Assembly: GCA_022822005.1 (NCBI GenBank)
Contig: JAJECO010000009.1
Coordinates: 1-64,000 of the forward strand
Direction: 5' to 3'
Source of the DNA: Candidatus Poribacteria bacterium
GTDB taxonomy: Bacteria > Poribacteria > WGA-4E > PCPOR2b
Length of the DNA stretch: 64,000 nucleotides
Part shown: piece by piece, positions 1-64,000 of the stretch
Position numbering within the stretch: the first letter of the stretch is position 1
Layout: each line of letters begins with the position of its first letter
Position numbers and translations under genes: made by a program
Notes under the pieces: generated by a model
Told to the model about the DNA's origin: nothing
What the model saw: only the letters and a program-made list of their open reading frames with translations
Databases searched by the model: none

Positions 1-20
1 AGGGTCATTTAGTTTTTCTG

Positions 21-107
21 TAGGTGCCTGCATCCCGCCTGTCCCGATTCATCGGGGATTTATCGGGGAGGGATTTCCCAATCCCGACACGTCGCTCTAT
101 GAGCGAC
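21..107. repeat. intergenic GC-rich repeat mosaic
   Basis: The stretch starting GTAGGTGCCTGCATCCCGCC and running into repeated ATCGGGGAT units reappears almost identically at 26801-26850, and in part at 36890-36932 (reverse strand) and 44107-44156. It ends in a small palindrome, GTCGCTC-TAT-GAGCGAC, at 91-107. It lies upstream of the first gene. It looks like a dispersed non-coding repeat rather than a promoter. Confidence 0.7.
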
Positions 108-203
108 TTCCCGACTCCGACTTTTCAAACAAAACGGGTAAAAAGCCTAAAACTGAATAGCCCTATAACTGAAAGATGATGCGTAAAGCATTAGGAGTAA
201 CGA

Positions 204-1679
204 ATGACGCAAAATACTACAAAGACTCACGATTCCCTTAAGATCAAAGCTTGCCTTCCTCTGACCATTCTTATCCTTTTTTGGTATTGCAGGACCATAG
301 CCTTTGCTGCGCCGGAGCGGGACCTGAACCTCGCAATAGCGGGTATTGCAGGTGAGGTTATCGCGAAAATTCCGAAGGAGTCCAGCGAGGATAGAATTGC
401 GCTGATCCCCCTTAGTGCGACGGAACCGGATCTAAAAACAGTGAGCCGTGTTTTGACAGGTCTGCTTGCTTCTCAATTGGCGGAGGCAATCGGCGAGTCG
501 CTTATTGATTCGGGAAATTTGGATTGGCGTCAATATCCCACAGATGGCAGTCTGCTAACTCCTGAGCAGGTGAAGCAGTATGGCAAGTCCTTGGCATGTC
601 GATGGCTAATCACAGGACGAATCAAAAAGCTCGATTTAGTGGTCAATCTCAATCTTTTTCTCTGGGATGTGAAAACAGGATATCTCCGATATGTTGCCAA
701 TCGCCAGCTATCCCCTGTTGCTGCACTGATGGCACTCTATACGACCACATCCGCTGTGAACCTTCAGCCCTACTTCCTCAAATGGCAAAGCTTGCCGGAT
801 GCGGGCTATTTCGCGCTGGCAATTGCGGTGTCAGATCCTGATGGAGATGGTTTTAACGAAGTGCTGGTTGCGGACGAAAAGCACGTGAAAGTGTTGAAAT
901 GGAGTGGGGTGGATCTTTGGAAACACTTAAACCTTTCGGATGCCCAATATGACATTGGTGGGATGCCGATTTTAGCCCAATCTCGGCGGGTAATGCTTGC
1001 TGCGGACCGGGATGGGGATGACCGGGATGAGATTTATATCGGCATCCCGCCGAATCTAACGCGGCGGGTTGAATGGGGCGAGGATACGGAAATAACAACT
1101 TTTGCAGAGGACTCGATATTTCTCACCCAAGGTGGAGAACGGCTAATCTTTGGGGAAACTGATTCCAATCAACTGGCGTATCGTGGATCATTGACAGGCT
1201 GTTGGGTGTGGCGTATGGGGAAGATTCATCTGAAACACCCGTGTCCCTTGCCTGTCGATTACCATTCCATCGCCACGCGGGCGATAGCGATAGATCGATC
1301 GACAAGCGAAGTTGCTGTCGTCGATTTAGAGGGACATCTCCAAGTCTATCACATAGATAACAACACAACACGGCTCTCATGGCAAACGCCGCCTGTCTTC
1401 GGCGAAGGAATTGCAATCGGAGATCTGAACGGGGATGGTACACCGGAGATTGTTGGGACAGTGAAAAATCTTCCAAGTACCCTTGAGTTCTCAGATCAAT
1501 TTATCATCCTTGAGCAAAAAGGGGATTTGTATGTGGAAAGCTGGAGAAGTCCGCTGCTTGATGGGCAAATCGTGGATATGAAAATTGCCGATGCTGACAA
1601 TGATGATCTGACCGAGTTGATTATTTGCCTCCGCAGTCAAGAAGGCAGCCAGATCCAATTTTACGCGCCGACCAACTAA
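204..1679 (+). CDS. secreted FG-GAP/VCBS-type repeat protein
   Basis: A 491-residue protein with a hydrophobic N-terminal segment (about residues 14-36, ending near AFAAPE) that looks like a signal peptide or anchor. Residues about 60-170 resemble the FlgO/CsgG-like periplasmic domain: an I-A-L-I-P-L strand, then LITGRIKKLDLVVNLNL and a WDVKTG strand. The rest carries calcium-binding, FG-GAP-like loops: DPDGDGFNE, DRDGDDRDE, DLNGDGTPE and DADNDDLTE. It is therefore probably a beta-propeller surface or periplasmic protein. The start is set by an AGGAG at 193-197, seven bases before the ATG. No function is assigned. Confidence 0.75.
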   Translation: MTQNTTKTHDSLKIKACLPLTILILFWYCRTIAFAAPERDLNLAIAGIAGEVIAKIPKESSEDRIALIPLSATEPDLKTVSRVLTGLLASQLAEAIGESLIDSGNLDWRQYPTDGSLLTPEQVKQYGKSLACRWLITGRIKKLDLVVNLNLFLWDVKTGYLRYVANRQLSPVAALMALYTTTSAVNLQPYFLKWQSLPDAGYFALAIAVSDPDGDGFNEVLVADEKHVKVLKWSGVDLWKHLNLSDAQYDIGGMPILAQSRRVMLAADRDGDDRDEIYIGIPPNLTRRVEWGEDTEITTFAEDSIFLTQGGERLIFGETDSNQLAYRGSLTGCWVWRMGKIHLKHPCPLPVDYHSIATRAIAIDRSTSEVAVVDLEGHLQVYHIDNNTTRLSWQTPPVFGEGIAIGDLNGDGTPEIVGTVKNLPSTLEFSDQFIILEQKGDLYVESWRSPLLDGQIVDMKIADADNDDLTELIICLRSQEGSQIQFYAPTN

Positions 1680-1693
1680 AAAAATATGCGACC

Positions 1694-2992
1694 ATGCCGA
1701 TGGACCATCGACAATTTAAAGAGGATACGACAAAACTCCGAATCGTACTCAGCACATGGGGAACGACCGGTGATGTCCAACCGTTTCTCGCGCTCTCCAA
1801 TCGATTGTCAAAAGAGGGATATGAGGTTCGTGTTTGCACATCAGAAATCTATCGAGATCGATTTGCCAAATGCGGCGTTGATTTTTACCCTGTCGGTGCT
1901 CCTTTTGATTCAGATCGTATGAATCAAGCGATGGATACGATCGTTCAGATCAAGAATCCACTAAAGTCAACAATCTCCATTGTGAAGGAAGGTCTCCTCT
2001 ACAAAGCGGACAAATGGTACGAAGACTGCCTCAGAGGGATGGAAGGGTATGACCTTGCAATCTGCCATGCGGCAGATGTACCGGGTCAGGAAGCAGCAAT
2101 CCGACACAATCTACCGTGGATCACGGTCAGCTATTGGCCCGGCTTTATTAAGACCCGCTATGAGCCTCCATTCCCGATACCGAACCTTGGCGCACCGTCA
2201 AATATACTATTTTGGAAAATAGTTGATCTACTGATGAGAAAGCAGGTCGATCCGCTGTTCAACAGTTTTATTAGCTCCATCGGCGGCAGGAAACGGGAGT
2301 GCATCGGTTTAGAGGGCATGTACTCTCCGGAGTTGAATCTGATCGCCGCATCGCCGAGTGTCACCAAACCCCCGCCCGACCTACCCAGTAATCATAAATT
2401 TACGGGCGCATGGTTTTTTGATGAACCTGATTATGAAATCTCTCCGGTGCTTCAGGGATTTTTGGATCAAGGATCCCCCCCAATTATCATCACCTTCGGT
2501 TCGGTAGGCGGAAGCAGAAATATCGAGACCACAAATATCCTCGTCGAAGCGGTGGAACGCGCCGGTCAACGCGCGATCATTCAGACAGGTTGGGAGCATC
2601 TTGGGTTGGAGAGTCCTCCTGAAAATATCTGTCTTGTCGGATATGCCCCTCACAATTTCCTGTTTCGCCAGGGGTGTTGTGTCATCCATCACGGCGGGGC
2701 GGGTACGACCGCCGCAGCGTGTCGAGCTGGCGTCCCCTCCATCATTATCCCCCACTGGGCGGATCAACCCTATTGGGGATGTACCTTACGCAAAATCGGT
2801 GTCGCGCCGAAACCGCTCCATCGCCAAGATATGACCCCCAAACGGTTGGCAAAGCGTATCAACCAAGTTATCTCTTCTCGATCGATGGCGGAGAAAGCAA
2901 AGGCATTGATGCAAAAAATCGAGATGGAAGATGGTTTGACAACCGCTGTCAGGCTAATAGAAGCGTTCACTACTGAAGTTTGCCCAAACTAA
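1694..2992 (+). CDS. GT1-type glycosyltransferase (UDP-glycosyltransferase/YjiC class)
   Basis: A GT-B-fold glycosyltransferase of about 430 residues. The N-terminal domain begins LRIVLSTWGTTGDVQPFLAL, the sugar-acceptor side typical of sterol, macrolide and flavonoid glucosyltransferases. The C-terminal nucleotide-sugar domain has HHGGAGTTAAACRAGVP followed by PHWADQPYWG, the usual donor-binding signature. The ATG at 1694 lies 14 bases after the upstream stop. An earlier in-frame TTG at 1625 would overlap that gene and adds residues unlike the family; an ATG at 1700 is also possible. The acceptor could be a lipid or sterol-like compound, but the sequence does not decide this. Confidence 0.85.
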   Translation: MPMDHRQFKEDTTKLRIVLSTWGTTGDVQPFLALSNRLSKEGYEVRVCTSEIYRDRFAKCGVDFYPVGAPFDSDRMNQAMDTIVQIKNPLKSTISIVKEGLLYKADKWYEDCLRGMEGYDLAICHAADVPGQEAAIRHNLPWITVSYWPGFIKTRYEPPFPIPNLGAPSNILFWKIVDLLMRKQVDPLFNSFISSIGGRKRECIGLEGMYSPELNLIAASPSVTKPPPDLPSNHKFTGAWFFDEPDYEISPVLQGFLDQGSPPIIITFGSVGGSRNIETTNILVEAVERAGQRAIIQTGWEHLGLESPPENICLVGYAPHNFLFRQGCCVIHHGGAGTTAAACRAGVPSIIIPHWADQPYWGCTLRKIGVAPKPLHRQDMTPKRLAKRINQVISSRSMAEKAKALMQKIEMEDGLTTAVRLIEAFTTEVCPN

Positions 2993-3184
2993 CATCAAAC
3001 ATGGTGGTCGAAAAGATTCTGACCTTCAGCTGGAACGTGATTGACTATACGGCGAGAGCCAAGCCATTTTCACTTGAGGATTTTCTGATGTTTGGCTATA
3101 ATCAAATGCGTGAATCAATGCTGATAGCTCGGGTCGTTGGTGGAGCACATCTCAATTCTTTTATAAGCAGAGGAGGAGTTCAGA

Positions 3185-3874
3185 TTGAGGAAAAAAGCGG
3201 TGGTGCTTTTGAGCGGGGGCATTGATTCCGCGACAATACTCGCTATCGCGCAATCCCAAGGGTACGATGTATATACCATGAGTTTCCGGTACGGTCAGCG
3301 ACACGTCGTGGAGCTCGATAGCGCAAAGCAGATCTCAGAGAAGATGGGAGCAAAAAAGCATGTCGTTGTCGATATAGATTTGCGTGCGTTCGGTGGATCT
3401 GCGTTGACGGATGATATTGAAGTGCCCAAAGAGCGATCGGACCAGGAAATCGGCACGGGTATTCCAATCACCTACGTTCCCGCACGAAATACGATATTCC
3501 TCTCTTTTGCACTCGCTTGGGCAGAAACGTTAGAGATCGATACAATTTTCATCGGTGTCAATGCACTTGATTACAGCGGATATCCCGACTGTAGGCCAGA
3601 GTATATTGAAGCGTATCAGGGGATGGCAAATCTGGCAACAAAGGCAGGGATTGAAGGCACAACGCAGCTAAAGGTTCACACCCCGCTCATCTCAATGACT
3701 AAAGCACAAATTATACAAAAGGGCACGGAACTTGGCGTTGACTATGGACTCACCCTTAGCTGCTACGACCCCGATCCGGAAGGTAGAGCGTGTGGCACTT
3801 GTGATAGTTGCTTGTTACGGATAAAGGGGTTTGAGGAAGCGGGTGTCCCGGATCCAACGATTTACGGAACTTGA
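3185..3874 (+). CDS. queC: 7-cyano-7-deazaguanine synthase QueC
   Basis: A 229-residue ATP-dependent ligase that turns 7-carboxy-7-deazaguanine into preQ0 in queuosine synthesis. It begins with the PP-loop SGGIDS (residues 10-15). It has the family's [16 protein letters not shown] segment and ends with the zinc site C-x9-C-x2-C-x2-C. The start is TTG at 3185, because the strong AGGAGG at 3171-3176 sits eight bases ahead and the protein begins exactly at the usual [11 protein letters not shown]. The 192 bases before it hold no convincing gene. No other queuosine gene lies next to it. Confidence 0.95.
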
Positions 3875-4020
3875 GGCATACAAGAATTGAATGACGTTGA
3901 TAAGAAATAATAAGTTTTTCACTTTTACCCAATCCCCCGTGGATTTTTCTGCATTCTACATTGAAGGTTCTCAGTGTGTTTTCCTTACCATGTCCCATCC
4001 AACCTACGAAAGGAATTGTA

Positions 4021-4968
4021 ATGCCTAACCCAAAAGCACTCATTGCAAGCCGTCAAACACCAGAAGTTGAAGCGATGCTTAACGATGCGCCGTCGGAGGT
4101 CGAAATACATTTCCTGCCACAGGGAGAACAACTTGGTGATCATCTCGCCGAAATTGAGATCATTTACGGGTCAATCGGCGAAGCGGATTTCCCGAAAGCC
4201 AACTCATTGCGATGGGTGCATCAGCCACATGCAGGGGTTGAAGGCTTCATGTACCCCGCTTTCAAAGCGAGCGATGTCGTGTTGACAAATTGTCGAAGGT
4301 TGTACGGACAACAGATTTCTGAGCACGCCTTTGCGCTCTTGCTCTCGCTCACGCGCAGCATCCCAGCACAACTGGAGTTTATGAAACGCAAGCACTGGGA
4401 ACGTGTGCCGTGTATCGAATTGGCGGGGATGACAATGGGGATCTTAGGACTTGGCGGCATTGGTCGCGCAGTCGCCGCGAGAGCAAAAGCGTTCGAGTTT
4501 AATGTGATTGCTGTTGATCCGGAATCTATTGAAAAGCCAGATACGGTGAGCCAGCTTGGGAAGTTGGATTGGCTGTCCGAATTCATGACGCAATCCAACG
4601 TGGTGATGGTTTGCTGTCCAAGCACTCCCGAAACGCATAAACTCCTGTCACACGAGCAGTTTAATCTACTGCCTGATGGAAGTTACCTCGTCAACGTCAG
4701 TCGCGGGCGGATTATTGATGAAGAAGCCTTAATCGCCGCGCTTCGGAGCGGTAAATTGGCAGCAGCAGGGCTGGACGTAACCTACACGGAGCCGTGTCCG
4801 CCGGAAAGTCCACTATGGACCGAACCTAACGTAATCTTGACTGGCCATAGTGCAGGGGCATCGCAGCACATCCGTGCGCGTGCCATGCGCCTGTTCGTTG
4901 ACAACTTGCACCGCTTCGTCAAGGGCGAACCGTTAGAAAATGTCGTGGACAAGCAAAAAGGGTATTAA
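4021..4968 (+). CDS. D-2-hydroxyacid dehydrogenase, NAD-binding
   Basis: A 315-residue member of the D-isomer-specific 2-hydroxyacid dehydrogenase family. The NAD-binding Rossmann motif is GLGGIG at 143-148, and the catalytic triad is visible as Arg218 (in NVSRGR), Glu247 (in TEPCPPESPLW) and His266 (in TGHSAG). The start is the ATG at 4021, supported by AAAGGA at 4009-4014. An earlier in-frame TTG at 3961 has no such site. The substrate (glyoxylate, hydroxypyruvate, phosphoglycerate or another 2-ketoacid) cannot be read from the sequence. It stands alone between queC and the glycan cluster. Confidence 0.9.
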   Translation: MPNPKALIASRQTPEVEAMLNDAPSEVEIHFLPQGEQLGDHLAEIEIIYGSIGEADFPKANSLRWVHQPHAGVEGFMYPAFKASDVVLTNCRRLYGQQISEHAFALLLSLTRSIPAQLEFMKRKHWERVPCIELAGMTMGILGLGGIGRAVAARAKAFEFNVIAVDPESIEKPDTVSQLGKLDWLSEFMTQSNVVMVCCPSTPETHKLLSHEQFNLLPDGSYLVNVSRGRIIDEEALIAALRSGKLAAAGLDVTYTEPCPPESPLWTEPNVILTGHSAGASQHIRARAMRLFVDNLHRFVKGEPLENVVDKQKGY

Positions 4969-5028
4969 AGACAGGCACCCGCTGTCCGTTAAAGATCCTT
5001 ACTACAATGCACAGGTTAAATTGACGGC

Positions 5029-6051
5029 ATGAAAAGATCCGAGATCTCCCTTGGAATGGTTGGCTTAGGATATTGGGGACCCAATCTGCTTCGGAACTTC
5101 GATCAACTACCCGATTGTTGCGTCAGAGTTTGCTGTGACCTTGATGCGGATCGGCTCACTCATGCGCAGCAGCAATATCCGTACCTTAGGACCACTGATA
5201 ACTATGCCGATCTGTTGGACGACCCCGATCTTGACGCGATTGTCATCGCAACGCCAGCGCCCACACATTACACTTTTGGTCTTAAAGCCCTTCAGCATGG
5301 CAAGCACCTTTTCATCGAAAAGCCACTGACATTGGAAGTCCAACACGCTGTTGAACTAGTCGAGTTCGCTGAGGATGCGGGTCGAATCCTAATGGTTGGG
5401 CACCTGATGGAATACCATCCGGCGATTGAAAAACTGAAGGACCTTATCCAATCGGGGGAGCTGGGACAGATCCACTATCTCTATGCACAGCGGGTCAACC
5501 TGGGACGAATCCGCCACGACGAAAACGCGATGTGGAGCCTCGCTCCTCACGATTTTTCCGTCGCCATGTACCTGCTTGATGCCGAGCCGGAAAATGTATC
5601 CGCACGCGGGGCAGCCTATCTACAAGAGGGAATCGATGATGTTGTCTTCGTCAACCTCCAGTTTCCTGGTGGGGTAATGGCTCATATCCAATTAAGTTGG
5701 TTAGACCCTCATAAACTGCGCTTAACAACAATTGTTGGCAGTGAAAAAATGGTCGTTTTTGATGACATGGAAACCACAGAAATGGTCAAAATTTACAATA
5801 AAGGGGTCGATCACAACGGGGGCTATACCTCCTATGGCGAAGCCTTGAGTCCGCGATTTGGTGATGTCACAATACCATATATCAAAATGACGGAGCCGCT
5901 CAAGTTGGAATGTCAACACTTCCTCGATTGTGTTATGAACCACCGCAAGCCCAGAAGCGATGGCAGGGATGGACTTCGCGTTGTGCGAGTCCTACAAGCA
6001 GCACAGCAATCGCGTAACCGAAACGGTGAACCGGTAGACATCAAATTGTAA
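5029..6051 (+). CDS. Gfo/Idh/MocA oxidoreductase, WbpB/WlbA-like
   Basis: A 340-residue NAD(P)-dependent sugar oxidoreductase. It has the nucleotide-binding GLGYWG near residues 12-17, the family's EKP motif at 97-99, and the conserved W-x2-APHD segment (WSLAPHDFSVAMYLL) in the second domain. It is followed 42 bases later by a WbpD/WlbB-like acetyltransferase and shortly after by a WbpE/WlbC-like aminotransferase. In O-antigen loci these three oxidise UDP-GlcNAcA at C3, aminate it and acetylate it. By context this is probably the 3-dehydrogenase. The exact sugar is inference, as no UDP-GlcNAc 6-dehydrogenase is present in the window. Confidence 0.85.
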   Translation: MKRSEISLGMVGLGYWGPNLLRNFDQLPDCCVRVCCDLDADRLTHAQQQYPYLRTTDNYADLLDDPDLDAIVIATPAPTHYTFGLKALQHGKHLFIEKPLTLEVQHAVELVEFAEDAGRILMVGHLMEYHPAIEKLKDLIQSGELGQIHYLYAQRVNLGRIRHDENAMWSLAPHDFSVAMYLLDAEPENVSARGAAYLQEGIDDVVFVNLQFPGGVMAHIQLSWLDPHKLRLTTIVGSEKMVVFDDMETTEMVKIYNKGVDHNGGYTSYGEALSPRFGDVTIPYIKMTEPLKLECQHFLDCVMNHRKPRSDGRDGLRVVRVLQAAQQSRNRNGEPVDIKL

Positions 6052-6093
6052 TATCTACTCGTAGCGTTTGCTTCATCGAGAAAGGGGAACTAT

Positions 6094-6675
6094 ATGGAAA
6101 AATCCTATTTTATTCATGAATCCTCTTATGTCGATGAGCCAGTTTCGATTGGTGATGGCACCAAGATTTGGCATTTCTGTCATATTATGAAGGATAGCCA
6201 AATCGGACGCAATTGTACGCTCGGGCAGAACGTTAATATCGACAGCGGTGTGTGTGTCGGAAACGGTGTCAAGATCCAAAACAACGTTTCTGTCTACAAG
6301 AAAGTCACCATCGAAGATGATGTTTTTTGCGGTCCCTCTGTGGTATTCACAAACGTCATCAATCCAAGAAGCGCTATTCCCAGAACGATTGACGAATATG
6401 ATTCCACATTGGTAAAACGTGGCGCGACAGTTGGTGCCAATGCGACGGTTGTTTGCGGCGTTACTATCGGTGAATATGCCTTCATCGGCGCAGGGTCTGT
6501 GGTAACACGGGATGTGCCAGACTACGCCTTAGTCTATGGCAATCCGGCAAGACAACACGGTTGGATGTGCCAATGTGGAACCCGTTTAGAACTAACAGAC
6601 AATTTCGCACACTGTGATGGATGTCATCGCAAATATCAGTATCACGATAATCGACTTACATTGCCCAATTATTAA
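6094..6675 (+). CDS. UDP-amino-sugar N-acetyltransferase, WbpD/WlbB-like
   Basis: A 193-residue left-handed beta-helix acyltransferase. Hexapeptide repeats run from about residue 10 to 145, with the typical [20 protein letters not shown] and [10 protein letters not shown] segments and the closing [12 protein letters not shown]. The C-terminus has a Cys-rich ribbon (CQCG and CDGC) seen in WlbB-type enzymes. The likely role is acetyl-CoA-dependent acetylation of the 3-amino group made by the neighbouring aminotransferase. The ribosome site is AAAGGGG just before the ATG. It probably belongs to one operon with the preceding oxidoreductase, but a repeat mosaic separates it from the next gene. Confidence 0.88.
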
Positions 6676-6679
6676 AAAA

Positions 6680-6905
6680 TCACCACCGAGGCGCAGAGCG
6701 CACAGAGAAACCGAGTTTTTTTTTGAAAACTTGGTTTCTGTTGCACGATTTCTTTACATGAGCGAGACAGGAAACCGGAAAATCCCGATAAGTCGAGAAC
6801 CCTCGCTTCGCGGGACGGGAAGCCTCCACGAATCTGCGCGAATCACCACGAATGATTCACGTTTGATGTTTTACCTCTGCGTTCTCTGTGTCTCTGCGGT
6901 AAAGT
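6680..6905. repeat. composite repeat block between glycan genes
   Basis: The whole gap is built from repeats. At its left end is a GAGGCGCAGAGCGCACAGAG sequence (6688-6707). At its right end lies a matching inverted copy, CTCTGCGTTCTCTGTGTCTC (6876-6895). Inside are an AGAAACCGAG...TTGGTTTCT hairpin (6706-6739, other copies near 41645 and 59975), an AAGTCGAGAACCCTCGCTTC unit (6790-6809), and a CACGAATCTGCGCGAAT unit. The next gene's ATG follows directly and no ribosome site is visible. Confidence 0.75.
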
Positions 6906-6908
6906 GTT

Positions 6909-7910
6909 ATGGAGTTAAAAAATAAACGTATCTTAGTTATTGGCGGAGCCGGCTTTATTGGGAGCCATCTCGTTGATCGGTTGATTGAGACGGACGTTGC
7001 TGAGATTATTGTGTATGATAATTTCACGCGCGGAATCCAAGAAAATTTACGGGAGGCGTTAAGAGATTCCAGAGTTTCGGTATATCCCCACGGCGGAGAT
7101 ATACTACACCGTGACATATTAGAATCCGCCATGGAAGGAATCCACGGTGTATTTCATCTGGCAGCGCTTTGGCTGTTACATTGCCATGAATATCCCCGCT
7201 CCGCGTTTGAAGTCAACGTTGCGGGCACTTTTAATGTGCTGGAGGCAGCAATTAAACAGGGGGTAGAGCGCGTGGTCTATTCCTCCTCCGCATCGGTATA
7301 CGGGGACGCTGTCGAGCTACCTATGACGGAGGAGCATCCCTATAACAACTATACCTTCTACGGCGCAACCAAGATCGCCGGTGAGCAGATGTTTAAGGCG
7401 TTGGGGCATCGTTACGATCTGGATTGGGTAGGGTTGCGTTATATGAACGCCTACGGTCCCCGCCAAGATTATAAGGGAGCTTATACCGCGGTCATGATGA
7501 AGATTCTTGATCGCATCGATCAGGGATTGTCTCCGATTGTCTACGGAGATGGGGGCCAGCAGTACGATTTCATCTACGTGAGCGATATCGCTCGTGCGAA
7601 CGTTTGCGCCATGCGGGCTGATGTGATCGGTAAAAACTACAATGTTGGGCGGGGTATCGGTACATCAATCAGAGCGTTAACGGAGTTGTTGCTGCGGTTG
7701 ACAGATAGCGATCTTGAGATTCAATATGAACCCGCCGGTCAAACCTTTGTAACGAATCGGATCGGTTCTACCCAAGCTGCTGAACAGGATTTAGGCTTCC
7801 AGTGGCAGGTCGATATAGAGGATGGGATGCGCCGGTTGATAGATTGGCGAAATGCCGATAAAAAAGGCGGTGCTACCGTTGAAGTCCCGCGAAGCGAGGA
7901 TCCTCGATGA
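6909..7910 (+). CDS. NAD-dependent nucleotide-sugar epimerase/dehydratase (extended SDR)
   Basis: A 333-residue extended SDR protein. It has GGAGFIGSHLVDRL at the N-terminus, the SSSASVYG active-site strand, the YGATK catalytic Tyr-Lys pair (Y-x3-K) and the sugar-binding RYMNAYGPRQ. It is closest in style to UDP-glucose/UDP-glucuronate 4-epimerases. The N-terminus abuts the repeat block at 6680-6905, so the promoter or leader is repeat-derived. The last dozen or so residues (VEVPRSEDPR) are encoded by a repeat copy, so the natural C-terminus may have been replaced. It overlaps the next gene by four bases (ATGA). Confidence 0.88.
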   Translation: MELKNKRILVIGGAGFIGSHLVDRLIETDVAEIIVYDNFTRGIQENLREALRDSRVSVYPHGGDILHRDILESAMEGIHGVFHLAALWLLHCHEYPRSAFEVNVAGTFNVLEAAIKQGVERVVYSSSASVYGDAVELPMTEEHPYNNYTFYGATKIAGEQMFKALGHRYDLDWVGLRYMNAYGPRQDYKGAYTAVMMKILDRIDQGLSPIVYGDGGQQYDFIYVSDIARANVCAMRADVIGKNYNVGRGIGTSIRALTELLLRLTDSDLEIQYEPAGQTFVTNRIGSTQAAEQDLGFQWQVDIEDGMRRLIDWRNADKKGGATVEVPRSEDPR

Positions 7911-9100
7911 AATCGGGAGATGAAACAACACCTCAAGAGATACCAATCACCAAACCGTTTTTCGGTCCAGAGGAGGAGGCTGCGATCCGCGCTCCCCTGC
8001 ACAGCGGTTGGGTGGTTCAGGGACCATTTGTCAAAGAATTTGAGGAAAAGTTTTCAGCCTTCACAGAATCACCCTTTTCAGTTGCGACCAGTTCCTGCAC
8101 AACAGCGCTGCACATCGCCGTCGCTGCGTTAGGGCTGCAGCCCGGTGACGAAGTAATTGTACCTGCTTTCACATGGATTTCCACCGCCAACGTAGTGGAA
8201 TACATGGGCGCAAAGCCAGTTTTCTGCGATATTGACCTATCCACATTCAATATAAATGTAGCGGGGATTGAAGGGCTTATTACGCCCAGAACAGTGGGCA
8301 TCATCCCGGTCCATCTGTTTGGACTTTCCGCGGAGATGCAGCCAATCTTGGAGATCGCCCGAAAACATGGCCTATGGGTTGTGGAAGATGCTGCATGTGG
8401 GTTCGGTGCCCGGTATCACGAGAAACATGCAGGGACATTTGGTGAGATGGGTTGTTTCAGTTTCCACCCGCGCAAATCTATCACCACCGGCGAAGGCGGC
8501 ATGATCACAACGCAGCGCAAGGACTTCGACCGACTGGCGCGTACCTTGCGGGATCACGGTGCTTCGCGTTCCGATCTCTCACGCCATACAGGTGAAGCCG
8601 GGTTTCTGTTGTCGGAGTATAATCACCTCGGGTATAACTACCGCATGACAGACCTCCAAGGCGCACTCGGTTGTGCCCAGATGGATCGGGCTTCATGGAT
8701 CCTGAAAACACGCTCGCAACTTGCTCTGCACTATAAACAGCTGCTGACTGGAGTAGAATGGTTAGAAACACCCAGAGTTCCTCACGGCTTCGTCCACGGA
8801 TATCAGGCTTATGTTTGCTTGTTCTGTCCTGAAGAACCTACCTTGAACAACGTGGATCGACTCCATCGACAGCGTAACGAACTGATGATGCAGCTGGAAA
8901 CAAAAGGGATTGCGACCCGCCAAGGAACCCACGCGCCCGTACTTCAAGGCTACTATACTGAAAAATACGCGCTACGTCCTGAGCAGTTTCCCAACGCTTA
9001 TGTGGCGGATCGGCTGGGGTTGACGCTGCCGCTCTATGCACAGATGACAGAAGCTGAACAGGCGTTGGTATGTCAGAGCCTACAGCAGGCCAAGAGTTAA
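7907..9100 (+). CDS. DegT/DnrJ/EryC1/StrS aminotransferase, WbpE/WlbC-like
   Basis: A 397-residue PLP-dependent sugar aminotransferase. The cofactor lysine is Lys190 in SFHPRKSITTGEGGM, and the phosphate/pyridine contacts are visible as SSCTTALHI and VEDAACGFGA. It opens with the family's PITKPFFGPEEEAAI. Its probable job is transamination of the 3-keto nucleotide sugar supplied by the Gfo/Idh enzyme at 5029-6051. The gene overlaps the upstream epimerase by four bases and is followed by asnB after three bases, so translation is likely coupled. Which 3- or 4-keto sugar it uses is inferred from context only. Confidence 0.9.
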   Translation: MKSGDETTPQEIPITKPFFGPEEEAAIRAPLHSGWVVQGPFVKEFEEKFSAFTESPFSVATSSCTTALHIAVAALGLQPGDEVIVPAFTWISTANVVEYMGAKPVFCDIDLSTFNINVAGIEGLITPRTVGIIPVHLFGLSAEMQPILEIARKHGLWVVEDAACGFGARYHEKHAGTFGEMGCFSFHPRKSITTGEGGMITTQRKDFDRLARTLRDHGASRSDLSRHTGEAGFLLSEYNHLGYNYRMTDLQGALGCAQMDRASWILKTRSQLALHYKQLLTGVEWLETPRVPHGFVHGYQAYVCLFCPEEPTLNNVDRLHRQRNELMMQLETKGIATRQGTHAPVLQGYYTEKYALRPEQFPNAYVADRLGLTLPLYAQMTEAEQALVCQSLQQAKS

Positions 9101-9103
9101 ATT

Positions 9104-11131
9104 ATGTGTGGCATAGCCGGAGCAATATCCCTCAATCGTAAGCCCCTCCAAGCGGAACGCCTGAAACCGATGGTAGATGTCATCGTCCACAGGGGGCCGG
9201 ACGACGCAGGTTATCTGGTCTGGCAGACAGCGGCGCCTCACCCACTCGGTCAAGATTTTACAGATAGCCAATTTCAAGACGTTTGCCCACTGCTCCCCGT
9301 GATTGACTCGCCTTCCGGACAGAACAGATTGCGTTCAGAAAACTGGGATCTGTTCTTCGGACACCGAAGGTTATCGATTATTGATCTCTCACCCCGCGGG
9401 CACCAGCCGATATGCGATAAGTCACGTAGGATCTGGCTTATTTACAACGGCGAAATCTACAATTTTAGAGAAATACGCCAGGAACTGAAAGTGCTTGGCT
9501 ACCACTTTTCGAGTGCTTCTGACACTGAGGTTATCGTCCACGCTTACCACGAATGGGGAACCGACTGTATTCACCGATTCAACGGGATGTTCGCTCTCGC
9601 GCTGTATGACAGTCGTAATCAAAGAGTCTGGATCGCTCGGGACCGCTACGGTATCAAGCCGCTCTACTATACCCTTACCGATGAAGGGACATTTCTGTTT
9701 GGATCCGAAATCAAATCCATTCTGGAATACCTGCCTGAAACGCCGGACGTAGATCTCGCAGCCTTAAACGAATACTTCTCCTTCCAAAACATTTTTAGCG
9801 ACCGCACCCTCTTTTCTGGGATCAAGCTGCTCTCACCCGGACACTATCTGGAACTCGATTTGTCGCAGGTCGCTTTGAGTCCCAATCTTATCGGACAAAA
9901 AATTTCCAAGACCAAATATTGGGATTTTAACTTTGAGCAAGGGATGAATGTCCCCTCAAACGAACTTGAAGACCAGCTTTATGACCGATTAACGCAAGCT
10001 ATTGAGCGGCAGTGTGTCAGCGATGTTCCTATCGGTAGTTACTTGAGCGGTGGTATGGATTCAGGAACTGTAACTGCGATCACTACCTCTGTCTTTGGAT
10101 TGATCTCCACATTTACAATAGGTTTTGATCTGTCGGAAGCCGCGAACCATGAATTGTACTTCGACGAACGCAAGTTAGCCAAATATATGGCGGACCAGTT
10201 TCAGACGGAGCACCACGAAAATGTGCTACATTCTGGCGATATGGAAGCGGCGATGGAAAATCTTATCTGGCACCTAGAAGATTTACGCGTCGGACAGTGC
10301 TATCCGAACTACTATGCAGCGCAGTTGGCGAGCAAATTTGTCAAAGTAGTTATGTCCGGAACAGGAGGCGATGAATTATTCGGCGGTTATCCTTGGCGAT
10401 ATGCCGCAGCGATTGGAAACAGTGCCGAAAGCTATACGGACAATTATTACCGCTACTGGCAGAGATTGGTATATAATAAAGAGAAACCTCTGCTTTTCAA
10501 TCCAGGAGTTACAAATCAACTGAACAAAATGGATATTGACGGGACAACTTCCCTCGAAAATCACACTTGGAGGGAATTCCAGAATGTCTATCCAAAAGGT
10601 ATTCGGTGCAATAGCTGGGAGGAACAGATCAACCATTCACTCTACTTTGAATGCAAGACCTTTCTACACGGATTGCTTGTCGTTGAAGACAAAATTTCGA
10701 TGGCACATTCATTGGAAACGAGAGTGCCACTATTGGATAATGACTTAGTCGATCTCGCTTGTCAGACACCCATCTGTTATAAGATTGCCAACTTGCATAA
10801 CTGGAAAGTGTTCAATGGGAAGATCAGCTTGGAACGGACAGATGTCGGTAAAGACATCCTGCGCAAAACAATGGGACGGATTATCCCCAAAGCGGTTACA
10901 CGAGCCAAGAAGCAGGGCTTCAGTGCGCCTGATGAATCGTGGTTCCGTGGCAGTAGTGAAAAGTATGTACGAGCCCTTCTGCTGGACGATAGAGCGCGAA
11001 TTAACGACTACCTCAACCCCGAATATGTGAAAAAGGTCATTGAAACCCACAGCTCTGGTGCAGAGAACAAGCGACTCCTAATCTGGTCGTTGTTGAGTTT
11101 TGAGTGGTGGTTGAAGCAGTTTATGACATGA
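9104..11131 (+). CDS. asnB: glutamine-hydrolysing asparagine synthase-like amidotransferase
   Basis: A 675-residue class II glutamine amidotransferase. The N-terminal nucleophile Cys2 is in MCGIAGAIS. The glutaminase domain has GHRRLSIIDLS and NGEIYNFRE. The C-terminal synthetase domain has the PP-loop SYLSGGMDSGTV and the family's GTGGDELFGGYPWR. It is somewhat longer than E. coli AsnB (about 550 residues) and resembles the long forms found in polysaccharide loci. There it may amidate a uronic acid of the glycan rather than make free asparagine. It sits in an operon: three bases after the aminotransferase and overlapping the next gene by four. Confidence 0.9.
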   Translation: MCGIAGAISLNRKPLQAERLKPMVDVIVHRGPDDAGYLVWQTAAPHPLGQDFTDSQFQDVCPLLPVIDSPSGQNRLRSENWDLFFGHRRLSIIDLSPRGHQPICDKSRRIWLIYNGEIYNFREIRQELKVLGYHFSSASDTEVIVHAYHEWGTDCIHRFNGMFALALYDSRNQRVWIARDRYGIKPLYYTLTDEGTFLFGSEIKSILEYLPETPDVDLAALNEYFSFQNIFSDRTLFSGIKLLSPGHYLELDLSQVALSPNLIGQKISKTKYWDFNFEQGMNVPSNELEDQLYDRLTQAIERQCVSDVPIGSYLSGGMDSGTVTAITTSVFGLISTFTIGFDLSEAANHELYFDERKLAKYMADQFQTEHHENVLHSGDMEAAMENLIWHLEDLRVGQCYPNYYAAQLASKFVKVVMSGTGGDELFGGYPWRYAAAIGNSAESYTDNYYRYWQRLVYNKEKPLLFNPGVTNQLNKMDIDGTTSLENHTWREFQNVYPKGIRCNSWEEQINHSLYFECKTFLHGLLVVEDKISMAHSLETRVPLLDNDLVDLACQTPICYKIANLHNWKVFNGKISLERTDVGKDILRKTMGRIIPKAVTRAKKQGFSAPDESWFRGSSEKYVRALLLDDRARINDYLNPEYVKKVIETHSSGAENKRLLIWSLLSFEWWLKQFMT

Positions 11132-12207
11132 ACATCAAACGCATCAAGAAACTGATTGGCGACGCAATAGACACATACAATCTGGACCTATCGGGGCTAA
11201 CGGTCTTCACAGAAGCGGCAAGTAGAAACTATGTCGTAACTCCCTTGATTGCAGCATTGGCTGGTTCAGATCGGGTTTTTGCAATCACACAGGACTCTAA
11301 GTACGGTAAAGCAGCCGATATCCGAACTGTCACACTTGAACTAGCACAAAGGTGGGGAGTGGAAGACCGGATTGAGGTGGTTTCTGACAAAAGTCCGTCG
11401 ATATTGTCGCAAGTTGATATCGTAACGAATCTTGGGTTTGTGCGTCCAGTCGATAAAAACATGATTGCCCACCTAAAACCGACGGCTGTCCTTCCGCTGA
11501 TGTGGGAAACGTGGGAATTTCGCGAAGCGGATGTGGATCTCTCAGAATGTCAGCGGGCGGGAATCACGGTTTTAGGTACAAATGAACGGGAGCCGAGGCT
11601 TGACCTTTTCACCTACGTCGGATATCTGGCACTCAAGCTGGCGTTTGAATTAGAAATTGAAGTTTACAGATCGAAAGTCGTGGTTGTCGGAAGCGGCGTT
11701 TTTGGTGAAAGCAGTGTCAGCGTATTTGGTAAGCTGGAGGTTGATGTAAACTATATAGACCTGTCTGCGTCGGACAATTCCTTGGAGACTAAATCCGCTA
11801 AATCTACACTTCGCGATGCTGATCTCGTTGTTCTGGTAGAACATCATAGCCCAGTTTGCTTGATCGGCGGTGAAGGACAGATAACCGTTGAGGAGCTATT
11901 AATCCTGAGCCCTCATCTGTCGATTGTCCATATCGCTGGAAATATAAATCGAGGAGAGATTGATAACGCAGCCGTTCCATGCGTTCCACGGCAATCGGCA
12001 GCACCCGGTCACATGAGCATTACAACCGATTACTTGGGTCCTAAACCGGTTATCGCCCTGCATACCGCTGGACTGAAGGTTGGAGAAGCAATGGCGCGGA
12101 CGCGTCTCGCGGGCCTTGATCCAATTGAGACAGAAAAAAAGGTTTTGCGCGACCTCCCACTCGCCATGGGGTTTGACACTTCTCACAAATACGCACGAAC
12201 ACCTTAG
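11128..12207 (+). CDS. unknown two-domain Rossmann-like protein
   Basis: A 359-residue protein I do not recognise. The ATG at 11128 overlaps the asnB stop (ATGA), suggesting linked functions. Residues about 15-150 form an alpha/beta domain with LTVFTEAASRNYVVTP at its start. Residues about 185-300 form a second one with the nucleotide-binding look of KVVVVGSGVFGES and later VVLVEHHSP and IVHIAGN. The layout recalls 2-hydroxyacid dehydrogenases or S-adenosylhomocysteine hydrolase-like folds, but the GxGxxG is only partial (GSGVFG). It may be an oxidoreductase or a sensor of glycan precursors. An upstream GTG at 11104 is less likely. Confidence 0.7.
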   Translation: MNIKRIKKLIGDAIDTYNLDLSGLTVFTEAASRNYVVTPLIAALAGSDRVFAITQDSKYGKAADIRTVTLELAQRWGVEDRIEVVSDKSPSILSQVDIVTNLGFVRPVDKNMIAHLKPTAVLPLMWETWEFREADVDLSECQRAGITVLGTNEREPRLDLFTYVGYLALKLAFELEIEVYRSKVVVVGSGVFGESSVSVFGKLEVDVNYIDLSASDNSLETKSAKSTLRDADLVVLVEHHSPVCLIGGEGQITVEELLILSPHLSIVHIAGNINRGEIDNAAVPCVPRQSAAPGHMSITTDYLGPKPVIALHTAGLKVGEAMARTRLAGLDPIETEKKVLRDLPLAMGFDTSHKYARTP

Positions 12208-12221
12208 AAACTCAGTGTCCA

Positions 12222-12992
12222 ATGTCTGAGACGAACGAAATAAAAATGCCAGATCAGCTACTGCACCGTTTAGGTGTAAATGATACCGGATTCTTGCAGC
12301 GGGTCTATTCCGATGGCTTGGATAAATATAAAAAACATTTGACTCGTATCGGCTTCGTTGGGAAGGAAAGGATTCTGGATGCAGGCTGCGGATTTGGACA
12401 ATGGACACTCGCAATGGCACAGACCTCAAAGCAAGCCATCGGTATGGACATTAATTCAGAACGTGTGGCTGTTGCCCTCCAACTCGCCTCAATAAATGAC
12501 TTCAAAAATGTAGAGTTTCGCCAAGCAACCTTAGAAGATGTTCCTTATCCCGAAGAGACGTTTGATGCTATTTTCTGTTATAGCGTTGTGTATCTGACGG
12601 ACTACCGCAAGGTGTTTAGGGAGTTCTTTCGCATCCTGAAAAAAGAGGGAGACCTTTACATCTGTACCAACGGTCCCGGTTGGTATCTCTATAATATTAT
12701 TGCAGGTCCTAATCCCTCTATAGACTTTCGCCCAAGGCGGTACGGTCTTCAAACATTCTGGAATACGTTGATTGGTAAAAGGAGTGAACTTTCACCTCGC
12801 ACCGGTGCTCGGGTAATGACTCCTGCTGGCACCAAGCGTGCCTTGGACAAATCCGGATTCGAGGTTGCTGCGCTGGGTGCAGAGGGAACTTTGGCAATTG
12901 GTGATAACCAAACCCTTTCTCCATCACCAAATTACAGTGCAACATATATGGGACTCGTTAATGTGTTTGAAGTGATCGCCCGTAAGCTGTAA
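12222..12992 (+). CDS. class I SAM-dependent methyltransferase
   Basis: A 256-residue methyltransferase with motif I ILDAGCGFGQWTLAMA, the acidic post-I residue in GMDINSERV, and motif IV FDAIFCYSVVYLTDYR. It matches the Methyltransf_11/25 type. It lies in the glycan cluster between the unknown Rossmann gene and a sulfotransferase, so O- or N-methylation of a sugar or of a lipid carrier is plausible. A second in-frame ATG at 12246 could be the start, and the ribosome site is weak for both. The last 100 residues, with FRPRRYGLQTFW, look like a substrate-binding insertion. Confidence 0.85.
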   Translation: MSETNEIKMPDQLLHRLGVNDTGFLQRVYSDGLDKYKKHLTRIGFVGKERILDAGCGFGQWTLAMAQTSKQAIGMDINSERVAVALQLASINDFKNVEFRQATLEDVPYPEETFDAIFCYSVVYLTDYRKVFREFFRILKKEGDLYICTNGPGWYLYNIIAGPNPSIDFRPRRYGLQTFWNTLIGKRSELSPRTGARVMTPAGTKRALDKSGFEVAALGAEGTLAIGDNQTLSPSPNYSATYMGLVNVFEVIARKL

Positions 12993-13058
12993 AAATACAT
13001 AAAAGTATGTTAAACCTTCTCAGTACTTCCTGCAACAAATATATCTCTCCGTCAGGAA

Positions 13059-13889
13059 ATGGCTATGGCAGATATTTTCTTCATCACCGGTTGCGCGCGA
13101 AGCGGTACAACAGCACTGGTGAAAATGCTAAACAGCTCGCAGAACGCAACTGTCTTCGTGGAACAGAAACCGAATCTGTGTATTGACGCACGGGATTTAT
13201 ATCGGGGTATATTAAAAGATCCGAAGCAGACCATTAGGGAAGCAAAGTCCGAGCCAATTCAAAAGGTGTTGTCTGGTGGTCTCAAGTATGGAGACAAAAA
13301 TCCAAACTATCTACCGTTTATCCCATATATCGCTGAACTGTGGGATTGTAAATTTCTCTTTCCAGTGCGGGATGGGCGGGAGGTTGTACGTTCTTTGATG
13401 GATTGGCACGACTTCTATCGACAGAAATTCCCGCATAGCGGTGTCTTTGCAATGCAAGAGGACGATCCCGATTCACCCGTTGATTCGCCTGAACAGGATT
13501 GGTGGGATTACAGTCGTCTACGGCCCAACCCCGGCAATCCATATTTTGAGGAGTGGCAACAACTCTCACGCTTTGAAAAGTGTGCTTGGCACTGGGCTAA
13601 TTTCAATAGGACAGCATTGGAGTTGCTCTCTCAACTCGATCGTCAACGTTGGCTTCAGGTGGATATGAAATCATTGGATCGATCAAAGATGGGGGAGATT
13701 TTCAACTTTTTGGGGTTAGACGGATTCAACGCCGATCAGATAGGAGAGATGATAAGCGCACGTATCAACTCATTGCAAGAGCGGGCAGGCTTATCTGATA
13801 AGTTTCCGCGCTGGACTGATTGGACGCCGGTACAACGAAACGCATTCGATCGGATTGCAGGCGATATGATGGCTCGTGTGGTATACTAA
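13059..13889 (+). CDS. PAPS-dependent sulfotransferase family protein
   Basis: A 276-residue protein with the PAPS 5'-phosphosulfate loop FITGCARSGTTAL at residues 8-20 and the 3'-phosphate site LFPVRDGREVVRS near residue 105. These are the two signatures of the sulfotransferase family. The central region is rich in aromatic residues, and a W-H-W-A-N-F-N stretch is present. Its position in the polysaccharide cluster suggests sulfation of the exported glycan, as in marine bacteria. The acceptor is not known. The first four codons contain two ATGs, and either could start the protein. Confidence 0.85.
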   Translation: MAMADIFFITGCARSGTTALVKMLNSSQNATVFVEQKPNLCIDARDLYRGILKDPKQTIREAKSEPIQKVLSGGLKYGDKNPNYLPFIPYIAELWDCKFLFPVRDGREVVRSLMDWHDFYRQKFPHSGVFAMQEDDPDSPVDSPEQDWWDYSRLRPNPGNPYFEEWQQLSRFEKCAWHWANFNRTALELLSQLDRQRWLQVDMKSLDRSKMGEIFNFLGLDGFNADQIGEMISARINSLQERAGLSDKFPRWTDWTPVQRNAFDRIAGDMMARVVY

Positions 13890-13993
13890 AAGGTCCCGAC
13901 TCCTAAATTTAATGTTAGATGTCTCCGCAGATGCGAACCGCTGGATCCCTCATTTTAGGAGGTCAGTCGTTGGGAAACTAGGAAAATTCCGAA

Positions 13994-15574
13994 ATGCTTT
14001 ACTTTGAAGTTGTAGGCATCAGTCTCTTGGGTCTTGTTACCCGTCTGATTTTTCTGCTCCACGCAGGCAGCGATCTGGATGCCCATCTTTGGCTCACGAA
14101 GCTGCGACGCGACCTCGGGGGACTGAAGGGTATAGGCAGGCACCATGTGAAGAACTCGCTTGTCCCCGGAATTAGGGGATATCCCCCGCTGCCACATGCT
14201 ATTATTGCACGGATCGATCCGGAGCACTGGGTGCTCGTTGGTAGGATAACCAACCTTGCCTTTGATTTAGCAAGTATTCTGCTAGTTTATCTTATGGCAC
14301 ACCTGCTGTTTCAGCATGTCTGGCAGATCGCTTCTGGACAATTCATCTCCGCTGCGGGTGCGGTAACGCTTCTCTACGCTACCAGTCCAAAACTGCATCC
14401 GGTAACGGCCCGATTACAAGCGATAGGAGGTCGAACGCTAGGCAATCTTTTAGTCCTACTCTATTTCACTTTTTTTGGTGTTGGCTATCTACTTGAAGCC
14501 CCCTACCTCTACTTGCCTTGTCTGCTCTTCGGAACACTGACACTGCTCTCTTCCCAGTTTGGAATGCAAGTGTTGGTAGTGAATTCAATTGTACTGTCCT
14601 GTTTTTACCGAGACTTTGTTCCCTTATTACCGCTGTTGGGAACTTTTGGACTCTGTTTGCTCATTCCGCAGCTCGGTGGCAGGCAGCTACTTGCCCGTAA
14701 GTGGGTACACTATAAATGGTATTTCACCGCTATCAAAGAGGGCACCACGCCAATAGCAGAAAGAAACAGTTTAAGGGATTTTATTGCGCTACCGGTTTAC
14801 CTGTTTACTCGACCAAGGGAATTTGGCAGGATAGTTTTTACCAAGGCAACACCGATCATCCTCGCCTATTCGATTCCAATTATTCCGATTCTCTTGTACT
14901 GGTGGGTTTCCTCACCTGACACGTTCACGGAACTCTTTTCTGACAACGTGATTTGGTATGTAACTGGGCTTATTCTCGCAAGCTTCATCGCATTTATTAT
15001 TACATCTATCAAGTTTGCCCTCTTCTTAGGTGAGGCAGAAAGATATCTTGAGTATTCGGTAGCCTTCCTCCATCTGATTTTTGTTAGGTATTGCATCGTC
15101 TCCGAACATTCAGACGAAATAATCTATATAATCATCCTGATCCATATCGGGTTCGTTTTGGTGAATTTTCTGTACCTAAGTTCGATTAGAATTAAAAACA
15201 ACCTGTGGCCCGCTCAGGAGAAGGCGCTTGAAGATGTGATCGCATTCTTGAATGGGAGAGATGGGCAAAATATAATTACCATCCCGACGAAGTTCAGTTA
15301 TACTTTGGCGGGAAGCATGGATGAAAGCGATTCGCGTTTTTACTACCCTTCGATGTCCGAACCGGGACGCGGGATGAAGTATATGGGTGAAGACCATGCG
15401 TACCTCTATTTGATGAAGCCAGACTTTGACCATTTTCGTGTCCGATATGGGGCCAACACGCTGGTGACTCAGAAACGAGAGGTAGAACTGGCGGCGAAAC
15501 GAGGGATTGAATACCCTTTAAACTCGCTGGAACTGCTGTACGACAATGAGGGTTATGCGGTATATAGGGTATGA
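13994..15574 (+). CDS. polytopic membrane protein, possible GT-C glycosyltransferase
   Basis: A 526-residue integral membrane protein with roughly ten hydrophobic segments. An acidic motif, GSDLDAHLW, lies just after the first one, where GT-C transferases (ArnT/PMT/AglB type) carry a catalytic Asp-containing loop. The next loop has IRGYPPLPHAII, and a soluble C-terminal domain follows from about residue 405. In context (before a Wzx-like flippase) it could add a sugar from a polyprenyl carrier on the outer side of the membrane, or be a polymerase (Wzy role). It is coupled to the next gene by a four-base overlap. The family assignment is inference. Confidence 0.65.
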   Translation: MLYFEVVGISLLGLVTRLIFLLHAGSDLDAHLWLTKLRRDLGGLKGIGRHHVKNSLVPGIRGYPPLPHAIIARIDPEHWVLVGRITNLAFDLASILLVYLMAHLLFQHVWQIASGQFISAAGAVTLLYATSPKLHPVTARLQAIGGRTLGNLLVLLYFTFFGVGYLLEAPYLYLPCLLFGTLTLLSSQFGMQVLVVNSIVLSCFYRDFVPLLPLLGTFGLCLLIPQLGGRQLLARKWVHYKWYFTAIKEGTTPIAERNSLRDFIALPVYLFTRPREFGRIVFTKATPIILAYSIPIIPILLYWWVSSPDTFTELFSDNVIWYVTGLILASFIAFIITSIKFALFLGEAERYLEYSVAFLHLIFVRYCIVSEHSDEIIYIIILIHIGFVLVNFLYLSSIRIKNNLWPAQEKALEDVIAFLNGRDGQNIITIPTKFSYTLAGSMDESDSRFYYPSMSEPGRGMKYMGEDHAYLYLMKPDFDHFRVRYGANTLVTQKREVELAAKRGIEYPLNSLELLYDNEGYAVYRV

Positions 15575-17061
15575 TAATAGATCATCTAAAAAGGACGGTA
15601 CAACTGGGAACTGTCTACAGCATCGGCAGCATATCTCAAGGTGCGTTGTTCGTTCTACTCTTCCCGATCTACACCTCGTTTCTGTCTCCCCAAGATTTTG
15701 GCATTATTGGGCTGATGTCTATTACAGTCAGTCTGTTGACGCGGTTCGTTTCAGCACCTATAAACAGCGCCTTTACTCGATTTTACTACGCACCGGAATA
15801 TAAAGAAAAAAACGGTATTCTGCTTTTCAACCTATTTTTATGGGCGTTGCTGACAATTGCCTGTTGTGCAGCTATATTTTGGGGTATCAGTGAATACCTC
15901 GCTGGGGTCATTCTACAAGATAGGAACTTGGCTTACCTCCTCAAAATATATGCGTTGATACTATTTTTACAGCCAATTTCGTCCCTATTTCTCTGTCTGC
16001 TCCGCATGCTGGAGAAGGCAAAATATTCCGTTTTCACATCTATATCAAGCCTGTTGATCTCTGCTGGTTTGACGCTGTATCTACTCACTGTTTTGAAGAA
16101 GGGAGTCCTCTCGCTTATCGTCGGAAACTTGTTCAGTCTGATAGTCACGGTAATCATGGTACTCCCCGTTTTTATCAAAAGGGCGACATTTAGATTGTCT
16201 GGTTCGGTGCTTATTCCACCGCTGAAATATGCTTATCCGCTGTTGTTGTCAGAATATTCAAATCTGTTCATCCAATCCGGAGATCGGTATGTTCTGAGGA
16301 TCTTCGGATCTGTTAGCATGGTGGGCATCTACTCTTTTGGATACCAAATCGCCGGAATCCTTCAGACCGCTCTGGTAACTCCAATTAAACAGGCGCTTCA
16401 ACCCATTGTCCTCAAGCAGGAAGAGGATCCCGAAGCCGTAAGGCATTTCCTGAAGATAGGTGCCACCTACTTCTATCTAATCGGCTGTGCTGCTTGTCTT
16501 CTGATTTCGCTTTTCAGCCGCGAAATTCTGATGCTTTTTGCAAGAAAAGAAGCGTTCTGGGGGGCTTGGGTCATCGTTCCGATCATCACCTATTCCTACG
16601 TGCAGCACGGGCTTGGTAATTTTGTCGGTTGGGGGATGGGATTGATGAAAAAATCGTTCCACATTTCGGGAACAGTTTTGGTCGCAGCGTTGGCGAATAT
16701 TGGATTGAACTTTCTCTTTGTTCCCCAATGGGGGATGTTAGGAGCTGCAGCTGCTACCATGTTATCCTATGTTGTGTGGAATTGCCTGAAAGCATACTAT
16801 TCGGCAAAATTTTATGACCTCCACTTTGAGGTCGGGAGACTGCTACATATCACAGGAATTGGATTCGGGCTTTACGGATTGGCTCTGCTCCTCGCCAACA
16901 ACAGGGCTGTGGAGATTAGCGTAGCTCTAAAGCTATTGTTCTTTTTGGGGTATCCTCTAATGCTCTGGGGGACCGGTTTCTTTTCAAAGGGCGAAAAAGA
17001 GTATCTTCTGAAGCCGTTGAACGGATTCAGAAGGAATCTATCGAAGTGTATGTTCTTGTAG
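15571..17061 (+). CDS. polysaccharide flippase, Wzx/MATE-like
   Basis: A 496-residue protein with about twelve to fourteen predicted membrane segments. It starts with LGTVYSIGSISQGALFVLLFPIYTS-type sequence, where small residues in TM1 precede the YTSFLSPQDFGIIGL of the polysaccharide-synthesis (PST) transporters. It later has GSVSMVGIYSFGYQIAGIL and LANIGLNFLFVPQWGMLGAA, both characteristic of Wzx proteins. It would flip lipid-linked repeat units across the inner membrane. It overlaps the preceding membrane protein (ATGA) and closes the glycan operon. Confidence 0.88.
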   Translation: MIIDHLKRTVQLGTVYSIGSISQGALFVLLFPIYTSFLSPQDFGIIGLMSITVSLLTRFVSAPINSAFTRFYYAPEYKEKNGILLFNLFLWALLTIACCAAIFWGISEYLAGVILQDRNLAYLLKIYALILFLQPISSLFLCLLRMLEKAKYSVFTSISSLLISAGLTLYLLTVLKKGVLSLIVGNLFSLIVTVIMVLPVFIKRATFRLSGSVLIPPLKYAYPLLLSEYSNLFIQSGDRYVLRIFGSVSMVGIYSFGYQIAGILQTALVTPIKQALQPIVLKQEEDPEAVRHFLKIGATYFYLIGCAACLLISLFSREILMLFARKEAFWGAWVIVPIITYSYVQHGLGNFVGWGMGLMKKSFHISGTVLVAALANIGLNFLFVPQWGMLGAAAATMLSYVVWNCLKAYYSAKFYDLHFEVGRLLHITGIGFGLYGLALLLANNRAVEISVALKLLFFLGYPLMLWGTGFFSKGEKEYLLKPLNGFRRNLSKCMFL

Positions 17062-17128
17062 AGATAAATTGGAACGCGAAGGGTAACTATATCCGAATCA
17101 CTGACGTTGATGAAAGTAGGGGGCAAAG

Positions 17129-17710
17129 ATGAAAATTGCCATTATGGGTGGCACCTTTAACCCTATTCACTATGCCCATCTGTTGAGTGCGGAGGAGGTA
17201 CGTGATGGCTTGGGCTACGATAAGATCCTCTTTATTCCGTCTGCCCGTCCGCCTCACAAGGATTCGCGGGACATTATCGATCCAGAGCATCGGTATCGGA
17301 TGACCGTCCTTGCAACATCCGATAATTCTAATTTTAAGGTGTCACGGATCGAGTTGGATCGTGTAGGTCCTTCCTTTGCTATTCAGACTATCAAAGAGTT
17401 ACAAGCCTTCTACGGGGACGGATGTGATCTCGCATTTATTATCGGTGCTGATTCACTCATCGACTTCAAGATCTGGAAGGATTACGATGAGATTCTCAAC
17501 ATCTGTCGCTTTATCGCAACCACTCGTCCTAACTACTGCTTGGACAAAGTTCCCTTGGATCTTCGTGACCGCGTCCAATACTTCTCGATCACGGGAGTTG
17601 ACATCTCCGCAACTGAGATTCGTGACCGCATCCGATCTGGACGGTCCATTCGATACCTCGTCCCAGTATCCGTTTCGGAGTATATCGAACGCCACCAACT
17701 ATACAGATAA
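17129..17710 (+). CDS. nadD: nicotinate-nucleotide adenylyltransferase
   Basis: A 193-residue adenylyltransferase that makes nicotinate adenine dinucleotide in NAD synthesis. The nucleotidyl-transfer motif [12 protein letters not shown] is at residues 7-18. The substrate region PSARPPHK is followed by RYRMT, and the closing motif is [21 protein letters not shown]-like. The length is normal for NadD. A G-rich ribosome site (AGGGGGC) precedes the ATG. It heads the common bacterial set nadD-yqeK-rsfS, here interrupted by a repeat, yacG and an HTTM gene. Confidence 0.95.
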
Positions 17711-17807
17711 ACTGGAGAACCATCGTCGCAAAAGGTGCCAGTCATCGAATGCTCCTCAGTTTTCCATTTTTATGATTTGCAGATCGGATTGCCTAGCCCG
17801 ATTCTCA

Positions 17808-17836
17808 AAGCCCCAGCGGGGCGACATGTGCAGCCA
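17808..17836. repeat. GCCCCAGCGGGGC element
   Basis: AAAGCCCCAGCGGGGCGACA followed by TGTGCAGCC lies between nadD and yacG. Close copies are at 36967-36990, 37018-37046 and 41537-41562, in the same orientation. The core GCCCC-RGM-GGGGC is a short palindrome. It looks like a dispersed REP-type repeat. Confidence 0.75.
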
Positions 17837-17950
17837 GATGTACTGTTTTTACACTATGTAGCAACTTAGATTATTGCATGAAAAAGTCGGCTTCTCCAAA
17901 GAAATGAGTAGAGAGGTCGCTCCTTTACGTACAAGGTAGGTGATCTTACA

Positions 17951-18205
17951 GTGAAACATAAATGTAGTGTCTGCGGAGCAATTACCGAATTTGATTACAA
18001 ACCCGGCGGGAAATTACCGCCAAACTTTCCCTTCTGTAGCGCGCGCTGTAGGGCGGTAGATCTCGGCAAGTGGTTTGGCGAGGAGTATAAGATCAGTGCG
18101 CCGCTGCCGAATGCCGACCTAATGGCAGATGAAGAAAAAGAAGCGCTTGCGGAGTTTCTGCTTGAGACGGGAGAAGTGGACGAAATTACAGATGAAGAAG
18201 AATAA
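17951..18205 (+). CDS. yacG: YacG-type zinc protein (DNA gyrase inhibitor family)
   Basis: An 84-residue protein beginning MKHKCSVCG, with the two zinc pairs C-x2-C (residues 5 and 8) and C-x3-C (in FPFCSARCRAVDLGKWF), the hallmark of YacG. E. coli YacG binds GyrB and inhibits gyrase; that role is known only for relatives. The tail is strongly acidic (DEITDEEE). The start is GTG at 17951, after AGGTAGGTG, since no in-frame ATG precedes the zinc motif. It overlaps the next gene by 14 bases. Confidence 0.88.
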   Translation: MKHKCSVCGAITEFDYKPGGKLPPNFPFCSARCRAVDLGKWFGEEYKISAPLPNADLMADEEKEALAEFLLETGEVDEITDEEE

Positions 18206-18815
18206 GGACGACATCGAAAAAGCCGCGCTGCTTACAGAACCAAAAGCCCTTGAGATTGAGAAATATCTCAAATCCAAACTGCCGCCAAAGCGGTATACAC
18301 ACGTCCTGTCTGTTCGAGAGTTGGCGCTTGATTTGGCGGAGAAACATGGTGCGGATCTGCGAAAAGTGAACCTCGCTGCCCTTTTACACGATTGTGCAAA
18401 GTGGATGCAGACTTCAGAGCTCTATGAGACAGCAGCCGACCATCGGATTCAACTTGATGAAATTGAATATCATAACCCATCGCTCGTGCACGCGCCAGTT
18501 GGAGCAATGCTCGCTGTTTCGCATTTCGACGTTGATAACCCTGAAATCCTCAACGCTATCCGCATTCACACGACCGGATCCAGCAAGATGACACTTACCG
18601 ATAAGATCCTATATGTTGCAGATTTTTCCGAACCGAAGCGCAACCACGCAGCAGCAGATGCTGTGCGTGAGCTTGCCTATCAAGATCTAATAAAAGCTGT
18701 TTTTGAAGTCAGTCGTTACAAAATTGAACACCTCCTCGCTAAAGGGGTCCTCATTCACCCATACACAATTGACGCCTATAACAGCGCCCTCCAAGAAATC
18801 GGTGAACCAGAGTAG
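18192..18815 (+). CDS. yqeK: HD-domain nucleotide hydrolase YqeK
   Basis: A protein of about 207 residues with the HD-hydrolase pattern: YTHVLSVRE, ALLHDCAKWM, HAPVGAML and a C-terminal VADFSEPKR. YqeK proteins hydrolyse diadenosine tetraphosphate to two ADP (symmetrical cleavage). The gene normally lies between nadD and rsfS, which fits here. The ATG at 18192 is chosen. An in-frame ATG at 18129 adds 21 Lys/Arg-rich residues read from inside yacG and is less likely. Confidence 0.88.
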   Translation: MKKNKDDIEKAALLTEPKALEIEKYLKSKLPPKRYTHVLSVRELALDLAEKHGADLRKVNLAALLHDCAKWMQTSELYETAADHRIQLDEIEYHNPSLVHAPVGAMLAVSHFDVDNPEILNAIRIHTTGSSKMTLTDKILYVADFSEPKRNHAAADAVRELAYQDLIKAVFEVSRYKIEHLLAKGVLIHPYTIDAYNSALQEIGEPE

Positions 18816-18947
18816 TGTTCGTTAAGTTTAATCTGATGAATGGAGGTCAATTGAGTTCAACTGACGTCGGAATCGCGCTCTCCTATCTGGTAATTCTAAA
18901 ATTGATGGACGGTGGTCTTATCGGTTCAAATATGCGAAGAGTCGAAT

Positions 18948-20375
18948 ATGTCCCGTAATCAGTCTCGACTTCATCACTGGAAGTTAAGAGCACAGGAATT
19001 ATTTGGGATCGATCTGCGTTCATTAGCGATTTTTCGGATCAGCGTTGCACTTATAGTCATCATAGATCTCATCACACGCGCTACCGACTTAGAATCGCAT
19101 TATACAGATCGTGGTGTCTTGCCGATAGATACGGTCCTTGAGCATTCCCCGAAGTGGCGTTTATCTGTGCATCTCCTGAACGGCTCAATAGAGTTCCAAG
19201 CCGCTTTATTCATCATTGCTGGGTTATTTGCAATTGGGTTGCTTTTAGGTTACCATACCCGTTTCGTAACACCTGTCGTTTGGTTCCTGACAATTTCCTT
19301 GAATTCTCGAAATTGGCTCCTAATGCAGGGCGGCGATTATATACTATGTCTATTACTCTTTTGGAGTATGTTTTTACCGCTTGGAGCGCGTTACTCCATT
19401 GATCATTTAAGAAACCCGCATCAGTTCCAAGGATCTAACTTAATATTCTCAGGAGGTACAATCGCCGCCTTACTACAGATATGTTTTGTATACTGGTTTT
19501 CGGTCGCATTAAAATCACCTAAAAATTGGTTAATCAGAGGCACCGGTGTTTATTACGCGCTTATGCTTGACCGATACGTTACAAACTTTGGAAAGTTGCT
19601 GCTCGAATCCCATCCGCTGCTGTTGAAGTTTCTTACCTATGCCACGATGGGAATTGAAGCATTTGGACCGCTACTTGCATTCTCACCGTTTTTTTCGGGT
19701 CCAGTGCGGTGCCTTGTTGTCCTCAGCTTCATGGTTTTCCACTTTAGTATGGGACTTGCGCTGGAACTGTGGTTGTTTACTTACATCTGTATAGCAAGTT
19801 GGTTATTATTTATTCCCGGTTGGTTTTGGGACCAACTCTTAAGAAAATTCAAAACTCCATTTCAGGGCAGTAATTCCCCAATCCGGGAGCAGGCAATTTG
19901 GAAGAATGTACTCGCTGTGTCTTTTCTGATTTACATTCTGATATGGAATCTAAGGACAGTCAATCCATCACTTTCCTTGCCCAAGGCTGCTCAGTCAATT
20001 GGGTATACTCTGAGATTAGATCAGTGGTGGGGGTTGTTTCGGGGACCATCAAGAAAAGATGGATGGCATGTAATCGTCGGTGAACTTCGAGATGGAACCA
20101 AGGTCAATCTTCTCAACCCGGATAGAACAGTGAGCTGGGAAAAGCCAGAACTTGTGATTGCAATCCACAAGAACCATCGATGGCGCAGATATTTCAGACA
20201 TTTCTGGTTTAAAGAGGATTACGCACATTATCTTTGCCAGCGTTGGAATGAAACGCATACGGGTCAGAAACAGCTCACATCACTCGAAATTTACTATCTC
20301 CATGAAACCAATTATCGAAATCAACGGGTCTCTAAGCCTACAAAAGAGTTACTGCTAAGTTATACCTGTGAATAG
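18948..20375 (+). CDS. HTTM-domain integral membrane protein
   Basis: A 475-residue membrane protein whose N-terminal 300 residues match the HTTM domain, related to vitamin K-dependent gamma-carboxylase. It has IDLRSLAIFRISVALIVII, then SLNSRNWLLMQGGD and FLPLGARYSID. A soluble domain of about 150 residues follows, with WWGLFRGPSRKDGWHVI and DGTKVNLL. The function of bacterial HTTM proteins is unproven. The gene is wedged between yqeK and rsfS, which are usually adjacent. The start is the ATG at 18948; an upstream GTG- or ATG-type codon at 18912 is weaker. Confidence 0.82.
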   Translation: MSRNQSRLHHWKLRAQELFGIDLRSLAIFRISVALIVIIDLITRATDLESHYTDRGVLPIDTVLEHSPKWRLSVHLLNGSIEFQAALFIIAGLFAIGLLLGYHTRFVTPVVWFLTISLNSRNWLLMQGGDYILCLLLFWSMFLPLGARYSIDHLRNPHQFQGSNLIFSGGTIAALLQICFVYWFSVALKSPKNWLIRGTGVYYALMLDRYVTNFGKLLLESHPLLLKFLTYATMGIEAFGPLLAFSPFFSGPVRCLVVLSFMVFHFSMGLALELWLFTYICIASWLLFIPGWFWDQLLRKFKTPFQGSNSPIREQAIWKNVLAVSFLIYILIWNLRTVNPSLSLPKAAQSIGYTLRLDQWWGLFRGPSRKDGWHVIVGELRDGTKVNLLNPDRTVSWEKPELVIAIHKNHRWRRYFRHFWFKEDYAHYLCQRWNETHTGQKQLTSLEIYYLHETNYRNQRVSKPTKELLLSYTCE

Positions 20376-20416
20376 CTCTATCAGAAAATCCAGCCGCGAC
20401 GAGAAGGAGAAATAAC

Positions 20417-20878
20417 ATGCAAGAGAACACGCTAGAAATAGTACAGGCCGCTGCTGCGACCGCCTTGAGTCGACGGGCTCGCAATGCGGTTATCCTCGAT
20501 CTAAGACAATTACCTTCGTTTACAAACTTTTTCGTTATCTGTAGTGGTGCCTCGGATACGCAGGTCGAAGGTATATCTGATGCCGTGCGAGATGAATTAG
20601 AAGACAATTGGAACGAACGACCCTGGCATCGAGAGGGAGACCGCAATGCAGACTGGGTCTTGCTAGACTATGTTGATTTTGTAGTGCATATTTTTCTCGA
20701 AGAGAAGCGAGAATACTATAATCTCGAACGCCTCTGGGCAGACGCCCCACAGATTGAAGTCCCTGATGTGGAAGCTATCACCGAGTATGAGGAAGACGAA
20801 GAAGAATATGATGAACTTGAAGACTACGATTTTGATGACGAAAGTCTTTTTCCCTCCGAGTCTAACGAAGAAAAATAG
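20417..20878 (+). CDS. rsfS: ribosomal silencing factor RsfS (Iojap family)
   Basis: A 153-residue protein. The first 115 residues are the RsfS domain: AVILDLRQLPSFTNFFVICSG, then GDRNADWVLLDYVDFVVHIF and EEKREYYNLERLWADA. RsfS binds uL14 and keeps ribosomal subunits apart in starvation. The C-terminal 35 residues are almost entirely Glu, Asp and Tyr, an extension beyond the usual 105-120 residues. A good ribosome site (GAAGGAGA) precedes the ATG, and argS follows after nine bases. Confidence 0.93.
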   Translation: MQENTLEIVQAAAATALSRRARNAVILDLRQLPSFTNFFVICSGASDTQVEGISDAVRDELEDNWNERPWHREGDRNADWVLLDYVDFVVHIFLEEKREYYNLERLWADAPQIEVPDVEAITEYEEDEEEYDELEDYDFDDESLFPSESNEEK

Positions 20879-20887
20879 GAGGGAAGA

Positions 20888-22654
20888 ATGTTGATTGCCA
20901 GCATCAAAACTGAAATCTTAACCGCAGTAAAGGCTGCCTGCCAAAGCCAATTTGGGCAACAACCGGAAGCCCTTAAATTAGGTTATCCACCGGAGGTTGA
21001 GTTAGGTGACTTCACCGTGGAATGCTTCCCGTTGGCAAAACAGTTTCGGCAAAATCCAGCCCAGATTGCTCAAGCGATCGCCTCCGAAATTGAGCCGAGC
21101 GGATCCATCCAATCGGTGAGGGCGGTTGGACCCTACTTGAATGTTAAAATTCATAATCACGTCCTGTTCGGCGATGTATGTAATGAAATTGTGGGGCAGG
21201 GAGAGTGCCTTGGAAGCACCGATATAGGTCAGGGTCAACGCGTCATGGTCGAGTATCTGTCTCCCAACACCAATAAACCGTTGCACTTAGGTCATATCCG
21301 CAACGGTGTACTCGGAATGGGGGTGTCAAAGCTACTTGAAGCGACAGGGCATACAGTAGTTAAAGCAAATCTGGTAAATGATCGTGGTGTTCATATCTGT
21401 AAATCAATGCTCGCTTGGCTGAAATGGGGAGATGGTGGGACACCGGAGACAACCGGCACGAAGGGCGACCACTTTGTTGGAGATTGGTATGTCCGTTACG
21501 CGCAAGAGGAAGAGAGACAGCCGGATCTGGAGCAAGAGACACAGGCAATGCTTCGGAAGTGGGAATCCGACGATCCGGAAACACTCGAACTCTGGAAGAT
21601 GATGAACGAGTGGGTCTACGGTGGATTTGCCGAGACCTATCAAAAACTTGGTCTGGAATTTGACGCTTTCTACTATGAGTCTCAGACCTACAATCTCGGC
21701 AAAGATCTCATCCAAACCGGTTTGGATAAGGGTGCCTTCATCGTGGCTGAAGATGGTGCTGTGATTGCCAAATTGCCTATTGATGAGTTTGGCACACAAA
21801 GGGATGGGAGCCAAAAGGTGGAGACGCTGCTCCGTGGGGATGGCACGAGTGTTTACGTCACACAGGATTTAGGGACAGCAAAGATGAAGTTCGACGAACA
21901 TCAACTTGATCGCTCCATCTATGTCGTTGGTTCAGAACAGAACTACCATTTCCAGTGCTTATTCAAACTACTCGATATGCTCGGTTTTGAATGGGCGCCT
22001 GAATGTTATCACTTGTCCTACGGCATGGTGAATCTGCCAGAAGGTAGAATGAAATCGCGTGAAGGGACAGTGATCGATGCCGATGACCTCATTGAGGAGA
22101 TGTTCCAGCTTGCAGCGGACGAAATTCGGGAGCGAGACTCCGAGAGTGAATTATCGGACGAAGAGATTCAGAAACGTGCCTTCGCAATCGGGATGGCGGC
22201 AATTAAGTTCTATCTGCTGCGTGTCCGTCCCGAACTCACCATCAACTTCGATCCGAAAGAATCTATCTCCTTCGATGGCTTCACCGGTCCCTACTGCCAG
22301 TACGCTTATGCACGCTGTGCCAGTATCCTTCGGAGGGCGGAAACCGAAGATCTTGCCTCAGTTGAACCCGATTTTTCGCTACTCGGAAACGAGGAAGAAT
22401 TGCAGCTGATTCGTGCGCTAATCCAGTTCCCCGAAGTTGTGGAGGAGGCCGCGCGGGATCTCTCCCCCGCTCGTATCTGTAATCATCTGTTCACAGTCGC
22501 GCAAACCGTTAATCAGTTCTACCACAAGCACCCGGTACTTGCCGCCGAAAGTCCGTCGTTGGTAAAAGCACGATTGGCACTGATAAACGCGTCAGCAGCT
22601 GTTATTAAGAAATCTTTATCCTTATTGGGTATCGAAACGCTTGAGGAGATGTAG
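20888..22654 (+). CDS. argS: arginyl-tRNA synthetase
   Basis: A 588-residue class I aminoacyl-tRNA synthetase. The HIGH motif is HLGH at 133-136, preceded by EYLSPNTNKPL. The KMSKS-like loop is GRMKSREG. The C-terminal DALR anticodon domain has GPYCQYAYARCASILRRA and ends with the usual SLLGIETLEEM. The N-terminal Arg_S domain (residues 5-90) is complete. The start has an AGGAGGGAAG site right after the rsfS stop, so rsfS and argS form one transcription unit. Confidence 0.96.
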   Translation: MLIASIKTEILTAVKAACQSQFGQQPEALKLGYPPEVELGDFTVECFPLAKQFRQNPAQIAQAIASEIEPSGSIQSVRAVGPYLNVKIHNHVLFGDVCNEIVGQGECLGSTDIGQGQRVMVEYLSPNTNKPLHLGHIRNGVLGMGVSKLLEATGHTVVKANLVNDRGVHICKSMLAWLKWGDGGTPETTGTKGDHFVGDWYVRYAQEEERQPDLEQETQAMLRKWESDDPETLELWKMMNEWVYGGFAETYQKLGLEFDAFYYESQTYNLGKDLIQTGLDKGAFIVAEDGAVIAKLPIDEFGTQRDGSQKVETLLRGDGTSVYVTQDLGTAKMKFDEHQLDRSIYVVGSEQNYHFQCLFKLLDMLGFEWAPECYHLSYGMVNLPEGRMKSREGTVIDADDLIEEMFQLAADEIRERDSESELSDEEIQKRAFAIGMAAIKFYLLRVRPELTINFDPKESISFDGFTGPYCQYAYARCASILRRAETEDLASVEPDFSLLGNEEELQLIRALIQFPEVVEEAARDLSPARICNHLFTVAQTVNQFYHKHPVLAAESPSLVKARLALINASAAVIKKSLSLLGIETLEEM

Positions 22655-22718
22655 GAAGCAAGGTGTCAAAAAGAAATGCTCGTGTAAAAATCGGTGTCTT
22701 AAAAGGAGAATCTAGCTC

Positions 22719-23141
22719 ATGAAAAGGGACAACGCAACAAAACCGACAAAACCCGTTATCATCTACGATGGAGAGTGTAATTTCTGCTTGAACGGTATCC
22801 GCCGAATCCAAAACAAGGATCAAGCGGATCAATTTACCTATACCCCCAAACAAACCCCCGATCTCTACGCACACTATCCGCAACTTGAAGCCCTCGAATC
22901 AAAGGAAGGGATGCGATTCATTGACGCAAGTGGAAAGACCTATTGTGGAGCGGATACCATCTACCAGATCTATAAAAGGCTCGGTAAGTATCGCTATATC
23001 ACATGGCTCTACCTTGTGCCTATCATTCGGACCCTGATGAAGGGGGCGTACCTAATCATCGCGAAGAATCGGTCGCGTTTAAGTAAACTGGACTGTGAAT
23101 CTGAAACCTGCTCTGCTGAACGAGGATTAAATGAAAATTAA
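22719..23141 (+). CDS. DCC-family thiol-disulfide oxidoreductase-like protein (DUF393)
   Basis: A 140-residue protein with the family signature VIIYDGECNFCLN; the D-x-x-C-x-x-C site is at residues 17-23. Family members often stand next to or are fused with HTTM/gamma-carboxylase-like membrane proteins. Here an HTTM gene lies about 2.3 kb upstream, so a shared function is possible. AAAAGGAG at 22701-22708 marks the start. The gene overlaps the next one by 11 bases. Confidence 0.88.
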   Translation: MKRDNATKPTKPVIIYDGECNFCLNGIRRIQNKDQADQFTYTPKQTPDLYAHYPQLEALESKEGMRFIDASGKTYCGADTIYQIYKRLGKYRYITWLYLVPIIRTLMKGAYLIIAKNRSRLSKLDCESETCSAERGLNEN

Positions 23142-24213
23142 AGCGATTGAAACCCACACTGTGGATGTTAACCATCGTGGGGATTGGGTCTTTGTCAAAG
23201 TCCATGCCGAAGATGGGGCAACAGGTATCGGCGAAGCCTCTCAGGGGCAAGACGGACGCGTGGCTCAAATTATCGAGGGGCTCAGCTCCGGTCTCATTGG
23301 TCGGGATGTGTTCCAAATTGAGGACTTCCACCGCCGGTTATATAATGAAGCCGAAGGACGGCCCTATCACACGGCAGTCAGTGGAATTGAACATGCACTC
23401 TGGGATCTTGTCGGCAAGGCGTTGAACGCGCCCATCTATCAACTCTTGGGCGGCAAGTGTCGCGAGAAAATCCGTCTGTATGCCAACATCAACCGTGCGA
23501 CTGTGGACCGTACCCCCGAAGGCTTCGCGCAAAATGCAAAAAAAGCGGTCGAGGAAGGGTTTACAGCGGTTAAGTGTGCCCCCTTCGACGATGTTTCTAC
23601 GCGAGATATAGCGCACGGCACCTTGACACCCGCAATTCGGACAGGGGTTGAACGGATCCGTCGTATCCGCGAAACCATTGGACCTGACATCGATCTGATG
23701 GTCGATTGTCATAGCCGTTTCAATCCGGGGTTGATCGTCCAGACAGCGAAAGCCCTCGACGACCTGCATCTTTTCTGGCTCGAAGATCCGATTCCTATGA
23801 CAAATCTGGATGCCCTTGCGCACGTCAGCCAATCTACCTCAATGCCGATCGCAACCGGAGAGCAACTACGAACCAAATCTGCATTTCACAGGCTTCTGGA
23901 AAAACGGGCTGCCGACTATATCCTGCCAGACGTGAAGCATGTCGGCGGCATCTTGGAATTGAAAAAGATTGCAGCGATGGCGGAAGCAGCGGACGTGATG
24001 ATGACCCCACATAACCCAAGCGGTCCAGTCGCAGCCGCAGCAAGCGTTCAGTGCATGGCAACTGTGCCGAACTTCGCGATTCTGGAGCTCGCATGGGGTG
24101 AGGTAGAATGGCGTGCGGAACTCCTCAACCCGCCAGAGCACGTAGTTGCCGGATATATCGAACTTTCCGATCGCCCCGGTTTGGGAATTGATCTCGTGAT
24201 GCGCGAAACGTAA
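23131..24213 (+). CDS. enolase-superfamily sugar acid dehydratase, galactonate dehydratase-like
   Basis: A 360-residue member of the mandelate racemase/muconate lactonising group. The metal ligands are Asp192, Glu218 and Glu244, and the catalytic histidines are His194 and His294 (VDCHSR and TPHNPSGPV). These five sit at a constant +9 offset from the D183, H185, E209, E235 and H285 that I recall for E. coli galactonate dehydratase. That pattern supports dehydration of an aldonate. The exact sugar acid is not decided. It overlaps the DCC gene, with a GAGG site inside that gene's end. Confidence 0.87.
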   Translation: MKIKAIETHTVDVNHRGDWVFVKVHAEDGATGIGEASQGQDGRVAQIIEGLSSGLIGRDVFQIEDFHRRLYNEAEGRPYHTAVSGIEHALWDLVGKALNAPIYQLLGGKCREKIRLYANINRATVDRTPEGFAQNAKKAVEEGFTAVKCAPFDDVSTRDIAHGTLTPAIRTGVERIRRIRETIGPDIDLMVDCHSRFNPGLIVQTAKALDDLHLFWLEDPIPMTNLDALAHVSQSTSMPIATGEQLRTKSAFHRLLEKRAADYILPDVKHVGGILELKKIAAMAEAADVMMTPHNPSGPVAAAASVQCMATVPNFAILELAWGEVEWRAELLNPPEHVVAGYIELSDRPGLGIDLVMRET

Positions 24214-24246
24214 AACGCACGACATTGCTTAGTCAAGGAGAAACCG

Positions 24247-24954
24247 ATGACAGAATTACCGCAATACAATTGTGTTCGGATCAATAGTGAAATAGAGGTT
24301 GATGGGAAGCTCACAGATGCTGCGTGGGAATCAGCCGCGGTCATTGAATTGTTGACGACGGATACCGGCGAAAAACCACGTCAACCAACAGAGGTTCGGC
24401 TGCTCTGGAATAGCGAATACCTCTACGTCGGTTTTCTATGTTATGATCAAGATATTTGGGGAACCATCCGCGAGCGCGATGGGGACATTTATAACGAAGA
24501 GGTCGTCGAGGTCTTTCTCGATCCAGACTGCGATCTCCGGACATATATTGAGCTTGAAGTAAGCCCTCTTAATACGTTATTCGATGCCTTTGTCGTTAAC
24601 GGCAAGTCGCACGGACAGGAAATGCACGTGCTGCGCGATTGGGATAGCGAAACGTTGCAACACGCTGTCTCCGTCGACGGCACAGCAAAGACGAGTTCCT
24701 CGACCGACAGAGCTGCTTCCGCCAATCCGCCGGATACATCTTGGTCCTGCGAAATCGCCGTTCCATTCAAGGATTTACTGACTGCCCCAAATATTCCGCC
24801 GAAAGTGGGAGATTTATGGCGTATGAACCTGTATCGGATTGATCGCGGCAAAACGGAAGCCGAGGACGAATACACCGCATGGTCACCAACCCAGAAAATC
24901 GATTATCACCGCCCACAGCATTTCGGTTCTCTGCGGTTCGTTGAAAAACTGTAG
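24247..24954 (+). CDS. CBM9-like (carbohydrate family 9 binding-like) protein
   Basis: A 235-residue single-domain protein. It has the pattern seen in CBM9-like domains: IEVDGKLTDAAWESAAVI, VRLLWNSEYLYVGFLCYD, EEVVEVFLDPDCD, YIELEVSPLN, and a terminal W-R-M-N-L-Y-R-I plus W-S-P. There is no signal peptide, which suggests cytoplasmic location or leaderless export. It probably binds sugar or oligosaccharide. The AAGGAG at 24236-24241 supports the start. Its stop codon TAG overlaps the first bases of an inverted-repeat element (24953-24992). Confidence 0.85.
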   Translation: MTELPQYNCVRINSEIEVDGKLTDAAWESAAVIELLTTDTGEKPRQPTEVRLLWNSEYLYVGFLCYDQDIWGTIRERDGDIYNEEVVEVFLDPDCDLRTYIELEVSPLNTLFDAFVVNGKSHGQEMHVLRDWDSETLQHAVSVDGTAKTSSSTDRAASANPPDTSWSCEIAVPFKDLLTAPNIPPKVGDLWRMNLYRIDRGKTEAEDEYTAWSPTQKIDYHRPQHFGSLRFVEKL

Positions 24955-24992
24955 GACTTACGCAGCCAACTGTGCTGAAATGTGTAAGTCTT
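24953..24992. repeat. 40-bp element with AGGACTTACRCA inverted ends
   Basis: It starts with AGGACTTACGCA and ends with TGTGTAAGTCTT, an imperfect inverted copy. It lies between the stop of the CBM9-like gene and the ribosome site of the next gene. The same ends bound a larger element at 26749-26913. Confidence 0.7.
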
Positions 24993-25015
24993 ATGTAAAA
25001 AACAGGAGGAAAAAT

Positions 25016-26692
25016 ATGTCGAATTACGATGTGGAAATGCGTTTGAACATAAAGACACCGATGCGCGATGGAATCAACCTCTCATCAGATATCTATCTCC
25101 CAAAAGCGCAGGGGAAGTTTCCAACAGTGTTGATGCGCACACCCTATAGTAACAACATGGACGCGATGATTGAAAAAGCACGTCAACTGGCAAACAACGG
25201 TTACGCCTGCGTAATCCAGGATGTAAGAGGTCGGTGGGACTCAGATGGCGAGCACTATCCTTTTATGAATCACGGTCCGGACGGTTACGATACTCAGGAG
25301 TGGATTGGTCAGCAGGAGTGGTGTAACGGAAAAATAGGTATGGCGGGTGGGTCGTATGTGGGATTGGTGCAGTGGCAAAGCGCACCCCACCGTAGCGAGT
25401 TCCTGACCTGCATGGCACCTCGTGTCATCTGCAACGATTTTTATAGCGGATTGGTCTATCCCGGCGGGGCGTTCCAACTCAATGTGCTCATGACTTGGGG
25501 AATGCGTACCAACGGACGGACTGCCCAGAGCATCGAATACCATCACTGGACGGAAGCGTTCCGAAAACTGCCGATCGTTGAGATGGACGAACTCGCCGGG
25601 CGCAAACTCCAGTTCTGGAAAGATTGGGTTGAACACGCAGCCTACGATGACTATTGGGACGAAATCAACGTTGAAACCAAATGGGGCGAGATTGATGCCC
25701 CTGCCTTTAATATGGGCGGCTGGTATGACCTCTACGCACAGCACACCTTTATCAATTTCAACGGTTTGGTTCAGGGCGGACGGACGCCTGAATCCCGGCA
25801 AAGCAAACTCATCGTCGGACCGTGGCCCCACTCCCTAAGTGCCTCCACCCACACGGGCGATGTTGATTTTGGTGCGCCTTCGATGGTCGATTTAGACGGG
25901 GAAGAACTTCGCTGGTTTGATTACTGGCTCAAGGGGATTGATAACGGGATCGTTGACGAACCTCCATTGCGACTGTTTATCATGGGAATCAACGAGTGGC
26001 GTGATGAACATGAGTGGCCCCTCGCACGGACACAGTGGCAGAAATGGTATTTCCACTCAAACGGTAAAGCGAACTCTGTGCTCGGTGATGGGGAACTATC
26101 CACCGAGTCACCAGCACATGAGCCGACAGACCACTTCGTTTACGATCCGCGCTATCCTGTCCAAACGATAGGCGGTAACAACTGCTGTTCACCCCACATC
26201 GTCCCGTGGGGACCCTACGATCAACGCCCCGCTGAGATGCGTGGCGACGTCCTCTGCTATACCAGTGAGCCAATGGCGGAAGACATGGAGGTGACGGGAC
26301 CAATTAAGGTTGTCCTCTACGCCACTACTGACGGGCTGGACACCGACTGGACAGCGAAACTTGTAGATGTCTCACCAACAGGTTACGCGATGAACCTGTG
26401 CGACGGGATTATTCGTGCCCGGTACCGCGAAGGTTTCACCGACCCAACACTTCTTGAACCGAACACGGTTTATGAGTACGAAATCGACGTTGCGGTCACG
26501 GGGAATGTTTTCCGAAAAGGGCATTGCGTCCGCGTAGAGATCTCTTCCTCTAACTTCCCACGTTTTGACAGGAACCCCAACACCGGAAATACGTTAGGGG
26601 TCGATGCCGAGATGCGTTCAGCACAGCAGACGGTCCATCATTCGGGTCAATATCCGTCGCATATCCTGCTTCCAGTTATTCCCAGGCAGTGA
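25016..26692 (+). CDS. CocE/NonD-family alpha/beta hydrolase (X-Pro dipeptidyl-peptidase S15-like)
   Basis: A 558-residue hydrolase. The opening MRDGINLSSDIYLPK and the VIQDVRGRWDSDGEHYPF segment are typical of the S15/CocE family. The nucleophile is Ser113 in GGSYVGLVQW (G-x-S-Y-x-G), and the C-terminal jelly-roll domain (from about residue 330) ends with ISSSNFPRFDRNPNTG. It cleaves esters or amides; the substrate is unknown. The start is the ATG at 25016 with AGGAGG at 25004-25009. Longer readings through the preceding gene are not credible. Confidence 0.9.
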   Translation: MSNYDVEMRLNIKTPMRDGINLSSDIYLPKAQGKFPTVLMRTPYSNNMDAMIEKARQLANNGYACVIQDVRGRWDSDGEHYPFMNHGPDGYDTQEWIGQQEWCNGKIGMAGGSYVGLVQWQSAPHRSEFLTCMAPRVICNDFYSGLVYPGGAFQLNVLMTWGMRTNGRTAQSIEYHHWTEAFRKLPIVEMDELAGRKLQFWKDWVEHAAYDDYWDEINVETKWGEIDAPAFNMGGWYDLYAQHTFINFNGLVQGGRTPESRQSKLIVGPWPHSLSASTHTGDVDFGAPSMVDLDGEELRWFDYWLKGIDNGIVDEPPLRLFIMGINEWRDEHEWPLARTQWQKWYFHSNGKANSVLGDGELSTESPAHEPTDHFVYDPRYPVQTIGGNNCCSPHIVPWGPYDQRPAEMRGDVLCYTSEPMAEDMEVTGPIKVVLYATTDGLDTDWTAKLVDVSPTGYAMNLCDGIIRARYREGFTDPTLLEPNTVYEYEIDVAVTGNVFRKGHCVRVEISSSNFPRFDRNPNTGNTLGVDAEMRSAQQTVHHSGQYPSHILLPVIPRQ

Positions 26693-26748
26693 CGGGTGGT
26701 GGGATACCACTCTTCTTTTATCATTCTTGGAAGAGATTCAAAACTGAT

Positions 26749-26913
26749 AGGACTTACACACTTAAGTTGGGAATCGGACTTCCCTCTTACCAAACCAGCC
26801 GTAGGTGCTTGCATCCCGCCTGTCCCGATTCATCGGGGATTTATTGGGTCGAGGCATCTTGCCCCGCAATAATTTTGTCAAGAATTGGAATTCTCTCCTA
26901 CTGCGTAAGTCCT
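26749..26913. mobile_element. MITE-like element with 12-bp inverted ends and nested repeat
   Basis: It begins AGGACTTACACA (26749-26760) and ends TGCGTAAGTCCT (26902-26913), which are inverted copies with one mismatch. Between them is the GTAGGTGCTTGCATCCCGCC repeat also found at position 21, and a GGCATCTTGCC unit related to 41515-41535. It holds no open frame of note. It fills most of the 318-base gap between the hydrolase and the SGNH-like gene. Confidence 0.6.
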
Positions 26914-27010
26914 GACTGAATAGGCTGAAAGGGCGGAGACTTTCTCACAGAAATTTCTGAATGACCGAGAAATAAGAAAATCACGTCAATGTGTGAGGAA
27001 AACTTCAAAT

Positions 27011-28219
27011 ATGACGACTTTCGAGCAACATATTCGGGCAAGAACTCCTACTAAAGAGGAAATCGATCACTTCCTCGATCCGGAAAAACTCTCGTGGGGC
27101 CAATTCGATCCGGAAGTTGGGTATATCCTCGGCAATTTTCTGCCCCAAGATGGCATCGACAACAGTTCTACTATCAACACCGTACAAAAAAACGGAACCC
27201 GGAGCGGAGTCCTGTATACGAATCGGTCCCGTCGCATCAACACCTATGGCAACAGTTTCACCCAAGGTGCCCAAGTAAGCGACGAAGAAACTTGGCAGGA
27301 ATACTTGGCAGCACACATAGGTGAACCCATCGGCAACTATGGTGTAGGTGGCTTCGGAGTATATCAGGCATATCGCAGGCTGAAGCGCGCCGAAGAAACC
27401 GATGAAGGTGCCGAGTATGTCATTCTCTATATCTGGGGCGACGATCACCATAGAAGTTTTCTCCATTGCCGACGTGTCAGTTATCCCATCCAGAACCCTG
27501 CGATCCCCGCGATGTTTGAAGGCAACTTCTGGGCACACCTAGAAATGGACATGGAGAAAGGGCAACTTGTCGAGAAGGAGGCGCTATTACAAACCCCGAA
27601 ATCCCTCTACAATATGACAGATCCCGATTTCATGTATGAGGCTCTGAAGGACGATCTCATGCTACAGATGACCCTATTCTGCCGTGACTTGATCCAACAG
27701 ATCGACATCAAGCCTCTTACTGTCCTTGCAGAGATGCTTGGTTTCTCTCCCGACGCTCCAGATCAGCCTGAACAACAACGACGGTGGATCGAGAATCTAC
27801 GCCACACCTACGCCTTTGCCGGGACCCGGTACATCATCGAGCACGCCCTAGGGTTTACCCAGCACAGGGACAAAAAGCTGATGATTGCACTCTACTGTCC
27901 ACAGGCAACCCGGCAACTCATCTCCACCGGCAAGCGCTACGACCAGCCCATCGTAGATTACCTCCGCGACAATCAGATCTTTCATTTTGACATGAACCTC
28001 GTCCACGTCGAAGATTACAAATGTTTCAACCTATCTCTGGAGGATTACATGGCGCGTTACCACATCGGGCACTACAGTCCCGCTGGCAATCACTTCTTTG
28101 CCCACTCGATTAAAAAGCCCATTATTGAATGGCTTTCTCCCAAACCAATCACCTACCGCGACAACGAAAGCGCAATGACCCATTTCTGGGATTATCTGCC
28201 GAGACTTGGTAAATCTTGA
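27011..28219 (+). CDS. SGNH-hydrolase-like protein
   Basis: A 402-residue cytoplasmic-looking protein. It has a block-I-like TYGNSFTQG (GNS in place of GDS), a block-III-like NYGVGGFGVYQAY, VILYIWGDDHH, and a C-terminal SPAGNHFFA that could hold the catalytic His. These fit an SGNH/GDSL fold with a large alpha insertion (residues about 190-330), not an exact family. The start at 27011 is preferred to the GTG at 26993, because GAGG at 26995-26998 sits 12 bases before the ATG. The substrate is unknown. Confidence 0.7.
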   Translation: MTTFEQHIRARTPTKEEIDHFLDPEKLSWGQFDPEVGYILGNFLPQDGIDNSSTINTVQKNGTRSGVLYTNRSRRINTYGNSFTQGAQVSDEETWQEYLAAHIGEPIGNYGVGGFGVYQAYRRLKRAEETDEGAEYVILYIWGDDHHRSFLHCRRVSYPIQNPAIPAMFEGNFWAHLEMDMEKGQLVEKEALLQTPKSLYNMTDPDFMYEALKDDLMLQMTLFCRDLIQQIDIKPLTVLAEMLGFSPDAPDQPEQQRRWIENLRHTYAFAGTRYIIEHALGFTQHRDKKLMIALYCPQATRQLISTGKRYDQPIVDYLRDNQIFHFDMNLVHVEDYKCFNLSLEDYMARYHIGHYSPAGNHFFAHSIKKPIIEWLSPKPITYRDNESAMTHFWDYLPRLGKS

Positions 28220-28541
28220 CGGAATTACGGTGTGTTCATATACAAAGGACCAGTTTCTCGTCAGAGATTTCCCTCCTCGGTCGTTGATCCAAAATCCCTG
28301 CTGAAAACTTATCGATTTCTCCTTGAGTTCAATCTTGCACCAAGCCGGGCAGCTTGAACGGAATCTCTGCCATGTTTTGTGCATCCAAGGGAGCTAGTCT
28401 ATCTCTATTTGTGATGTGATTGGGTTGTTCCAGATGGCACAGAAGTTGCTCCTTAGCAGATCATACGCTTTCAATTCATCAGAATTAAAGAACAAACGAT
28501 GAAAGCTATGGGATTTTCAGGAGCACCGATGGAGCGGCAGG
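28220..28541. other. gap with no recognised feature
   Basis: These 322 bases carry no recognised gene, repeat copy or clear terminator. A minus-strand frame runs in from the 3' end of the SGNH-like gene, but it has no ribosome site and reads without family features. The sequence just before 28542 has a GGAG-type site (GGAGCGGCAGG) for the next gene. Confidence 0.5.
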
Positions 28542-30026
28542 ATGAGCATCAAGCGAATTTCACACGCCTTGATAGTTGCATTAATACTTCACGCACTGAT
28601 CATAGGAATCGGTAGCGTCTACCTTTTGAGTCAAATGCCAAAATTCAAGGAGTTTATAGAGGTAGAACTACTGCCACCAGCGCCGCCTCCACCACCTAGA
28701 AGCGGCAGCCGACCAGTGATCAAACCAGTTGTTCGCCCCAGTCCTACATCAGATAGATACATTGGGGCCGCGGATGGACATAGGCAGACGAGGCACATAA
28801 CCATTCGACATCCGGAACAGACACTCCATCCCCGAACAATCGTTGTACTCTCCAGCGTAACGACCTGTATGATCGGTAGATATCTCCCGATATACGTTCC
28901 ACAGACGGCGCACCCGAAAACGCCACCTCCATCAAATGCATCGTACACCGATCTCTTCCTTTCCGATGCCCCCAATGCCTTGGTAGCCTCCAAGCCAATA
29001 GTAACACCCGCGACTAAACGGATGGTAATGTCCGTGGATCGCGGGCGAGGCAATATCGTCAAAATTAATCCAAATTTTGGTCAGCCTGCCGGACTCTCCA
29101 TGGTTGAGCATGTTGGGGCGGTCCGCGATGCATTGACGGATGTGGTTGAAGATATAACACTTGGAAATGAGGATGTCCCACCCCTACCGCCCGGTGAGCC
29201 GGGGGGCAGGGTTATCGGTAGAGGCAAAGATATTCACGGCGTTCTTCGATTCACTCGCGTGCGGCACAGTCTCTCGGATTGGTGGGCGAATCCGTCTGCG
29301 CTTAACAGTTTAGCCAAATGGTTAAGCGAACGCACAAAAATTAAGACGGACCTGAATGTAGAAGGTGGGACACCAAAATTGACGGATGCGAACCTCATGA
29401 AGGCCCCGCTTATTTTCATGACGGGACATGATCCGGCACTAGTCCGTGGCAAAAATCTCATGGGCAGTCAATACGGCGGTGGGAAGTTGGATAGCAAGCT
29501 TTCGGAAACAGAGATAATTGCCTTACGAAGATACCTCGTCGAAAAGGGTGGACTTCTCGTCTTCGACGATTGCGGCGTCAATGCTCCTGCACAAGCGATG
29601 ACCCGAATATTCCTCGCTCAGATGCGGCGTGCAATGCCAGAATACCATATTGAGCGTATCCCAAACAATCACGAAATTTACCACAATTATCATACGGTAG
29701 GTGGTCCACCGATCGGCTTCGATATCTATTGGTGGGGTGAGCAACCAGTGAAACGGAATTTTCTCGAAGGCATCTCTGTTGATGGCAAGCTATCCGTGCT
29801 AATCAGTCGTCGGGACTATCTATGTGCAATGCGAACCGTAAGTGTGCCCGGCTATCCCGTCCACTACTCTCCCACTGTTTACCGGTTCTTAACGAACGTT
29901 GCAATCTACGCCCTGACACACGGCGGAATCTCAGACTATTCCGGTTATATCCCCGAACATCGTTTGAGAGACCGCGAACTTCCAAGACGCACTCCTCAAG
30001 TGGCAAGAATCAGAGGGGTTGAGTGA
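28542..30026 (+). CDS. DUF4159 protein with TonB-like N-terminus
   Basis: A 494-residue protein. Residues 9-30 are one membrane helix (ALIVALILHALIIGIGSVYL), followed by a proline stretch (PPAPPPPPRSG) and a long low-complexity linker, the build of TonB-type energy transducers. From about residue 225 comes the DUF4159 domain: LRFTRVRHSLSDWWANP, PLIFMTGHDP, LRRYLVEKGGLLVFDDCG and YWWGE. DUF4159 has no settled biochemical role and resembles glutamine-amidotransferase-like folds. It is likely anchored in the inner membrane with a periplasmic domain. The neighbours do not suggest a pathway. Confidence 0.78.
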   Translation: MSIKRISHALIVALILHALIIGIGSVYLLSQMPKFKEFIEVELLPPAPPPPPRSGSRPVIKPVVRPSPTSDRYIGAADGHRQTRHITIRHPEQTLHPRTIVVLSSVTTCMIGRYLPIYVPQTAHPKTPPPSNASYTDLFLSDAPNALVASKPIVTPATKRMVMSVDRGRGNIVKINPNFGQPAGLSMVEHVGAVRDALTDVVEDITLGNEDVPPLPPGEPGGRVIGRGKDIHGVLRFTRVRHSLSDWWANPSALNSLAKWLSERTKIKTDLNVEGGTPKLTDANLMKAPLIFMTGHDPALVRGKNLMGSQYGGGKLDSKLSETEIIALRRYLVEKGGLLVFDDCGVNAPAQAMTRIFLAQMRRAMPEYHIERIPNNHEIYHNYHTVGGPPIGFDIYWWGEQPVKRNFLEGISVDGKLSVLISRRDYLCAMRTVSVPGYPVHYSPTVYRFLTNVAIYALTHGGISDYSGYIPEHRLRDRELPRRTPQVARIRGVE

Positions 30027-30047
30027 TCATTGACTCCGGGCTTGATA

Positions 30048-31466
30048 TTAAGGCAGTAACTGCTCTGGATCTTCAATGCGTGCGCGCAAATCTGCGAGGA
30101 AGCGGGCACAGGGCGCACCGTCGATCGCTCGGTGGTCAAAGGTGAGCACCAGCGTTGCTACATCTCGGAACTGAATGGACCGATCTGCCACCGCTGCGGT
30201 CTGGCGGACCCGTCCCACTCCCAGTATCGCGCACTGTGGTGGGTTGAGAACCGGTGTGAACCAATCCACACCAAGTCCGCCCAGATTCGTCACCGTAAAC
30301 GTGCCCTCCGAAAAGTCATCAAGTCCCAGTTTTCCATTCCGAGCGCGGTCTGCGAGTTCCCTGACTTTGCCAGCGAGCGCTATCACGCCGAGCGTGTCGA
30401 CTCCGCGAACCACCGGCACAACCAATCCTGATTCAATGTCAATGGCAACACCTAAATTAATATCACTATATTGGTGTATTGCATCATCAATCAATGCTGA
30501 GTTCAGTTGAGGATGTGCCTTCAACGCCTCAGCAGTCGCTTTCAACACAAAGTCGTTAAGCGTGGGTGCAATACCGTAAGTATTCCGCCATGCATCCGCA
30601 TTTGCGGTGCGCGCAGCTTGGAGCGCAGTGAAATCGACCTCAATCCCTTCCGTGACATGTGGTGCCTGAGACCAGATCGCCCCCAAACGCTCGGCAGTGG
30701 TGCGACGGATGCCCGCAAGTGGAATCACTTCGACACCCGTCCTGGTCTCGGAACGGACAGCCGGCGTGACGTCGGTTGTTTTTTGGGGAGTGTCGTCCGC
30801 TACTTTTAGCGGGGTGGCAGTGCCATCATCGATAGCGCGCTGCACATCTTCCTTGGTGATCCGTCCACCCGGACCAGTACCCTGTAACGATTCAGCGTCT
30901 ACACCGTGCCGCTGTGCAAGCCGTTGGGCGACAGGAGTCACCCGTGATCTCGCGGGGGCGTCCGCAGCCGAGGCTTCGGGCTGTGCCGCAGTGCTGGGCG
31001 CTGGTGCCTCACTGGCTGCTTTTAGTGGAGGAGCAGTTCCATCATCGATAGCGCGCTGCACATCTTCCTTAGTGATTCGTCCGCCCGGACCGGTGCCCTC
31101 CAACGCTTCAGCATCTACGCCGTGCCGTTGCGCCAACCTCAAGGCAACGGGAGTCGCTCGTGATTCGGCAGCTTGGTTAGCAGCGGGAACCTGTGGCTGT
31201 GCTGCGGACTCCTCCGGCACCTCTTCCCCTTCTTCTCCAATCCAAGCGAGGGTCGTACCAACGTCGTACACACCATCAACCTGACCCACGATACGCAACA
31301 AGACACCACTGACCGGCGACTCAATGTCAGCGACGGCCTTGTCCGTTTCAATCGATACCAGCAGCTGCCCCTCCTCGATTTTGCTGCCTTCGGCTATGTG
31401 CCACTCAACAACGCGGCCCGTTTCCATGGTGTGACCGAGAGCCGCTAAACGGAACTGTATTGCCAT
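30048..31466 (-). CDS. dihydrolipoamide acyltransferase (E2) with two E3-binding domains
   Basis: A 472-residue E2 core of a 2-oxoacid dehydrogenase complex. The lipoyl domain spans residues 1-78 with the target Lys43 in IETDKAV. Two peripheral subunit-binding domains follow, residues about 103-142 and 174-213, nearly identical and each ending GPGGRITKEDVQRAID, joined by Ala/Pro linkers. The catalytic domain (about 240-472) has the active site DHRAIDGAPCARFL. Most E2 chains have one such binding domain. The gene is the last of E1alpha-E1beta-E2, 22 bases after E1beta. No E3 gene is present nearby. Confidence 0.92.
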   Translation of the reverse strand: MAIQFRLAALGHTMETGRVVEWHIAEGSKIEEGQLLVSIETDKAVADIESPVSGVLLRIVGQVDGVYDVGTTLAWIGEEGEEVPEESAAQPQVPAANQAAESRATPVALRLAQRHGVDAEALEGTGPGGRITKEDVQRAIDDGTAPPLKAASEAPAPSTAAQPEASAADAPARSRVTPVAQRLAQRHGVDAESLQGTGPGGRITKEDVQRAIDDGTATPLKVADDTPQKTTDVTPAVRSETRTGVEVIPLAGIRRTTAERLGAIWSQAPHVTEGIEVDFTALQAARTANADAWRNTYGIAPTLNDFVLKATAEALKAHPQLNSALIDDAIHQYSDINLGVAIDIESGLVVPVVRGVDTLGVIALAGKVRELADRARNGKLGLDDFSEGTFTVTNLGGLGVDWFTPVLNPPQCAILGVGRVRQTAAVADRSIQFRDVATLVLTFDHRAIDGAPCARFLADLRARIEDPEQLLP

Positions 31467-31488
31467 GAATTCTCCCTTTCTCCTTGCT

Positions 31489-32463
31489 CTACATCATTAC
31501 GCGACTGACCGCTTCAGTGATATCAGGAACCTCAGGCACAACATGCTTAACGAGTTCGGAACTGAACGGCATCGGCACATGCGGGCTGCCAACGCGAACG
31601 ACCGGTCCCTTGAGGTCTCTAAAACAGTTTTCACCGATGACCGCTGCTATCTCGGAGGCCGCCCCAGCAAAACTGGAGTCCTCCCCGCAGACCACAGCAT
31701 GGCCCGTCCGGCTTACCGACTCACAAATCGTCTCGGTATCCAACGGTGATAGACTTCTTGCATCAACGACCTCAACGTCGTAGCCGTCGTCCTCCAACAG
31801 CACCGCTGCTTCCAGTGACTTCTGCACCATTGGACCAATGGCGACAACGGTCGCGTCTTCTCCCTCACGACAGATTTTGGCTTGACCGATGGGAATGGTA
31901 TGATCCCCATCTGGAACCTCACCCGTGGAGGTATAAATCCGTTTGTACTCGAAAAACAGTACTGGATCTGGACTGCGTATTGCGGACTTGAGTAATCCCT
32001 TAGCGTCTCCGGGCGTCGAAGGAACAACAACCTGTAAGCCTGGAACGTGCATGAACCACGATTCCATAATCTGGGAATGTTGCGCCGCTAACAATCGACC
32101 CACACCACAAGGTAGGCGAATGACCATCGGCACACTGGCTTGCCCCCCGGTCATGTATCGCATTTTGGCCGCTTGGTTGACCACTTCATCCATGGCACAG
32201 GTCACGAAATCCATATACATAATCTCGACCACGGGGTTCATCCCCGCCATTGCGGCACCAACCCCCACGCCCATAATCCCTGCCTCTGCGATCGGTGTTT
32301 CGAAGATTCGCTCCGGGAAACGCTCCGCAATACCATCCGTCACCTTGTAAGGTCCGCCGTGCGTAATCACATCTTCGCCGATGACGAATATCGTCTCATC
32401 GCGCTCCATCTCCTCGTGCAATGCCTCTCGTAATGCTTCACTGAAAGTTAGTGTTCTCATCAT
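31489..32463 (-). CDS. 2-oxoacid dehydrogenase E1 component, beta subunit
   Basis: A 324-residue transketolase-like subunit. It has FVIGEDVITHGGPYKVTDG, the FETPIAEAGIMGVGVGAAM segment and the C-terminal VVDARSLSPLDTETI of pyruvate/acetoin dehydrogenase beta chains. With the alpha subunit it decarboxylates a 2-oxoacid using thiamine diphosphate and passes the acyl group to E2. Its ATG overlaps the alpha-subunit stop (ATGA). Pyruvate or acetoin is the most likely substrate; branched-chain oxoacids cannot be excluded. Confidence 0.93.
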   Translation of the reverse strand: MMRTLTFSEALREALHEEMERDETIFVIGEDVITHGGPYKVTDGIAERFPERIFETPIAEAGIMGVGVGAAMAGMNPVVEIMYMDFVTCAMDEVVNQAAKMRYMTGGQASVPMVIRLPCGVGRLLAAQHSQIMESWFMHVPGLQVVVPSTPGDAKGLLKSAIRSPDPVLFFEYKRIYTSTGEVPDGDHTIPIGQAKICREGEDATVVAIGPMVQKSLEAAVLLEDDGYDVEVVDARSLSPLDTETICESVSRTGHAVVCGEDSSFAGAASEIAAVIGENCFRDLKGPVVRVGSPHVPMPFSSELVKHVVPEVPDITEAVSRVMM

Positions 32464-33440
32464 GCCACCTCCTGCTCGGGTGCGAGGACATCTGTGGTGA
32501 CGTTATCAGGCGTCGGGTACGGACTCTCCTCAGCAAATCTCACCGCTTCAGCGATCTCATCTTTGACCTGGTTCTGGATCTCCGTGTCCTCCTCTTCAGT
32601 CAACCAGCCCTGCTCCATCATCGTCGATAGGAAAGTCTGGATCGGGTCGTGGTTGGTCCGCATCTCGTCGACCTCTTCAGAGGATCTGTACTGTTCTTCA
32701 TCGCCTAAGCTGTGTCCGTAGAAGCGATAGGTGCGCGCCTCAATCAACGTAGGTCCTCCACCCTTGCGAGCGCGCTCGACCGCCTCACCGGCAACCTCGT
32801 GGACCTCGACGAGATTCTGGCCGTCAACCGACACGCCGGGGATCGCATAGGATCCCGCCATATCAGCGACCGAATCAAGCACCGCCACATTCATGCGAGG
32901 CACCCACTGCTGATACTGATTGTTCTCACAGACATAGACAACGGGGAGTTTCCACAAAGCCCCAAGCCCAATCCCTTCGTGAAAAGTACCACGTGCGGCG
33001 GCACCGTCACCGAAGAAGCAAACCGATACCTGATCTGTCCCACGTAACTTGCTAGCGAGCGCGGCACCGGTGGCGGGCGCAATGCCAGCACCGACAATAC
33101 CGTTCGCACCGAGCATATTCAGAGAGAAATCAGCGATGTGCATCGAACCGCCTTTTCCACCGCACGTTCCCGTGGCTTTGCCGAAAAGTTCTGCCATCAT
33201 ACGGTGTGACTCAGCGCCTTTAGCTAAACAGTGGCCATGGCTACGGTGCGTACCCAAGACATAATCGTCATCCCGTAGGTTAGAACAGACGCCGACAGCG
33301 ACCGCCTCTTCCCCACAGTACATGTGGAGGGCACCGACCACGGAGCCAAGACTTGTTTGGCGATTCGCCTCTTCCTCAAAGAGCCGGATGCGCCACATAT
33401 CTGTGTACATCTTCTTACACAATTCAGGTGACAGGGCCAT
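32460..33440 (-). CDS. 2-oxoacid dehydrogenase E1 component, alpha subunit
   Basis: A 326-residue thiamine-diphosphate enzyme. The cofactor motif runs from GDGAAARGTFHEG to ENNQY. The region HCLAKGAESHRMMAELFGK and the GGKGGSMHI loop fit the pyruvate/acetoin dehydrogenase E1alpha family, and YGHSLGDEEQYRS resembles the phosphorylation-loop region. The start is the ATG at 33440, with GAGGAG eight bases ahead. Another in-frame start 21 bases earlier includes that site and is rejected. It is first in the operon, with a strong promoter at 33522-33550. Confidence 0.93.
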   Translation of the reverse strand: MALSPELCKKMYTDMWRIRLFEEEANRQTSLGSVVGALHMYCGEEAVAVGVCSNLRDDDYVLGTHRSHGHCLAKGAESHRMMAELFGKATGTCGGKGGSMHIADFSLNMLGANGIVGAGIAPATGAALASKLRGTDQVSVCFFGDGAAARGTFHEGIGLGALWKLPVVYVCENNQYQQWVPRMNVAVLDSVADMAGSYAIPGVSVDGQNLVEVHEVAGEAVERARKGGGPTLIEARTYRFYGHSLGDEEQYRSSEEVDEMRTNHDPIQTFLSTMMEQGWLTEEEDTEIQNQVKDEIAEAVRFAEESPYPTPDNVTTDVLAPEQEVA

Positions 33441-33521
33441 AAATAAGTCTCCTCGGATCAATTAAGTTGTGATGTATATTACGTGCTACAAATTGTACAG
33501 TTTAGCATCATCTAATCTTCT

Positions 33522-33550
33522 ATTATACCGAACCGCACTGAAATAAGCAA
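33522..33550 (-). promoter_or_regulatory. sigma70-type promoter of the E1-E2 operon
   Basis: Reading the minus strand, TTGCTT (33545-33550), a 17-base spacer and a perfect TATAAT (33522-33527) precede the E1alpha start by about 80 bases. Spacing and -10 match the consensus. No operator is evident. Confidence 0.65.
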
Positions 33551-33667
33551 ATCGTTGCGGGAAAAACCGACGCGACCACTAATGTTCAGAGGTTATCACT
33601 CGTTCTATTTGCAAAAAGACTATAAAATTCGTCCCTGTGAGAGTGCCGTGTTATTGCGCTATGCGCC

Positions 33668-35404
33668 TCATGACTTTAGCCCCTCTATCACTCCATCCAC
33701 GGGTATTGCCTTGCTTTGCAATAGCCTCCCAACTTCGGTTGTAATCTCCTGCTGCACTCTCGCAACAAACTCATCAGTCGTCGGTCCTTTCAGGCGGGTT
33801 TCTAATCCATACTCCCCAAACCCGAATTCCACCGTTTCCTTTACATACTTCTCCGGTCCATCAAAATAGTAGGGCTGTGTCCCCCTAAGCGTCTCGTAGA
33901 TGTCATCGCCCTCGGTTCTATAGATATCGGCGTTTGATATGACGACCTGCGGCTTATCGGACTCCGGATCAGGGTGTTCTGCTCGCATAGCGAAGTCCCC
34001 AAGCATCACGAACTCCTTCAACTCCGGCGCCCAGTGCGTAATCTTGTACGTTGGACCGGGCTTCACCCACGGCTTTATCGATCGCCTCACAAGATCAAAT
34101 TCGTACCACTTCCTTAGTTCCGACAGGTGGGGCACCGCGCCTTCATGCGCATACTTGGAGATATCTCCCTCCGCCCGGATGTCGTTGAAAACCATAAACC
34201 AGTTTACGTAGTCGCGCGCGCCCCGCGACATCTTCATCATGCCAGGTCCCCTAACCGGATTACGGGCATCAACGATGACCACGTGCGGCATATTCTCGCT
34301 CAACTCCCTGACGAAATCTTGAGGAAAACCCGCCCGTGCCTTACTCTCTACTTCGTGGGGCACCCTGAGTCTGAACGATGCGTGTGATCGAACGCGGTCG
34401 TATCGGAGCGTAAAGTCATCTTTCAGATAGTCTTGGAGCGGCTCGACAACCCACTGTCTGCCATAACGATCATTCCCAACTACCACGATTGGCCGTGGGG
34501 TACTGCCCTTGAAGTGTCTCAGAAATTGCAGGAAACAGGCGGCCTGGTATCCGCAACGCTTCGCCTGAGCGAGATGTTGGTCTGTCAGTTCGACTGTATC
34601 CTGACAAGGCGGCGGCAGCACCGGCAGCGCCTTGAAGGTCGCGTACTGCTCCTCGCTGCCCCTCTGCCCTCCATTAAGATTTGCCTCCAAATGAGCGAAC
34701 CGGAGGAATTCCAGATCTCTCTGAAGCTCGTTGTCCCGCCGGAACTGCCCATCCAAAGTTTTCGCTCGGAGCCGGTCAAACTCTGCCAAGGCTGCCTCAA
34801 AGTCTGAATGTTCTGCCAGATAACGGGTCACCACTGGGGTGAACATCACACCCTCGTAATTTCGACCTTCAAACTGCGTCATCCACTGTCCAAGCCTATC
34901 CAGTCGGCGCAAGATCTCGTCGATCGAGTTACAATGGAGGAAGGGTGTCAGAAACGTCTGGATCTGGTCTATATTGATCCTGAGTCCAATCTGATACACT
35001 CGAATAACGAGCCGCGCAACCCCCGGAATATCGCTCGATTTGAAGACGAAGGCAAGCAGATCGTGAACACTGTCCCTATTAACCTCTGGTCCCCGTTCTA
35101 TCTCAGCGAATGCGGATAATATTAGATCTCTGGCAGCTACCAACTGCCCCGGAATCGCCCTCACCTGTTCCTCAGTGAGTCTGCCCGCCACAAGCTCGTC
35201 GAACCAATAGCTAAACACCGCATCGGTGTCATCGTCGAGCCCACCCTCAGATCGAAAGCGCTTTATTTCCGACGCTAACACAGCTGCAAGCCGTGGAATG
35301 CGGTGCTCTCCCACCTTTACCATCTGGTCAAGTTGCTGCCGCACACGCCCCGGAATTTGTGCCCTCTGGCGTAGGTATTCAATTTCTGCTTCAATAAGTG
35401 CCAT
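33668..35404 (-). CDS. hypothetical protein, 578 residues
   Basis: I do not recognise this protein. It has no signal peptide or membrane segment. The first half is helical and charged. The second half (from about residue 310) looks alpha/beta, with PIVVVGNDRYGRQWVVEPL, MPHVVIVDARNP, and GPGMMKMSRGARDYVNWFMVFND. The pattern of a hydrophobic strand ending in an Asp loop could be a nucleotide- or phosphate-binding fold, but no named motif fits. The gene is followed by E1alpha on the same strand but with its own promoter between them, so it is probably a separate unit. No clear ribosome site is seen before the ATG. Confidence 0.7.
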   Translation of the reverse strand: MALIEAEIEYLRQRAQIPGRVRQQLDQMVKVGEHRIPRLAAVLASEIKRFRSEGGLDDDTDAVFSYWFDELVAGRLTEEQVRAIPGQLVAARDLILSAFAEIERGPEVNRDSVHDLLAFVFKSSDIPGVARLVIRVYQIGLRINIDQIQTFLTPFLHCNSIDEILRRLDRLGQWMTQFEGRNYEGVMFTPVVTRYLAEHSDFEAALAEFDRLRAKTLDGQFRRDNELQRDLEFLRFAHLEANLNGGQRGSEEQYATFKALPVLPPPCQDTVELTDQHLAQAKRCGYQAACFLQFLRHFKGSTPRPIVVVGNDRYGRQWVVEPLQDYLKDDFTLRYDRVRSHASFRLRVPHEVESKARAGFPQDFVRELSENMPHVVIVDARNPVRGPGMMKMSRGARDYVNWFMVFNDIRAEGDISKYAHEGAVPHLSELRKWYEFDLVRRSIKPWVKPGPTYKITHWAPELKEFVMLGDFAMRAEHPDPESDKPQVVISNADIYRTEGDDIYETLRGTQPYYFDGPEKYVKETVEFGFGEYGLETRLKGPTTDEFVARVQQEITTEVGRLLQSKAIPVDGVIEGLKS

Positions 35405-35610
35405 GACTTATCTTTGCACCCGTTTGTCGATGAATTACGTGGCGTATATCCTACATCATATAGAGCCGTTATCCATTTCAGCGCCTCTCTGTGGCAAAGT
35501 ATAAGATAGCAGAATCCAAGAGAACCGTCAACACTTTTTCCTCTGTAAATAGGCGCACGATGTTCACTTCCGCCTCGCCATTTCAGCCGTGGGTTCAACC
35601 CTGTTTCATG

Positions 35611-35639
35611 TTGACAAACCGGTAGCAAACTGGTATCCT
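35611..35639 (+). promoter_or_regulatory. sigma70-type promoter upstream of amidohydrolase
   Basis: A perfect TTGACA (35611-35616), a 17-base spacer and TATCCT (35634-35639) sit 61 bases before the amidohydrolase ATG. The region is divergent to the hypothetical gene ending its 5' side at 35404. Confidence 0.65.
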
Positions 35640-35700
35640 ACAAACTGATTGAATATCTGTAGGATAATTTAGCAACCTATCAGCGAAAAGAGCAAAAGAA

Positions 35701-36786
35701 ATGGGAATGGAGAATGAAAAATTGAGTTTCGTGACCGCAGGCTTACCAGTAATTGATTGCGATCTCCACAATCGAATCCCACCGCTCGAAATGCTCTACC
35801 CGTATCTGCCCGACTACTGGTGCGATCACTGCGAAGAATCCGGCTTTTTCGGACCCGATGCGAACGACTATCCAGAAGGCGCACCGACTTCAACGCGACC
35901 TGAAATCATGGAACCATCGGAAGATCGACCCCAATCGGATCTAGCGCTGCTACGCGAACACGCGCTCGACCCTTGGGGAATCGAGTACGGGGTACTAACC
36001 TGCGCCTATCGTGTGCAAAGCGTACACAACGAAGACTTGGCGGCAGCACTCGCCTCGGCGGTCAATGATTGGCAGATCGAGCATTGGCTTGACCCTGAAC
36101 CACGCCTGCGGGGGTCGTTGATTGTACCCAGCCAAAACCCCGAACTCGCAGCGAAAGAAATTGAGCGTTTGGGAGACCATCCGGGATTTGTGCAGGTGAT
36201 GCTCCCGGTCCGTTCACAGGCGCCCTACGGCAATCGACGCTATCACCCGATCTACACCGCTGCAGGGCGGCACGATCTGGTAATAGGCATCCATTACGGC
36301 GGGGCACCGGGACTCCCACCGACCTCCGTTGGCTGGCCCTCAACCTATCTGGAGGAATACGTCGGTATGTCGCAGGTGTTCCAGGCGCAGGTGCTCAGTC
36401 TGGTGTCGGAAGGGGTTTTTGACCTGTTTCCGTCCCTACGAGTTGCGCTCATCGAAGCGGGATTCACATGGATGCCGTCGCTCATGTGGCGGTTTGATAA
36501 GGAGTGGCGCGGACTGCGACACCTCACACCGTGGGTCAAACGGTTACCGTCAGCGTATATCCGCGAGCACATGCGCATGACACTCCAACCAATTGATGGG
36601 CCACCAACCGCGGAGCAACTGCTTCAGATTATCGGTCAACTCGACTCGGACGACTTTCTGATGTTTTCAACCGACTACCCTCACTGGCACTTCGATTCCC
36701 CCGAAGAGGCGTTCCCCGCAAAGCTACCCACGTCGCTGGCATGCAAGATCCTGTCCGAAAATGCGAGGGAATTTTATCGACTCTAA
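35701..36786 (+). CDS. amidohydrolase-2 family metal-dependent hydrolase
   Basis: A 361-residue TIM-barrel hydrolase of the Amidohydro-rel (ACMSD-like) group. Metal-binding candidates are D-x-H in DCDLHN near the N-terminus, His in IGIHYGG, and the late Asp in FSTDYPHWHFDSP. Segments typical of the family are SLMWRFDKEWRG and ILSENAREFYRL at the end. Members decarboxylate or hydrolyse aromatic and lactone substrates. The start could also be the ATG at 35707; AAAGAGCAAAAG is a weak ribosome site. It has its own promoter. Confidence 0.85.
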   Translation: MGMENEKLSFVTAGLPVIDCDLHNRIPPLEMLYPYLPDYWCDHCEESGFFGPDANDYPEGAPTSTRPEIMEPSEDRPQSDLALLREHALDPWGIEYGVLTCAYRVQSVHNEDLAAALASAVNDWQIEHWLDPEPRLRGSLIVPSQNPELAAKEIERLGDHPGFVQVMLPVRSQAPYGNRRYHPIYTAAGRHDLVIGIHYGGAPGLPPTSVGWPSTYLEEYVGMSQVFQAQVLSLVSEGVFDLFPSLRVALIEAGFTWMPSLMWRFDKEWRGLRHLTPWVKRLPSAYIREHMRMTLQPIDGPPTAEQLLQIIGQLDSDDFLMFSTDYPHWHFDSPEEAFPAKLPTSLACKILSENAREFYRL

Positions 36787-37381
36787 CCTGTGTTTAGGAA
36801 GTCAATTATGGTAAAAATTATAATTACTGATACATTTGAATAATAACCACTGGTGTTAGTTTGCAGCTGTTAATAACGTCAAACGTGATGCCCCGATAAA
36901 TCCCCGATGAATCGGGACAGGCGGGACAGGCTGTGAAACATCAAAACTATTGGATCGTCGGTGCCTTTAGCCCCGGAGGGGCGGCATGTTTATAGTACAC
37001 GCATAAACAAATACCCCAAAGCCCCGGAGGGGCAACATGTGCAGCCGAAGGGTAGAACCAATGAGTTCCCCTAATGAATCAATGAACGTTTCAACAATGT
37101 GGGGAAGACCCTCTCACTAAATAGCACCAAAGGTTAATATGTATATTTATTTGTATTGTTCACCATAAGATAGTCGAGTGTCTAAAACTGTTTCCATTTT
37201 GAAGGTCTACAAAAAGATGGTTTTGTTGTTCTTATTTCATCGTCAATAGCCAAGTTCATTCAAGTCTTCACTATCTAATAAGTTGCTTGTATTGCAGGCG
37301 AGACTTGAGTTTTTTTAGTGTTTCGGCAAACCTTGCTGATATAAACTTTTTCATTAGCTAAATATAATCAGGGAAAGAGAA
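36787..37381. repeat. 595-base gap with several dispersed repeats
   Basis: From 36890 to 36932 the ATCGGGGAT element of position 21 appears inverted. At 36967-36990 and 37018-37046 lie two direct copies of the GCCCCGGAGGGGC element, 51 bases apart. The rest is AT-rich and holds no gene. A TATAAT at 37363-37368, shortly before the rmuC start, could be a -10 box, but no -35 is at the right distance. Confidence 0.6.
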
Positions 37382-39133
37382 ATGATTCAAATCGTGATAT
37401 GGATTGTTGTAGGTCTGTCGGTACTCAATCTAGTGCTTCTTGCTATAGTACTGAAGCGGTTGGCATCTAAAAAAGACGACTCGGTAGAGCAGGTGGGACA
37501 AGACGAGTTCCGATTCCTTCGTGAGGAGGTATCTAGGTCAGAACGGGAAATCAGGAATGAGATTAGGGCAAGCCAAGAGACTACGGCCAATACACTTGTG
37601 ACGAATATCAGTGAATTTAGCAAAACTCTTACTGCTCAAGTTGAAGGAATGAGAACCACAATTGATGAAAGGTTTCAGAGCTTGCAACAGAGTAACGACA
37701 ATAAGTTGGGGCAGATACGCCAAACAGTTACCGAACAACTCCAAAGCACTGTTGACACCCTTGTAAATACCGTTGGAGAGCTCGGCAAATCTCAAGACTC
37801 TCAACTTGAGAGTGTTAGGAAAACGGTTCATGACAGGCTTGAAGCCATGCAAACTAGCAGTGAGGAAAAGTCAGAACAGATGTATAAGACGGTCACTGGA
37901 CAACTCCAAAGCACTGCCGATACTCTCGTGAATACCGTTGGAGAGCTCGGTAAATTTCAGGACACTCAACTTGAGAATGTTAGGAAAACAGTTCACGACA
38001 GGCTTGCAGCTGTACAGACTAGCAATGAGGAAAAGTCAGAACAGATGCACAAGACTGTTACTAATCAACTTCAAAGTACCGCCGACACTCTCGTGAATAC
38101 CGTTGGAGAGCTCGGTAAATCTCAGGACACTCAACTTGAGAATGTTAGGAAAACGGTTCATGACAGGCTTGAAGCCATGCAGACTAGCAATGAGGAAAAG
38201 CTCGACCAGATGCGTAAAACAGTTGACGAACAACTCCAATCGACATTGGAAAAGCGACTTGGGGAATCTTTTAACATTGTTAGCAAGCGTTTGGAGGATG
38301 TGCAGCGTGGACTCGGTGAGATGCGGAACCTTGCTACGGGTGTTGGCGATCTCAAGCGAGTTCTAACGAATGTCAAAGCAAGGGGAATATTGGGAGAAGT
38401 TCAACTTGGATCACTTCTTGAAGAAGTTCTTACGCCAGATCAGTATAGTACAAATGTACAGATTCATGAGAATTCTCGTGAGGAAGTTGAATATGCCATT
38501 CGTCTCCCGGGGAATAATGATGTGCCAGATTCGTGTGTATGGTTGCCGGTTGATTCCAAGTTTCCGCTTGCAGATTACGACAGATTAGTTGATGCCGCTG
38601 ATGCTTCTGATGCGGAGGTTGAACAAAAAGCAACTCAAGCGTTCAGACGGGCAGTGCAAAACGAAGCGAAGAAGATTCAGGATAAGTACATTTCTCCTCC
38701 AAAGACAACGGATTTTGCTATTATGTTCTTGCCGACCGAAGGACTCTATGCGGAGGTACTTCGGACACCAGGCCTCGTTACAGAACTCCTACAAAGCTAC
38801 CGGATTGTTGTTGCAGGACCAACCACCCTCGCCGCTATTCTGAGCAGCCTTCGTATGGGCTTCCGAACTTTGGCAATTGAAAAACGTTCCAGTGAGGTCT
38901 GGGAGGTTCTCGCTGCTGTCAAGACTGAGTTTGGTAAGTTTGGTGATGTTATGGATAAGTTGAAACGTCAATTGAATACAGCCTCTAGGACTATTGATGA
39001 GACAGGGCGCCGAACACGAGCGATGGCGCGTGAACTGCGAACAGTTGAGGAACTTCCTCTAGAGGAAGCAACCGCACGGCTTGGACTTCCAGACAACGAG
39101 CAAGTAATTAACTTGGATAGTACGGATGACTAG
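37382..39133 (+). CDS. rmuC: DNA recombination protein RmuC with internal 55-residue repeats
   Basis: A 583-residue protein: one N-terminal membrane segment (residues 3-25), a long coiled coil, then the RmuC nuclease-like domain (about 315-560) with KARGILGEVQLGSLLEEVL, VDSKFPLADYDRLV and FAIMFLPTEGLYAEVLR. RmuC limits inversions at short inverted repeats in E. coli. Unusually, the coiled coil contains three near-perfect 55-residue repeats (residues 113-277) with flanking partial copies. The genomic context (rich in short inverted repeats) is notable but proves nothing. The start is the ATG at 37382 after GGGAAAGAGA. Confidence 0.9.
   Translation: MIQIVIWIVVGLSVLNLVLLAIVLKRLASKKDDSVEQVGQDEFRFLREEVSRSEREIRNEIRASQETTANTLVTNISEFSKTLTAQVEGMRTTIDERFQSLQQSNDNKLGQIRQTVTEQLQSTVDTLVNTVGELGKSQDSQLESVRKTVHDRLEAMQTSSEEKSEQMYKTVTGQLQSTADTLVNTVGELGKFQDTQLENVRKTVHDRLAAVQTSNEEKSEQMHKTVTNQLQSTADTLVNTVGELGKSQDTQLENVRKTVHDRLEAMQTSNEEKLDQMRKTVDEQLQSTLEKRLGESFNIVSKRLEDVQRGLGEMRNLATGVGDLKRVLTNVKARGILGEVQLGSLLEEVLTPDQYSTNVQIHENSREEVEYAIRLPGNNDVPDSCVWLPVDSKFPLADYDRLVDAADASDAEVEQKATQAFRRAVQNEAKKIQDKYISPPKTTDFAIMFLPTEGLYAEVLRTPGLVTELLQSYRIVVAGPTTLAAILSSLRMGFRTLAIEKRSSEVWEVLAAVKTEFGKFGDVMDKLKRQLNTASRTIDETGRRTRAMARELRTVEELPLEEATARLGLPDNEQVINLDSTDD
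37718..38212 (+). repeat. three tandem 165-bp repeats inside rmuC
   Basis: Units begin at 37718, 37883 and 38048, and a diverged fourth begins at 38213. Each encodes 55 residues containing TLVNTVGELGK and RKTVHDRL. The second and third units agree most closely. The repeat length is an exact multiple of three, so copy-number change keeps the frame. Confidence 0.9.
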
Positions 39134-39210
39134 GAGACTGAACTATGGTTGTTAGATGTGTAACTATACAAAAAATTTCAGATCAAAATGCAGCATAAGG
39201 AGTGCGATTA

Positions 39211-41460
39211 ATGCCCAGATGGATTACCGTTAATATTGTTGTCCTTCTCATCCTCTTCGTCGGGACCTTGTGTGCACACGAATCCGGATCGGCTAAATAC
39301 GTTGTGGAAGCCTACCGGCTTGAGCCCGGTGTTCCCGCTCCGAAGATCGACGGAAAACTCGACGATCCCGTGTGGCAAAAGGCAAAGCCCGTAAGCGGCT
39401 TCATCCAACTCGTGCCAGATCGGGGCAAACCCGCCACCGATGATACAGCGTTTTATATCGCTTACGACCCGCACCATCTCTACGTTGCCTTTCGGTGCTA
39501 TGATGCCTCACCGGATAAAGTTGTCAACCGCATTGTGAGACGAGGTGGAAACATCTACGACTCAGACGTGATATCCTTCTTTATGGATCCGCACCATGAC
39601 CACCGCACCGGCTATAAGTTTGCCACCACACCCGGCGGCGTCCAGAGCGATGCCTATCGCTTCGACGACATCCGCTCCGACTCTAGTTGGAGAGGCATCT
39701 GGTGGCTAGAAACAGGGATTGATGAACAAGGCTGGGTCGCCGAATTCAAGATCCCATTCGCCAATTTTCGTTTTCCCAATAAATCGGAACAGGTATGGGG
39801 ATTCGACGTTGAACGGGTACATCGGCGAAAAGATGAGGTCACCGTTTGGAAGCAAATGACCCAAGCCGGGGCGACTACCCGGATGTCTGATCTCGGACTT
39901 ATGGTCGGACTAAAAGACATCGGCGGCAGCAAACCGTTTGAAATTTCGCCCTATGTCTTAAGCGGAGTGTCCGACAAAGAATCGCTCGACGGTCAACTGG
40001 GGACAGGACTCGATGTTCAGTATAATCTGACAAGTACGCTCAAGACAAACGTCACCCTTAACCCAGATTTTGCACAAGTGGAGGCGGATCAGTTGGAGAT
40101 TAACCTGACTCGCTTTCCAACCCGTTTCCCGGAACGGCGTCCCTTCTTCGTTGAAGGAAACAGCTTTTTTGAGACACCATTAGAACTCTTTTATAGTCGG
40201 CGAATCGGAAGTCGAGGTGACATCCTCTGGGGCGGTAAGATGACCGGCAAGGTCGGCAGTTATTCCCTCGGTGTGCTCGGCAGCCAAACAGGCAATTTCG
40301 GAGCTCTGGAGATTGGCCAAGAGTCCGAATCTAAGGAGGAGGCATTATATTCGACAGTCCGATTGAAGAAAGATATCCTACAACGCTCCAGCGTTGGGCT
40401 GCTCTTCGCCAACAAAGAGCATCTTGAGGAGGAAGATGGCTACGGTCGAGTGGGCGGAGTCGACACAGATCTATTCTTTCTGAAAACCTATCGGTTGTCG
40501 GGACAATATGCGATGAGTTTTAATCCCAGCGAAGATCCAGAGAACGAAAACGCAAAGAATAAGGCGTACCTCGTCGAGCTTGCTCAAAGTAACTACCTCT
40601 GGAACGCCAGAGTGCGGATGGAGCGAATTGATCCCCTATTTGAGGCAAATGAGACAGGATTTCTCCGCAAGGAGAGATATCGCGGTTGGCAGCAGATGAA
40701 TTTCATGGGGACCTATATCCCTCAGTTCGGACCCCATCGAGCTGCTTTCCAGGTTCGTGGCAGGGCTTCCCAGAACCTGTTCACCGATACATATTTTGAC
40801 GATTGGGAACAGAACAATCCAGATCTGACCTTTTCACCGGAATTTGACGAGGATTCAATCAGTTGGAACATCAACGCTGGAGCGGATTGGAGACCCACCG
40901 AATCTTTCTGGGAGGGGATTGGCGTATCTTATGGACGGAGTCGGGAGGTTGAACTGACTGAGGTATTTACGACAGACGGATATGATTTTTCGGTTCTAAC
41001 AAACACTTCGCGCCCCGTTTCGGTTGGTCTGGATGGAGGGATAGGAAATTACTTCAATTTCTCGCGTCAGGCGGTGGGGAAACAGCGGCTGCTTGCCCTC
41101 TCAACCACTATCCGGCCGCGGAGTAATTTCACCATTGATCTTGAAAGTGGATATGCCCTAAGTTTGACACAAGAGGATGTCATTGATGGACGCTATTTCA
41201 CAAGTTCTCTGCGCGTCACCTATCTGTTTACGCGCGATCTATTTCTCAGAGTGTTCACACAAGCGGGTCGTGAGCGCACCACTTTTGATCAGATTGAAAC
41301 CACTGAAAACTACCTAGTCAGTACCCTCTTTGGTTGGGAATATAGCCCGAAAAGCCACATTTTCCTTGCGTATAATGAAGATTGGCGCACCAATAAAGGA
41401 GAGTTACAGTTAGGCGATAGAGTCGTCGTGTTCAAATTTTCTTATCTCTGGAATCTCTAA
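39211..41460 (+). CDS. outer membrane protein, CBM9-like domain plus DUF5916 barrel
   Basis: A 749-residue protein with a signal peptide (cleavage near LCAHESG). Residues about 30-220 form a CBM9-like domain: KIDGKLDDPVWQKAKPVS, FYIAYDPHHLYVAFRCYD and DVISFFMDP. Then follows the DUF5916 barrel-type region, with LNPDFAQVEADQLEINLTR, FPERRPFFVEG and many beta strands ending in YLWNL, as in outer membrane proteins. It probably binds sugars at the cell surface. AAGGAG at 39197-39202 is nine bases before the ATG at 39211; a GTG at 39202 lies inside that site and is rejected. Confidence 0.9.
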   Translation: MPRWITVNIVVLLILFVGTLCAHESGSAKYVVEAYRLEPGVPAPKIDGKLDDPVWQKAKPVSGFIQLVPDRGKPATDDTAFYIAYDPHHLYVAFRCYDASPDKVVNRIVRRGGNIYDSDVISFFMDPHHDHRTGYKFATTPGGVQSDAYRFDDIRSDSSWRGIWWLETGIDEQGWVAEFKIPFANFRFPNKSEQVWGFDVERVHRRKDEVTVWKQMTQAGATTRMSDLGLMVGLKDIGGSKPFEISPYVLSGVSDKESLDGQLGTGLDVQYNLTSTLKTNVTLNPDFAQVEADQLEINLTRFPTRFPERRPFFVEGNSFFETPLELFYSRRIGSRGDILWGGKMTGKVGSYSLGVLGSQTGNFGALEIGQESESKEEALYSTVRLKKDILQRSSVGLLFANKEHLEEEDGYGRVGGVDTDLFFLKTYRLSGQYAMSFNPSEDPENENAKNKAYLVELAQSNYLWNARVRMERIDPLFEANETGFLRKERYRGWQQMNFMGTYIPQFGPHRAAFQVRGRASQNLFTDTYFDDWEQNNPDLTFSPEFDEDSISWNINAGADWRPTESFWEGIGVSYGRSREVELTEVFTTDGYDFSVLTNTSRPVSVGLDGGIGNYFNFSRQAVGKQRLLALSTTIRPRSNFTIDLESGYALSLTQEDVIDGRYFTSSLRVTYLFTRDLFLRVFTQAGRERTTFDQIETTENYLVSTLFGWEYSPKSHIFLAYNEDWRTNKGELQLGDRVVVFKFSYLWNL

Positions 41461-41789
41461 TAACCTAAGTTGCTGGTGATGTGCGGCATGATAAAATTGA
41501 TCCCTATACCTGTAGGTCGGGCATCTTGCCCGACCCATAGCCCCAGCGGGGCGACAGGTGTATAGAATCTACAGATTCTCTAGGGCGTGTTGACATTTTG
41601 CTTTTGCTACCACGAGAAACACTAAATCAATGAAAAAGCTGCCGGAAACCGAGTTTTTTCTTCAAAACTCGGTTTCTTTTCTCCGTTTTCTCCGTCAGTG
41701 AACCGGTTTATGCCTCTCTGTTATCTGGCTGTGATGAAATGTCAACAGAACCTAGCAACTTACGTTCTATATAGAAAGAAATTTAAGCC
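41461..41789. repeat. 329-base gap with three types of repeat
   Basis: It contains a perfect nine-base stem GGTCGGGCA-TCT-TGCCCGACC at 41515-41535, a GCCCCAGCGGGGC element at 41537-41562, and a GAAACCGAGTTTT hairpin at 41645-41677, which ends near a T-run and could act as a terminator. No gene is visible. Confidence 0.65.
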
Positions 41790-42788
41790 ATGTCTCCACC
41801 ATCTGAAATTCAGTTTTCATCGGCAGAGTTACTCGATCACAGTTTCCCAAACCACAGATCCCGTTTGTCATTCGATGGGGATACGGTTGATGCGTGGCAG
41901 GATTGGCGAACGCAGCTACTTCCTGAACTGCGAGAACAGCTTGGACCTTTCCCAGACGAAGCGTTTCCTCTAAACCCGCAGATCGTCTCCACCGAAACGA
42001 CTGACCGGTTGACGATTCACAAGGTGATCTACCATTCACGAGAAGACACGCCGATCCCCGCTTATCTATCAATCCCTAAGAGCGCAACGGCGAAGACGCC
42101 AGCCGTCCTCTGTATCCACGGCCATGTTCCGGGCGGTAAAGAGAGCGTCATCTCTGGTGATGGAGAGTTCGGTTCCCCCTACGGTCGAGACCTCGCGGAA
42201 CAGGGCGTCATTACATTGTGCCCTGATAACGCTGGGATGGGGGAACGCGCCCACCCGTCGGGCGGTTGTGATTTTCTCTGGCGACGCCTAAACTATCTCG
42301 GATACGATCTGACAGGCTATCGCGTCTACGACCTGATGCGGGGTGTGGATTACCTCCAAAGCCTGCCGGAGGTGGACAAAACGCGGATCGGGATTGCGGG
42401 GTTATCTGGCGGGTGTTGGCTTGGCATCGTCCACGCCGCGCTGGATGAACGGGTTCGTGCAGCGGTGTTAAGCGGCTATTTTACTACCTTTGCACAAACC
42501 TCATGGTTTGGACACTGTATCTGCCATCACCCGAAAGGCATCGGCGAGCTTTGTGAAATGCCCGACATCGCAGGACTCATCGCGCCGCGCCCAATCTTTG
42601 TGGAGTGGGGAACCGCGGATGTGAGCCGCCCGGTACACCCCGCCTTCGAGATGGCACAGCGGATCTATCGCGCTGCGAACGCCAACGATCAGATCACGCT
42701 CCAAGAATTTGATGCCGGACATCTATTTTCAGGCGAACAGTCACTGCCATGGTTGATTCAAACGCTGTCCGGAAGGAATCATAAATAA
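41790..42788 (+). CDS. alpha/beta hydrolase (acetyl-xylan esterase/dienelactone hydrolase-like)
   Basis: A 332-residue alpha/beta hydrolase. PAVLCIHGHVPGGKE forms the oxyanion strand, and the nucleophile is Ser206 in GIAGLSGGCWLG. A catalytic Asp candidate lies in VEWGTADVSRPVHP and a His in EFDAGHLFSG near the end. It has no signal peptide. It opens a run of plus-strand genes (hydrolase, two Gfo/Idh, two SDR) that together look like a sugar or glycoside catabolic cluster. Confidence 0.85.
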   Translation: MSPPSEIQFSSAELLDHSFPNHRSRLSFDGDTVDAWQDWRTQLLPELREQLGPFPDEAFPLNPQIVSTETTDRLTIHKVIYHSREDTPIPAYLSIPKSATAKTPAVLCIHGHVPGGKESVISGDGEFGSPYGRDLAEQGVITLCPDNAGMGERAHPSGGCDFLWRRLNYLGYDLTGYRVYDLMRGVDYLQSLPEVDKTRIGIAGLSGGCWLGIVHAALDERVRAAVLSGYFTTFAQTSWFGHCICHHPKGIGELCEMPDIAGLIAPRPIFVEWGTADVSRPVHPAFEMAQRIYRAANANDQITLQEFDAGHLFSGEQSLPWLIQTLSGRNHK

Positions 42789-42894
42789 AAAATAACCTCC
42801 TTACGTATTACGCATTACGCGATTAAACCATGAAGACTTATCCTCTCGAAATCCTAACTTGACCCAATAATTTCACCCATTCGGAGAACGACCG

Positions 42895-44085
42895 ATGAAC
42901 CCTTTACGAATTGCTGTAATCGGTGCGGGGGCTTACGAAACCTCCCGCTCGCGCGGTTATCAAGCGGTCATTAAGAAACTGACCGACCTCTATACGTTTT
43001 GCGCCATCTGCGACAGGAATGCCGAGGCGTGCCGTGCAGCAGCCGAAACCTACGACATTCCAGCACAATACACAGATGTTGAGGAGATGCTTCAGTCCGA
43101 AAAGCCGGACGTAGTCTTCTGCCTGACGCCAACCGATTCACTCAACGTCATGGCGATGACAGTCGCCAAACATCGCATTAACGTCATCACCGAAATTCCC
43201 ATCGCCGTCTCCTTGCCGATAGCGGACGCCATCACGGAGACGTGCCAGGAAAACGGTGTCAAATACGAAATCGCTGAAAACGTCTGGCACTGGCCCCATG
43301 AGCAGTTGAAGCAGAAAATTGTACGGGCAGGATTGCTCGGCAAGATTCGACATGCGCGACTCTGGTACGCATCGGGCAGCTATCACGGCATCAACGCGGT
43401 TCGCATGATCCTCGGCTGCGAGCCGATACGTGCCTTGGGATACGCAGCCGAAGCACCGACGCACCCCTACACCGGTTACGGTGACGAGGCAATGACGACA
43501 CGGTGGTGGGAGTCTGGCATTATTGAATTTCCGGGAGGGATCACCTGCCTCTACGAGATGCCGCCGCCGGGAGCGCGTGGCAGTCACTGGGAGATTGAGG
43601 GCATGGACGGCCATCTCTCCGGGGATCAGTTGACCCTTTACAACGATGGGGGGACTTACCAAATTGAGGATGTCTATACAGAGGTTGACGGCGAACAGGT
43701 GTTAGACCATGTTCGGATAGACACTTCCCCGCCGATCGTATGGTCAAATCCATTTGCAAAATACAAAATCTCTGCATCAGACGACGTTGCCAAAGCCAGC
43801 ATCCTCCACAGTATGTATCGCGCTGTGACGGAGGATATTGAACCTGCATACGGTCCCATCAATGCCCGGCGAGATCTGGAATTGTGGATCGCTATTAGAG
43901 AGAGTGCCAGACGCGGGAGCGCGTGGATAACCTTACCAATTGAGGAAATAACGGGACTCGAACGCCAGATCCATGAAGCGTATGAGCGTAAATATGGGGG
44001 CCATCCGATTTCAGGGGTCGAAGCACTCAAGGAGGCACCCTTCAGCCGATCGAGCGTAATCTGGGAAGTTGCGGGATGGCTGTAA
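42895..44085 (+). CDS. Gfo/Idh/MocA-family oxidoreductase
   Basis: A 396-residue oxidoreductase with the dinucleotide-binding motif AVIGAGAYETSRSRGY (GxGxYx, slightly unusual) and a second domain with WHWPHEQLKQKIV and RWWESGIIEFPGG. The common EKP lysine motif is replaced by VITEIPIAVSLP, so the catalytic Lys is missing at its usual place. It probably acts on sugar or inositol derivatives but may have a changed chemistry. GGAG precedes the ATG. Confidence 0.82.
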   Translation: MNPLRIAVIGAGAYETSRSRGYQAVIKKLTDLYTFCAICDRNAEACRAAAETYDIPAQYTDVEEMLQSEKPDVVFCLTPTDSLNVMAMTVAKHRINVITEIPIAVSLPIADAITETCQENGVKYEIAENVWHWPHEQLKQKIVRAGLLGKIRHARLWYASGSYHGINAVRMILGCEPIRALGYAAEAPTHPYTGYGDEAMTTRWWESGIIEFPGGITCLYEMPPPGARGSHWEIEGMDGHLSGDQLTLYNDGGTYQIEDVYTEVDGEQVLDHVRIDTSPPIVWSNPFAKYKISASDDVAKASILHSMYRAVTEDIEPAYGPINARRDLELWIAIRESARRGSAWITLPIEEITGLERQIHEAYERKYGGHPISGVEALKEAPFSRSSVIWEVAGWL

Positions 44086-44106
44086 GAGCCACCACATCTT
44101 GTAGTT

Positions 44107-44330
44107 GCCCGCCTGTCCCGATTCATCGGGGATGTATCGGGGATTTATCGGGGCCGGTAGGTGCGGTTTGTAACCGCACCGGTCTGAAAGTGTCTTATTA
44201 ATTCTAAAATCTACCATAGGAGGAAAACGGGAAAACGAGAAAAAAAGGAACGCTAAGCCGCTAGGACGCAAAGATAAAAAATAATAAAGTCTTTCCTTGC
44301 GTCTTTGCACCATTGCGCCCTTGCGTTAAA
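44107..44330. repeat. repeat-rich gap before second Gfo/Idh gene
   Basis: 44107-44156 carries the ATTCATCGGGGAT element with an extra TATCGGGG unit. 44160-44180 is a perfect hairpin GGTGCGGTT-TGT-AACCGCACC. 44258-44300 has GACGCAAAGA and TCTTTCCTTGCGTC, inverted halves of a CGCAAAGACGCAAAG repeat. The whole 44086-44414 gap contains no gene. Confidence 0.65.
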
Positions 44331-44414
44331 ATTTCCTTGTTTTCACGTTGTCTCCAATCAACGCATCTCCAAATTAAGAAGAACTTGCCTTGGTATGAGG
44401 CCTCTGGAGGGAAC

Positions 44415-45428
44415 ATGCTGAAAATTGGAATCACCGGTGCCGGAGTGATGGGTAACCGCCATCAAGAAAGAATTGCTGACTACCGGGCAGAAGTTGTTGC
44501 AGTTCACGATGTCCATCTACCGGCAGCACAGGAGCTTGCGACAAAAGGGGGCGCGAAAGTCGCGACGGATGACCTTGAGCAGTTCTTCGATGTTGAAATG
44601 GACGGCTTGGTCATCACCACACCGCCCCCTGTGCGACTTGAGCCGGTGCGGAGGGCTTGCGAACGTGGTATCCACCTGATGATTGAAAAACCGCCCGCCT
44701 TAAACATGACTGAGGGACGTGCGTGCCTTGCGCAGATTGAGGAGGCGGGGGTGATTGCTGCGGTAAGCTTTCAACTGCGCTACGGCTCAATCTATGAACG
44801 ACTCAAAGAGTTATTGGCGGATGAAACGGTGCATCTCGTTCACACAGTCTGTACCGTCGACTATTACCTCAGCTTTCGGATGTCACCGTGGTTCCTACAG
44901 CGCCGAATCAGCGGAGGTCCTATCGCTGAGCAAGCGATTCATATCCTCGATTGTGCCCGCTTTGTCATGGGAAACACCAAGCCGGTTCAAGCGCACGCAA
45001 TCGGTGCCAAAAATATGGCACCAGACCGAACCGAGTTTGACGCTGAAAATGCCCTTCAGATGATGTACGAACTCGACAACGGCGTCTTCGGTACGCACAT
45101 GAATCACTGCGGCACGAAAGGAAACGGTTTCGAGTTAGAGGTTATTGGTCCACATTTACGCCTTCGGGCAGATGCCCAGGGAGGTCGCAACGGCGACCGA
45201 ATCGTCGGTCATTTGCATGGAAACGAATTTAATGAACCGGTGCCCACTGAAAATAGCCTTGGTCTTGATAAGTACCATGCGTGGCTTCGCGCCATCGAAA
45301 CGGGCGACCGCTCGCTGATCCGGTCGAACTTTGAGGACGCGCTGCACACCCTCGCATTAGTTGAAGCAGCCGTCACAAGTCAAGACACCGGCGGCTTTGT
45401 AAAGGTTGGTTCAAGTCCCATCGAGTAG
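44415..45428 (+). CDS. Gfo/Idh/MocA-family oxidoreductase
   Basis: A 337-residue oxidoreductase. GITGAGVMGNRHQERI is the nucleotide-binding turn, and MIEKPPALN contains the conserved EKP. The second domain has WFLQRRISGGPIAEQAIHILD. The start is fixed by GGAGG at 44406-44410. An in-frame reading from 44313 goes through repeat DNA and is not credible. It is followed within 15 bases by an SDR gene, so the pair probably belong to one sugar pathway. Confidence 0.9.
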   Translation: MLKIGITGAGVMGNRHQERIADYRAEVVAVHDVHLPAAQELATKGGAKVATDDLEQFFDVEMDGLVITTPPPVRLEPVRRACERGIHLMIEKPPALNMTEGRACLAQIEEAGVIAAVSFQLRYGSIYERLKELLADETVHLVHTVCTVDYYLSFRMSPWFLQRRISGGPIAEQAIHILDCARFVMGNTKPVQAHAIGAKNMAPDRTEFDAENALQMMYELDNGVFGTHMNHCGTKGNGFELEVIGPHLRLRADAQGGRNGDRIVGHLHGNEFNEPVPTENSLGLDKYHAWLRAIETGDRSLIRSNFEDALHTLALVEAAVTSQDTGGFVKVGSSPIE

Positions 45429-45442
45429 GAGAAATCTAACAC

Positions 45443-46222
45443 ATGACAATCAAGAAAATCCTCATCACCGGTGCAGCGGGGTATCTCGCTGGTTTCATTA
45501 TTGAACGACTCCGATCCAAATATGAACTCACGCTCACCGATAAGGTCGAGCCAAAACCGGAATTCAAAGATCTGCCCTTCATGCAGGCTGACATAACGAA
45601 CTATGCAGAAATTGAAAAGGTTTGTGAAGGGCACGATGCCGTTGTCCACCTCGTGGCGTTGGTGCGCGAGCGTTTCGACAAGCCAGCATGGCTATTCGCC
45701 GATGTAATGGTCAAGGGAACGTGGAATGTTGCCGAAGCCTGTGCGATGGCGGGTGTGCAAAGACTCGTCAACATTTCGAGTATATCCGCCTGTACGCCGT
45801 TCCCGGAGGGCGAATTGCCCTATCGAGTCGGTGAGCCGTTCCAGTTCAGTCCGGGCGGCTTATACTACGCGCTTGCGAAATACTTGGGCGAACAGGTCGG
45901 AGAAGCCTACTATCAAGCGCACGGATTCAGCATCATCCATCTGCGTCCCGGTGTTATTGAGGGCGACGGACATAACCCCGGTCCCAAAGCGCCGGACAAT
46001 TTAGACCAAGCCGGGCCAACCGAACCGTGGTTTGTGTATGTTGATCCACGCGATGTCGCACAGGCAGTCGAACTGGCTATCGAAACCCAAGACGTGATGT
46101 ACGGTTCTTACCACGTCGTCGCGGGACGCGAGGATTCCCGATTCGATTGGAAGCAGACTGCTGAGGAACTCGGTTATCGCCCGGAACACAACTGGCCCGA
46201 AATCCCAGAGAACAGCGGTTAA
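45443..46222 (+). CDS. NAD(P)-dependent extended SDR (epimerase/dehydratase-like)
   Basis: A 259-residue SDR protein with ITGAAGYLAGFIIERL, SSISACTP and the catalytic YYALAKYLGE (Y-x3-K). It is shorter than standard 4-epimerases (about 330), missing much of the C-terminal substrate domain, as in uronate dehydrogenase-like SDRs. AGGAGA precedes the start. It lies between a Gfo/Idh gene and another SDR. Confidence 0.85.
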   Translation: MTIKKILITGAAGYLAGFIIERLRSKYELTLTDKVEPKPEFKDLPFMQADITNYAEIEKVCEGHDAVVHLVALVRERFDKPAWLFADVMVKGTWNVAEACAMAGVQRLVNISSISACTPFPEGELPYRVGEPFQFSPGGLYYALAKYLGEQVGEAYYQAHGFSIIHLRPGVIEGDGHNPGPKAPDNLDQAGPTEPWFVYVDPRDVAQAVELAIETQDVMYGSYHVVAGREDSRFDWKQTAEELGYRPEHNWPEIPENSG

Positions 46223-46240
46223 GGGGAAGGTGTTAAAAAC

Positions 46241-47242
46241 ATGAAAGTATTGATTATCGGCGGCACCGGAAATATCAGCCGTGGAATTGTCGCAGCGCTG
46301 CTCAACCGGAATCACGAAGTAGTGATGTTCAACCGCGGTCAGCATCCAGATCCACCGCCACCCGGTATACAGATCATCCACGGTGATCGGCGCGATCGTG
46401 ACACCTTCGAGATCAGGATGCGCAGCGAAAAGTTCGACGCCGTCATCGACATGATCTCTTATAACGCCGACGATGCCGCCTCTGCCCTGCGAGCGTTTCG
46501 TGGGCGGGTGGACGGATTCATCCACTGTTCAACGGTTATGACCTATGGACCGCCGTTCCCGTTTAGCGGCGTCAACATCCCTGAAACCGCGCCCTTGAAC
46601 GGCACATCTGAGTATGGGCGCGGCAAGATCGCTGCAGACAGACTGCTCTTGGACGCACATGCTGAAGACGGTTTTCCCGTAGCAATCTTCAAGCCATCTT
46701 ACACACACGGACCCGGAATGCAAGTACACCGACAGGTCGGAGGCGACGGGAGTTGGATCGACCGCCTGCGTAAAGGCAAGCCTATCCTCTCAGCGGGAGA
46801 TGGATTAAACTACTTCCAATTTCTTTCATCGCGTGATGCAGGGGTAGGATTTGCAGAGGCGCTCGGCAGGTCGGAGTGTCTTGGTCAAGTCTACAACATC
46901 GTTCACCCAGAGGCACGGACATGGGACGAATGGCACCACACCGTCGCCCAAGCGCTGGGCGTTGAAGCCGAAATCGTGCATGTCCCCCAAGAGACGCTCA
47001 TCGCCATTGCACCGGAGCGATTTCAAGGATTACGCGGAAACTTCGGGCACACACAAATCTATACCGGAACAAAACTCGCGGAAGCTATCCCCGAATTCCA
47101 GCCAGAGACGCCACATGTAGAGAGCGTTGCAGAAAATATCGCTTGGATGGATAGACACAACCGTGTGCCAGACAGCGACACCGATGATCTGGAGGATCGA
47201 ATCATCGCTGCGGTGTGTAGCCTGCTAACCGGTTTTCATTAA
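46241..47242 (+). CDS. NAD-dependent epimerase/dehydratase-like SDR
   Basis: A 333-residue SDR protein beginning KVLIIGGTGNISRGIVAAL, a GGTGxIS-type motif seen in the RNA-binding CSP41-like and atypical SDR branch. Active-site candidates are STVMTYG and EYGRGKIAAD (Y-x3-K). It later has FKPSYTHGPGM. It probably works on the same sugar as the previous genes. It is the last plus-strand gene before the phosphorothioation island; the 245 bases after it hold nothing I can name. Confidence 0.85.
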   Translation: MKVLIIGGTGNISRGIVAALLNRNHEVVMFNRGQHPDPPPPGIQIIHGDRRDRDTFEIRMRSEKFDAVIDMISYNADDAASALRAFRGRVDGFIHCSTVMTYGPPFPFSGVNIPETAPLNGTSEYGRGKIAADRLLLDAHAEDGFPVAIFKPSYTHGPGMQVHRQVGGDGSWIDRLRKGKPILSAGDGLNYFQFLSSRDAGVGFAEALGRSECLGQVYNIVHPEARTWDEWHHTVAQALGVEAEIVHVPQETLIAIAPERFQGLRGNFGHTQIYTGTKLAEAIPEFQPETPHVESVAENIAWMDRHNRVPDSDTDDLEDRIIAAVCSLLTGFH

Positions 47243-47487
47243 GGATTAAACAATATTTGGCGGCTTTGCGATTGATTTGCTCTGTCTGGTCAATGTATCT
47301 ATTGTAACAGTATGGAGGTATAAAGTTATCGACAGCAGATTACGGGAATATCCGGCAAACGGATTAAGAATTTAATGGTTTTATGATTGTCGAGGTGGAT
47401 GCGAATCGGTAGGTGATAAAGCAAGCTAACTTCGTGGAGATGAACCTCACATGCAGTTAACAGCATCTTAGGATTAAACTGTTAAAA

Positions 47488-48594
47488 CTATTGCAATTTC
47501 TGATGCCGATTTCTCAATTCAACAATTCTTTTCAAATCTTCCTCTAATTCCCGGTTAATATCAGAATTTTCTATGGCATCATCAACCCACTTAACCCCAG
47601 CCTTGACAAGTTGAGTAACTGACTGGATATATTGACGGGTACTAGGAGCATCAAGGCTCTGTTGAAAGTTGGGAATCCGTTCACAAACTGAAACCGTGTG
47701 CATAATTTGATACTGCTTTTCCTCTCGCCTGTAATCACGATTAAATAAATATGTCGGTCCGGAGGTGATTTCCCAGCCAAACTGATGTAATGCCGTATGA
47801 ATAATGTATTTGGGAAGGGCAATACAGAAAAAGTTTGCGAAATCCTCACCCGCTAGTCTACCCGCTTGATCATGTCCATACCGATTGAAAAAAGCAGATT
47901 GAAAGTCCCTATTCATGCTGATGTTGTCATTGACTCGTTTTTGAAGTTGTTCAATCGCAGTTTGATTGGTATCATCTTGATCAACATGAGAGGTAAGAAA
48001 TAGCGTGAATTGTTTACATTCGAGATTGTTGATTGAAAATCGCGATTCTGTTTGCCACTCTAAAATTTGAATAATTGACTTCAAAAGCGGCGCCATTACC
48101 CCCTTTTTTGGGGGAAACATGACACCGCATACATCAAGATTGATAATATCGAATGGGAAAGCTTTACGTAAACGACAATGTGCATCTTTATTTATTAATT
48201 TTTTGCGAACCTGAGATGGGTAATAGTTTCCATCACCCCGTGTTTTTCCCTCTGTGTCCTCGTCGTCCTCGAAAAGGACAATCTTTTCAAATTCGCCCGG
48301 AAATCCTTGTGCCGTAAGGCCTATCAAATCAGCTATTCTTGCAAAATTCCCAGGATCTCTCTCACAAAAGTAAACGCCCTCTAGGTATCCCGTTTCTTTT
48401 GATCTTTCAAGAATTCCTTCGTGTTCGAACATAAATACATCAATTGCCTCTACCGCACAGAAAGTAAAATAGCGTAATGGAATACGTTTCGATCGATTTT
48501 TAATCGCCCGTTTCTGTTTTTTAGCTGCCTCCAACCACCCGTACCTTCTGACGTAATGTTTGAGCAGGTCCTTTTCAAAGTTGATGTTACTCAT
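47488..48594 (-). CDS. unknown protein of the Dnd island, possible Rossmann fold
   Basis: A 368-residue protein I do not recognise. The N-terminal part is basic (KKQKRAIKNRSKR). The segment EGVYFCERDPGNFARIADLIG followed by FPFDIINLDVCGVMFPP has the spacing of a methyltransferase-like fold: an acidic residue ending one strand, and an N-L-D-x-x-G loop ending another. No SAM-binding GxGxG is evident, so this is a guess. It is the last gene of the island, 22 bases after the GHKL gene, with GGGAG as a ribosome site. Lower GC than the preceding SDR genes is visible by eye. Confidence 0.7.
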   Translation of the reverse strand: MSNINFEKDLLKHYVRRYGWLEAAKKQKRAIKNRSKRIPLRYFTFCAVEAIDVFMFEHEGILERSKETGYLEGVYFCERDPGNFARIADLIGLTAQGFPGEFEKIVLFEDDEDTEGKTRGDGNYYPSQVRKKLINKDAHCRLRKAFPFDIINLDVCGVMFPPKKGVMAPLLKSIIQILEWQTESRFSINNLECKQFTLFLTSHVDQDDTNQTAIEQLQKRVNDNISMNRDFQSAFFNRYGHDQAGRLAGEDFANFFCIALPKYIIHTALHQFGWEITSGPTYLFNRDYRREEKQYQIMHTVSVCERIPNFQQSLDAPSTRQYIQSVTQLVKAGVKWVDDAIENSDINRELEEDLKRIVELRNRHQKLQ

Positions 48595-48616
48595 TTATAC
48601 TAGCTCCCATACAGGC

Positions 48617-50203
48617 TTATAACAAACCTAATTCTACAAACTCTGATAGCAGTTGGTAGAATTTTTCTCTACGTTGTTCCTCTGGAACTTCCATGGAAAT
48701 TTCAAACGCATGCGCGATAAGTTGTATGAGTTCGCGCTTCCTTTTAGACTTAGGTAGAAATCCACTTTGATTATTTTTGAATATCATGTTTCTATCCGCG
48801 TCAATTGTCACCGGGAAAGACTTTTCATCTGTTAAAGTCAGTAAATAATTGTCACCCAATTCTTGGTGGATCAAAGATTCGAGTTTTTTTTCTTTTTTAT
48901 TTATCCTATCTTCACGCATTCCCTGAGACCGTTCTCTTTGCCCCCGGTCTGCTTCGGGAAAAATCCTATCTTTGAGTAAATTATGGATAATTTCTTTAAG
49001 TTCCACAAAGTGAGGATGTATCTCATTAAAACTGTCCCTGTCTATATTTAATGCAGATTCCAATCCTACTTCAACATAGATTTCACCGGATAACCAGTTG
49101 AAACGCGGAGCCGGAACTCTCGGATATTTAAAGAGAGTTGGATCGTAAGTGCCAATAGCGATGTTTCGTATTCTCACTAGCAGCCCCCGTAGCTCCATCG
49201 GTTCGACAGCCCGACTATTTTGCAAGTAAATATAGCCAGATAGTTTCAAGGTTCGTCCATAAACTTCCGCATTTTCGTTGATAGAGAATAACTTCCCTGT
49301 TGTTTGTTCTTCCTTCGGTAATTGAGGAGAAGCAAGTGGATATTGATTCGGCTTGCGTAACGATAAACCGTCAACGACTACCTCAAATTGATACGCACTT
49401 AATAATTCTTGCAGGTCAATTAGCTGTTTTTTGAGTTCAGGTTTTACCTCAATTTTGCCCCAATCAAAGGGCCCTGCGTCGTCATAGGGAATTGGACATG
49501 CTACAGCTAATTCCCAAATCATCTGCCAATAATCACTGAGGACTTTCACAGACCGGGCGTGATGAATCTTTTTCAAAAATTCTGAAAATTTTGAGGGCAA
49601 TAAATCTTCACCTGACGTTTCTCGAAACTTCCTAACAAAGGCCTCACGCATTTCCGAGGCAACCACGTAAGTACCTGCCTTATTCGGTTCATATTCAATT
49701 GCTTCGACCATAAATTCTCCAACATCAATTCGCTGCTCGGGGATTTGATCCGGAGAGATATTGCGTACTTTTTCGTCGAGAAAATCTACTAAGCGCACCC
49801 TGGCACTGAAAGCTGTTTGAGTCTCTTTATGATGCGATATAACGTCGAACTCGTGACAAATCTGAGCAACTCCCAACATACCGATTCCTAAGTACCCAAT
49901 TATTGGTCTGCCTTGATTTGTCAAATCATTAGCATTCTCCTCAAGCCTGACCCGTTTAGCACTATCACCAATCTCTTGAGTCATTATCCTTTGAAACTCT
50001 TCCTGTATCATACCATTTCCATTGTCATAGCATGTAATGATATCAAAACTCGGCCAATTTGTATTAATCGCAACACGAGTTGCGTCGGCATCAAAGGCAT
50101 TACTGACCAATTCTTTTATCGCTCCACCGGGGCTGCGATATATGCCAGCACTAATGTGCCCCAATATTTTTGAACTGACTTCAACATTCTGCCATTCACT
50201 CAT
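48617..50203 (-). CDS. GHKL (HSP90/MORC-like) ATPase
   Basis: A 528-residue protein with an N-terminal GHKL ATP-binding domain: N-box AIKELVSNAFDADATRV (about residues 28-44), G1 box DNGNGM (60-65) and G2 box GYLGIGMLG (103-111). The remaining 300 residues contain no recognised nuclease motif. They include DRDSFNEIHPHFVELKEII, which resembles the C-part of MORC/HSP90-like proteins in defence systems. The ATP-driven clamp could act on DNA. GAGG, six bases before the ATG at 50203, sets the start; an ATG 12 bases earlier overlaps the site. Confidence 0.85.
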   Translation of the reverse strand: MSEWQNVEVSSKILGHISAGIYRSPGGAIKELVSNAFDADATRVAINTNWPSFDIITCYDNGNGMIQEEFQRIMTQEIGDSAKRVRLEENANDLTNQGRPIIGYLGIGMLGVAQICHEFDVISHHKETQTAFSARVRLVDFLDEKVRNISPDQIPEQRIDVGEFMVEAIEYEPNKAGTYVVASEMREAFVRKFRETSGEDLLPSKFSEFLKKIHHARSVKVLSDYWQMIWELAVACPIPYDDAGPFDWGKIEVKPELKKQLIDLQELLSAYQFEVVVDGLSLRKPNQYPLASPQLPKEEQTTGKLFSINENAEVYGRTLKLSGYIYLQNSRAVEPMELRGLLVRIRNIAIGTYDPTLFKYPRVPAPRFNWLSGEIYVEVGLESALNIDRDSFNEIHPHFVELKEIIHNLLKDRIFPEADRGQRERSQGMREDRINKKEKKLESLIHQELGDNYLLTLTDEKSFPVTIDADRNMIFKNNQSGFLPKSKRKRELIQLIAHAFEISMEVPEEQRREKFYQLLSEFVELGLL

Positions 50204-50396
50204 AGAGCACCTCATCTGTTTCTAGGGGTCAGATCTTAAGTCAGATCTCTTTCAGCGCAATCATTTCCGCAAATCTATTCAACATTAGGATTCAATCCTT
50301 TATAACGTCCCACAAACCAAGGTCTTTGCAACGTTCTAAAAACTACACACAACTACATCTCCGTTGGTAGTAAACCCATATGAAACCAATTTTTCT

Positions 50397-51416
50397 TTAC
50401 CTTCCCCACTCCCTCTCAAATTGATTTGTAGAAGGTTGAGCGTCAACCCCTAATTCTTGTTTCAATGCAAGCGCAAGTTCTACACCATGTCCTCCACGAC
50501 AATTATCTGTAATTACCTTCTTCGCACCAGTATAGTACACATATTCAAGAGTTTCTTTATAGTCTGCGTGATCAGAAAGTGCAACACAAAAGGATTTCTC
50601 TGAATACTCTAGTACTGGATCGTCTAGACGGCTCATGTATGCACTCAAGGTAATCAGAGTCGCGCTGCCCGTGTCTGTTGGACGCAAATCTCTGGTATCA
50701 TAAAGTCGAATATACCGTCCCTCATCGCGAGCAACTCTCGCCTCTTGGGTCCCCGTGTTAAGAACCTTTGTTAGGCTATAACCATGTTGTCTATACACTT
50801 CTAATTCAGCAAATAGCCGCGGCCCCGCAATGAATGGATCTTTAATTGCATCATCTAAACAAGAAATCGCACGTTGCAAAGTTCCGCGATGAGCTAAAAT
50901 CATAACTGGACCAGACTTAATCCGTTCTACAACCAATTCTATAAACTGGTTATTTGCTTCTTCTTGAGTGAATTTTCGTACTGAATTGGGTGATCCATAA
51001 GTACTATCTAACACGAGTTCTTCAACCTCTATAACTTCCTCAAGTGGCCAAGCAAAATCGCCTGAGTATCCACATCGAACTCCATCAGGTAGTGTTACTT
51101 CAACTTGAACGGATCCGAGCATGTGTCCATTATCTAATAACCGTATCTGGCAGTTTTCCCGAGAAACTGTCTGATCCAATTGAATTGCTTCTAGGTTTCC
51201 ACGATAGGGGATATCTGCGTCGAGTTCAACCGTCAAGAGATCAAGAGTTGGCTGAGTCATAAGAATATGCTGGAACCCTTTGCTATCATTGAAACCAGCC
51301 CTGTGATCTTCATGAACGTGAGTCTGCACTCGAATTGGATAACCGTAAACAAAACCATCACAGGTTACGACATTGTCGAGTGTAACCGCTCCCGAACCTG
51401 ATACATCAATCCTCAT
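50397..51416 (-). CDS. metallo-beta-lactamase-fold hydrolase, beta-CASP-like nuclease candidate
   Basis: A 339-residue metallo-hydrolase. The zinc motif HVHEDH is at residues 33-38, NGHMLGSVQ gives the next His, YSGDFAW the Asp, and ALSDHADYKE near the C-terminus resembles the beta-CASP signature of SNM1/RNase J/CPSF-73 nucleases. LVLDSTYGSPN is also typical of that group. So it is a probable DNA or RNA nuclease, perhaps an effector for the phosphorothioation system. It follows the ParB-like gene by five bases. The 180 bases downstream (before the GHKL gene) show no gene. Confidence 0.85.
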   Translation of the reverse strand: MRIDVSGSGAVTLDNVVTCDGFVYGYPIRVQTHVHEDHRAGFNDSKGFQHILMTQPTLDLLTVELDADIPYRGNLEAIQLDQTVSRENCQIRLLDNGHMLGSVQVEVTLPDGVRCGYSGDFAWPLEEVIEVEELVLDSTYGSPNSVRKFTQEEANNQFIELVVERIKSGPVMILAHRGTLQRAISCLDDAIKDPFIAGPRLFAELEVYRQHGYSLTKVLNTGTQEARVARDEGRYIRLYDTRDLRPTDTGSATLITLSAYMSRLDDPVLEYSEKSFCVALSDHADYKETLEYVYYTGAKKVITDNCRGGHGVELALALKQELGVDAQPSTNQFEREWGR

Positions 51417-51421
51417 ACAGC

Positions 51422-52132
51422 TTAATCCCTATTGTCTAACTCTCGCGTTAGATATTCTGTTATTGATTTCTCAAACCCGCTTGGAAGAGACACAATTGCG
51501 GCATGGAACCTGTCATCACCGACCAAAAGAAAGTATACATCTCCAAGCTTGCATCCCAAACTGGGAGTTTCAGGAACGCATTGTTCTAGGGTTGATTGCA
51601 GAAGATTATTACGCGCTAGTTGTGAAATTTGCTGGAGTTTTTCAGTTAATTTTTCTGACTGCAATTCACCGATAATTAAGTGTCGTTTCTCAACAATTGG
51701 TCGTTGATTCAAGACTGTTTGTATGCAATCTTCAATGGGATTTTCTGAACGCAGCCGGATTTGAACAACCTGTATAATTTCAGATTTACGAAACTGGTTC
51801 TCCAGTGCTGCCTTTGCTAAAACGCTTTGTTCTTGAGCACATTTGAGTCGGGCAATGGTAGCGGCAGCAGTAAACGATACGGTGGCTGGATCAAAACCCC
51901 ACCCAACGAGTTGTTGTACTTGAGGGGGTAGAGAAAGAAGACGGGTAAAATGCCCTATTATAGTTGAATCCTCAAGGTGAAGCCTACCGGCAATATCCGT
52001 TCTTTTCTCCCCGGCGTCTAAGGCTCTTTGCATCAATTGTGCTACCTCTACTGGCAAAAGAGAACGTACCGATTTATGCGTACCTACAGAAAGAATAAGT
52101 TGGCGTACTTCGTATGACGACAAGCCTCTCAT
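51422..52132 (-). CDS. ParB-like helix-turn-helix protein (second of coupled pair)
   Basis: A 236-residue protein. Residues about 20-80 contain MQRALDAGEKRTDIAGRLH and DSTIIGHFTRLLSLPPQVQ, which fits the central helix-turn-helix of ParB/KorB proteins, but there is no N-terminal ParB nuclease/CTPase domain. Its start overlaps the stop of the upstream ParB-domain gene by four bases. The two could be one split ParB-type protein or two subunits. DNA binding is inferred. Confidence 0.72.
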   Translation of the reverse strand: MRGLSSYEVRQLILSVGTHKSVRSLLPVEVAQLMQRALDAGEKRTDIAGRLHLEDSTIIGHFTRLLSLPPQVQQLVGWGFDPATVSFTAAATIARLKCAQEQSVLAKAALENQFRKSEIIQVVQIRLRSENPIEDCIQTVLNQRPIVEKRHLIIGELQSEKLTEKLQQISQLARNNLLQSTLEQCVPETPSLGCKLGDVYFLLVGDDRFHAAIVSLPSGFEKSITEYLTRELDNRD

Positions 52133-52962
52133 TCTATATCTCCATTAGTATTGTATCCGTTGCGTGACAGTCCATTTTCAATCAACTGAGCGGCTGCCTC
52201 ATCTATGGAAATTCCTTCCGTCCTCGCAAAGCGTCCTAATGATGCGTGAATTTGTTGTCCAAGAGTAACAACAATTTGCGTGACTTTTCCACCACCTTTT
52301 GCTTGCTCTATAATTGCCTCCACGGATACAGTGGGATCATCTTCTCTTGCCTGTTGTATTGTCTTTTGCTGTGCTCCACTCATTGTTGACATTTCTTTGG
52401 CAAGTGTTATAGCTTCTTGTGGATCTGGCTGGCCTTCAGTGGAAGCTGCATCCTGAGCACGAAGAGCAGCCTTTACCTCAACACCTTGTGCGTCAACAAG
52501 CTCCTTGAGCTCGGGAATTAACCGATCATATTTGACATATTCTCTTACTTTTTCATAAGGAAGCCCGGTTTCTGTTGCGACTGCCCTCATTGACGCATAT
52601 TGCTTATAAAGGTATGTGCATACAATGATTAAATCTGTCCGATTTAAGTCACGGCGTACAAGGTTTTCAGTTACAGATAACACTTTGGCTTCGATTTCAT
52701 TTATATGTTCATTCAGCACACCGGCTGTGATCGTTTTCCTGCCAAGTTCTTGATGTGCTAGAAAACGTCTCTGACCCAGTATAATCTCAAATTTTCCAGG
52801 AATTTGTGCTGGCGCGACAAGAATAGGCTCCAAAAGCCCTACTTTGTCAATGCTGTCTGCTAGTTCATTAATATCTCTGTTAGCATCTCTTAAGCGAACT
52901 TGACCTTGACCAATCACTAAGTCGTCCAAAGGAATATCTCTAAATTCTGCAATCTTTGCCAT
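52129..52962 (-). CDS. ParB N-terminal-domain protein of the Dnd island
   Basis: A 277-residue protein. The N-terminal ParB/Spo0J domain is seen in IPLDDLVIGQGQVRLRDA, LADSIDKVGLLEPILVAP and IILGQRRFLAHQELG (ParB box-like GQRR). After it comes a helix-turn-helix candidate, YASMRAVATETGLPYEKVREY. The usual GERRxRA is modified. A textbook AGGAGGTG stands six bases before the ATG. This family also includes DndB-like regulators, but the DGQHR motif of DndB is missing. It probably binds DNA sites or recognises phosphorothioate DNA; both are guesses. Confidence 0.82.
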   Translation of the reverse strand: MAKIAEFRDIPLDDLVIGQGQVRLRDANRDINELADSIDKVGLLEPILVAPAQIPGKFEIILGQRRFLAHQELGRKTITAGVLNEHINEIEAKVLSVTENLVRRDLNRTDLIIVCTYLYKQYASMRAVATETGLPYEKVREYVKYDRLIPELKELVDAQGVEVKAALRAQDAASTEGQPDPQEAITLAKEMSTMSGAQQKTIQQAREDDPTVSVEAIIEQAKGGGKVTQIVVTLGQQIHASLGRFARTEGISIDEAAAQLIENGLSRNGYNTNGDIE

Positions 52963-53005
52963 CTAAAACACCTCCTGTTTTTCTTATATGGGGAATCACA
53001 ATGAC

Positions 53006-54376
53006 TCATGATAGTTTAGGGCTGTCAAGTATTTGCTCTAACGATTCTCTGCTCAATCTTGGGGTATCTACGCTATCAGCTCCTTCAATGTAGTTCTCAA
53101 ACAACTCTTGCTTTTTCTTAATGATATTGGAAATACGTTCCTCAATTGTATCTAAAATTATAAAACGAATAACGTGAAGCGGATCCTCTCTCCCGAATCG
53201 ATGAGCTCGCTGGACAGCCTGATTTTCGACAGCAGGATTCCACCATCGATCAAAAAGCACCACAGTAGACGCTTCCTGTATATTGAGGCCAATCCCTCCA
53301 GCTCGAAGTGACATCAAGAGACAACGGGGGCCAGGCTCCTGACGAAATCGGTCTAAAATTTTTTCCCTTTCTGGTTGACTAAGGCCCCCGTGAAAGATTT
53401 CATGAGGTAGGTCTTTTATCTGGAGTGCCAACCATTTTAAGGTATCAACATACTGTGAGAACACGATGATTTTATTTTCTTCCGCAACTTGGACTTCTAG
53501 AATATTCAGAAGTACATCAAGTTTTGCGGATTCCCCGGACTCCGCATCGTAATTACACAATTGTTTCAATTTGGTAATTATTGCAAAGAGATTTGCTGGA
53601 GAAAAGTTTTGTGGGCTAGAATCACAGCTTTCCCACCGACTTTTCCACGCTTGGAAATAAGCCTCTTGTTGCTTTCCTCGTAATTCAATGGAGATTTCTT
53701 GGTCAATTATTGGTGGAAGGTCTTTGAGTACATCACGTTTACAACGGCGTAGAAAATGGGGACGCATACGGGAATGAATCTCAGTTCGGGAAAGACCTTG
53801 ATGCAGGAGTCCAAGCTTTACGAATCTGAATATTGAAATCAAATCGCTGCGTCTATTCTCCACGGGGGTGCCTGTAAGTGCCCACGAGCGATTACGGTTT
53901 AAGATTCGACAAGCCAACGAAGACTTGGAGTGCAGATTTTTTATTCTTTGTGCTTCGTCAAGCACAACCACATCAAAAAAGATATCGTTTATAGACCTCA
54001 TGATGTCCACCCGAATTTCTTCGTAGGAGGCAACAAGGACGCTAATAGGTAGTAAATAGTAAGCCTGGCGATTCGCCGCATTACCATGGACCCTTTGAAC
54101 AGAAAGGCTAGGGGCCCATCGCCTTAATTCTGCTTCCCAATTCAACTTTAGTGAGGAAGGAACAACAACCAAGGCTCTAGTCAGTTGAGACTTACGCCAA
54201 AGAATCTCAAGTGATACAGCAACCTGGACCGTTTTCCCAAGTCCCATTTCATCAGCCAGCAATACAGCATTACTTTCTACCAGAAATCGTATCCCCTCCC
54301 ACTGATATGGGCGTAACTGATAAGGTAACTTTAAGCTATTTATTAACTGAGTTTCGAGGGCAATATGCTCGCTCAT
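53006..54376 (-). CDS. SNF2-family helicase/translocase
   Basis: A 456-residue SF2 ATPase with all motifs: I DEMGLGKT, II DEAQ, III TGTPVEN, V SLRAGGIGLNIQEAS and VI QAVQRAHRFGR. It is little more than the two RecA-like halves, so it lacks the extra nuclease or methyltransferase domains of some defence helicases. It probably moves along DNA to find or process unmodified DNA. The start is uncertain: ATG at 54376 or TTG at 54388. It is the first gene after dndE, with 150 bases between. Confidence 0.92.
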   Translation of the reverse strand: MSEHIALETQLINSLKLPYQLRPYQWEGIRFLVESNAVLLADEMGLGKTVQVAVSLEILWRKSQLTRALVVVPSSLKLNWEAELRRWAPSLSVQRVHGNAANRQAYYLLPISVLVASYEEIRVDIMRSINDIFFDVVVLDEAQRIKNLHSKSSLACRILNRNRSWALTGTPVENRRSDLISIFRFVKLGLLHQGLSRTEIHSRMRPHFLRRCKRDVLKDLPPIIDQEISIELRGKQQEAYFQAWKSRWESCDSSPQNFSPANLFAIITKLKQLCNYDAESGESAKLDVLLNILEVQVAEENKIIVFSQYVDTLKWLALQIKDLPHEIFHGGLSQPEREKILDRFRQEPGPRCLLMSLRAGGIGLNIQEASTVVLFDRWWNPAVENQAVQRAHRFGREDPLHVIRFIILDTIEERISNIIKKKQELFENYIEGADSVDTPRLSRESLEQILDSPKLS

Positions 54377-54525
54377 ATACAATTTCAAGAATTTCTCAAG
54401 CCTTATGAAATAACCGAGGCGATCGCCTTTTAGAATATAGAAATTAAAAGCAAAATGTCGATGGCAAATTCTATTGCTTAATTGTTCTATCTCATCTGAG
54501 TTGTGTCTTGATGATGAAAGTCTTT

Positions 54526-54891
54526 TTATTTTGGCAACAACTCTACCAAATCGCTCACTCCCCTCACCCGTGCGTAAAGTAACTCAACACCACGATTCAG
54601 ATGAGCACGAAACTGCTCAACAAGACTCTCGTCGTCTAACGGTAATCCATCTGCTGCACAACGCTCCTTGAGCAGGGCGACAATTAATGGGTCCCACTCC
54701 CCCATCAGGGTGTAGCGGTTAAATTCCGAGCCATCTTTGAGATAGTTCTCCGGTTTGGGGATACCGGGGTCCAACAGTGAAAGTGATAATCCCAATCGAC
54801 AAAGAGCGTTGGGTAACAAACCCGTTCGTCCTTTCAAGATGCTCAGTTTGTGTGTCGAATCTTCGGATACCTGAATTCGATTCAGTTTCAT
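54526..54891 (-). CDS. dndE: DNA sulfur modification protein DndE
   Basis: A 121-residue protein of the expected length (about 110-130). It starts RIQVSEDSTHKLSILKGRTG, followed by PNALCRLGLSLSLLDPGIP and FNRYTLMGEWDPLIVALL, the recognised DndE pattern. DndE is a compact ribbon-helix-helix-like protein that binds nicked DNA in the phosphorothioation complex. It follows dndD after 35 bases. The C-terminal HLNRGVELLYARV motif is also conserved in the family. Confidence 0.93.
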   Translation of the reverse strand: MKLNRIQVSEDSTHKLSILKGRTGLLPNALCRLGLSLSLLDPGIPKPENYLKDGSEFNRYTLMGEWDPLIVALLKERCAADGLPLDDESLVEQFRAHLNRGVELLYARVRGVSDLVELLPK

Positions 54892-54926
54892 TGCATATCA
54901 CGATTTCATCGCTGTTTAATCTGAAA

Positions 54927-56945
54927 TTACTCCTTTGATTTTTTTATTCGCCAGAAGTAGCGTTCTTCTGCATTAGTGCTTCCTTTATCTTGGTCGTAAA
55001 CCAAATGATACGGGTGTGAAACGTGTGGACTTAACATCTCACAATTCTGCTTATCAAGTTCTGTATCTGTTGACAACACCACCATCTGGTGACTGGCGTA
55101 TGGAAAATAATTCTCAATCAGGTGCCGCCGATGGTCACTGTCCAAGCGTCCAAGTGGTGTGTCAATAATCATTGGCAGCGGGCGCCCCGATGTTTTCGCC
55201 AATCCCCAAAGCATTGAGATAGCGTAAATCTGTTTTTCACCTGCGGACAACTCTGCCTTAGGAATTAAGCGGTCCTGCCGGTCATATAGAGTGACAGCAA
55301 AGCTCCGCGAGTCAATCTCAATTCGCTTCACTAAGCCCTGTTTACGACACAGTTGATTGAAGCAATCCACAACGGCATCCTTTAACGCTTCGACTTTCGC
55401 ATGTGTTAGTTGCTCCGAATATATTTCCAATACCGATTGGACACCCGTCACCAACTGCGTGCGTTGACGATCAGCTTCTCTATTCTGCTGTCGTTCATTT
55501 AACTTTCCCAACTCCCGTTCAACCTCATCGCGATGATACCGTAGCGATTGGATATTTACTTCCTCGTCTCTCACTTGTTTCTGCAATCCGCCGAGTCGTT
55601 GGTACAGATTCGATAACTCTTGCATTAACGGTTTTAATATCTCGTCGGATGGTATCCGTTCCAGAGCAGTTTCGACCTCTTGTAACTGACGGTTGCTCTC
55701 CTCAAACTGTTGATTCAGTTTATGAAACCTCTCTGGAATCTCAAAGAGACACGAATTAATCCAATCCAGCAACTGTTGAGATTCAAACGTGGAAAGATGG
55801 TGAACTTGGTGAAAATCTTCAAGTGCTTCTAATGGCTGAAGCTGTTCACTAAGTAGATTTGATATCCACTCAATGATAGAATTGCGTACATCTGGTGATA
55901 ACTGTTTATCGTCTTCCAAATTCGCCAGTAATGGCTGCAGGACACTTTGTGAAAGGTTCCATTTCTCAATCTCCGATTCCTTAATCAATCTGTTTTGCAA
56001 CTGTTTGCATAGCGAAGGAACTAGTGCAAACGGGAGCAGTTCATTGCACCCCTCCTGAATCTGAGTTTCTAACATTGCGATTTTTTCTTTTAATACCGCT
56101 TGTTGTATTTTCAATTCCTCCCGCCGTCGAGCGTAATTACCGCCCTCTTTTGTGATCTGTTCCTCTTGGAAGGTAATCTGTGTTGCGATCTCGTCAACTT
56201 GCACATCCAGAACTGCTTTTTTCTCCTCCACACAACTCAATTTTGTTTCAAGATCTTGCAGCTTTTTTTTAGCAGAATCAATGTCTTGGGAGAGTTGATT
56301 GGAGTCAGTATCCTTCTTTAACCTATGCAGATAAATCTTTAGGTCAGAATGTAAACGTTCAACAAGGTCAACACCGAGTAGGGATTTAATCGAATCGGCA
56401 AGGAAGGCGTGGCTAGAGGTCTCTTCAGCTAACCCTTGAATCTTTTCACCATCGAAAAAGAAAAGTTGAGAGAGGCCAATGGGAATTAACTCATTCAGAA
56501 AATCCTGCCAATACTCGGCTTCAAGATCAGAAAGCGGTTCATTGTTCTTGTGGATAATGAGGGACTCCGTGGTTAGTTCTTTGGGGGTTTGATGGGTTTT
56601 CCATTGTCGCTTAACACGATAGCGATCTTTTTTTCCGCTATGAACATGCTCAAATTCAAGCACAACGAAGGCCTCTTTGGGTTGAAGTAAAGTCGCTTGG
56701 CTGTGGTGAATCGTTGAAGCAAGGTATTCATGGTATGCGCTCTGACTAACACGGTTACCTAATGAGCGGGCACCGTACAGACAGAGACGTACCGCTTCGA
56801 GTATAGTTGTCTTTCCTGCTCCATTCTTACCACCGATCAGGATAATGGGACGACGTTTTCTGTATTTAACGCGAGGTGTCAAAGCGAATGTCTGCTCACC
56901 ACAAAAGAGTCCAAAATTTTTGAGTGTGAGTCGGTGGAAGATCAT
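54927..56945 (-). CDS. dndD: DNA sulfur modification ATPase DndD
   Basis: A 672-residue SMC/Rad50-like ATPase. It has Walker A GGKNGAGKTT at residues 38-47, QLFFFDGEKIQGLAEE near residue 180, a long coiled coil (about 220-500), and the ABC signature LSAGEKQIYAISMLWGLA followed by Walker B MIIDTPLGRLDS. This matches DndD, whose ATPase drives the structural work of sulfur insertion into the DNA backbone. Its ATG overlaps the dndC stop by four bases. Confidence 0.96.
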   Translation of the reverse strand: MIFHRLTLKNFGLFCGEQTFALTPRVKYRKRRPIILIGGKNGAGKTTILEAVRLCLYGARSLGNRVSQSAYHEYLASTIHHSQATLLQPKEAFVVLEFEHVHSGKKDRYRVKRQWKTHQTPKELTTESLIIHKNNEPLSDLEAEYWQDFLNELIPIGLSQLFFFDGEKIQGLAEETSSHAFLADSIKSLLGVDLVERLHSDLKIYLHRLKKDTDSNQLSQDIDSAKKKLQDLETKLSCVEEKKAVLDVQVDEIATQITFQEEQITKEGGNYARRREELKIQQAVLKEKIAMLETQIQEGCNELLPFALVPSLCKQLQNRLIKESEIEKWNLSQSVLQPLLANLEDDKQLSPDVRNSIIEWISNLLSEQLQPLEALEDFHQVHHLSTFESQQLLDWINSCLFEIPERFHKLNQQFEESNRQLQEVETALERIPSDEILKPLMQELSNLYQRLGGLQKQVRDEEVNIQSLRYHRDEVERELGKLNERQQNREADRQRTQLVTGVQSVLEIYSEQLTHAKVEALKDAVVDCFNQLCRKQGLVKRIEIDSRSFAVTLYDRQDRLIPKAELSAGEKQIYAISMLWGLAKTSGRPLPMIIDTPLGRLDSDHRRHLIENYFPYASHQMVVLSTDTELDKQNCEMLSPHVSHPYHLVYDQDKGSTNAEERYFWRIKKSKE

Positions 56946-58393
56946 GAGTGCGTATTCTCCATGCTGTGCGGAACTTCACTTTTCTCCGGTATGGTTTCAA
57001 GTTCGGCAAGTACGGTTTCTTCTGAACGCCAATCTTCGCGAAAAATTGCATTGATTCGTTCATAGATTGATGCTCGCCGACTCATGCCGTGGAATTGCCG
57101 CTCAGTATCCAGTAGCTTTGCCACAAGCTCAACAGGAATTCCCGCATCACTACATAGCAATTCCAAAATCGCTTTATCAGATGCTGTGAACGTTCCAAAA
57201 TCATCCGCTACCCAGTCCCGGTCCTCACCTATAACTTCCCGGTAAATCCGCGGCACGGAATCTTCCCAGTCTTGATGTTCTGTCCGCCAGACCCGACGAA
57301 TTTCCTCAAGCTCACCCAGCGTAATGAGTTCAATATTTGGATCAGGACCATCTTGACGGACCGCTTGTTGAGTTTCAAGGAGTTCCTTTAGGATTTGTTT
57401 TCGAAATTCCATTTTGTAGGGACCACGAACCAACTTCCCGTTGTCTATCGTGATTGCTCCTTGTCGACGACGATGCTCGCGAATTTTGGCCTTCTTCTCA
57501 GGATCTTGTGTTTCCGCGAGGAAGTCTCGAAATTCAAGTAGTGGCAGCATCCAATCCTGACCTTTATCAATCATCGCCTCCATTGACTTGTCTTTCGTAA
57601 CGACTGTGCACGTCCAGCAACCGAATCGACTGTTACCACAAGATGGTGTTGTTTCATCAATAACCAACGGGCATTCTCCCGCGTTTGAATTGCGATAAAG
57701 TGCAAATAGTTCCCTGTTATTACTACCCCAGGGCGAAGGCACTTGAAGTAAATAGACCCAGACATCATTCATACTAAAATCAACGATTGGGGTGTATACA
57801 AAGGCGTTGGGCAGCGATGTATGCCGAGCAAGGAGAGAGTCTTCTTGTTGATACAGTTTCAATACTTGGTCGCGTGTCGTGCTCTCGCCCCTCCGCACAC
57901 CGAGAATCAAAATGACCTCGCCATGTTCGGAGATTTTGTCAAATATAAATTGATTGGCTGGCTTAATCTTCATCCGATCGGTACACCAACGAAATCTCGT
58001 GGAAGGTGTGGGATAGCCCTTGCCGATGAGATTTACCCAAAATGTCTCGTCTATTTTTGGTGTAACAATATGAGTCTGAAACGGCATCCCTGATTTTTGG
58101 GCAGCTCGTTTAATTCGTTCCAAAGTGCCTGTGATATAATCCACAATCATAGGCGTTTCGACCAGCGTATCGGACGTAATGACGTAAACCGGCTTTTGGC
58201 GTTGCTCTGGTGGAAGTTCTGCGAGCGCGTACCACACCAACTGAAGCGCGGTTGTCGAATCCTTACCCCCACTGTAACCAACGACCCACGGACGAGAATC
58301 GGCAAGATACACCTGTTGGATTTCTTGGTGAATTTCTGATGTTGTACGGGAATCAAAAATCGAATACGCTTTTTCGTCGATTACTTTGGTCAT
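56942..58393 (-). CDS. dndC: DNA sulfur modification protein DndC (PAPS-reductase-like)
   Basis: A 483-residue ATP pyrophosphatase that activates the DNA backbone for sulfur transfer. The PP-loop SGGKDS is at residues 41-46, CTDRMKI and GVRRGES follow, and the cluster region reads C-P-L-V then SCGNSRFGCWTC, giving four cysteines for a [4Fe-4S] centre as in known DndC. The start at 58393 is fixed by AAGGAG ten bases ahead. An ATG 21 bases upstream lies over that site. It is the first gene of the island, behind a promoter at 58436-58464. Confidence 0.96.
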   Translation of the reverse strand: MTKVIDEKAYSIFDSRTTSEIHQEIQQVYLADSRPWVVGYSGGKDSTTALQLVWYALAELPPEQRQKPVYVITSDTLVETPMIVDYITGTLERIKRAAQKSGMPFQTHIVTPKIDETFWVNLIGKGYPTPSTRFRWCTDRMKIKPANQFIFDKISEHGEVILILGVRRGESTTRDQVLKLYQQEDSLLARHTSLPNAFVYTPIVDFSMNDVWVYLLQVPSPWGSNNRELFALYRNSNAGECPLVIDETTPSCGNSRFGCWTCTVVTKDKSMEAMIDKGQDWMLPLLEFRDFLAETQDPEKKAKIREHRRRQGAITIDNGKLVRGPYKMEFRKQILKELLETQQAVRQDGPDPNIELITLGELEEIRRVWRTEHQDWEDSVPRIYREVIGEDRDWVADDFGTFTASDKAILELLCSDAGIPVELVAKLLDTERQFHGMSRRASIYERINAIFREDWRSEETVLAELETIPEKSEVPHSMENTHS

Positions 58394-58435
58394 TACAATA
58401 GATCTCCTTGACATTGATTCTTCTTGATATTGTTC

Positions 58436-58464
58436 AGTATAGCAAAAAGCAGATCATAGATCAA
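58436..58464 (-). promoter_or_regulatory. promoter of the dnd operon
   Basis: On the minus strand TTGATC (58459-58464), a 17-base spacer and TATACT (58436-58441) lie 43 bases before the dndC ATG. This fits a sigma70-type promoter. No inverted operator repeat is apparent next to it. Confidence 0.65.
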
Positions 58465-58512
58465 GAGGATTCCTCTCCATATGTTTTTAACGCTGGTTCT
58501 TTCAAAACTAAC

Positions 58513-58541
58513 TTGAAAATCTCTATAAGATGGGTTACTAT
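58513..58541 (+). promoter_or_regulatory. promoter candidate for sulfite oxidase-like gene
   Basis: TTGAAA (58513-58518), a 17-base spacer and TACTAT (58536-58541) point to the plus strand. The leader to the ATG at 58658 is about 110 bases. It faces away from the dnd promoter; their -35 boxes are 48 bases apart. Confidence 0.5.
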
Positions 58542-58657
58542 GAACATCGAATTTATTCGTTTTGGATACCATTTTCCTTTCACAATACCTTTCGACTGAA
58601 ACTTTACTTTTGTGTCGATAATAGGTGTGCAAAAAGAGTATAGGTGGAAGTAGGGCG

Positions 58658-59926
58658 ATGGAACAAAAGCGCGTTTCTACAAACAGTCTTGAAATTGTTC
58701 GATCCTCCCGGCGGCACTTCCTTGCAACAATAGGCAAAGGGGCTGCGCTCGCCGGTTTGGGGATCTTCGGTGCCGGTTCCGATGCTGCCGTGAAAGGTCT
58801 GTTTGGCAGAGGACTCATTCCCGCTGCGTGGGGTGAAGCCGAACAAAATTTGCTCCCCAAGCCGGACATGCTCGTCCACTCAGAGAATCCCTTTAACGGT
58901 GAATTCCCCCCGCATCTGCTTGACGACGATATTACCCCCACAGCCCGACACTTCGTCCGCAATAACAGTGGCATCCCAGAACACGCCAAGAGCAGAGGCC
59001 TACACGATTGGAAGTTGACAGTTGATGGCGAAGTGCATAAAGAACTTTCGCTCTCGATAGACGACCTGACCCGTTTCCCGCAAGTAACTATGCAAGCCGT
59101 GGTAGAATGTGCCGGGAACGGCAGAAGTCTGTTCACGCCAAAAGTTGACGGGACGCCGTGGATTCGTGGTGCGGTTGGCTGCAGCGAATGGACCGGGGTG
59201 CGCCTGCGCGATGTCCTGAAGGCCGCGGGCTTAAAAGAAACCGCTGTCTACACCGGCAACTACGGTGCAGACCTACCAATCAGTTCAGGAGAACCATTTT
59301 CGCGAGGCATTCCGATTGAGAAGGCGATGGACGAGCACACCCTAATTGCCCTCAAGATGAACGGAGAGGATCTGCCTGCAGCGCACGGATTTCCCGCAAG
59401 ATTGATTGTACCGGGTTGGATCGGCAGTGCGATGCAGAAGTGGCTCAACCGCATTTGGATCCGAGATCAAGTTCACGACTCCGAAAAAATGAGCGGATAT
59501 TCCTATCGTATACCGGCATATCCACCGGCGCCGGGGGACAAACCCCCAGAAAACGACATGGTAATCGCCACATCGGGAACCATTAAGTCGCTCATCACCA
59601 AACCTCAATCGAAAACATCCGTCAAAATAGGTGCTCCCGTTAAGGTAAGAGGTCACGCTTGGGCGGGCGAGAACAAGGTCGATAAAGTCTACATTTCCAC
59701 GGACTTCGGTATCCGGTGGCAAGAGACCCGATTGATCCAACCGGCGCATCGGTACGCTTGGTATCACTGGGAAACCGAAATCGCCTTTGGGAACAGAGGA
59801 TACTACGAAATATGGGCACGAGCGTTTGACGATAAAGGCAACGCCCAACCCTTCAGCCAACCGTGGAATCCCAAAGGATACCTCGGTAACATCATTCATA
59901 GAGTTCCCGTTATGATCACCGCATAA
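58658..59926 (+). CDS. Tat-exported sulfite oxidase-family molybdoenzyme
   Basis: A 422-residue enzyme. A twin-arginine signal SSRRHFL (Arg18-Arg19) is followed by a small hydrophobic stretch, which means export of a folded cofactor protein. The molybdopterin domain has the Mo-binding Cys141 in VVECAGNGRS and APLPF-like GFPARLIVPGWIG. The C-terminal Mo-co dimerisation domain has VRGHAWAGENKVDKVYIS. The family includes sulfite oxidases and YedY/MsrP-type enzymes. There is no heme domain. It lies beside dndC, but a link to DNA sulfur chemistry is not shown. Confidence 0.9.
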   Translation: MEQKRVSTNSLEIVRSSRRHFLATIGKGAALAGLGIFGAGSDAAVKGLFGRGLIPAAWGEAEQNLLPKPDMLVHSENPFNGEFPPHLLDDDITPTARHFVRNNSGIPEHAKSRGLHDWKLTVDGEVHKELSLSIDDLTRFPQVTMQAVVECAGNGRSLFTPKVDGTPWIRGAVGCSEWTGVRLRDVLKAAGLKETAVYTGNYGADLPISSGEPFSRGIPIEKAMDEHTLIALKMNGEDLPAAHGFPARLIVPGWIGSAMQKWLNRIWIRDQVHDSEKMSGYSYRIPAYPPAPGDKPPENDMVIATSGTIKSLITKPQSKTSVKIGAPVKVRGHAWAGENKVDKVYISTDFGIRWQETRLIQPAHRYAWYHWETEIAFGNRGYYEIWARAFDDKGNAQPFSQPWNPKGYLGNIIHRVPVMITA

Positions 59927-59974
59927 GCGTAAATCTGCTATATTTTGAATGTCGCTCAAGTTAAGAAATGGTAA

Positions 59975-60015
59975 AACAGAAACCGAGTTTTTTTCTTGAA
60001 AACTCGGTTTCTGTT
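59975..60015. repeat. long perfect CCGAGTTTT hairpin
   Basis: AACAGAAACCGAGTTTT and its inverted copy AAAACTCGGTTTCTGTT, 17 bases each, are separated by seven bases. Shorter copies are at 6706-6739 and 41645-41677. It is between the oxidase and the cysteine desulfurase and could end transcription, although it is a dispersed element. Confidence 0.8.
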
Positions 60016-60073
60016 CGTGCTTAGCTATTTCTTTTTACATGAGCCTTGGAGGTTTGCAAGGAGATGAACAGCA

Positions 60074-61294
60074 ATGCCACAACCAATCTACATGGACAGC
60101 CACGCCACCACACCCATCGATCCACGGGTGCTGGAGGCGATGATGCCGTACCTGACAGATCATTTCGGGAACGCTGCCAGTAGCACGCACCTATTCGGGG
60201 AGTATGCAAAGAATGCGGTGGACGCTGCACGCGGTCAGGTCGCGGATCTAATCGGCTGTTCAGAGGAGGAAGTTATATTCACCAGCGGCGCGACGGAATC
60301 GGATAATCTCGCAGTCAAGGGAGCTGCTTACCAATACAGAGATCGTGGAAATCATATCATCACCAGTGTCGTCGAGCACCACGCAGTTTTAGATTCGTGT
60401 AAGGCATTAGAGGAATCGGGGTTCGATGTAACCTATCTCCCCGTGGACAAATATGGAATGGTTCATCCGCAGCAGGTCGAAGACGCTATCACAGACCAGA
60501 CCGTCCTGATTAGCCTCATTTACGTTAACGGCGAAGTCGGAACCATCAACCCCATTGCGGGAGTGGGCGAAATCGCGGAGAAATATGGTATACTTTTTCA
60601 TTCCGATGCGACGCAAGGGATCGGCAAAGTTGAATCGGAGGTCGATGAACTGAAAGTGGATCTGATGTCGTTCACCGCCCACAAGATGTACGGTCCCAAA
60701 GGGATCGGTGCCCTCTACGTCCGAAAGAAAGACCCACCGATCCAACTGTATCCACTGCTACACGGCGGCGGTCAGGAGAATAACATCAGATCGGGGACGC
60801 TTAATGTTCCCGGTATCGTCGGTTTCGGAGCAGCCTGCGAGCTCTGCAAGGGTGGGATGGAGGGAGAAGCGAGACAAATTACCGTACTACGCGAACAACT
60901 TTATCACGGACTATCCAAACGAATTGATCTCATCCACCTCAACGGGCATCCGACACAACGCCTCCCCGGCAACCTCAACCTTAGCTTCGAGTTTGTCGAA
61001 AGCCAGTCGGTTCTGTTAGGCTTAAAGGATATAGCGCTTTCATCGGGGTCCGCATGCAACTCCGACTCTGTTGAACCCTCCTATGTTTTGCGTGCAATGG
61101 GTATTAAAGATGAACTTGCCCTCGGTGCCATCCGGTTTGGATTGGGACGCCACAATACAGAAGCGGAGGTTGCCACGGTTGTCGAACGTGTTGCAGCGCA
61201 GGTCGATCGGTTGCGTGAAATGTCCCCGCTCTACGAGATGGCGCAGGGCGGAAATTACGAAGTAGCAATACCAGCAAATGGAGAGACATCATGA
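60074..61294 (+). CDS. iscS: group I cysteine desulfurase (IscS/NifS-like)
   Basis: A 406-residue PLP enzyme that removes sulfur from cysteine as a persulfide. The PLP lysine is Lys204 in [10 protein letters not shown], and the persulfide cysteine is Cys328 in [21 protein letters not shown], the long flexible loop of group I enzymes. AAGGAG at 60057-60062 supports the start. It overlaps an Mrp ATPase gene, so an iron-sulfur role is plausible. Being 1.7 kb from dndC, it could also feed the phosphorothioation system, as DndA/IscS does elsewhere. No iscU or iscA is next to it. Confidence 0.93.
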
Positions 61295-62247
61295 ACTTGT
61301 TCAAAAAAGACAAGAAGACAGAATCAAAAGATCCAGAGTCAGCCAAGCCGCGTATGGCAAGCCATCCAGAACTTAAAATGGCAGATACGCCGCCGACCGG
61401 CAGACCCACCGCCCCACAGATGGGGACGCCGCCCCAAGGGCAACCACAAAATATCCTCATCCCAAACGTTAAGTCCAAGATTGCTGTGGCGAGTGGAAAG
61501 GGCGGTGTAGGCAAGTCAACGGTTGCTACCAATCTGGCAATCGCTCTGGCACAAGATGGAGCACAGGTCGGACTGATGGATGCAGACGCTTACGGTCCCA
61601 GTATCCCAACCATGATGGGGGCAAAAGAACAGCCACAAACCAGCCCAGAAAAGAAACTCATCCCAATTGTCCGGCACGGCATCAAGCTGATGTCCATCGG
61701 CTTCCTTGTCCCCGATGAACAGGCACTGATTTGGCGAGGACCCATGCTGCACAGCGCAGTTCGCCAATTTCTGAGCGATGTCATCTGGGGTGAACTCGAC
61801 TATCTCATCATCGATCTGCCCCCCGGCACAGGGGATGTGGCTCTCTCTTTAACGCAATCGATCCCGCTTACGGGCGGCGTCATCGTGACGACGCCGCAAG
61901 ATGTCGCGCTCGCTGATGTCCGACGTGGTGCCGCCATGTTTGACAAATTGGGAGTGCCAATTCTGGGTGTCGTCGAAAACATGAGCTATTTTGCGTGTCC
62001 CCACTGCGGGGAAAGGACGGATATCTTCCGCAGGGATGGCGGAGTCAAAACGAGTGAAAAGCTCGACACTCGATTCTTAGGTGAGATTCCCCTTGACGCC
62101 GAAGTCTGTACCGCCGGCGATCTCGGCGTACCCATTGTCGCATCTCATCCCGATTCACCACAATCCCAAGCGTTCCGTCATGTCTCGCACCAACTTGTCG
62201 AAGTTCTCGGCGAGGAAGATTCAGACGACGAATTGAAGATTATTTAA
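61291..62247 (+). CDS. mrp: Mrp/ApbC-type iron-sulfur carrier ATPase
   Basis: A 318-residue P-loop ATPase with the deviant Walker [13 protein letters not shown] (about residues 66-77), [24 protein letters not shown] and the metal-binding CPHC in FACPHCGER. Mrp/ApbC proteins carry [4Fe-4S] clusters to target enzymes. It lacks the MIP18 (DUF59) domain of longer Mrp proteins and instead has 60 residues rich in Pro, Lys and Gln at the N-terminus. It overlaps the desulfurase stop by four bases (ATGA). Confidence 0.92.
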
Positions 62248-62342
62248 CCTTTGGTGCGAGTTCGTGAGGATATTGAGTTCATGGGCTCATTAGCTCATTA
62301 ATGCACCAACTGTTTTCACGCTTCACGTATGAGGTATTTCCG

Positions 62343-63752
62343 ATGAAAGAAAATGACCCACTCATTTCCGAACTTGCAAATATCGTTGGCTCAGAACATG
62401 TGATCACCGATCCCACTTCACTCTCCGTCTATGAATGTGATGGCGCAACTGTATTCAAAGCTCTCCCCGATGTCGTTGTCTTCCCGACAACCCCACAAGA
62501 GATTTCGGCGATAGTCAAACTCGCAAATAAGCACAATGTTCCCTTCGTTGCGCGGGGTGCGGGGACCGGCCTGAGTGGCGGTATGTTGACCGTCAACGGT
62601 GGCATCATTATTGCCCTAAACCGAATGAATCGTATCCTTGAGATCGATATAGCGAACCAACAGGCGGTAGTAGAACCGGGGGTTGTAAACCTTTGGCTGA
62701 CACAAGCCGTTCAAGATGATGGGTACTACTATGCACCGGACCCCTCAAGCCAGCAAGCTTGTAGTATTGGCGGAAACATCGCTGAAAACTCCGGTGGGCC
62801 ACACACCCTCAAATATGGCGTCACCTCAAATCACGTTTTGGGTTTAGAGGTGGTGTTGACCGATGGCGAGATTGTCGAATTCGGTGGTGCTGTTGAAGAA
62901 ACACCCGGCTACGACATCCGGGGCGTCATGATCGGATCTGAGGGGACCTTCGGCATCGTGACAAAGGCGGTCGTCCGGCTCTTACGCAAGCCAGAGGGTT
63001 ATCAAACCCTACTCGGTGTATTTGAGACAATCGATGATGCGTCTAACGTGGTATCCAGTATCATTGCCCAAGGTATTATCCCCGCTGCACTGGAGATGAT
63101 GGATCACTTTGTTATCAAAGCGGTCGAGGAGGCATTCCACTGGGGATTTCCACTTGATGCCGGTGCTGTTCTCATCGTTGAGTTGGACGGCATAAAAGCC
63201 GGAATGCAGGGGCAAGCAGAGCAGATAACTGAAATCTTCAATGAGAACAACTGCCGCGAAACCCGCTACGCCAAAGATGAAGAGGATCGACAGCAAATCT
63301 GGAAATCACGTAAAAGTGCTTTCGGATCGTTTGGACGGCTTGCACCCAATTACATCACACAGGATGGTGTGGTGCCTCGTACGCAGCTTCCTAAAGTGCT
63401 CAGAAGAATCGCGGAGATTTCTGAGAAATACGATATCCCGATCGCCAACGTATTTCATGCCGGCGATGGAAATATCCACCCAATCGTCCTATTTGATGAA
63501 CGCGATGAAGATCAATGCGAGCGAGTTGAGGCAGTCAATATGGAGATTCTTCGCGCTTGTGCAGAGGCTGGCGGAACAATCACAGGCGAACACGGTATCG
63601 GGGTCGAAAAGATGGACTATATGCCGCTGATTTTCAGTCCTGAAGATCTGGCGGTGATGGCGACTGTCAAAGATATCTTCAATCCGTCGGGGTTGTGCAA
63701 TCCCGGGAAAATATTCCCAACCGCCGAGTCATACGCAAAACTGGGACTATAA
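62343..63752 (+). CDS. FAD-linked oxidase, GlcD/D-lactate dehydrogenase type
   Basis: A 469-residue flavoprotein of the VAO/PCMH fold. The FAD domain has GAGTGLSGGMLTVNGG and QACSIGGNIAENSGGP. The C-terminal FAD-oxidase_C domain has NVFHAGDGNIHPIV and ends with GTITGEHGIGVEKM and NPSGLCNPGKIFP. It oxidises glycolate or D-lactate. The start at 62343 (MKENDP) is preferred, with TGAGG ahead; an in-frame ATG at 62301 is possible. A possible next gene begins at 63948. Confidence 0.9.
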   Translation: MKENDPLISELANIVGSEHVITDPTSLSVYECDGATVFKALPDVVVFPTTPQEISAIVKLANKHNVPFVARGAGTGLSGGMLTVNGGIIIALNRMNRILEIDIANQQAVVEPGVVNLWLTQAVQDDGYYYAPDPSSQQACSIGGNIAENSGGPHTLKYGVTSNHVLGLEVVLTDGEIVEFGGAVEETPGYDIRGVMIGSEGTFGIVTKAVVRLLRKPEGYQTLLGVFETIDDASNVVSSIIAQGIIPAALEMMDHFVIKAVEEAFHWGFPLDAGAVLIVELDGIKAGMQGQAEQITEIFNENNCRETRYAKDEEDRQQIWKSRKSAFGSFGRLAPNYITQDGVVPRTQLPKVLRRIAEISEKYDIPIANVFHAGDGNIHPIVLFDERDEDQCERVEAVNMEILRACAEAGGTITGEHGIGVEKMDYMPLIFSPEDLAVMATVKDIFNPSGLCNPGKIFPTAESYAKLGL

Positions 63753-63947
63753 GGATGTCCCAATCAAGCTTTCCGCACGTCACGTCAGTCAAAATGTGAC
63801 GCCTCGATTAGTAATGAGAATGTTGGACGCTTTCATGAGCGGTCACTAAGACCGGGAAAAGTAGGCGTGTACGGAAAATCTCAGGGCGGAGATAGCAGCC
63901 CTGCAATTGTGAAATTTGATAGTTTTGGGATTGAGTAACTTACGGAT

Positions 63948-64000
63948 ATGTCTAACTCAAATCAGCTACATGAGAATCTGGTTCAAATTGTTGACGAAGC
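63948..64000 (+). CDS. partial gene cut by the window end
   Basis: An open frame starts ATG at 63948 and reads MSNSNQLHENLVQIVDEA before the window stops. Being behind a GlcD-type gene, it could be the FAD-binding GlcE or another glycolate oxidase subunit, but the 17 complete codons are too few to assign. The 195 bases between the two genes contain no recognised structure. Confidence 0.4.
   Translation, partial: MSNSNQLHENLVQIVDE

Follow-up and report, generated by a model that had tools for sequence, protein, structure and literature searches.

The RmuC protein of Escherichia coli is predicted, in the accessible portion of its description (PMC1189080), to comprise a membrane helix, a coiled coil and a PD-(D/E)XK domain, and to act by cutting intermediates of recombination. 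It has also been linked to inversion at short inverted repeats, where its role, according to the excerpt available, is not clearly defined (PMC10270631). The same excerpt presents ShdA, the membrane-bound RmuC-domain protein of Shield, which breaks down DNA in vitro and confers protection from phage; truncated forms of ShdA without the anchor could not be cloned, and Shield is reported there only from Pseudomonas (PMC10270631). In a different setting, the coiled-coil arms of SMC proteins are functionally limited in length to periodic steps, of about 100 residues in a heptad coil, and the part of the study considered here provides experimental support for this limit (PMC5344682).

Here we analyze a 64,000-nucleotide stretch of Candidatus Poribacteria DNA (hereafter the window), taken from a genome of 6.0 Mb in 97 contigs, that harbors an rmuC gene with an in-frame tandem array in its coil. 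The encoded protein follows the order described in part for E. coli RmuC (hydrophobic N-terminal helix, coiled coil and RmuC domain; PMC1189080) and is about 30% identical to it over the aligned part, but departs from it in reading VE instead of PD in the putative active site, in its stronger hendecad signal and in its tandem units. ShdA, as characterized in the excerpt cited (PMC10270631), offers the precedent of a membrane-bound RmuC-domain nuclease, and a further likeness is that some plasmid-borne relatives of the window gene adjoin defence-type genes. Unlike Shield, however, the window locus places rmuC between genes identified by Pfam as an amidohydrolase and a DUF5916 gene, and no Shield match to the window protein was obtained in PADLOC-DB of 2023, a release that may hold no Shield model. 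Three plasmid relatives match the PADLOC model RTasRmuC, which covers RmuC in fusion or association with reverse transcriptases (E 2e-9 to 3e-8), whereas the window protein falls short of E 0.01 with this model. With the SMC arms, as far as the source consulted describes them (PMC5344682), the RmuC proteins studied here share coiled-coil rods whose natural lengths follow a periodic rule; they differ in that the rule takes the form of whole-turn repeat offsets in a hendecad rod and is known from sequence alone. The rod also recalls the tail of ZorA, a long helical cytoplasmic rod on a phage-defence membrane protein of Zorya (PMC11890865, in part).

Domain organization of the window RmuC and its repeat array

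The rmuC gene (37382 to 39133, forward strand, as are all features below) encodes 583 amino acids, in which translation and Pfam place a hydrophobic N-terminal helix, a hendecad rod and an RmuC (PD-(D/E)XK-like) domain, in that order. The presumed membrane helix spans residues 4-26 (37391-37459), as judged from the translation; a structure model draws a helix at residues 2-29 with low confidence. Together with the strong 3.67-residue period of the coil, this hydrophobic segment gives the protein the membrane helix and coiled coil typical of RmuC, as read from its sequence. The RmuC profile (PF02646) matches residues 272-563 (38195-39070) with E 1.2e-77 and 261.4 bits against a cut-off of 26. 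The putative PD-(D/E)XK site includes Glu339 in a GE motif (38396-38398), which is E in all 27 members of the subfamily defined below and in 43 of 47 other RmuC proteins, and D391-S-K393 (38552-38560), with D in 27/27 and K in 25/27 subfamily members. Its first acid, Glu370 (38489-38491), stands in a VE replacing the PD; it is E in 26/27 subfamily members and D in 42/47 others. The likely catalytic residues thus appear to be present, with E for D at one place, and nuclease activity is predicted; this activity and membrane tethering are both inferred for the window protein from the RmuC literature. Since both structure models are of low confidence (mean pLDDT 41.8 and 54.1), the rod is deduced from periodicity. 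Only two solved chains were matched by sequence at E up to 0.1, with no RmuC among them, and these, a ribosome recycling factor (E 0.006) and apolipoprotein A-IV (E 0.03), were discarded as relatives and taken to reflect coil similarity.

A first-pass annotation had proposed in-frame 165-bp tandem repeats in the RmuC coil, and Tandem Repeats Finder (TRF; minimum score 50) bears this out, reporting an array at 37734-38213 with period 165, 2.9 copies, 87% matches, no indels and a score of 734; the sole other row within the window has period 11. In the protein register the array consists of three head-to-tail 55-residue units at 37739-38233, all in the single 583-residue frame: unit 1 (residues 120-174, 37739-37903), unit 2 (residues 175-229, 37904-38068) and unit 3 (residues 230-284, 38069-38233), the last of which overlaps the start of the RmuC profile. 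The annotation's interval, 37718-38212, covers the same 495 bases shifted by 21 with respect to this register. Three units are indeed present, but their description as nearly identical was overstated, because they share 83.6-85.5% of their DNA and 46-47 of 55 residues. Likewise, the additional partial copies exist in another form, namely one full-length diverged copy upstream (unit 0, 37574-37738), which is older and 34.5-41.8% identical to units 1-3 in protein and 54.5-58.8% in DNA, and a four-residue LQST start of another copy downstream. As had been proposed, the units lie between the N-terminal hydrophobic helix and the nuclease-like domain, lengthening the predicted helical rod without a frame shift. 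Each 55-residue unit corresponds to 5 hendecads, or 15 helical turns at 3.667 residues per turn, and the three units keep the hydrophobic stripe of the hendecad helix.

A VE-type subfamily of RmuC

For comparative analysis we surveyed RmuC in the order of the window genome, with single genomes elsewhere, in two other phyla, in one lone genome and in plasmids. The two phyla were sampled evenly (60 and 61 genomes) and contributed, respectively, the best 30 of 45 matches and all 14 matches; of the 21 plasmid records with an RmuC match, 7 were included. Three short matches (L024, L027, L029) were left out and L018 was dropped as a 132-residue frame with a stop. The 78 frames kept have at least 250 residues and a domain match, and reduce to 74 genes after the removal of four duplicated entries.

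The nuclease domains fall into two sets, 27 of the 74 genes being 0.53-1.0 identical to the window protein and the other 47 at most 0.33, with none in between. In a tree of 73 of the 74 domains plus E. coli RmuC (L096 was omitted as too short), the 27 genes form one group on a long stem of 1.01 changes per column, with support of 93/96, just below the star limit of the tool. This group spans Poribacteria, rhizobial and Sphingomonas plasmids, Anaerotruncus, Bacteroidota and one gene from each other surveyed phylum, and its active site reads E..VE..DxK as against the commoner E..PD..DxK: V is found in 26/27 members, whereas other RmuC proteins have P in 33/47. An alignment search of viral contigs retrieved six further members, four of them nearly one sequence and all reading VE; a single-protein search of viral contigs with the window RmuC found no relative. 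In the open-access literature we found no description of this VE-type subfamily and no paper that pairs RmuC with the hendecad.

The two members that depart from the DxK lysine, L028 and L008 (a copy in G009), carry Thr in its place and may, on this reading of their sequences, be catalytically dead partners. At L105 (G012:C148) two subfamily rmuC genes adjoin with one small frame between them, the second being L028.

Hendecad periodicity and internal repeats

The hydrophobic period of the window coil is 3.67 residues, with a power of 45 against a 95% shuffle limit of 6, and its heptad power at 3.50 is 0.0. A period of 3.64-3.68 recurs in all 27 subfamily coils (power 9-46, each with shuffle p of at most 0.003) and, judged by the peak without shuffles, in the six viral-contig members, four of which are near copies. 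Because 11 of the 37 other RmuC coils long enough to test also peak at 3.64-3.68 (three of the 11 not significant against shuffles), as does that of E. coli RmuC (3.65, power 11), and because the powers overlap (4-18 in the other coils), the signal is not exclusive: on sequence periodicity, the hendecad rod is the rule in the VE subfamily without being confined to it.

Internal repeats more than 5 SD above a phase-preserving background were detected in 13 of 64 coils, corresponding to 13/27 subfamily members and 0/37 others, so that 14 of the 27 subfamily coils have none above background. The best four offsets per gene comprise 22, 40, 51, 55, 62, 73, 84, 91, 110, 164 and 168 residues. This unmasked search favours in-phase offsets by construction. 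When hydrophobic positions were masked, with a different, full-shuffle background and a threshold of 6 SD, repeats were retained in 6/64 coils. Their offsets (40, 55, 73, 84 and 110) all deviate by no more than 0.1 turn from an integral number of turns of 3.655 residues. Elsewhere in the subfamily, too, coils hold internal repeats whose offsets, though different, are compatible with whole helical turns.

We consider that the array probably arose long ago and has persisted unchanged in number as an extension of the rod in an RmuC nuclease anchored to the membrane. Under this proposal, the helices would pair into a coiled-coil rod, to which the array adds about 25 nm (165 x 0.15 nm), and the rod would fix how far the nuclease stands from the membrane, the enzyme so tethered cutting or restraining foreign or recombining DNA there. 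Tandem recombination would supply changes in length, and selection would keep those that leave the hydrophobic stripe in register.

A rival view, to which we accord some standing while judging it rather unlikely, is that length has no function, that only helix register matters and that the array is a chance duplication which has been tolerated. It would agree with the variable position of the RmuC domain, which in the subfamily begins anywhere between residues 126 and 464 of the open frame (a 3.7-fold range), and with the rarity of DNA-level arrays, TRF detecting them at periods of at least 18 in 2/78 frames, the window gene and that of its sister species. On the other hand, purifying selection acts on the array (dN 0.023, dS 0.261, dN/dS about 0.09 between window and sister), as it does on residues 301-583 (dN 0.088, dS 0.607, dN/dS about 0.14). 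Two weaker points, drawn from few cases, also run against neutral drift. The sister retains the 165-residue array of the window, and in the nearest clade (window, sister, L031 and L004; support 99/92) the span from the start codon to the LxSTLExRL landmark is 284 residues in the window, 283 in L031 and 283 in L004, despite two different layouts of 55+55+55 = 165 and 91+73 = 164 residues. For this count, translation was assumed to start at the first ATG or GTG of the aligned region, and the sister, frame-shifted upstream, was left uncounted. Near-equal rod length reached by two routes hints at selection on reach in these sequences, in a sample of few genes where chance could produce the same result. 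By eye, the 55-mer is made of an 18-residue and a 37-residue block, and the 73-mer has a second 18-mer. An ambitious extension, which we regard as doubtful, is that rod length is tuned throughout the VE subfamily, a mobile tethered nuclease with a set reach being adjusted in whole-turn steps by interchangeable blocks of 18 residues (5 turns) and 37 residues. On this view the two layouts of the nearest clade would yield one reach, in the manner of the preferred lengths of heptad SMC arms.

Selection might instead act on the number of sites rather than on length, if the repeats bound DNA, protein or lipid. A sub-threshold Pfam likeness to apolipoprotein 11-mers (39 bits against a cut-off of 90) and a likeness to the ZorA tail, with E 2e-7 at best, would lend themselves to such a role, which we nevertheless hold to be improbable: the hydrophobic stripe takes up roughly one position in 3.67, a width as narrow as that seen in coiled coils, and both resemblances look like common coil composition. 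The ZorA profile touches the coil of the window protein only, with 21.2 bits against a cut-off of 190 and no match to the motor part included in Zorya, and its resemblance is probably due to composition, to judge from these scores. No ZorA was found annotated for a hendecad comparison in one stretch of E. coli ATCC 8739, and a search of 121 genomes yielded 13 weak ZorA matches, none above the cut-off.

Conservation of the array in a sister species

In the public genome collection the window gene is matched in two Candidatus Poribacteria MAGs, L030 being 87% identical in the best segment and L031 59%. The former represents the sister species (L030/G003, treated as one genome because the RmuC frame is identical in both entries), the flanks of which are about 91-92% identical to those of the window. 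All three units are present in the sister, in unchanged order. Unit by unit, the two species are 94.5%, 93.3% and 92.7% identical (units 1 to 3), as compared with 79-86% for all non-corresponding pairs, and because each unit matches its sister counterpart better than the neighbouring units, the triplication predates the species split. The units vary at 46 sites, of which 25 join units of like position and 2 join units of the same species, the other 19 being single changes or mixed patterns; concerted evolution of the units is rejected on these patterns. Three of the mixed sites (positions 86, 92 and 107) hint at one short conversion tract within a single lineage; this possible tract aside, the grouping by position indicates that units have not been gained, lost or homogenised since the split. 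The array is therefore older than the separation of the window and sister species, and its unit count has not changed since.

This bears on the expectation, raised when the repeats were first noted, that length would vary between strains, and on the associated view of a locus whose unit number changes often by slippage or recombination, tuning the length of the rod. In-frame units 84-86% alike, with exact runs of up to 39 bases, would suffice for occasional unequal recombination, and the possible conversion tract points the same way. The unit number, the variation of which between close relatives would mark a phase-variable or contingency locus, is nonetheless identical in the sister, the only close relative compared. 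The units keep their positional identity, and no frame among the 78 surveyed, beyond those of the window and sister, has a TRF-level array. The predicted strain-level variation is consequently unsupported, and this one comparison of two genomes of different species speaks against a rapidly varying locus, which we consider very unlikely. Species of the order do differ in coil length, the coils concerned having repeats of various sizes. As for an assembly or sequencing artefact, conceivable in a source genome this fragmented, it can be dismissed as exceedingly improbable because the longest exact repeat among the units is only 39 bases and the array is also present in the separately deposited genome of the sister species. 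We prefer, then, the reading of an old and stable lengthening of the rod.

The sister rmuC presents a 25-base deletion just after the hydrophobic helix (L030, 3000-3110), with the coil and nuclease in another frame and the remainder open. If the assembly is right, the anchored form is not kept in the sister, since the deletion shifts the frame of the coil relative to the helix.

Genomic context and mobility

RmuC scores above the cut-off in 17 of 72 genomes of the order. When 16 loci were compared using simple gene calls, neither neighbour of rmuC recurred beside another rmuC in 9, and the other 7 have an adjacent gene common to at least one other rmuC locus. Three congeners (G004, G001 and G002) possess both genes that flank the window rmuC, 206, 35 and 92 bases apart, respectively, without rmuC between them; G005, in which the flanking-gene match begins at a contig end, falls outside this count. 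Given these three sites without rmuC, the gene was either gained in the ancestor of the window and sister genomes or lost in the others, and a gain in that ancestor appears likely from this distribution. A defence island was considered and rejected for the window locus, where the adjacent genes are metabolic by Pfam. The DUF5916/CBM9-like neighbour (39202-41460) belongs to a large family in the genus, with 11-14 matches in each of 6 genomes. A dispersed repeat of about 365 bp (36800-37170) lies in the interval separating the amidohydrolase gene from rmuC. At least 53 matching pieces of it occur in the genome (40 of 296 first-look candidates scored), and the sister lacks it at this site, so that it may represent a MITE-like element active until recently.

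Divergence along rmuC is uneven. Between window and sister, dS is 0.26 (0.16-0.35) for residues 65-300 and 0.61 (0.47-0.78) for residues 301-583 (38282-39130), and twelve neighbouring genes range from 0.12 to 0.51, all below the nuclease part. In a three-way comparison of this part, the window is slightly closer to L031 (dS 0.46) than to the sister (0.57), with 0.74 between sister and L031. A plausible cause of the gap between coil and nuclease divergence is that the nuclease part recombined in one lineage.

On plasmids (rhizobial and Sphingomonas), three subfamily copies (L097, L099 and L103) have defence-type genes as neighbours, namely RloB, DUF4011, and multiubiquitin/ThiF together with TM0106-type genes. 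Of the remaining copies, one is beside a toxin-antitoxin pair and mobile elements and three (L100-L102) are among ordinary genes, so that the association of plasmid copies with defence is mixed (3/7, 1/7 and 3/7, respectively).

Implications

The most interesting part of these results is the growth of a rod that keeps its register, and possibly its length, within a distinct RmuC subfamily whose genes pass from one lineage to another. If near-equal lengths fail to hold in more genomes, the array would be an ordinary in-frame duplication in a coiled coil; if they do hold, the idea of coiled coils tuned in length would reach beyond SMC proteins to include a membrane nuclease. With its distinct active-site reading, its clear hendecad rod and its natural length variants, the VE subfamily provides ready constructs for the question of the distance between membrane and nuclease.
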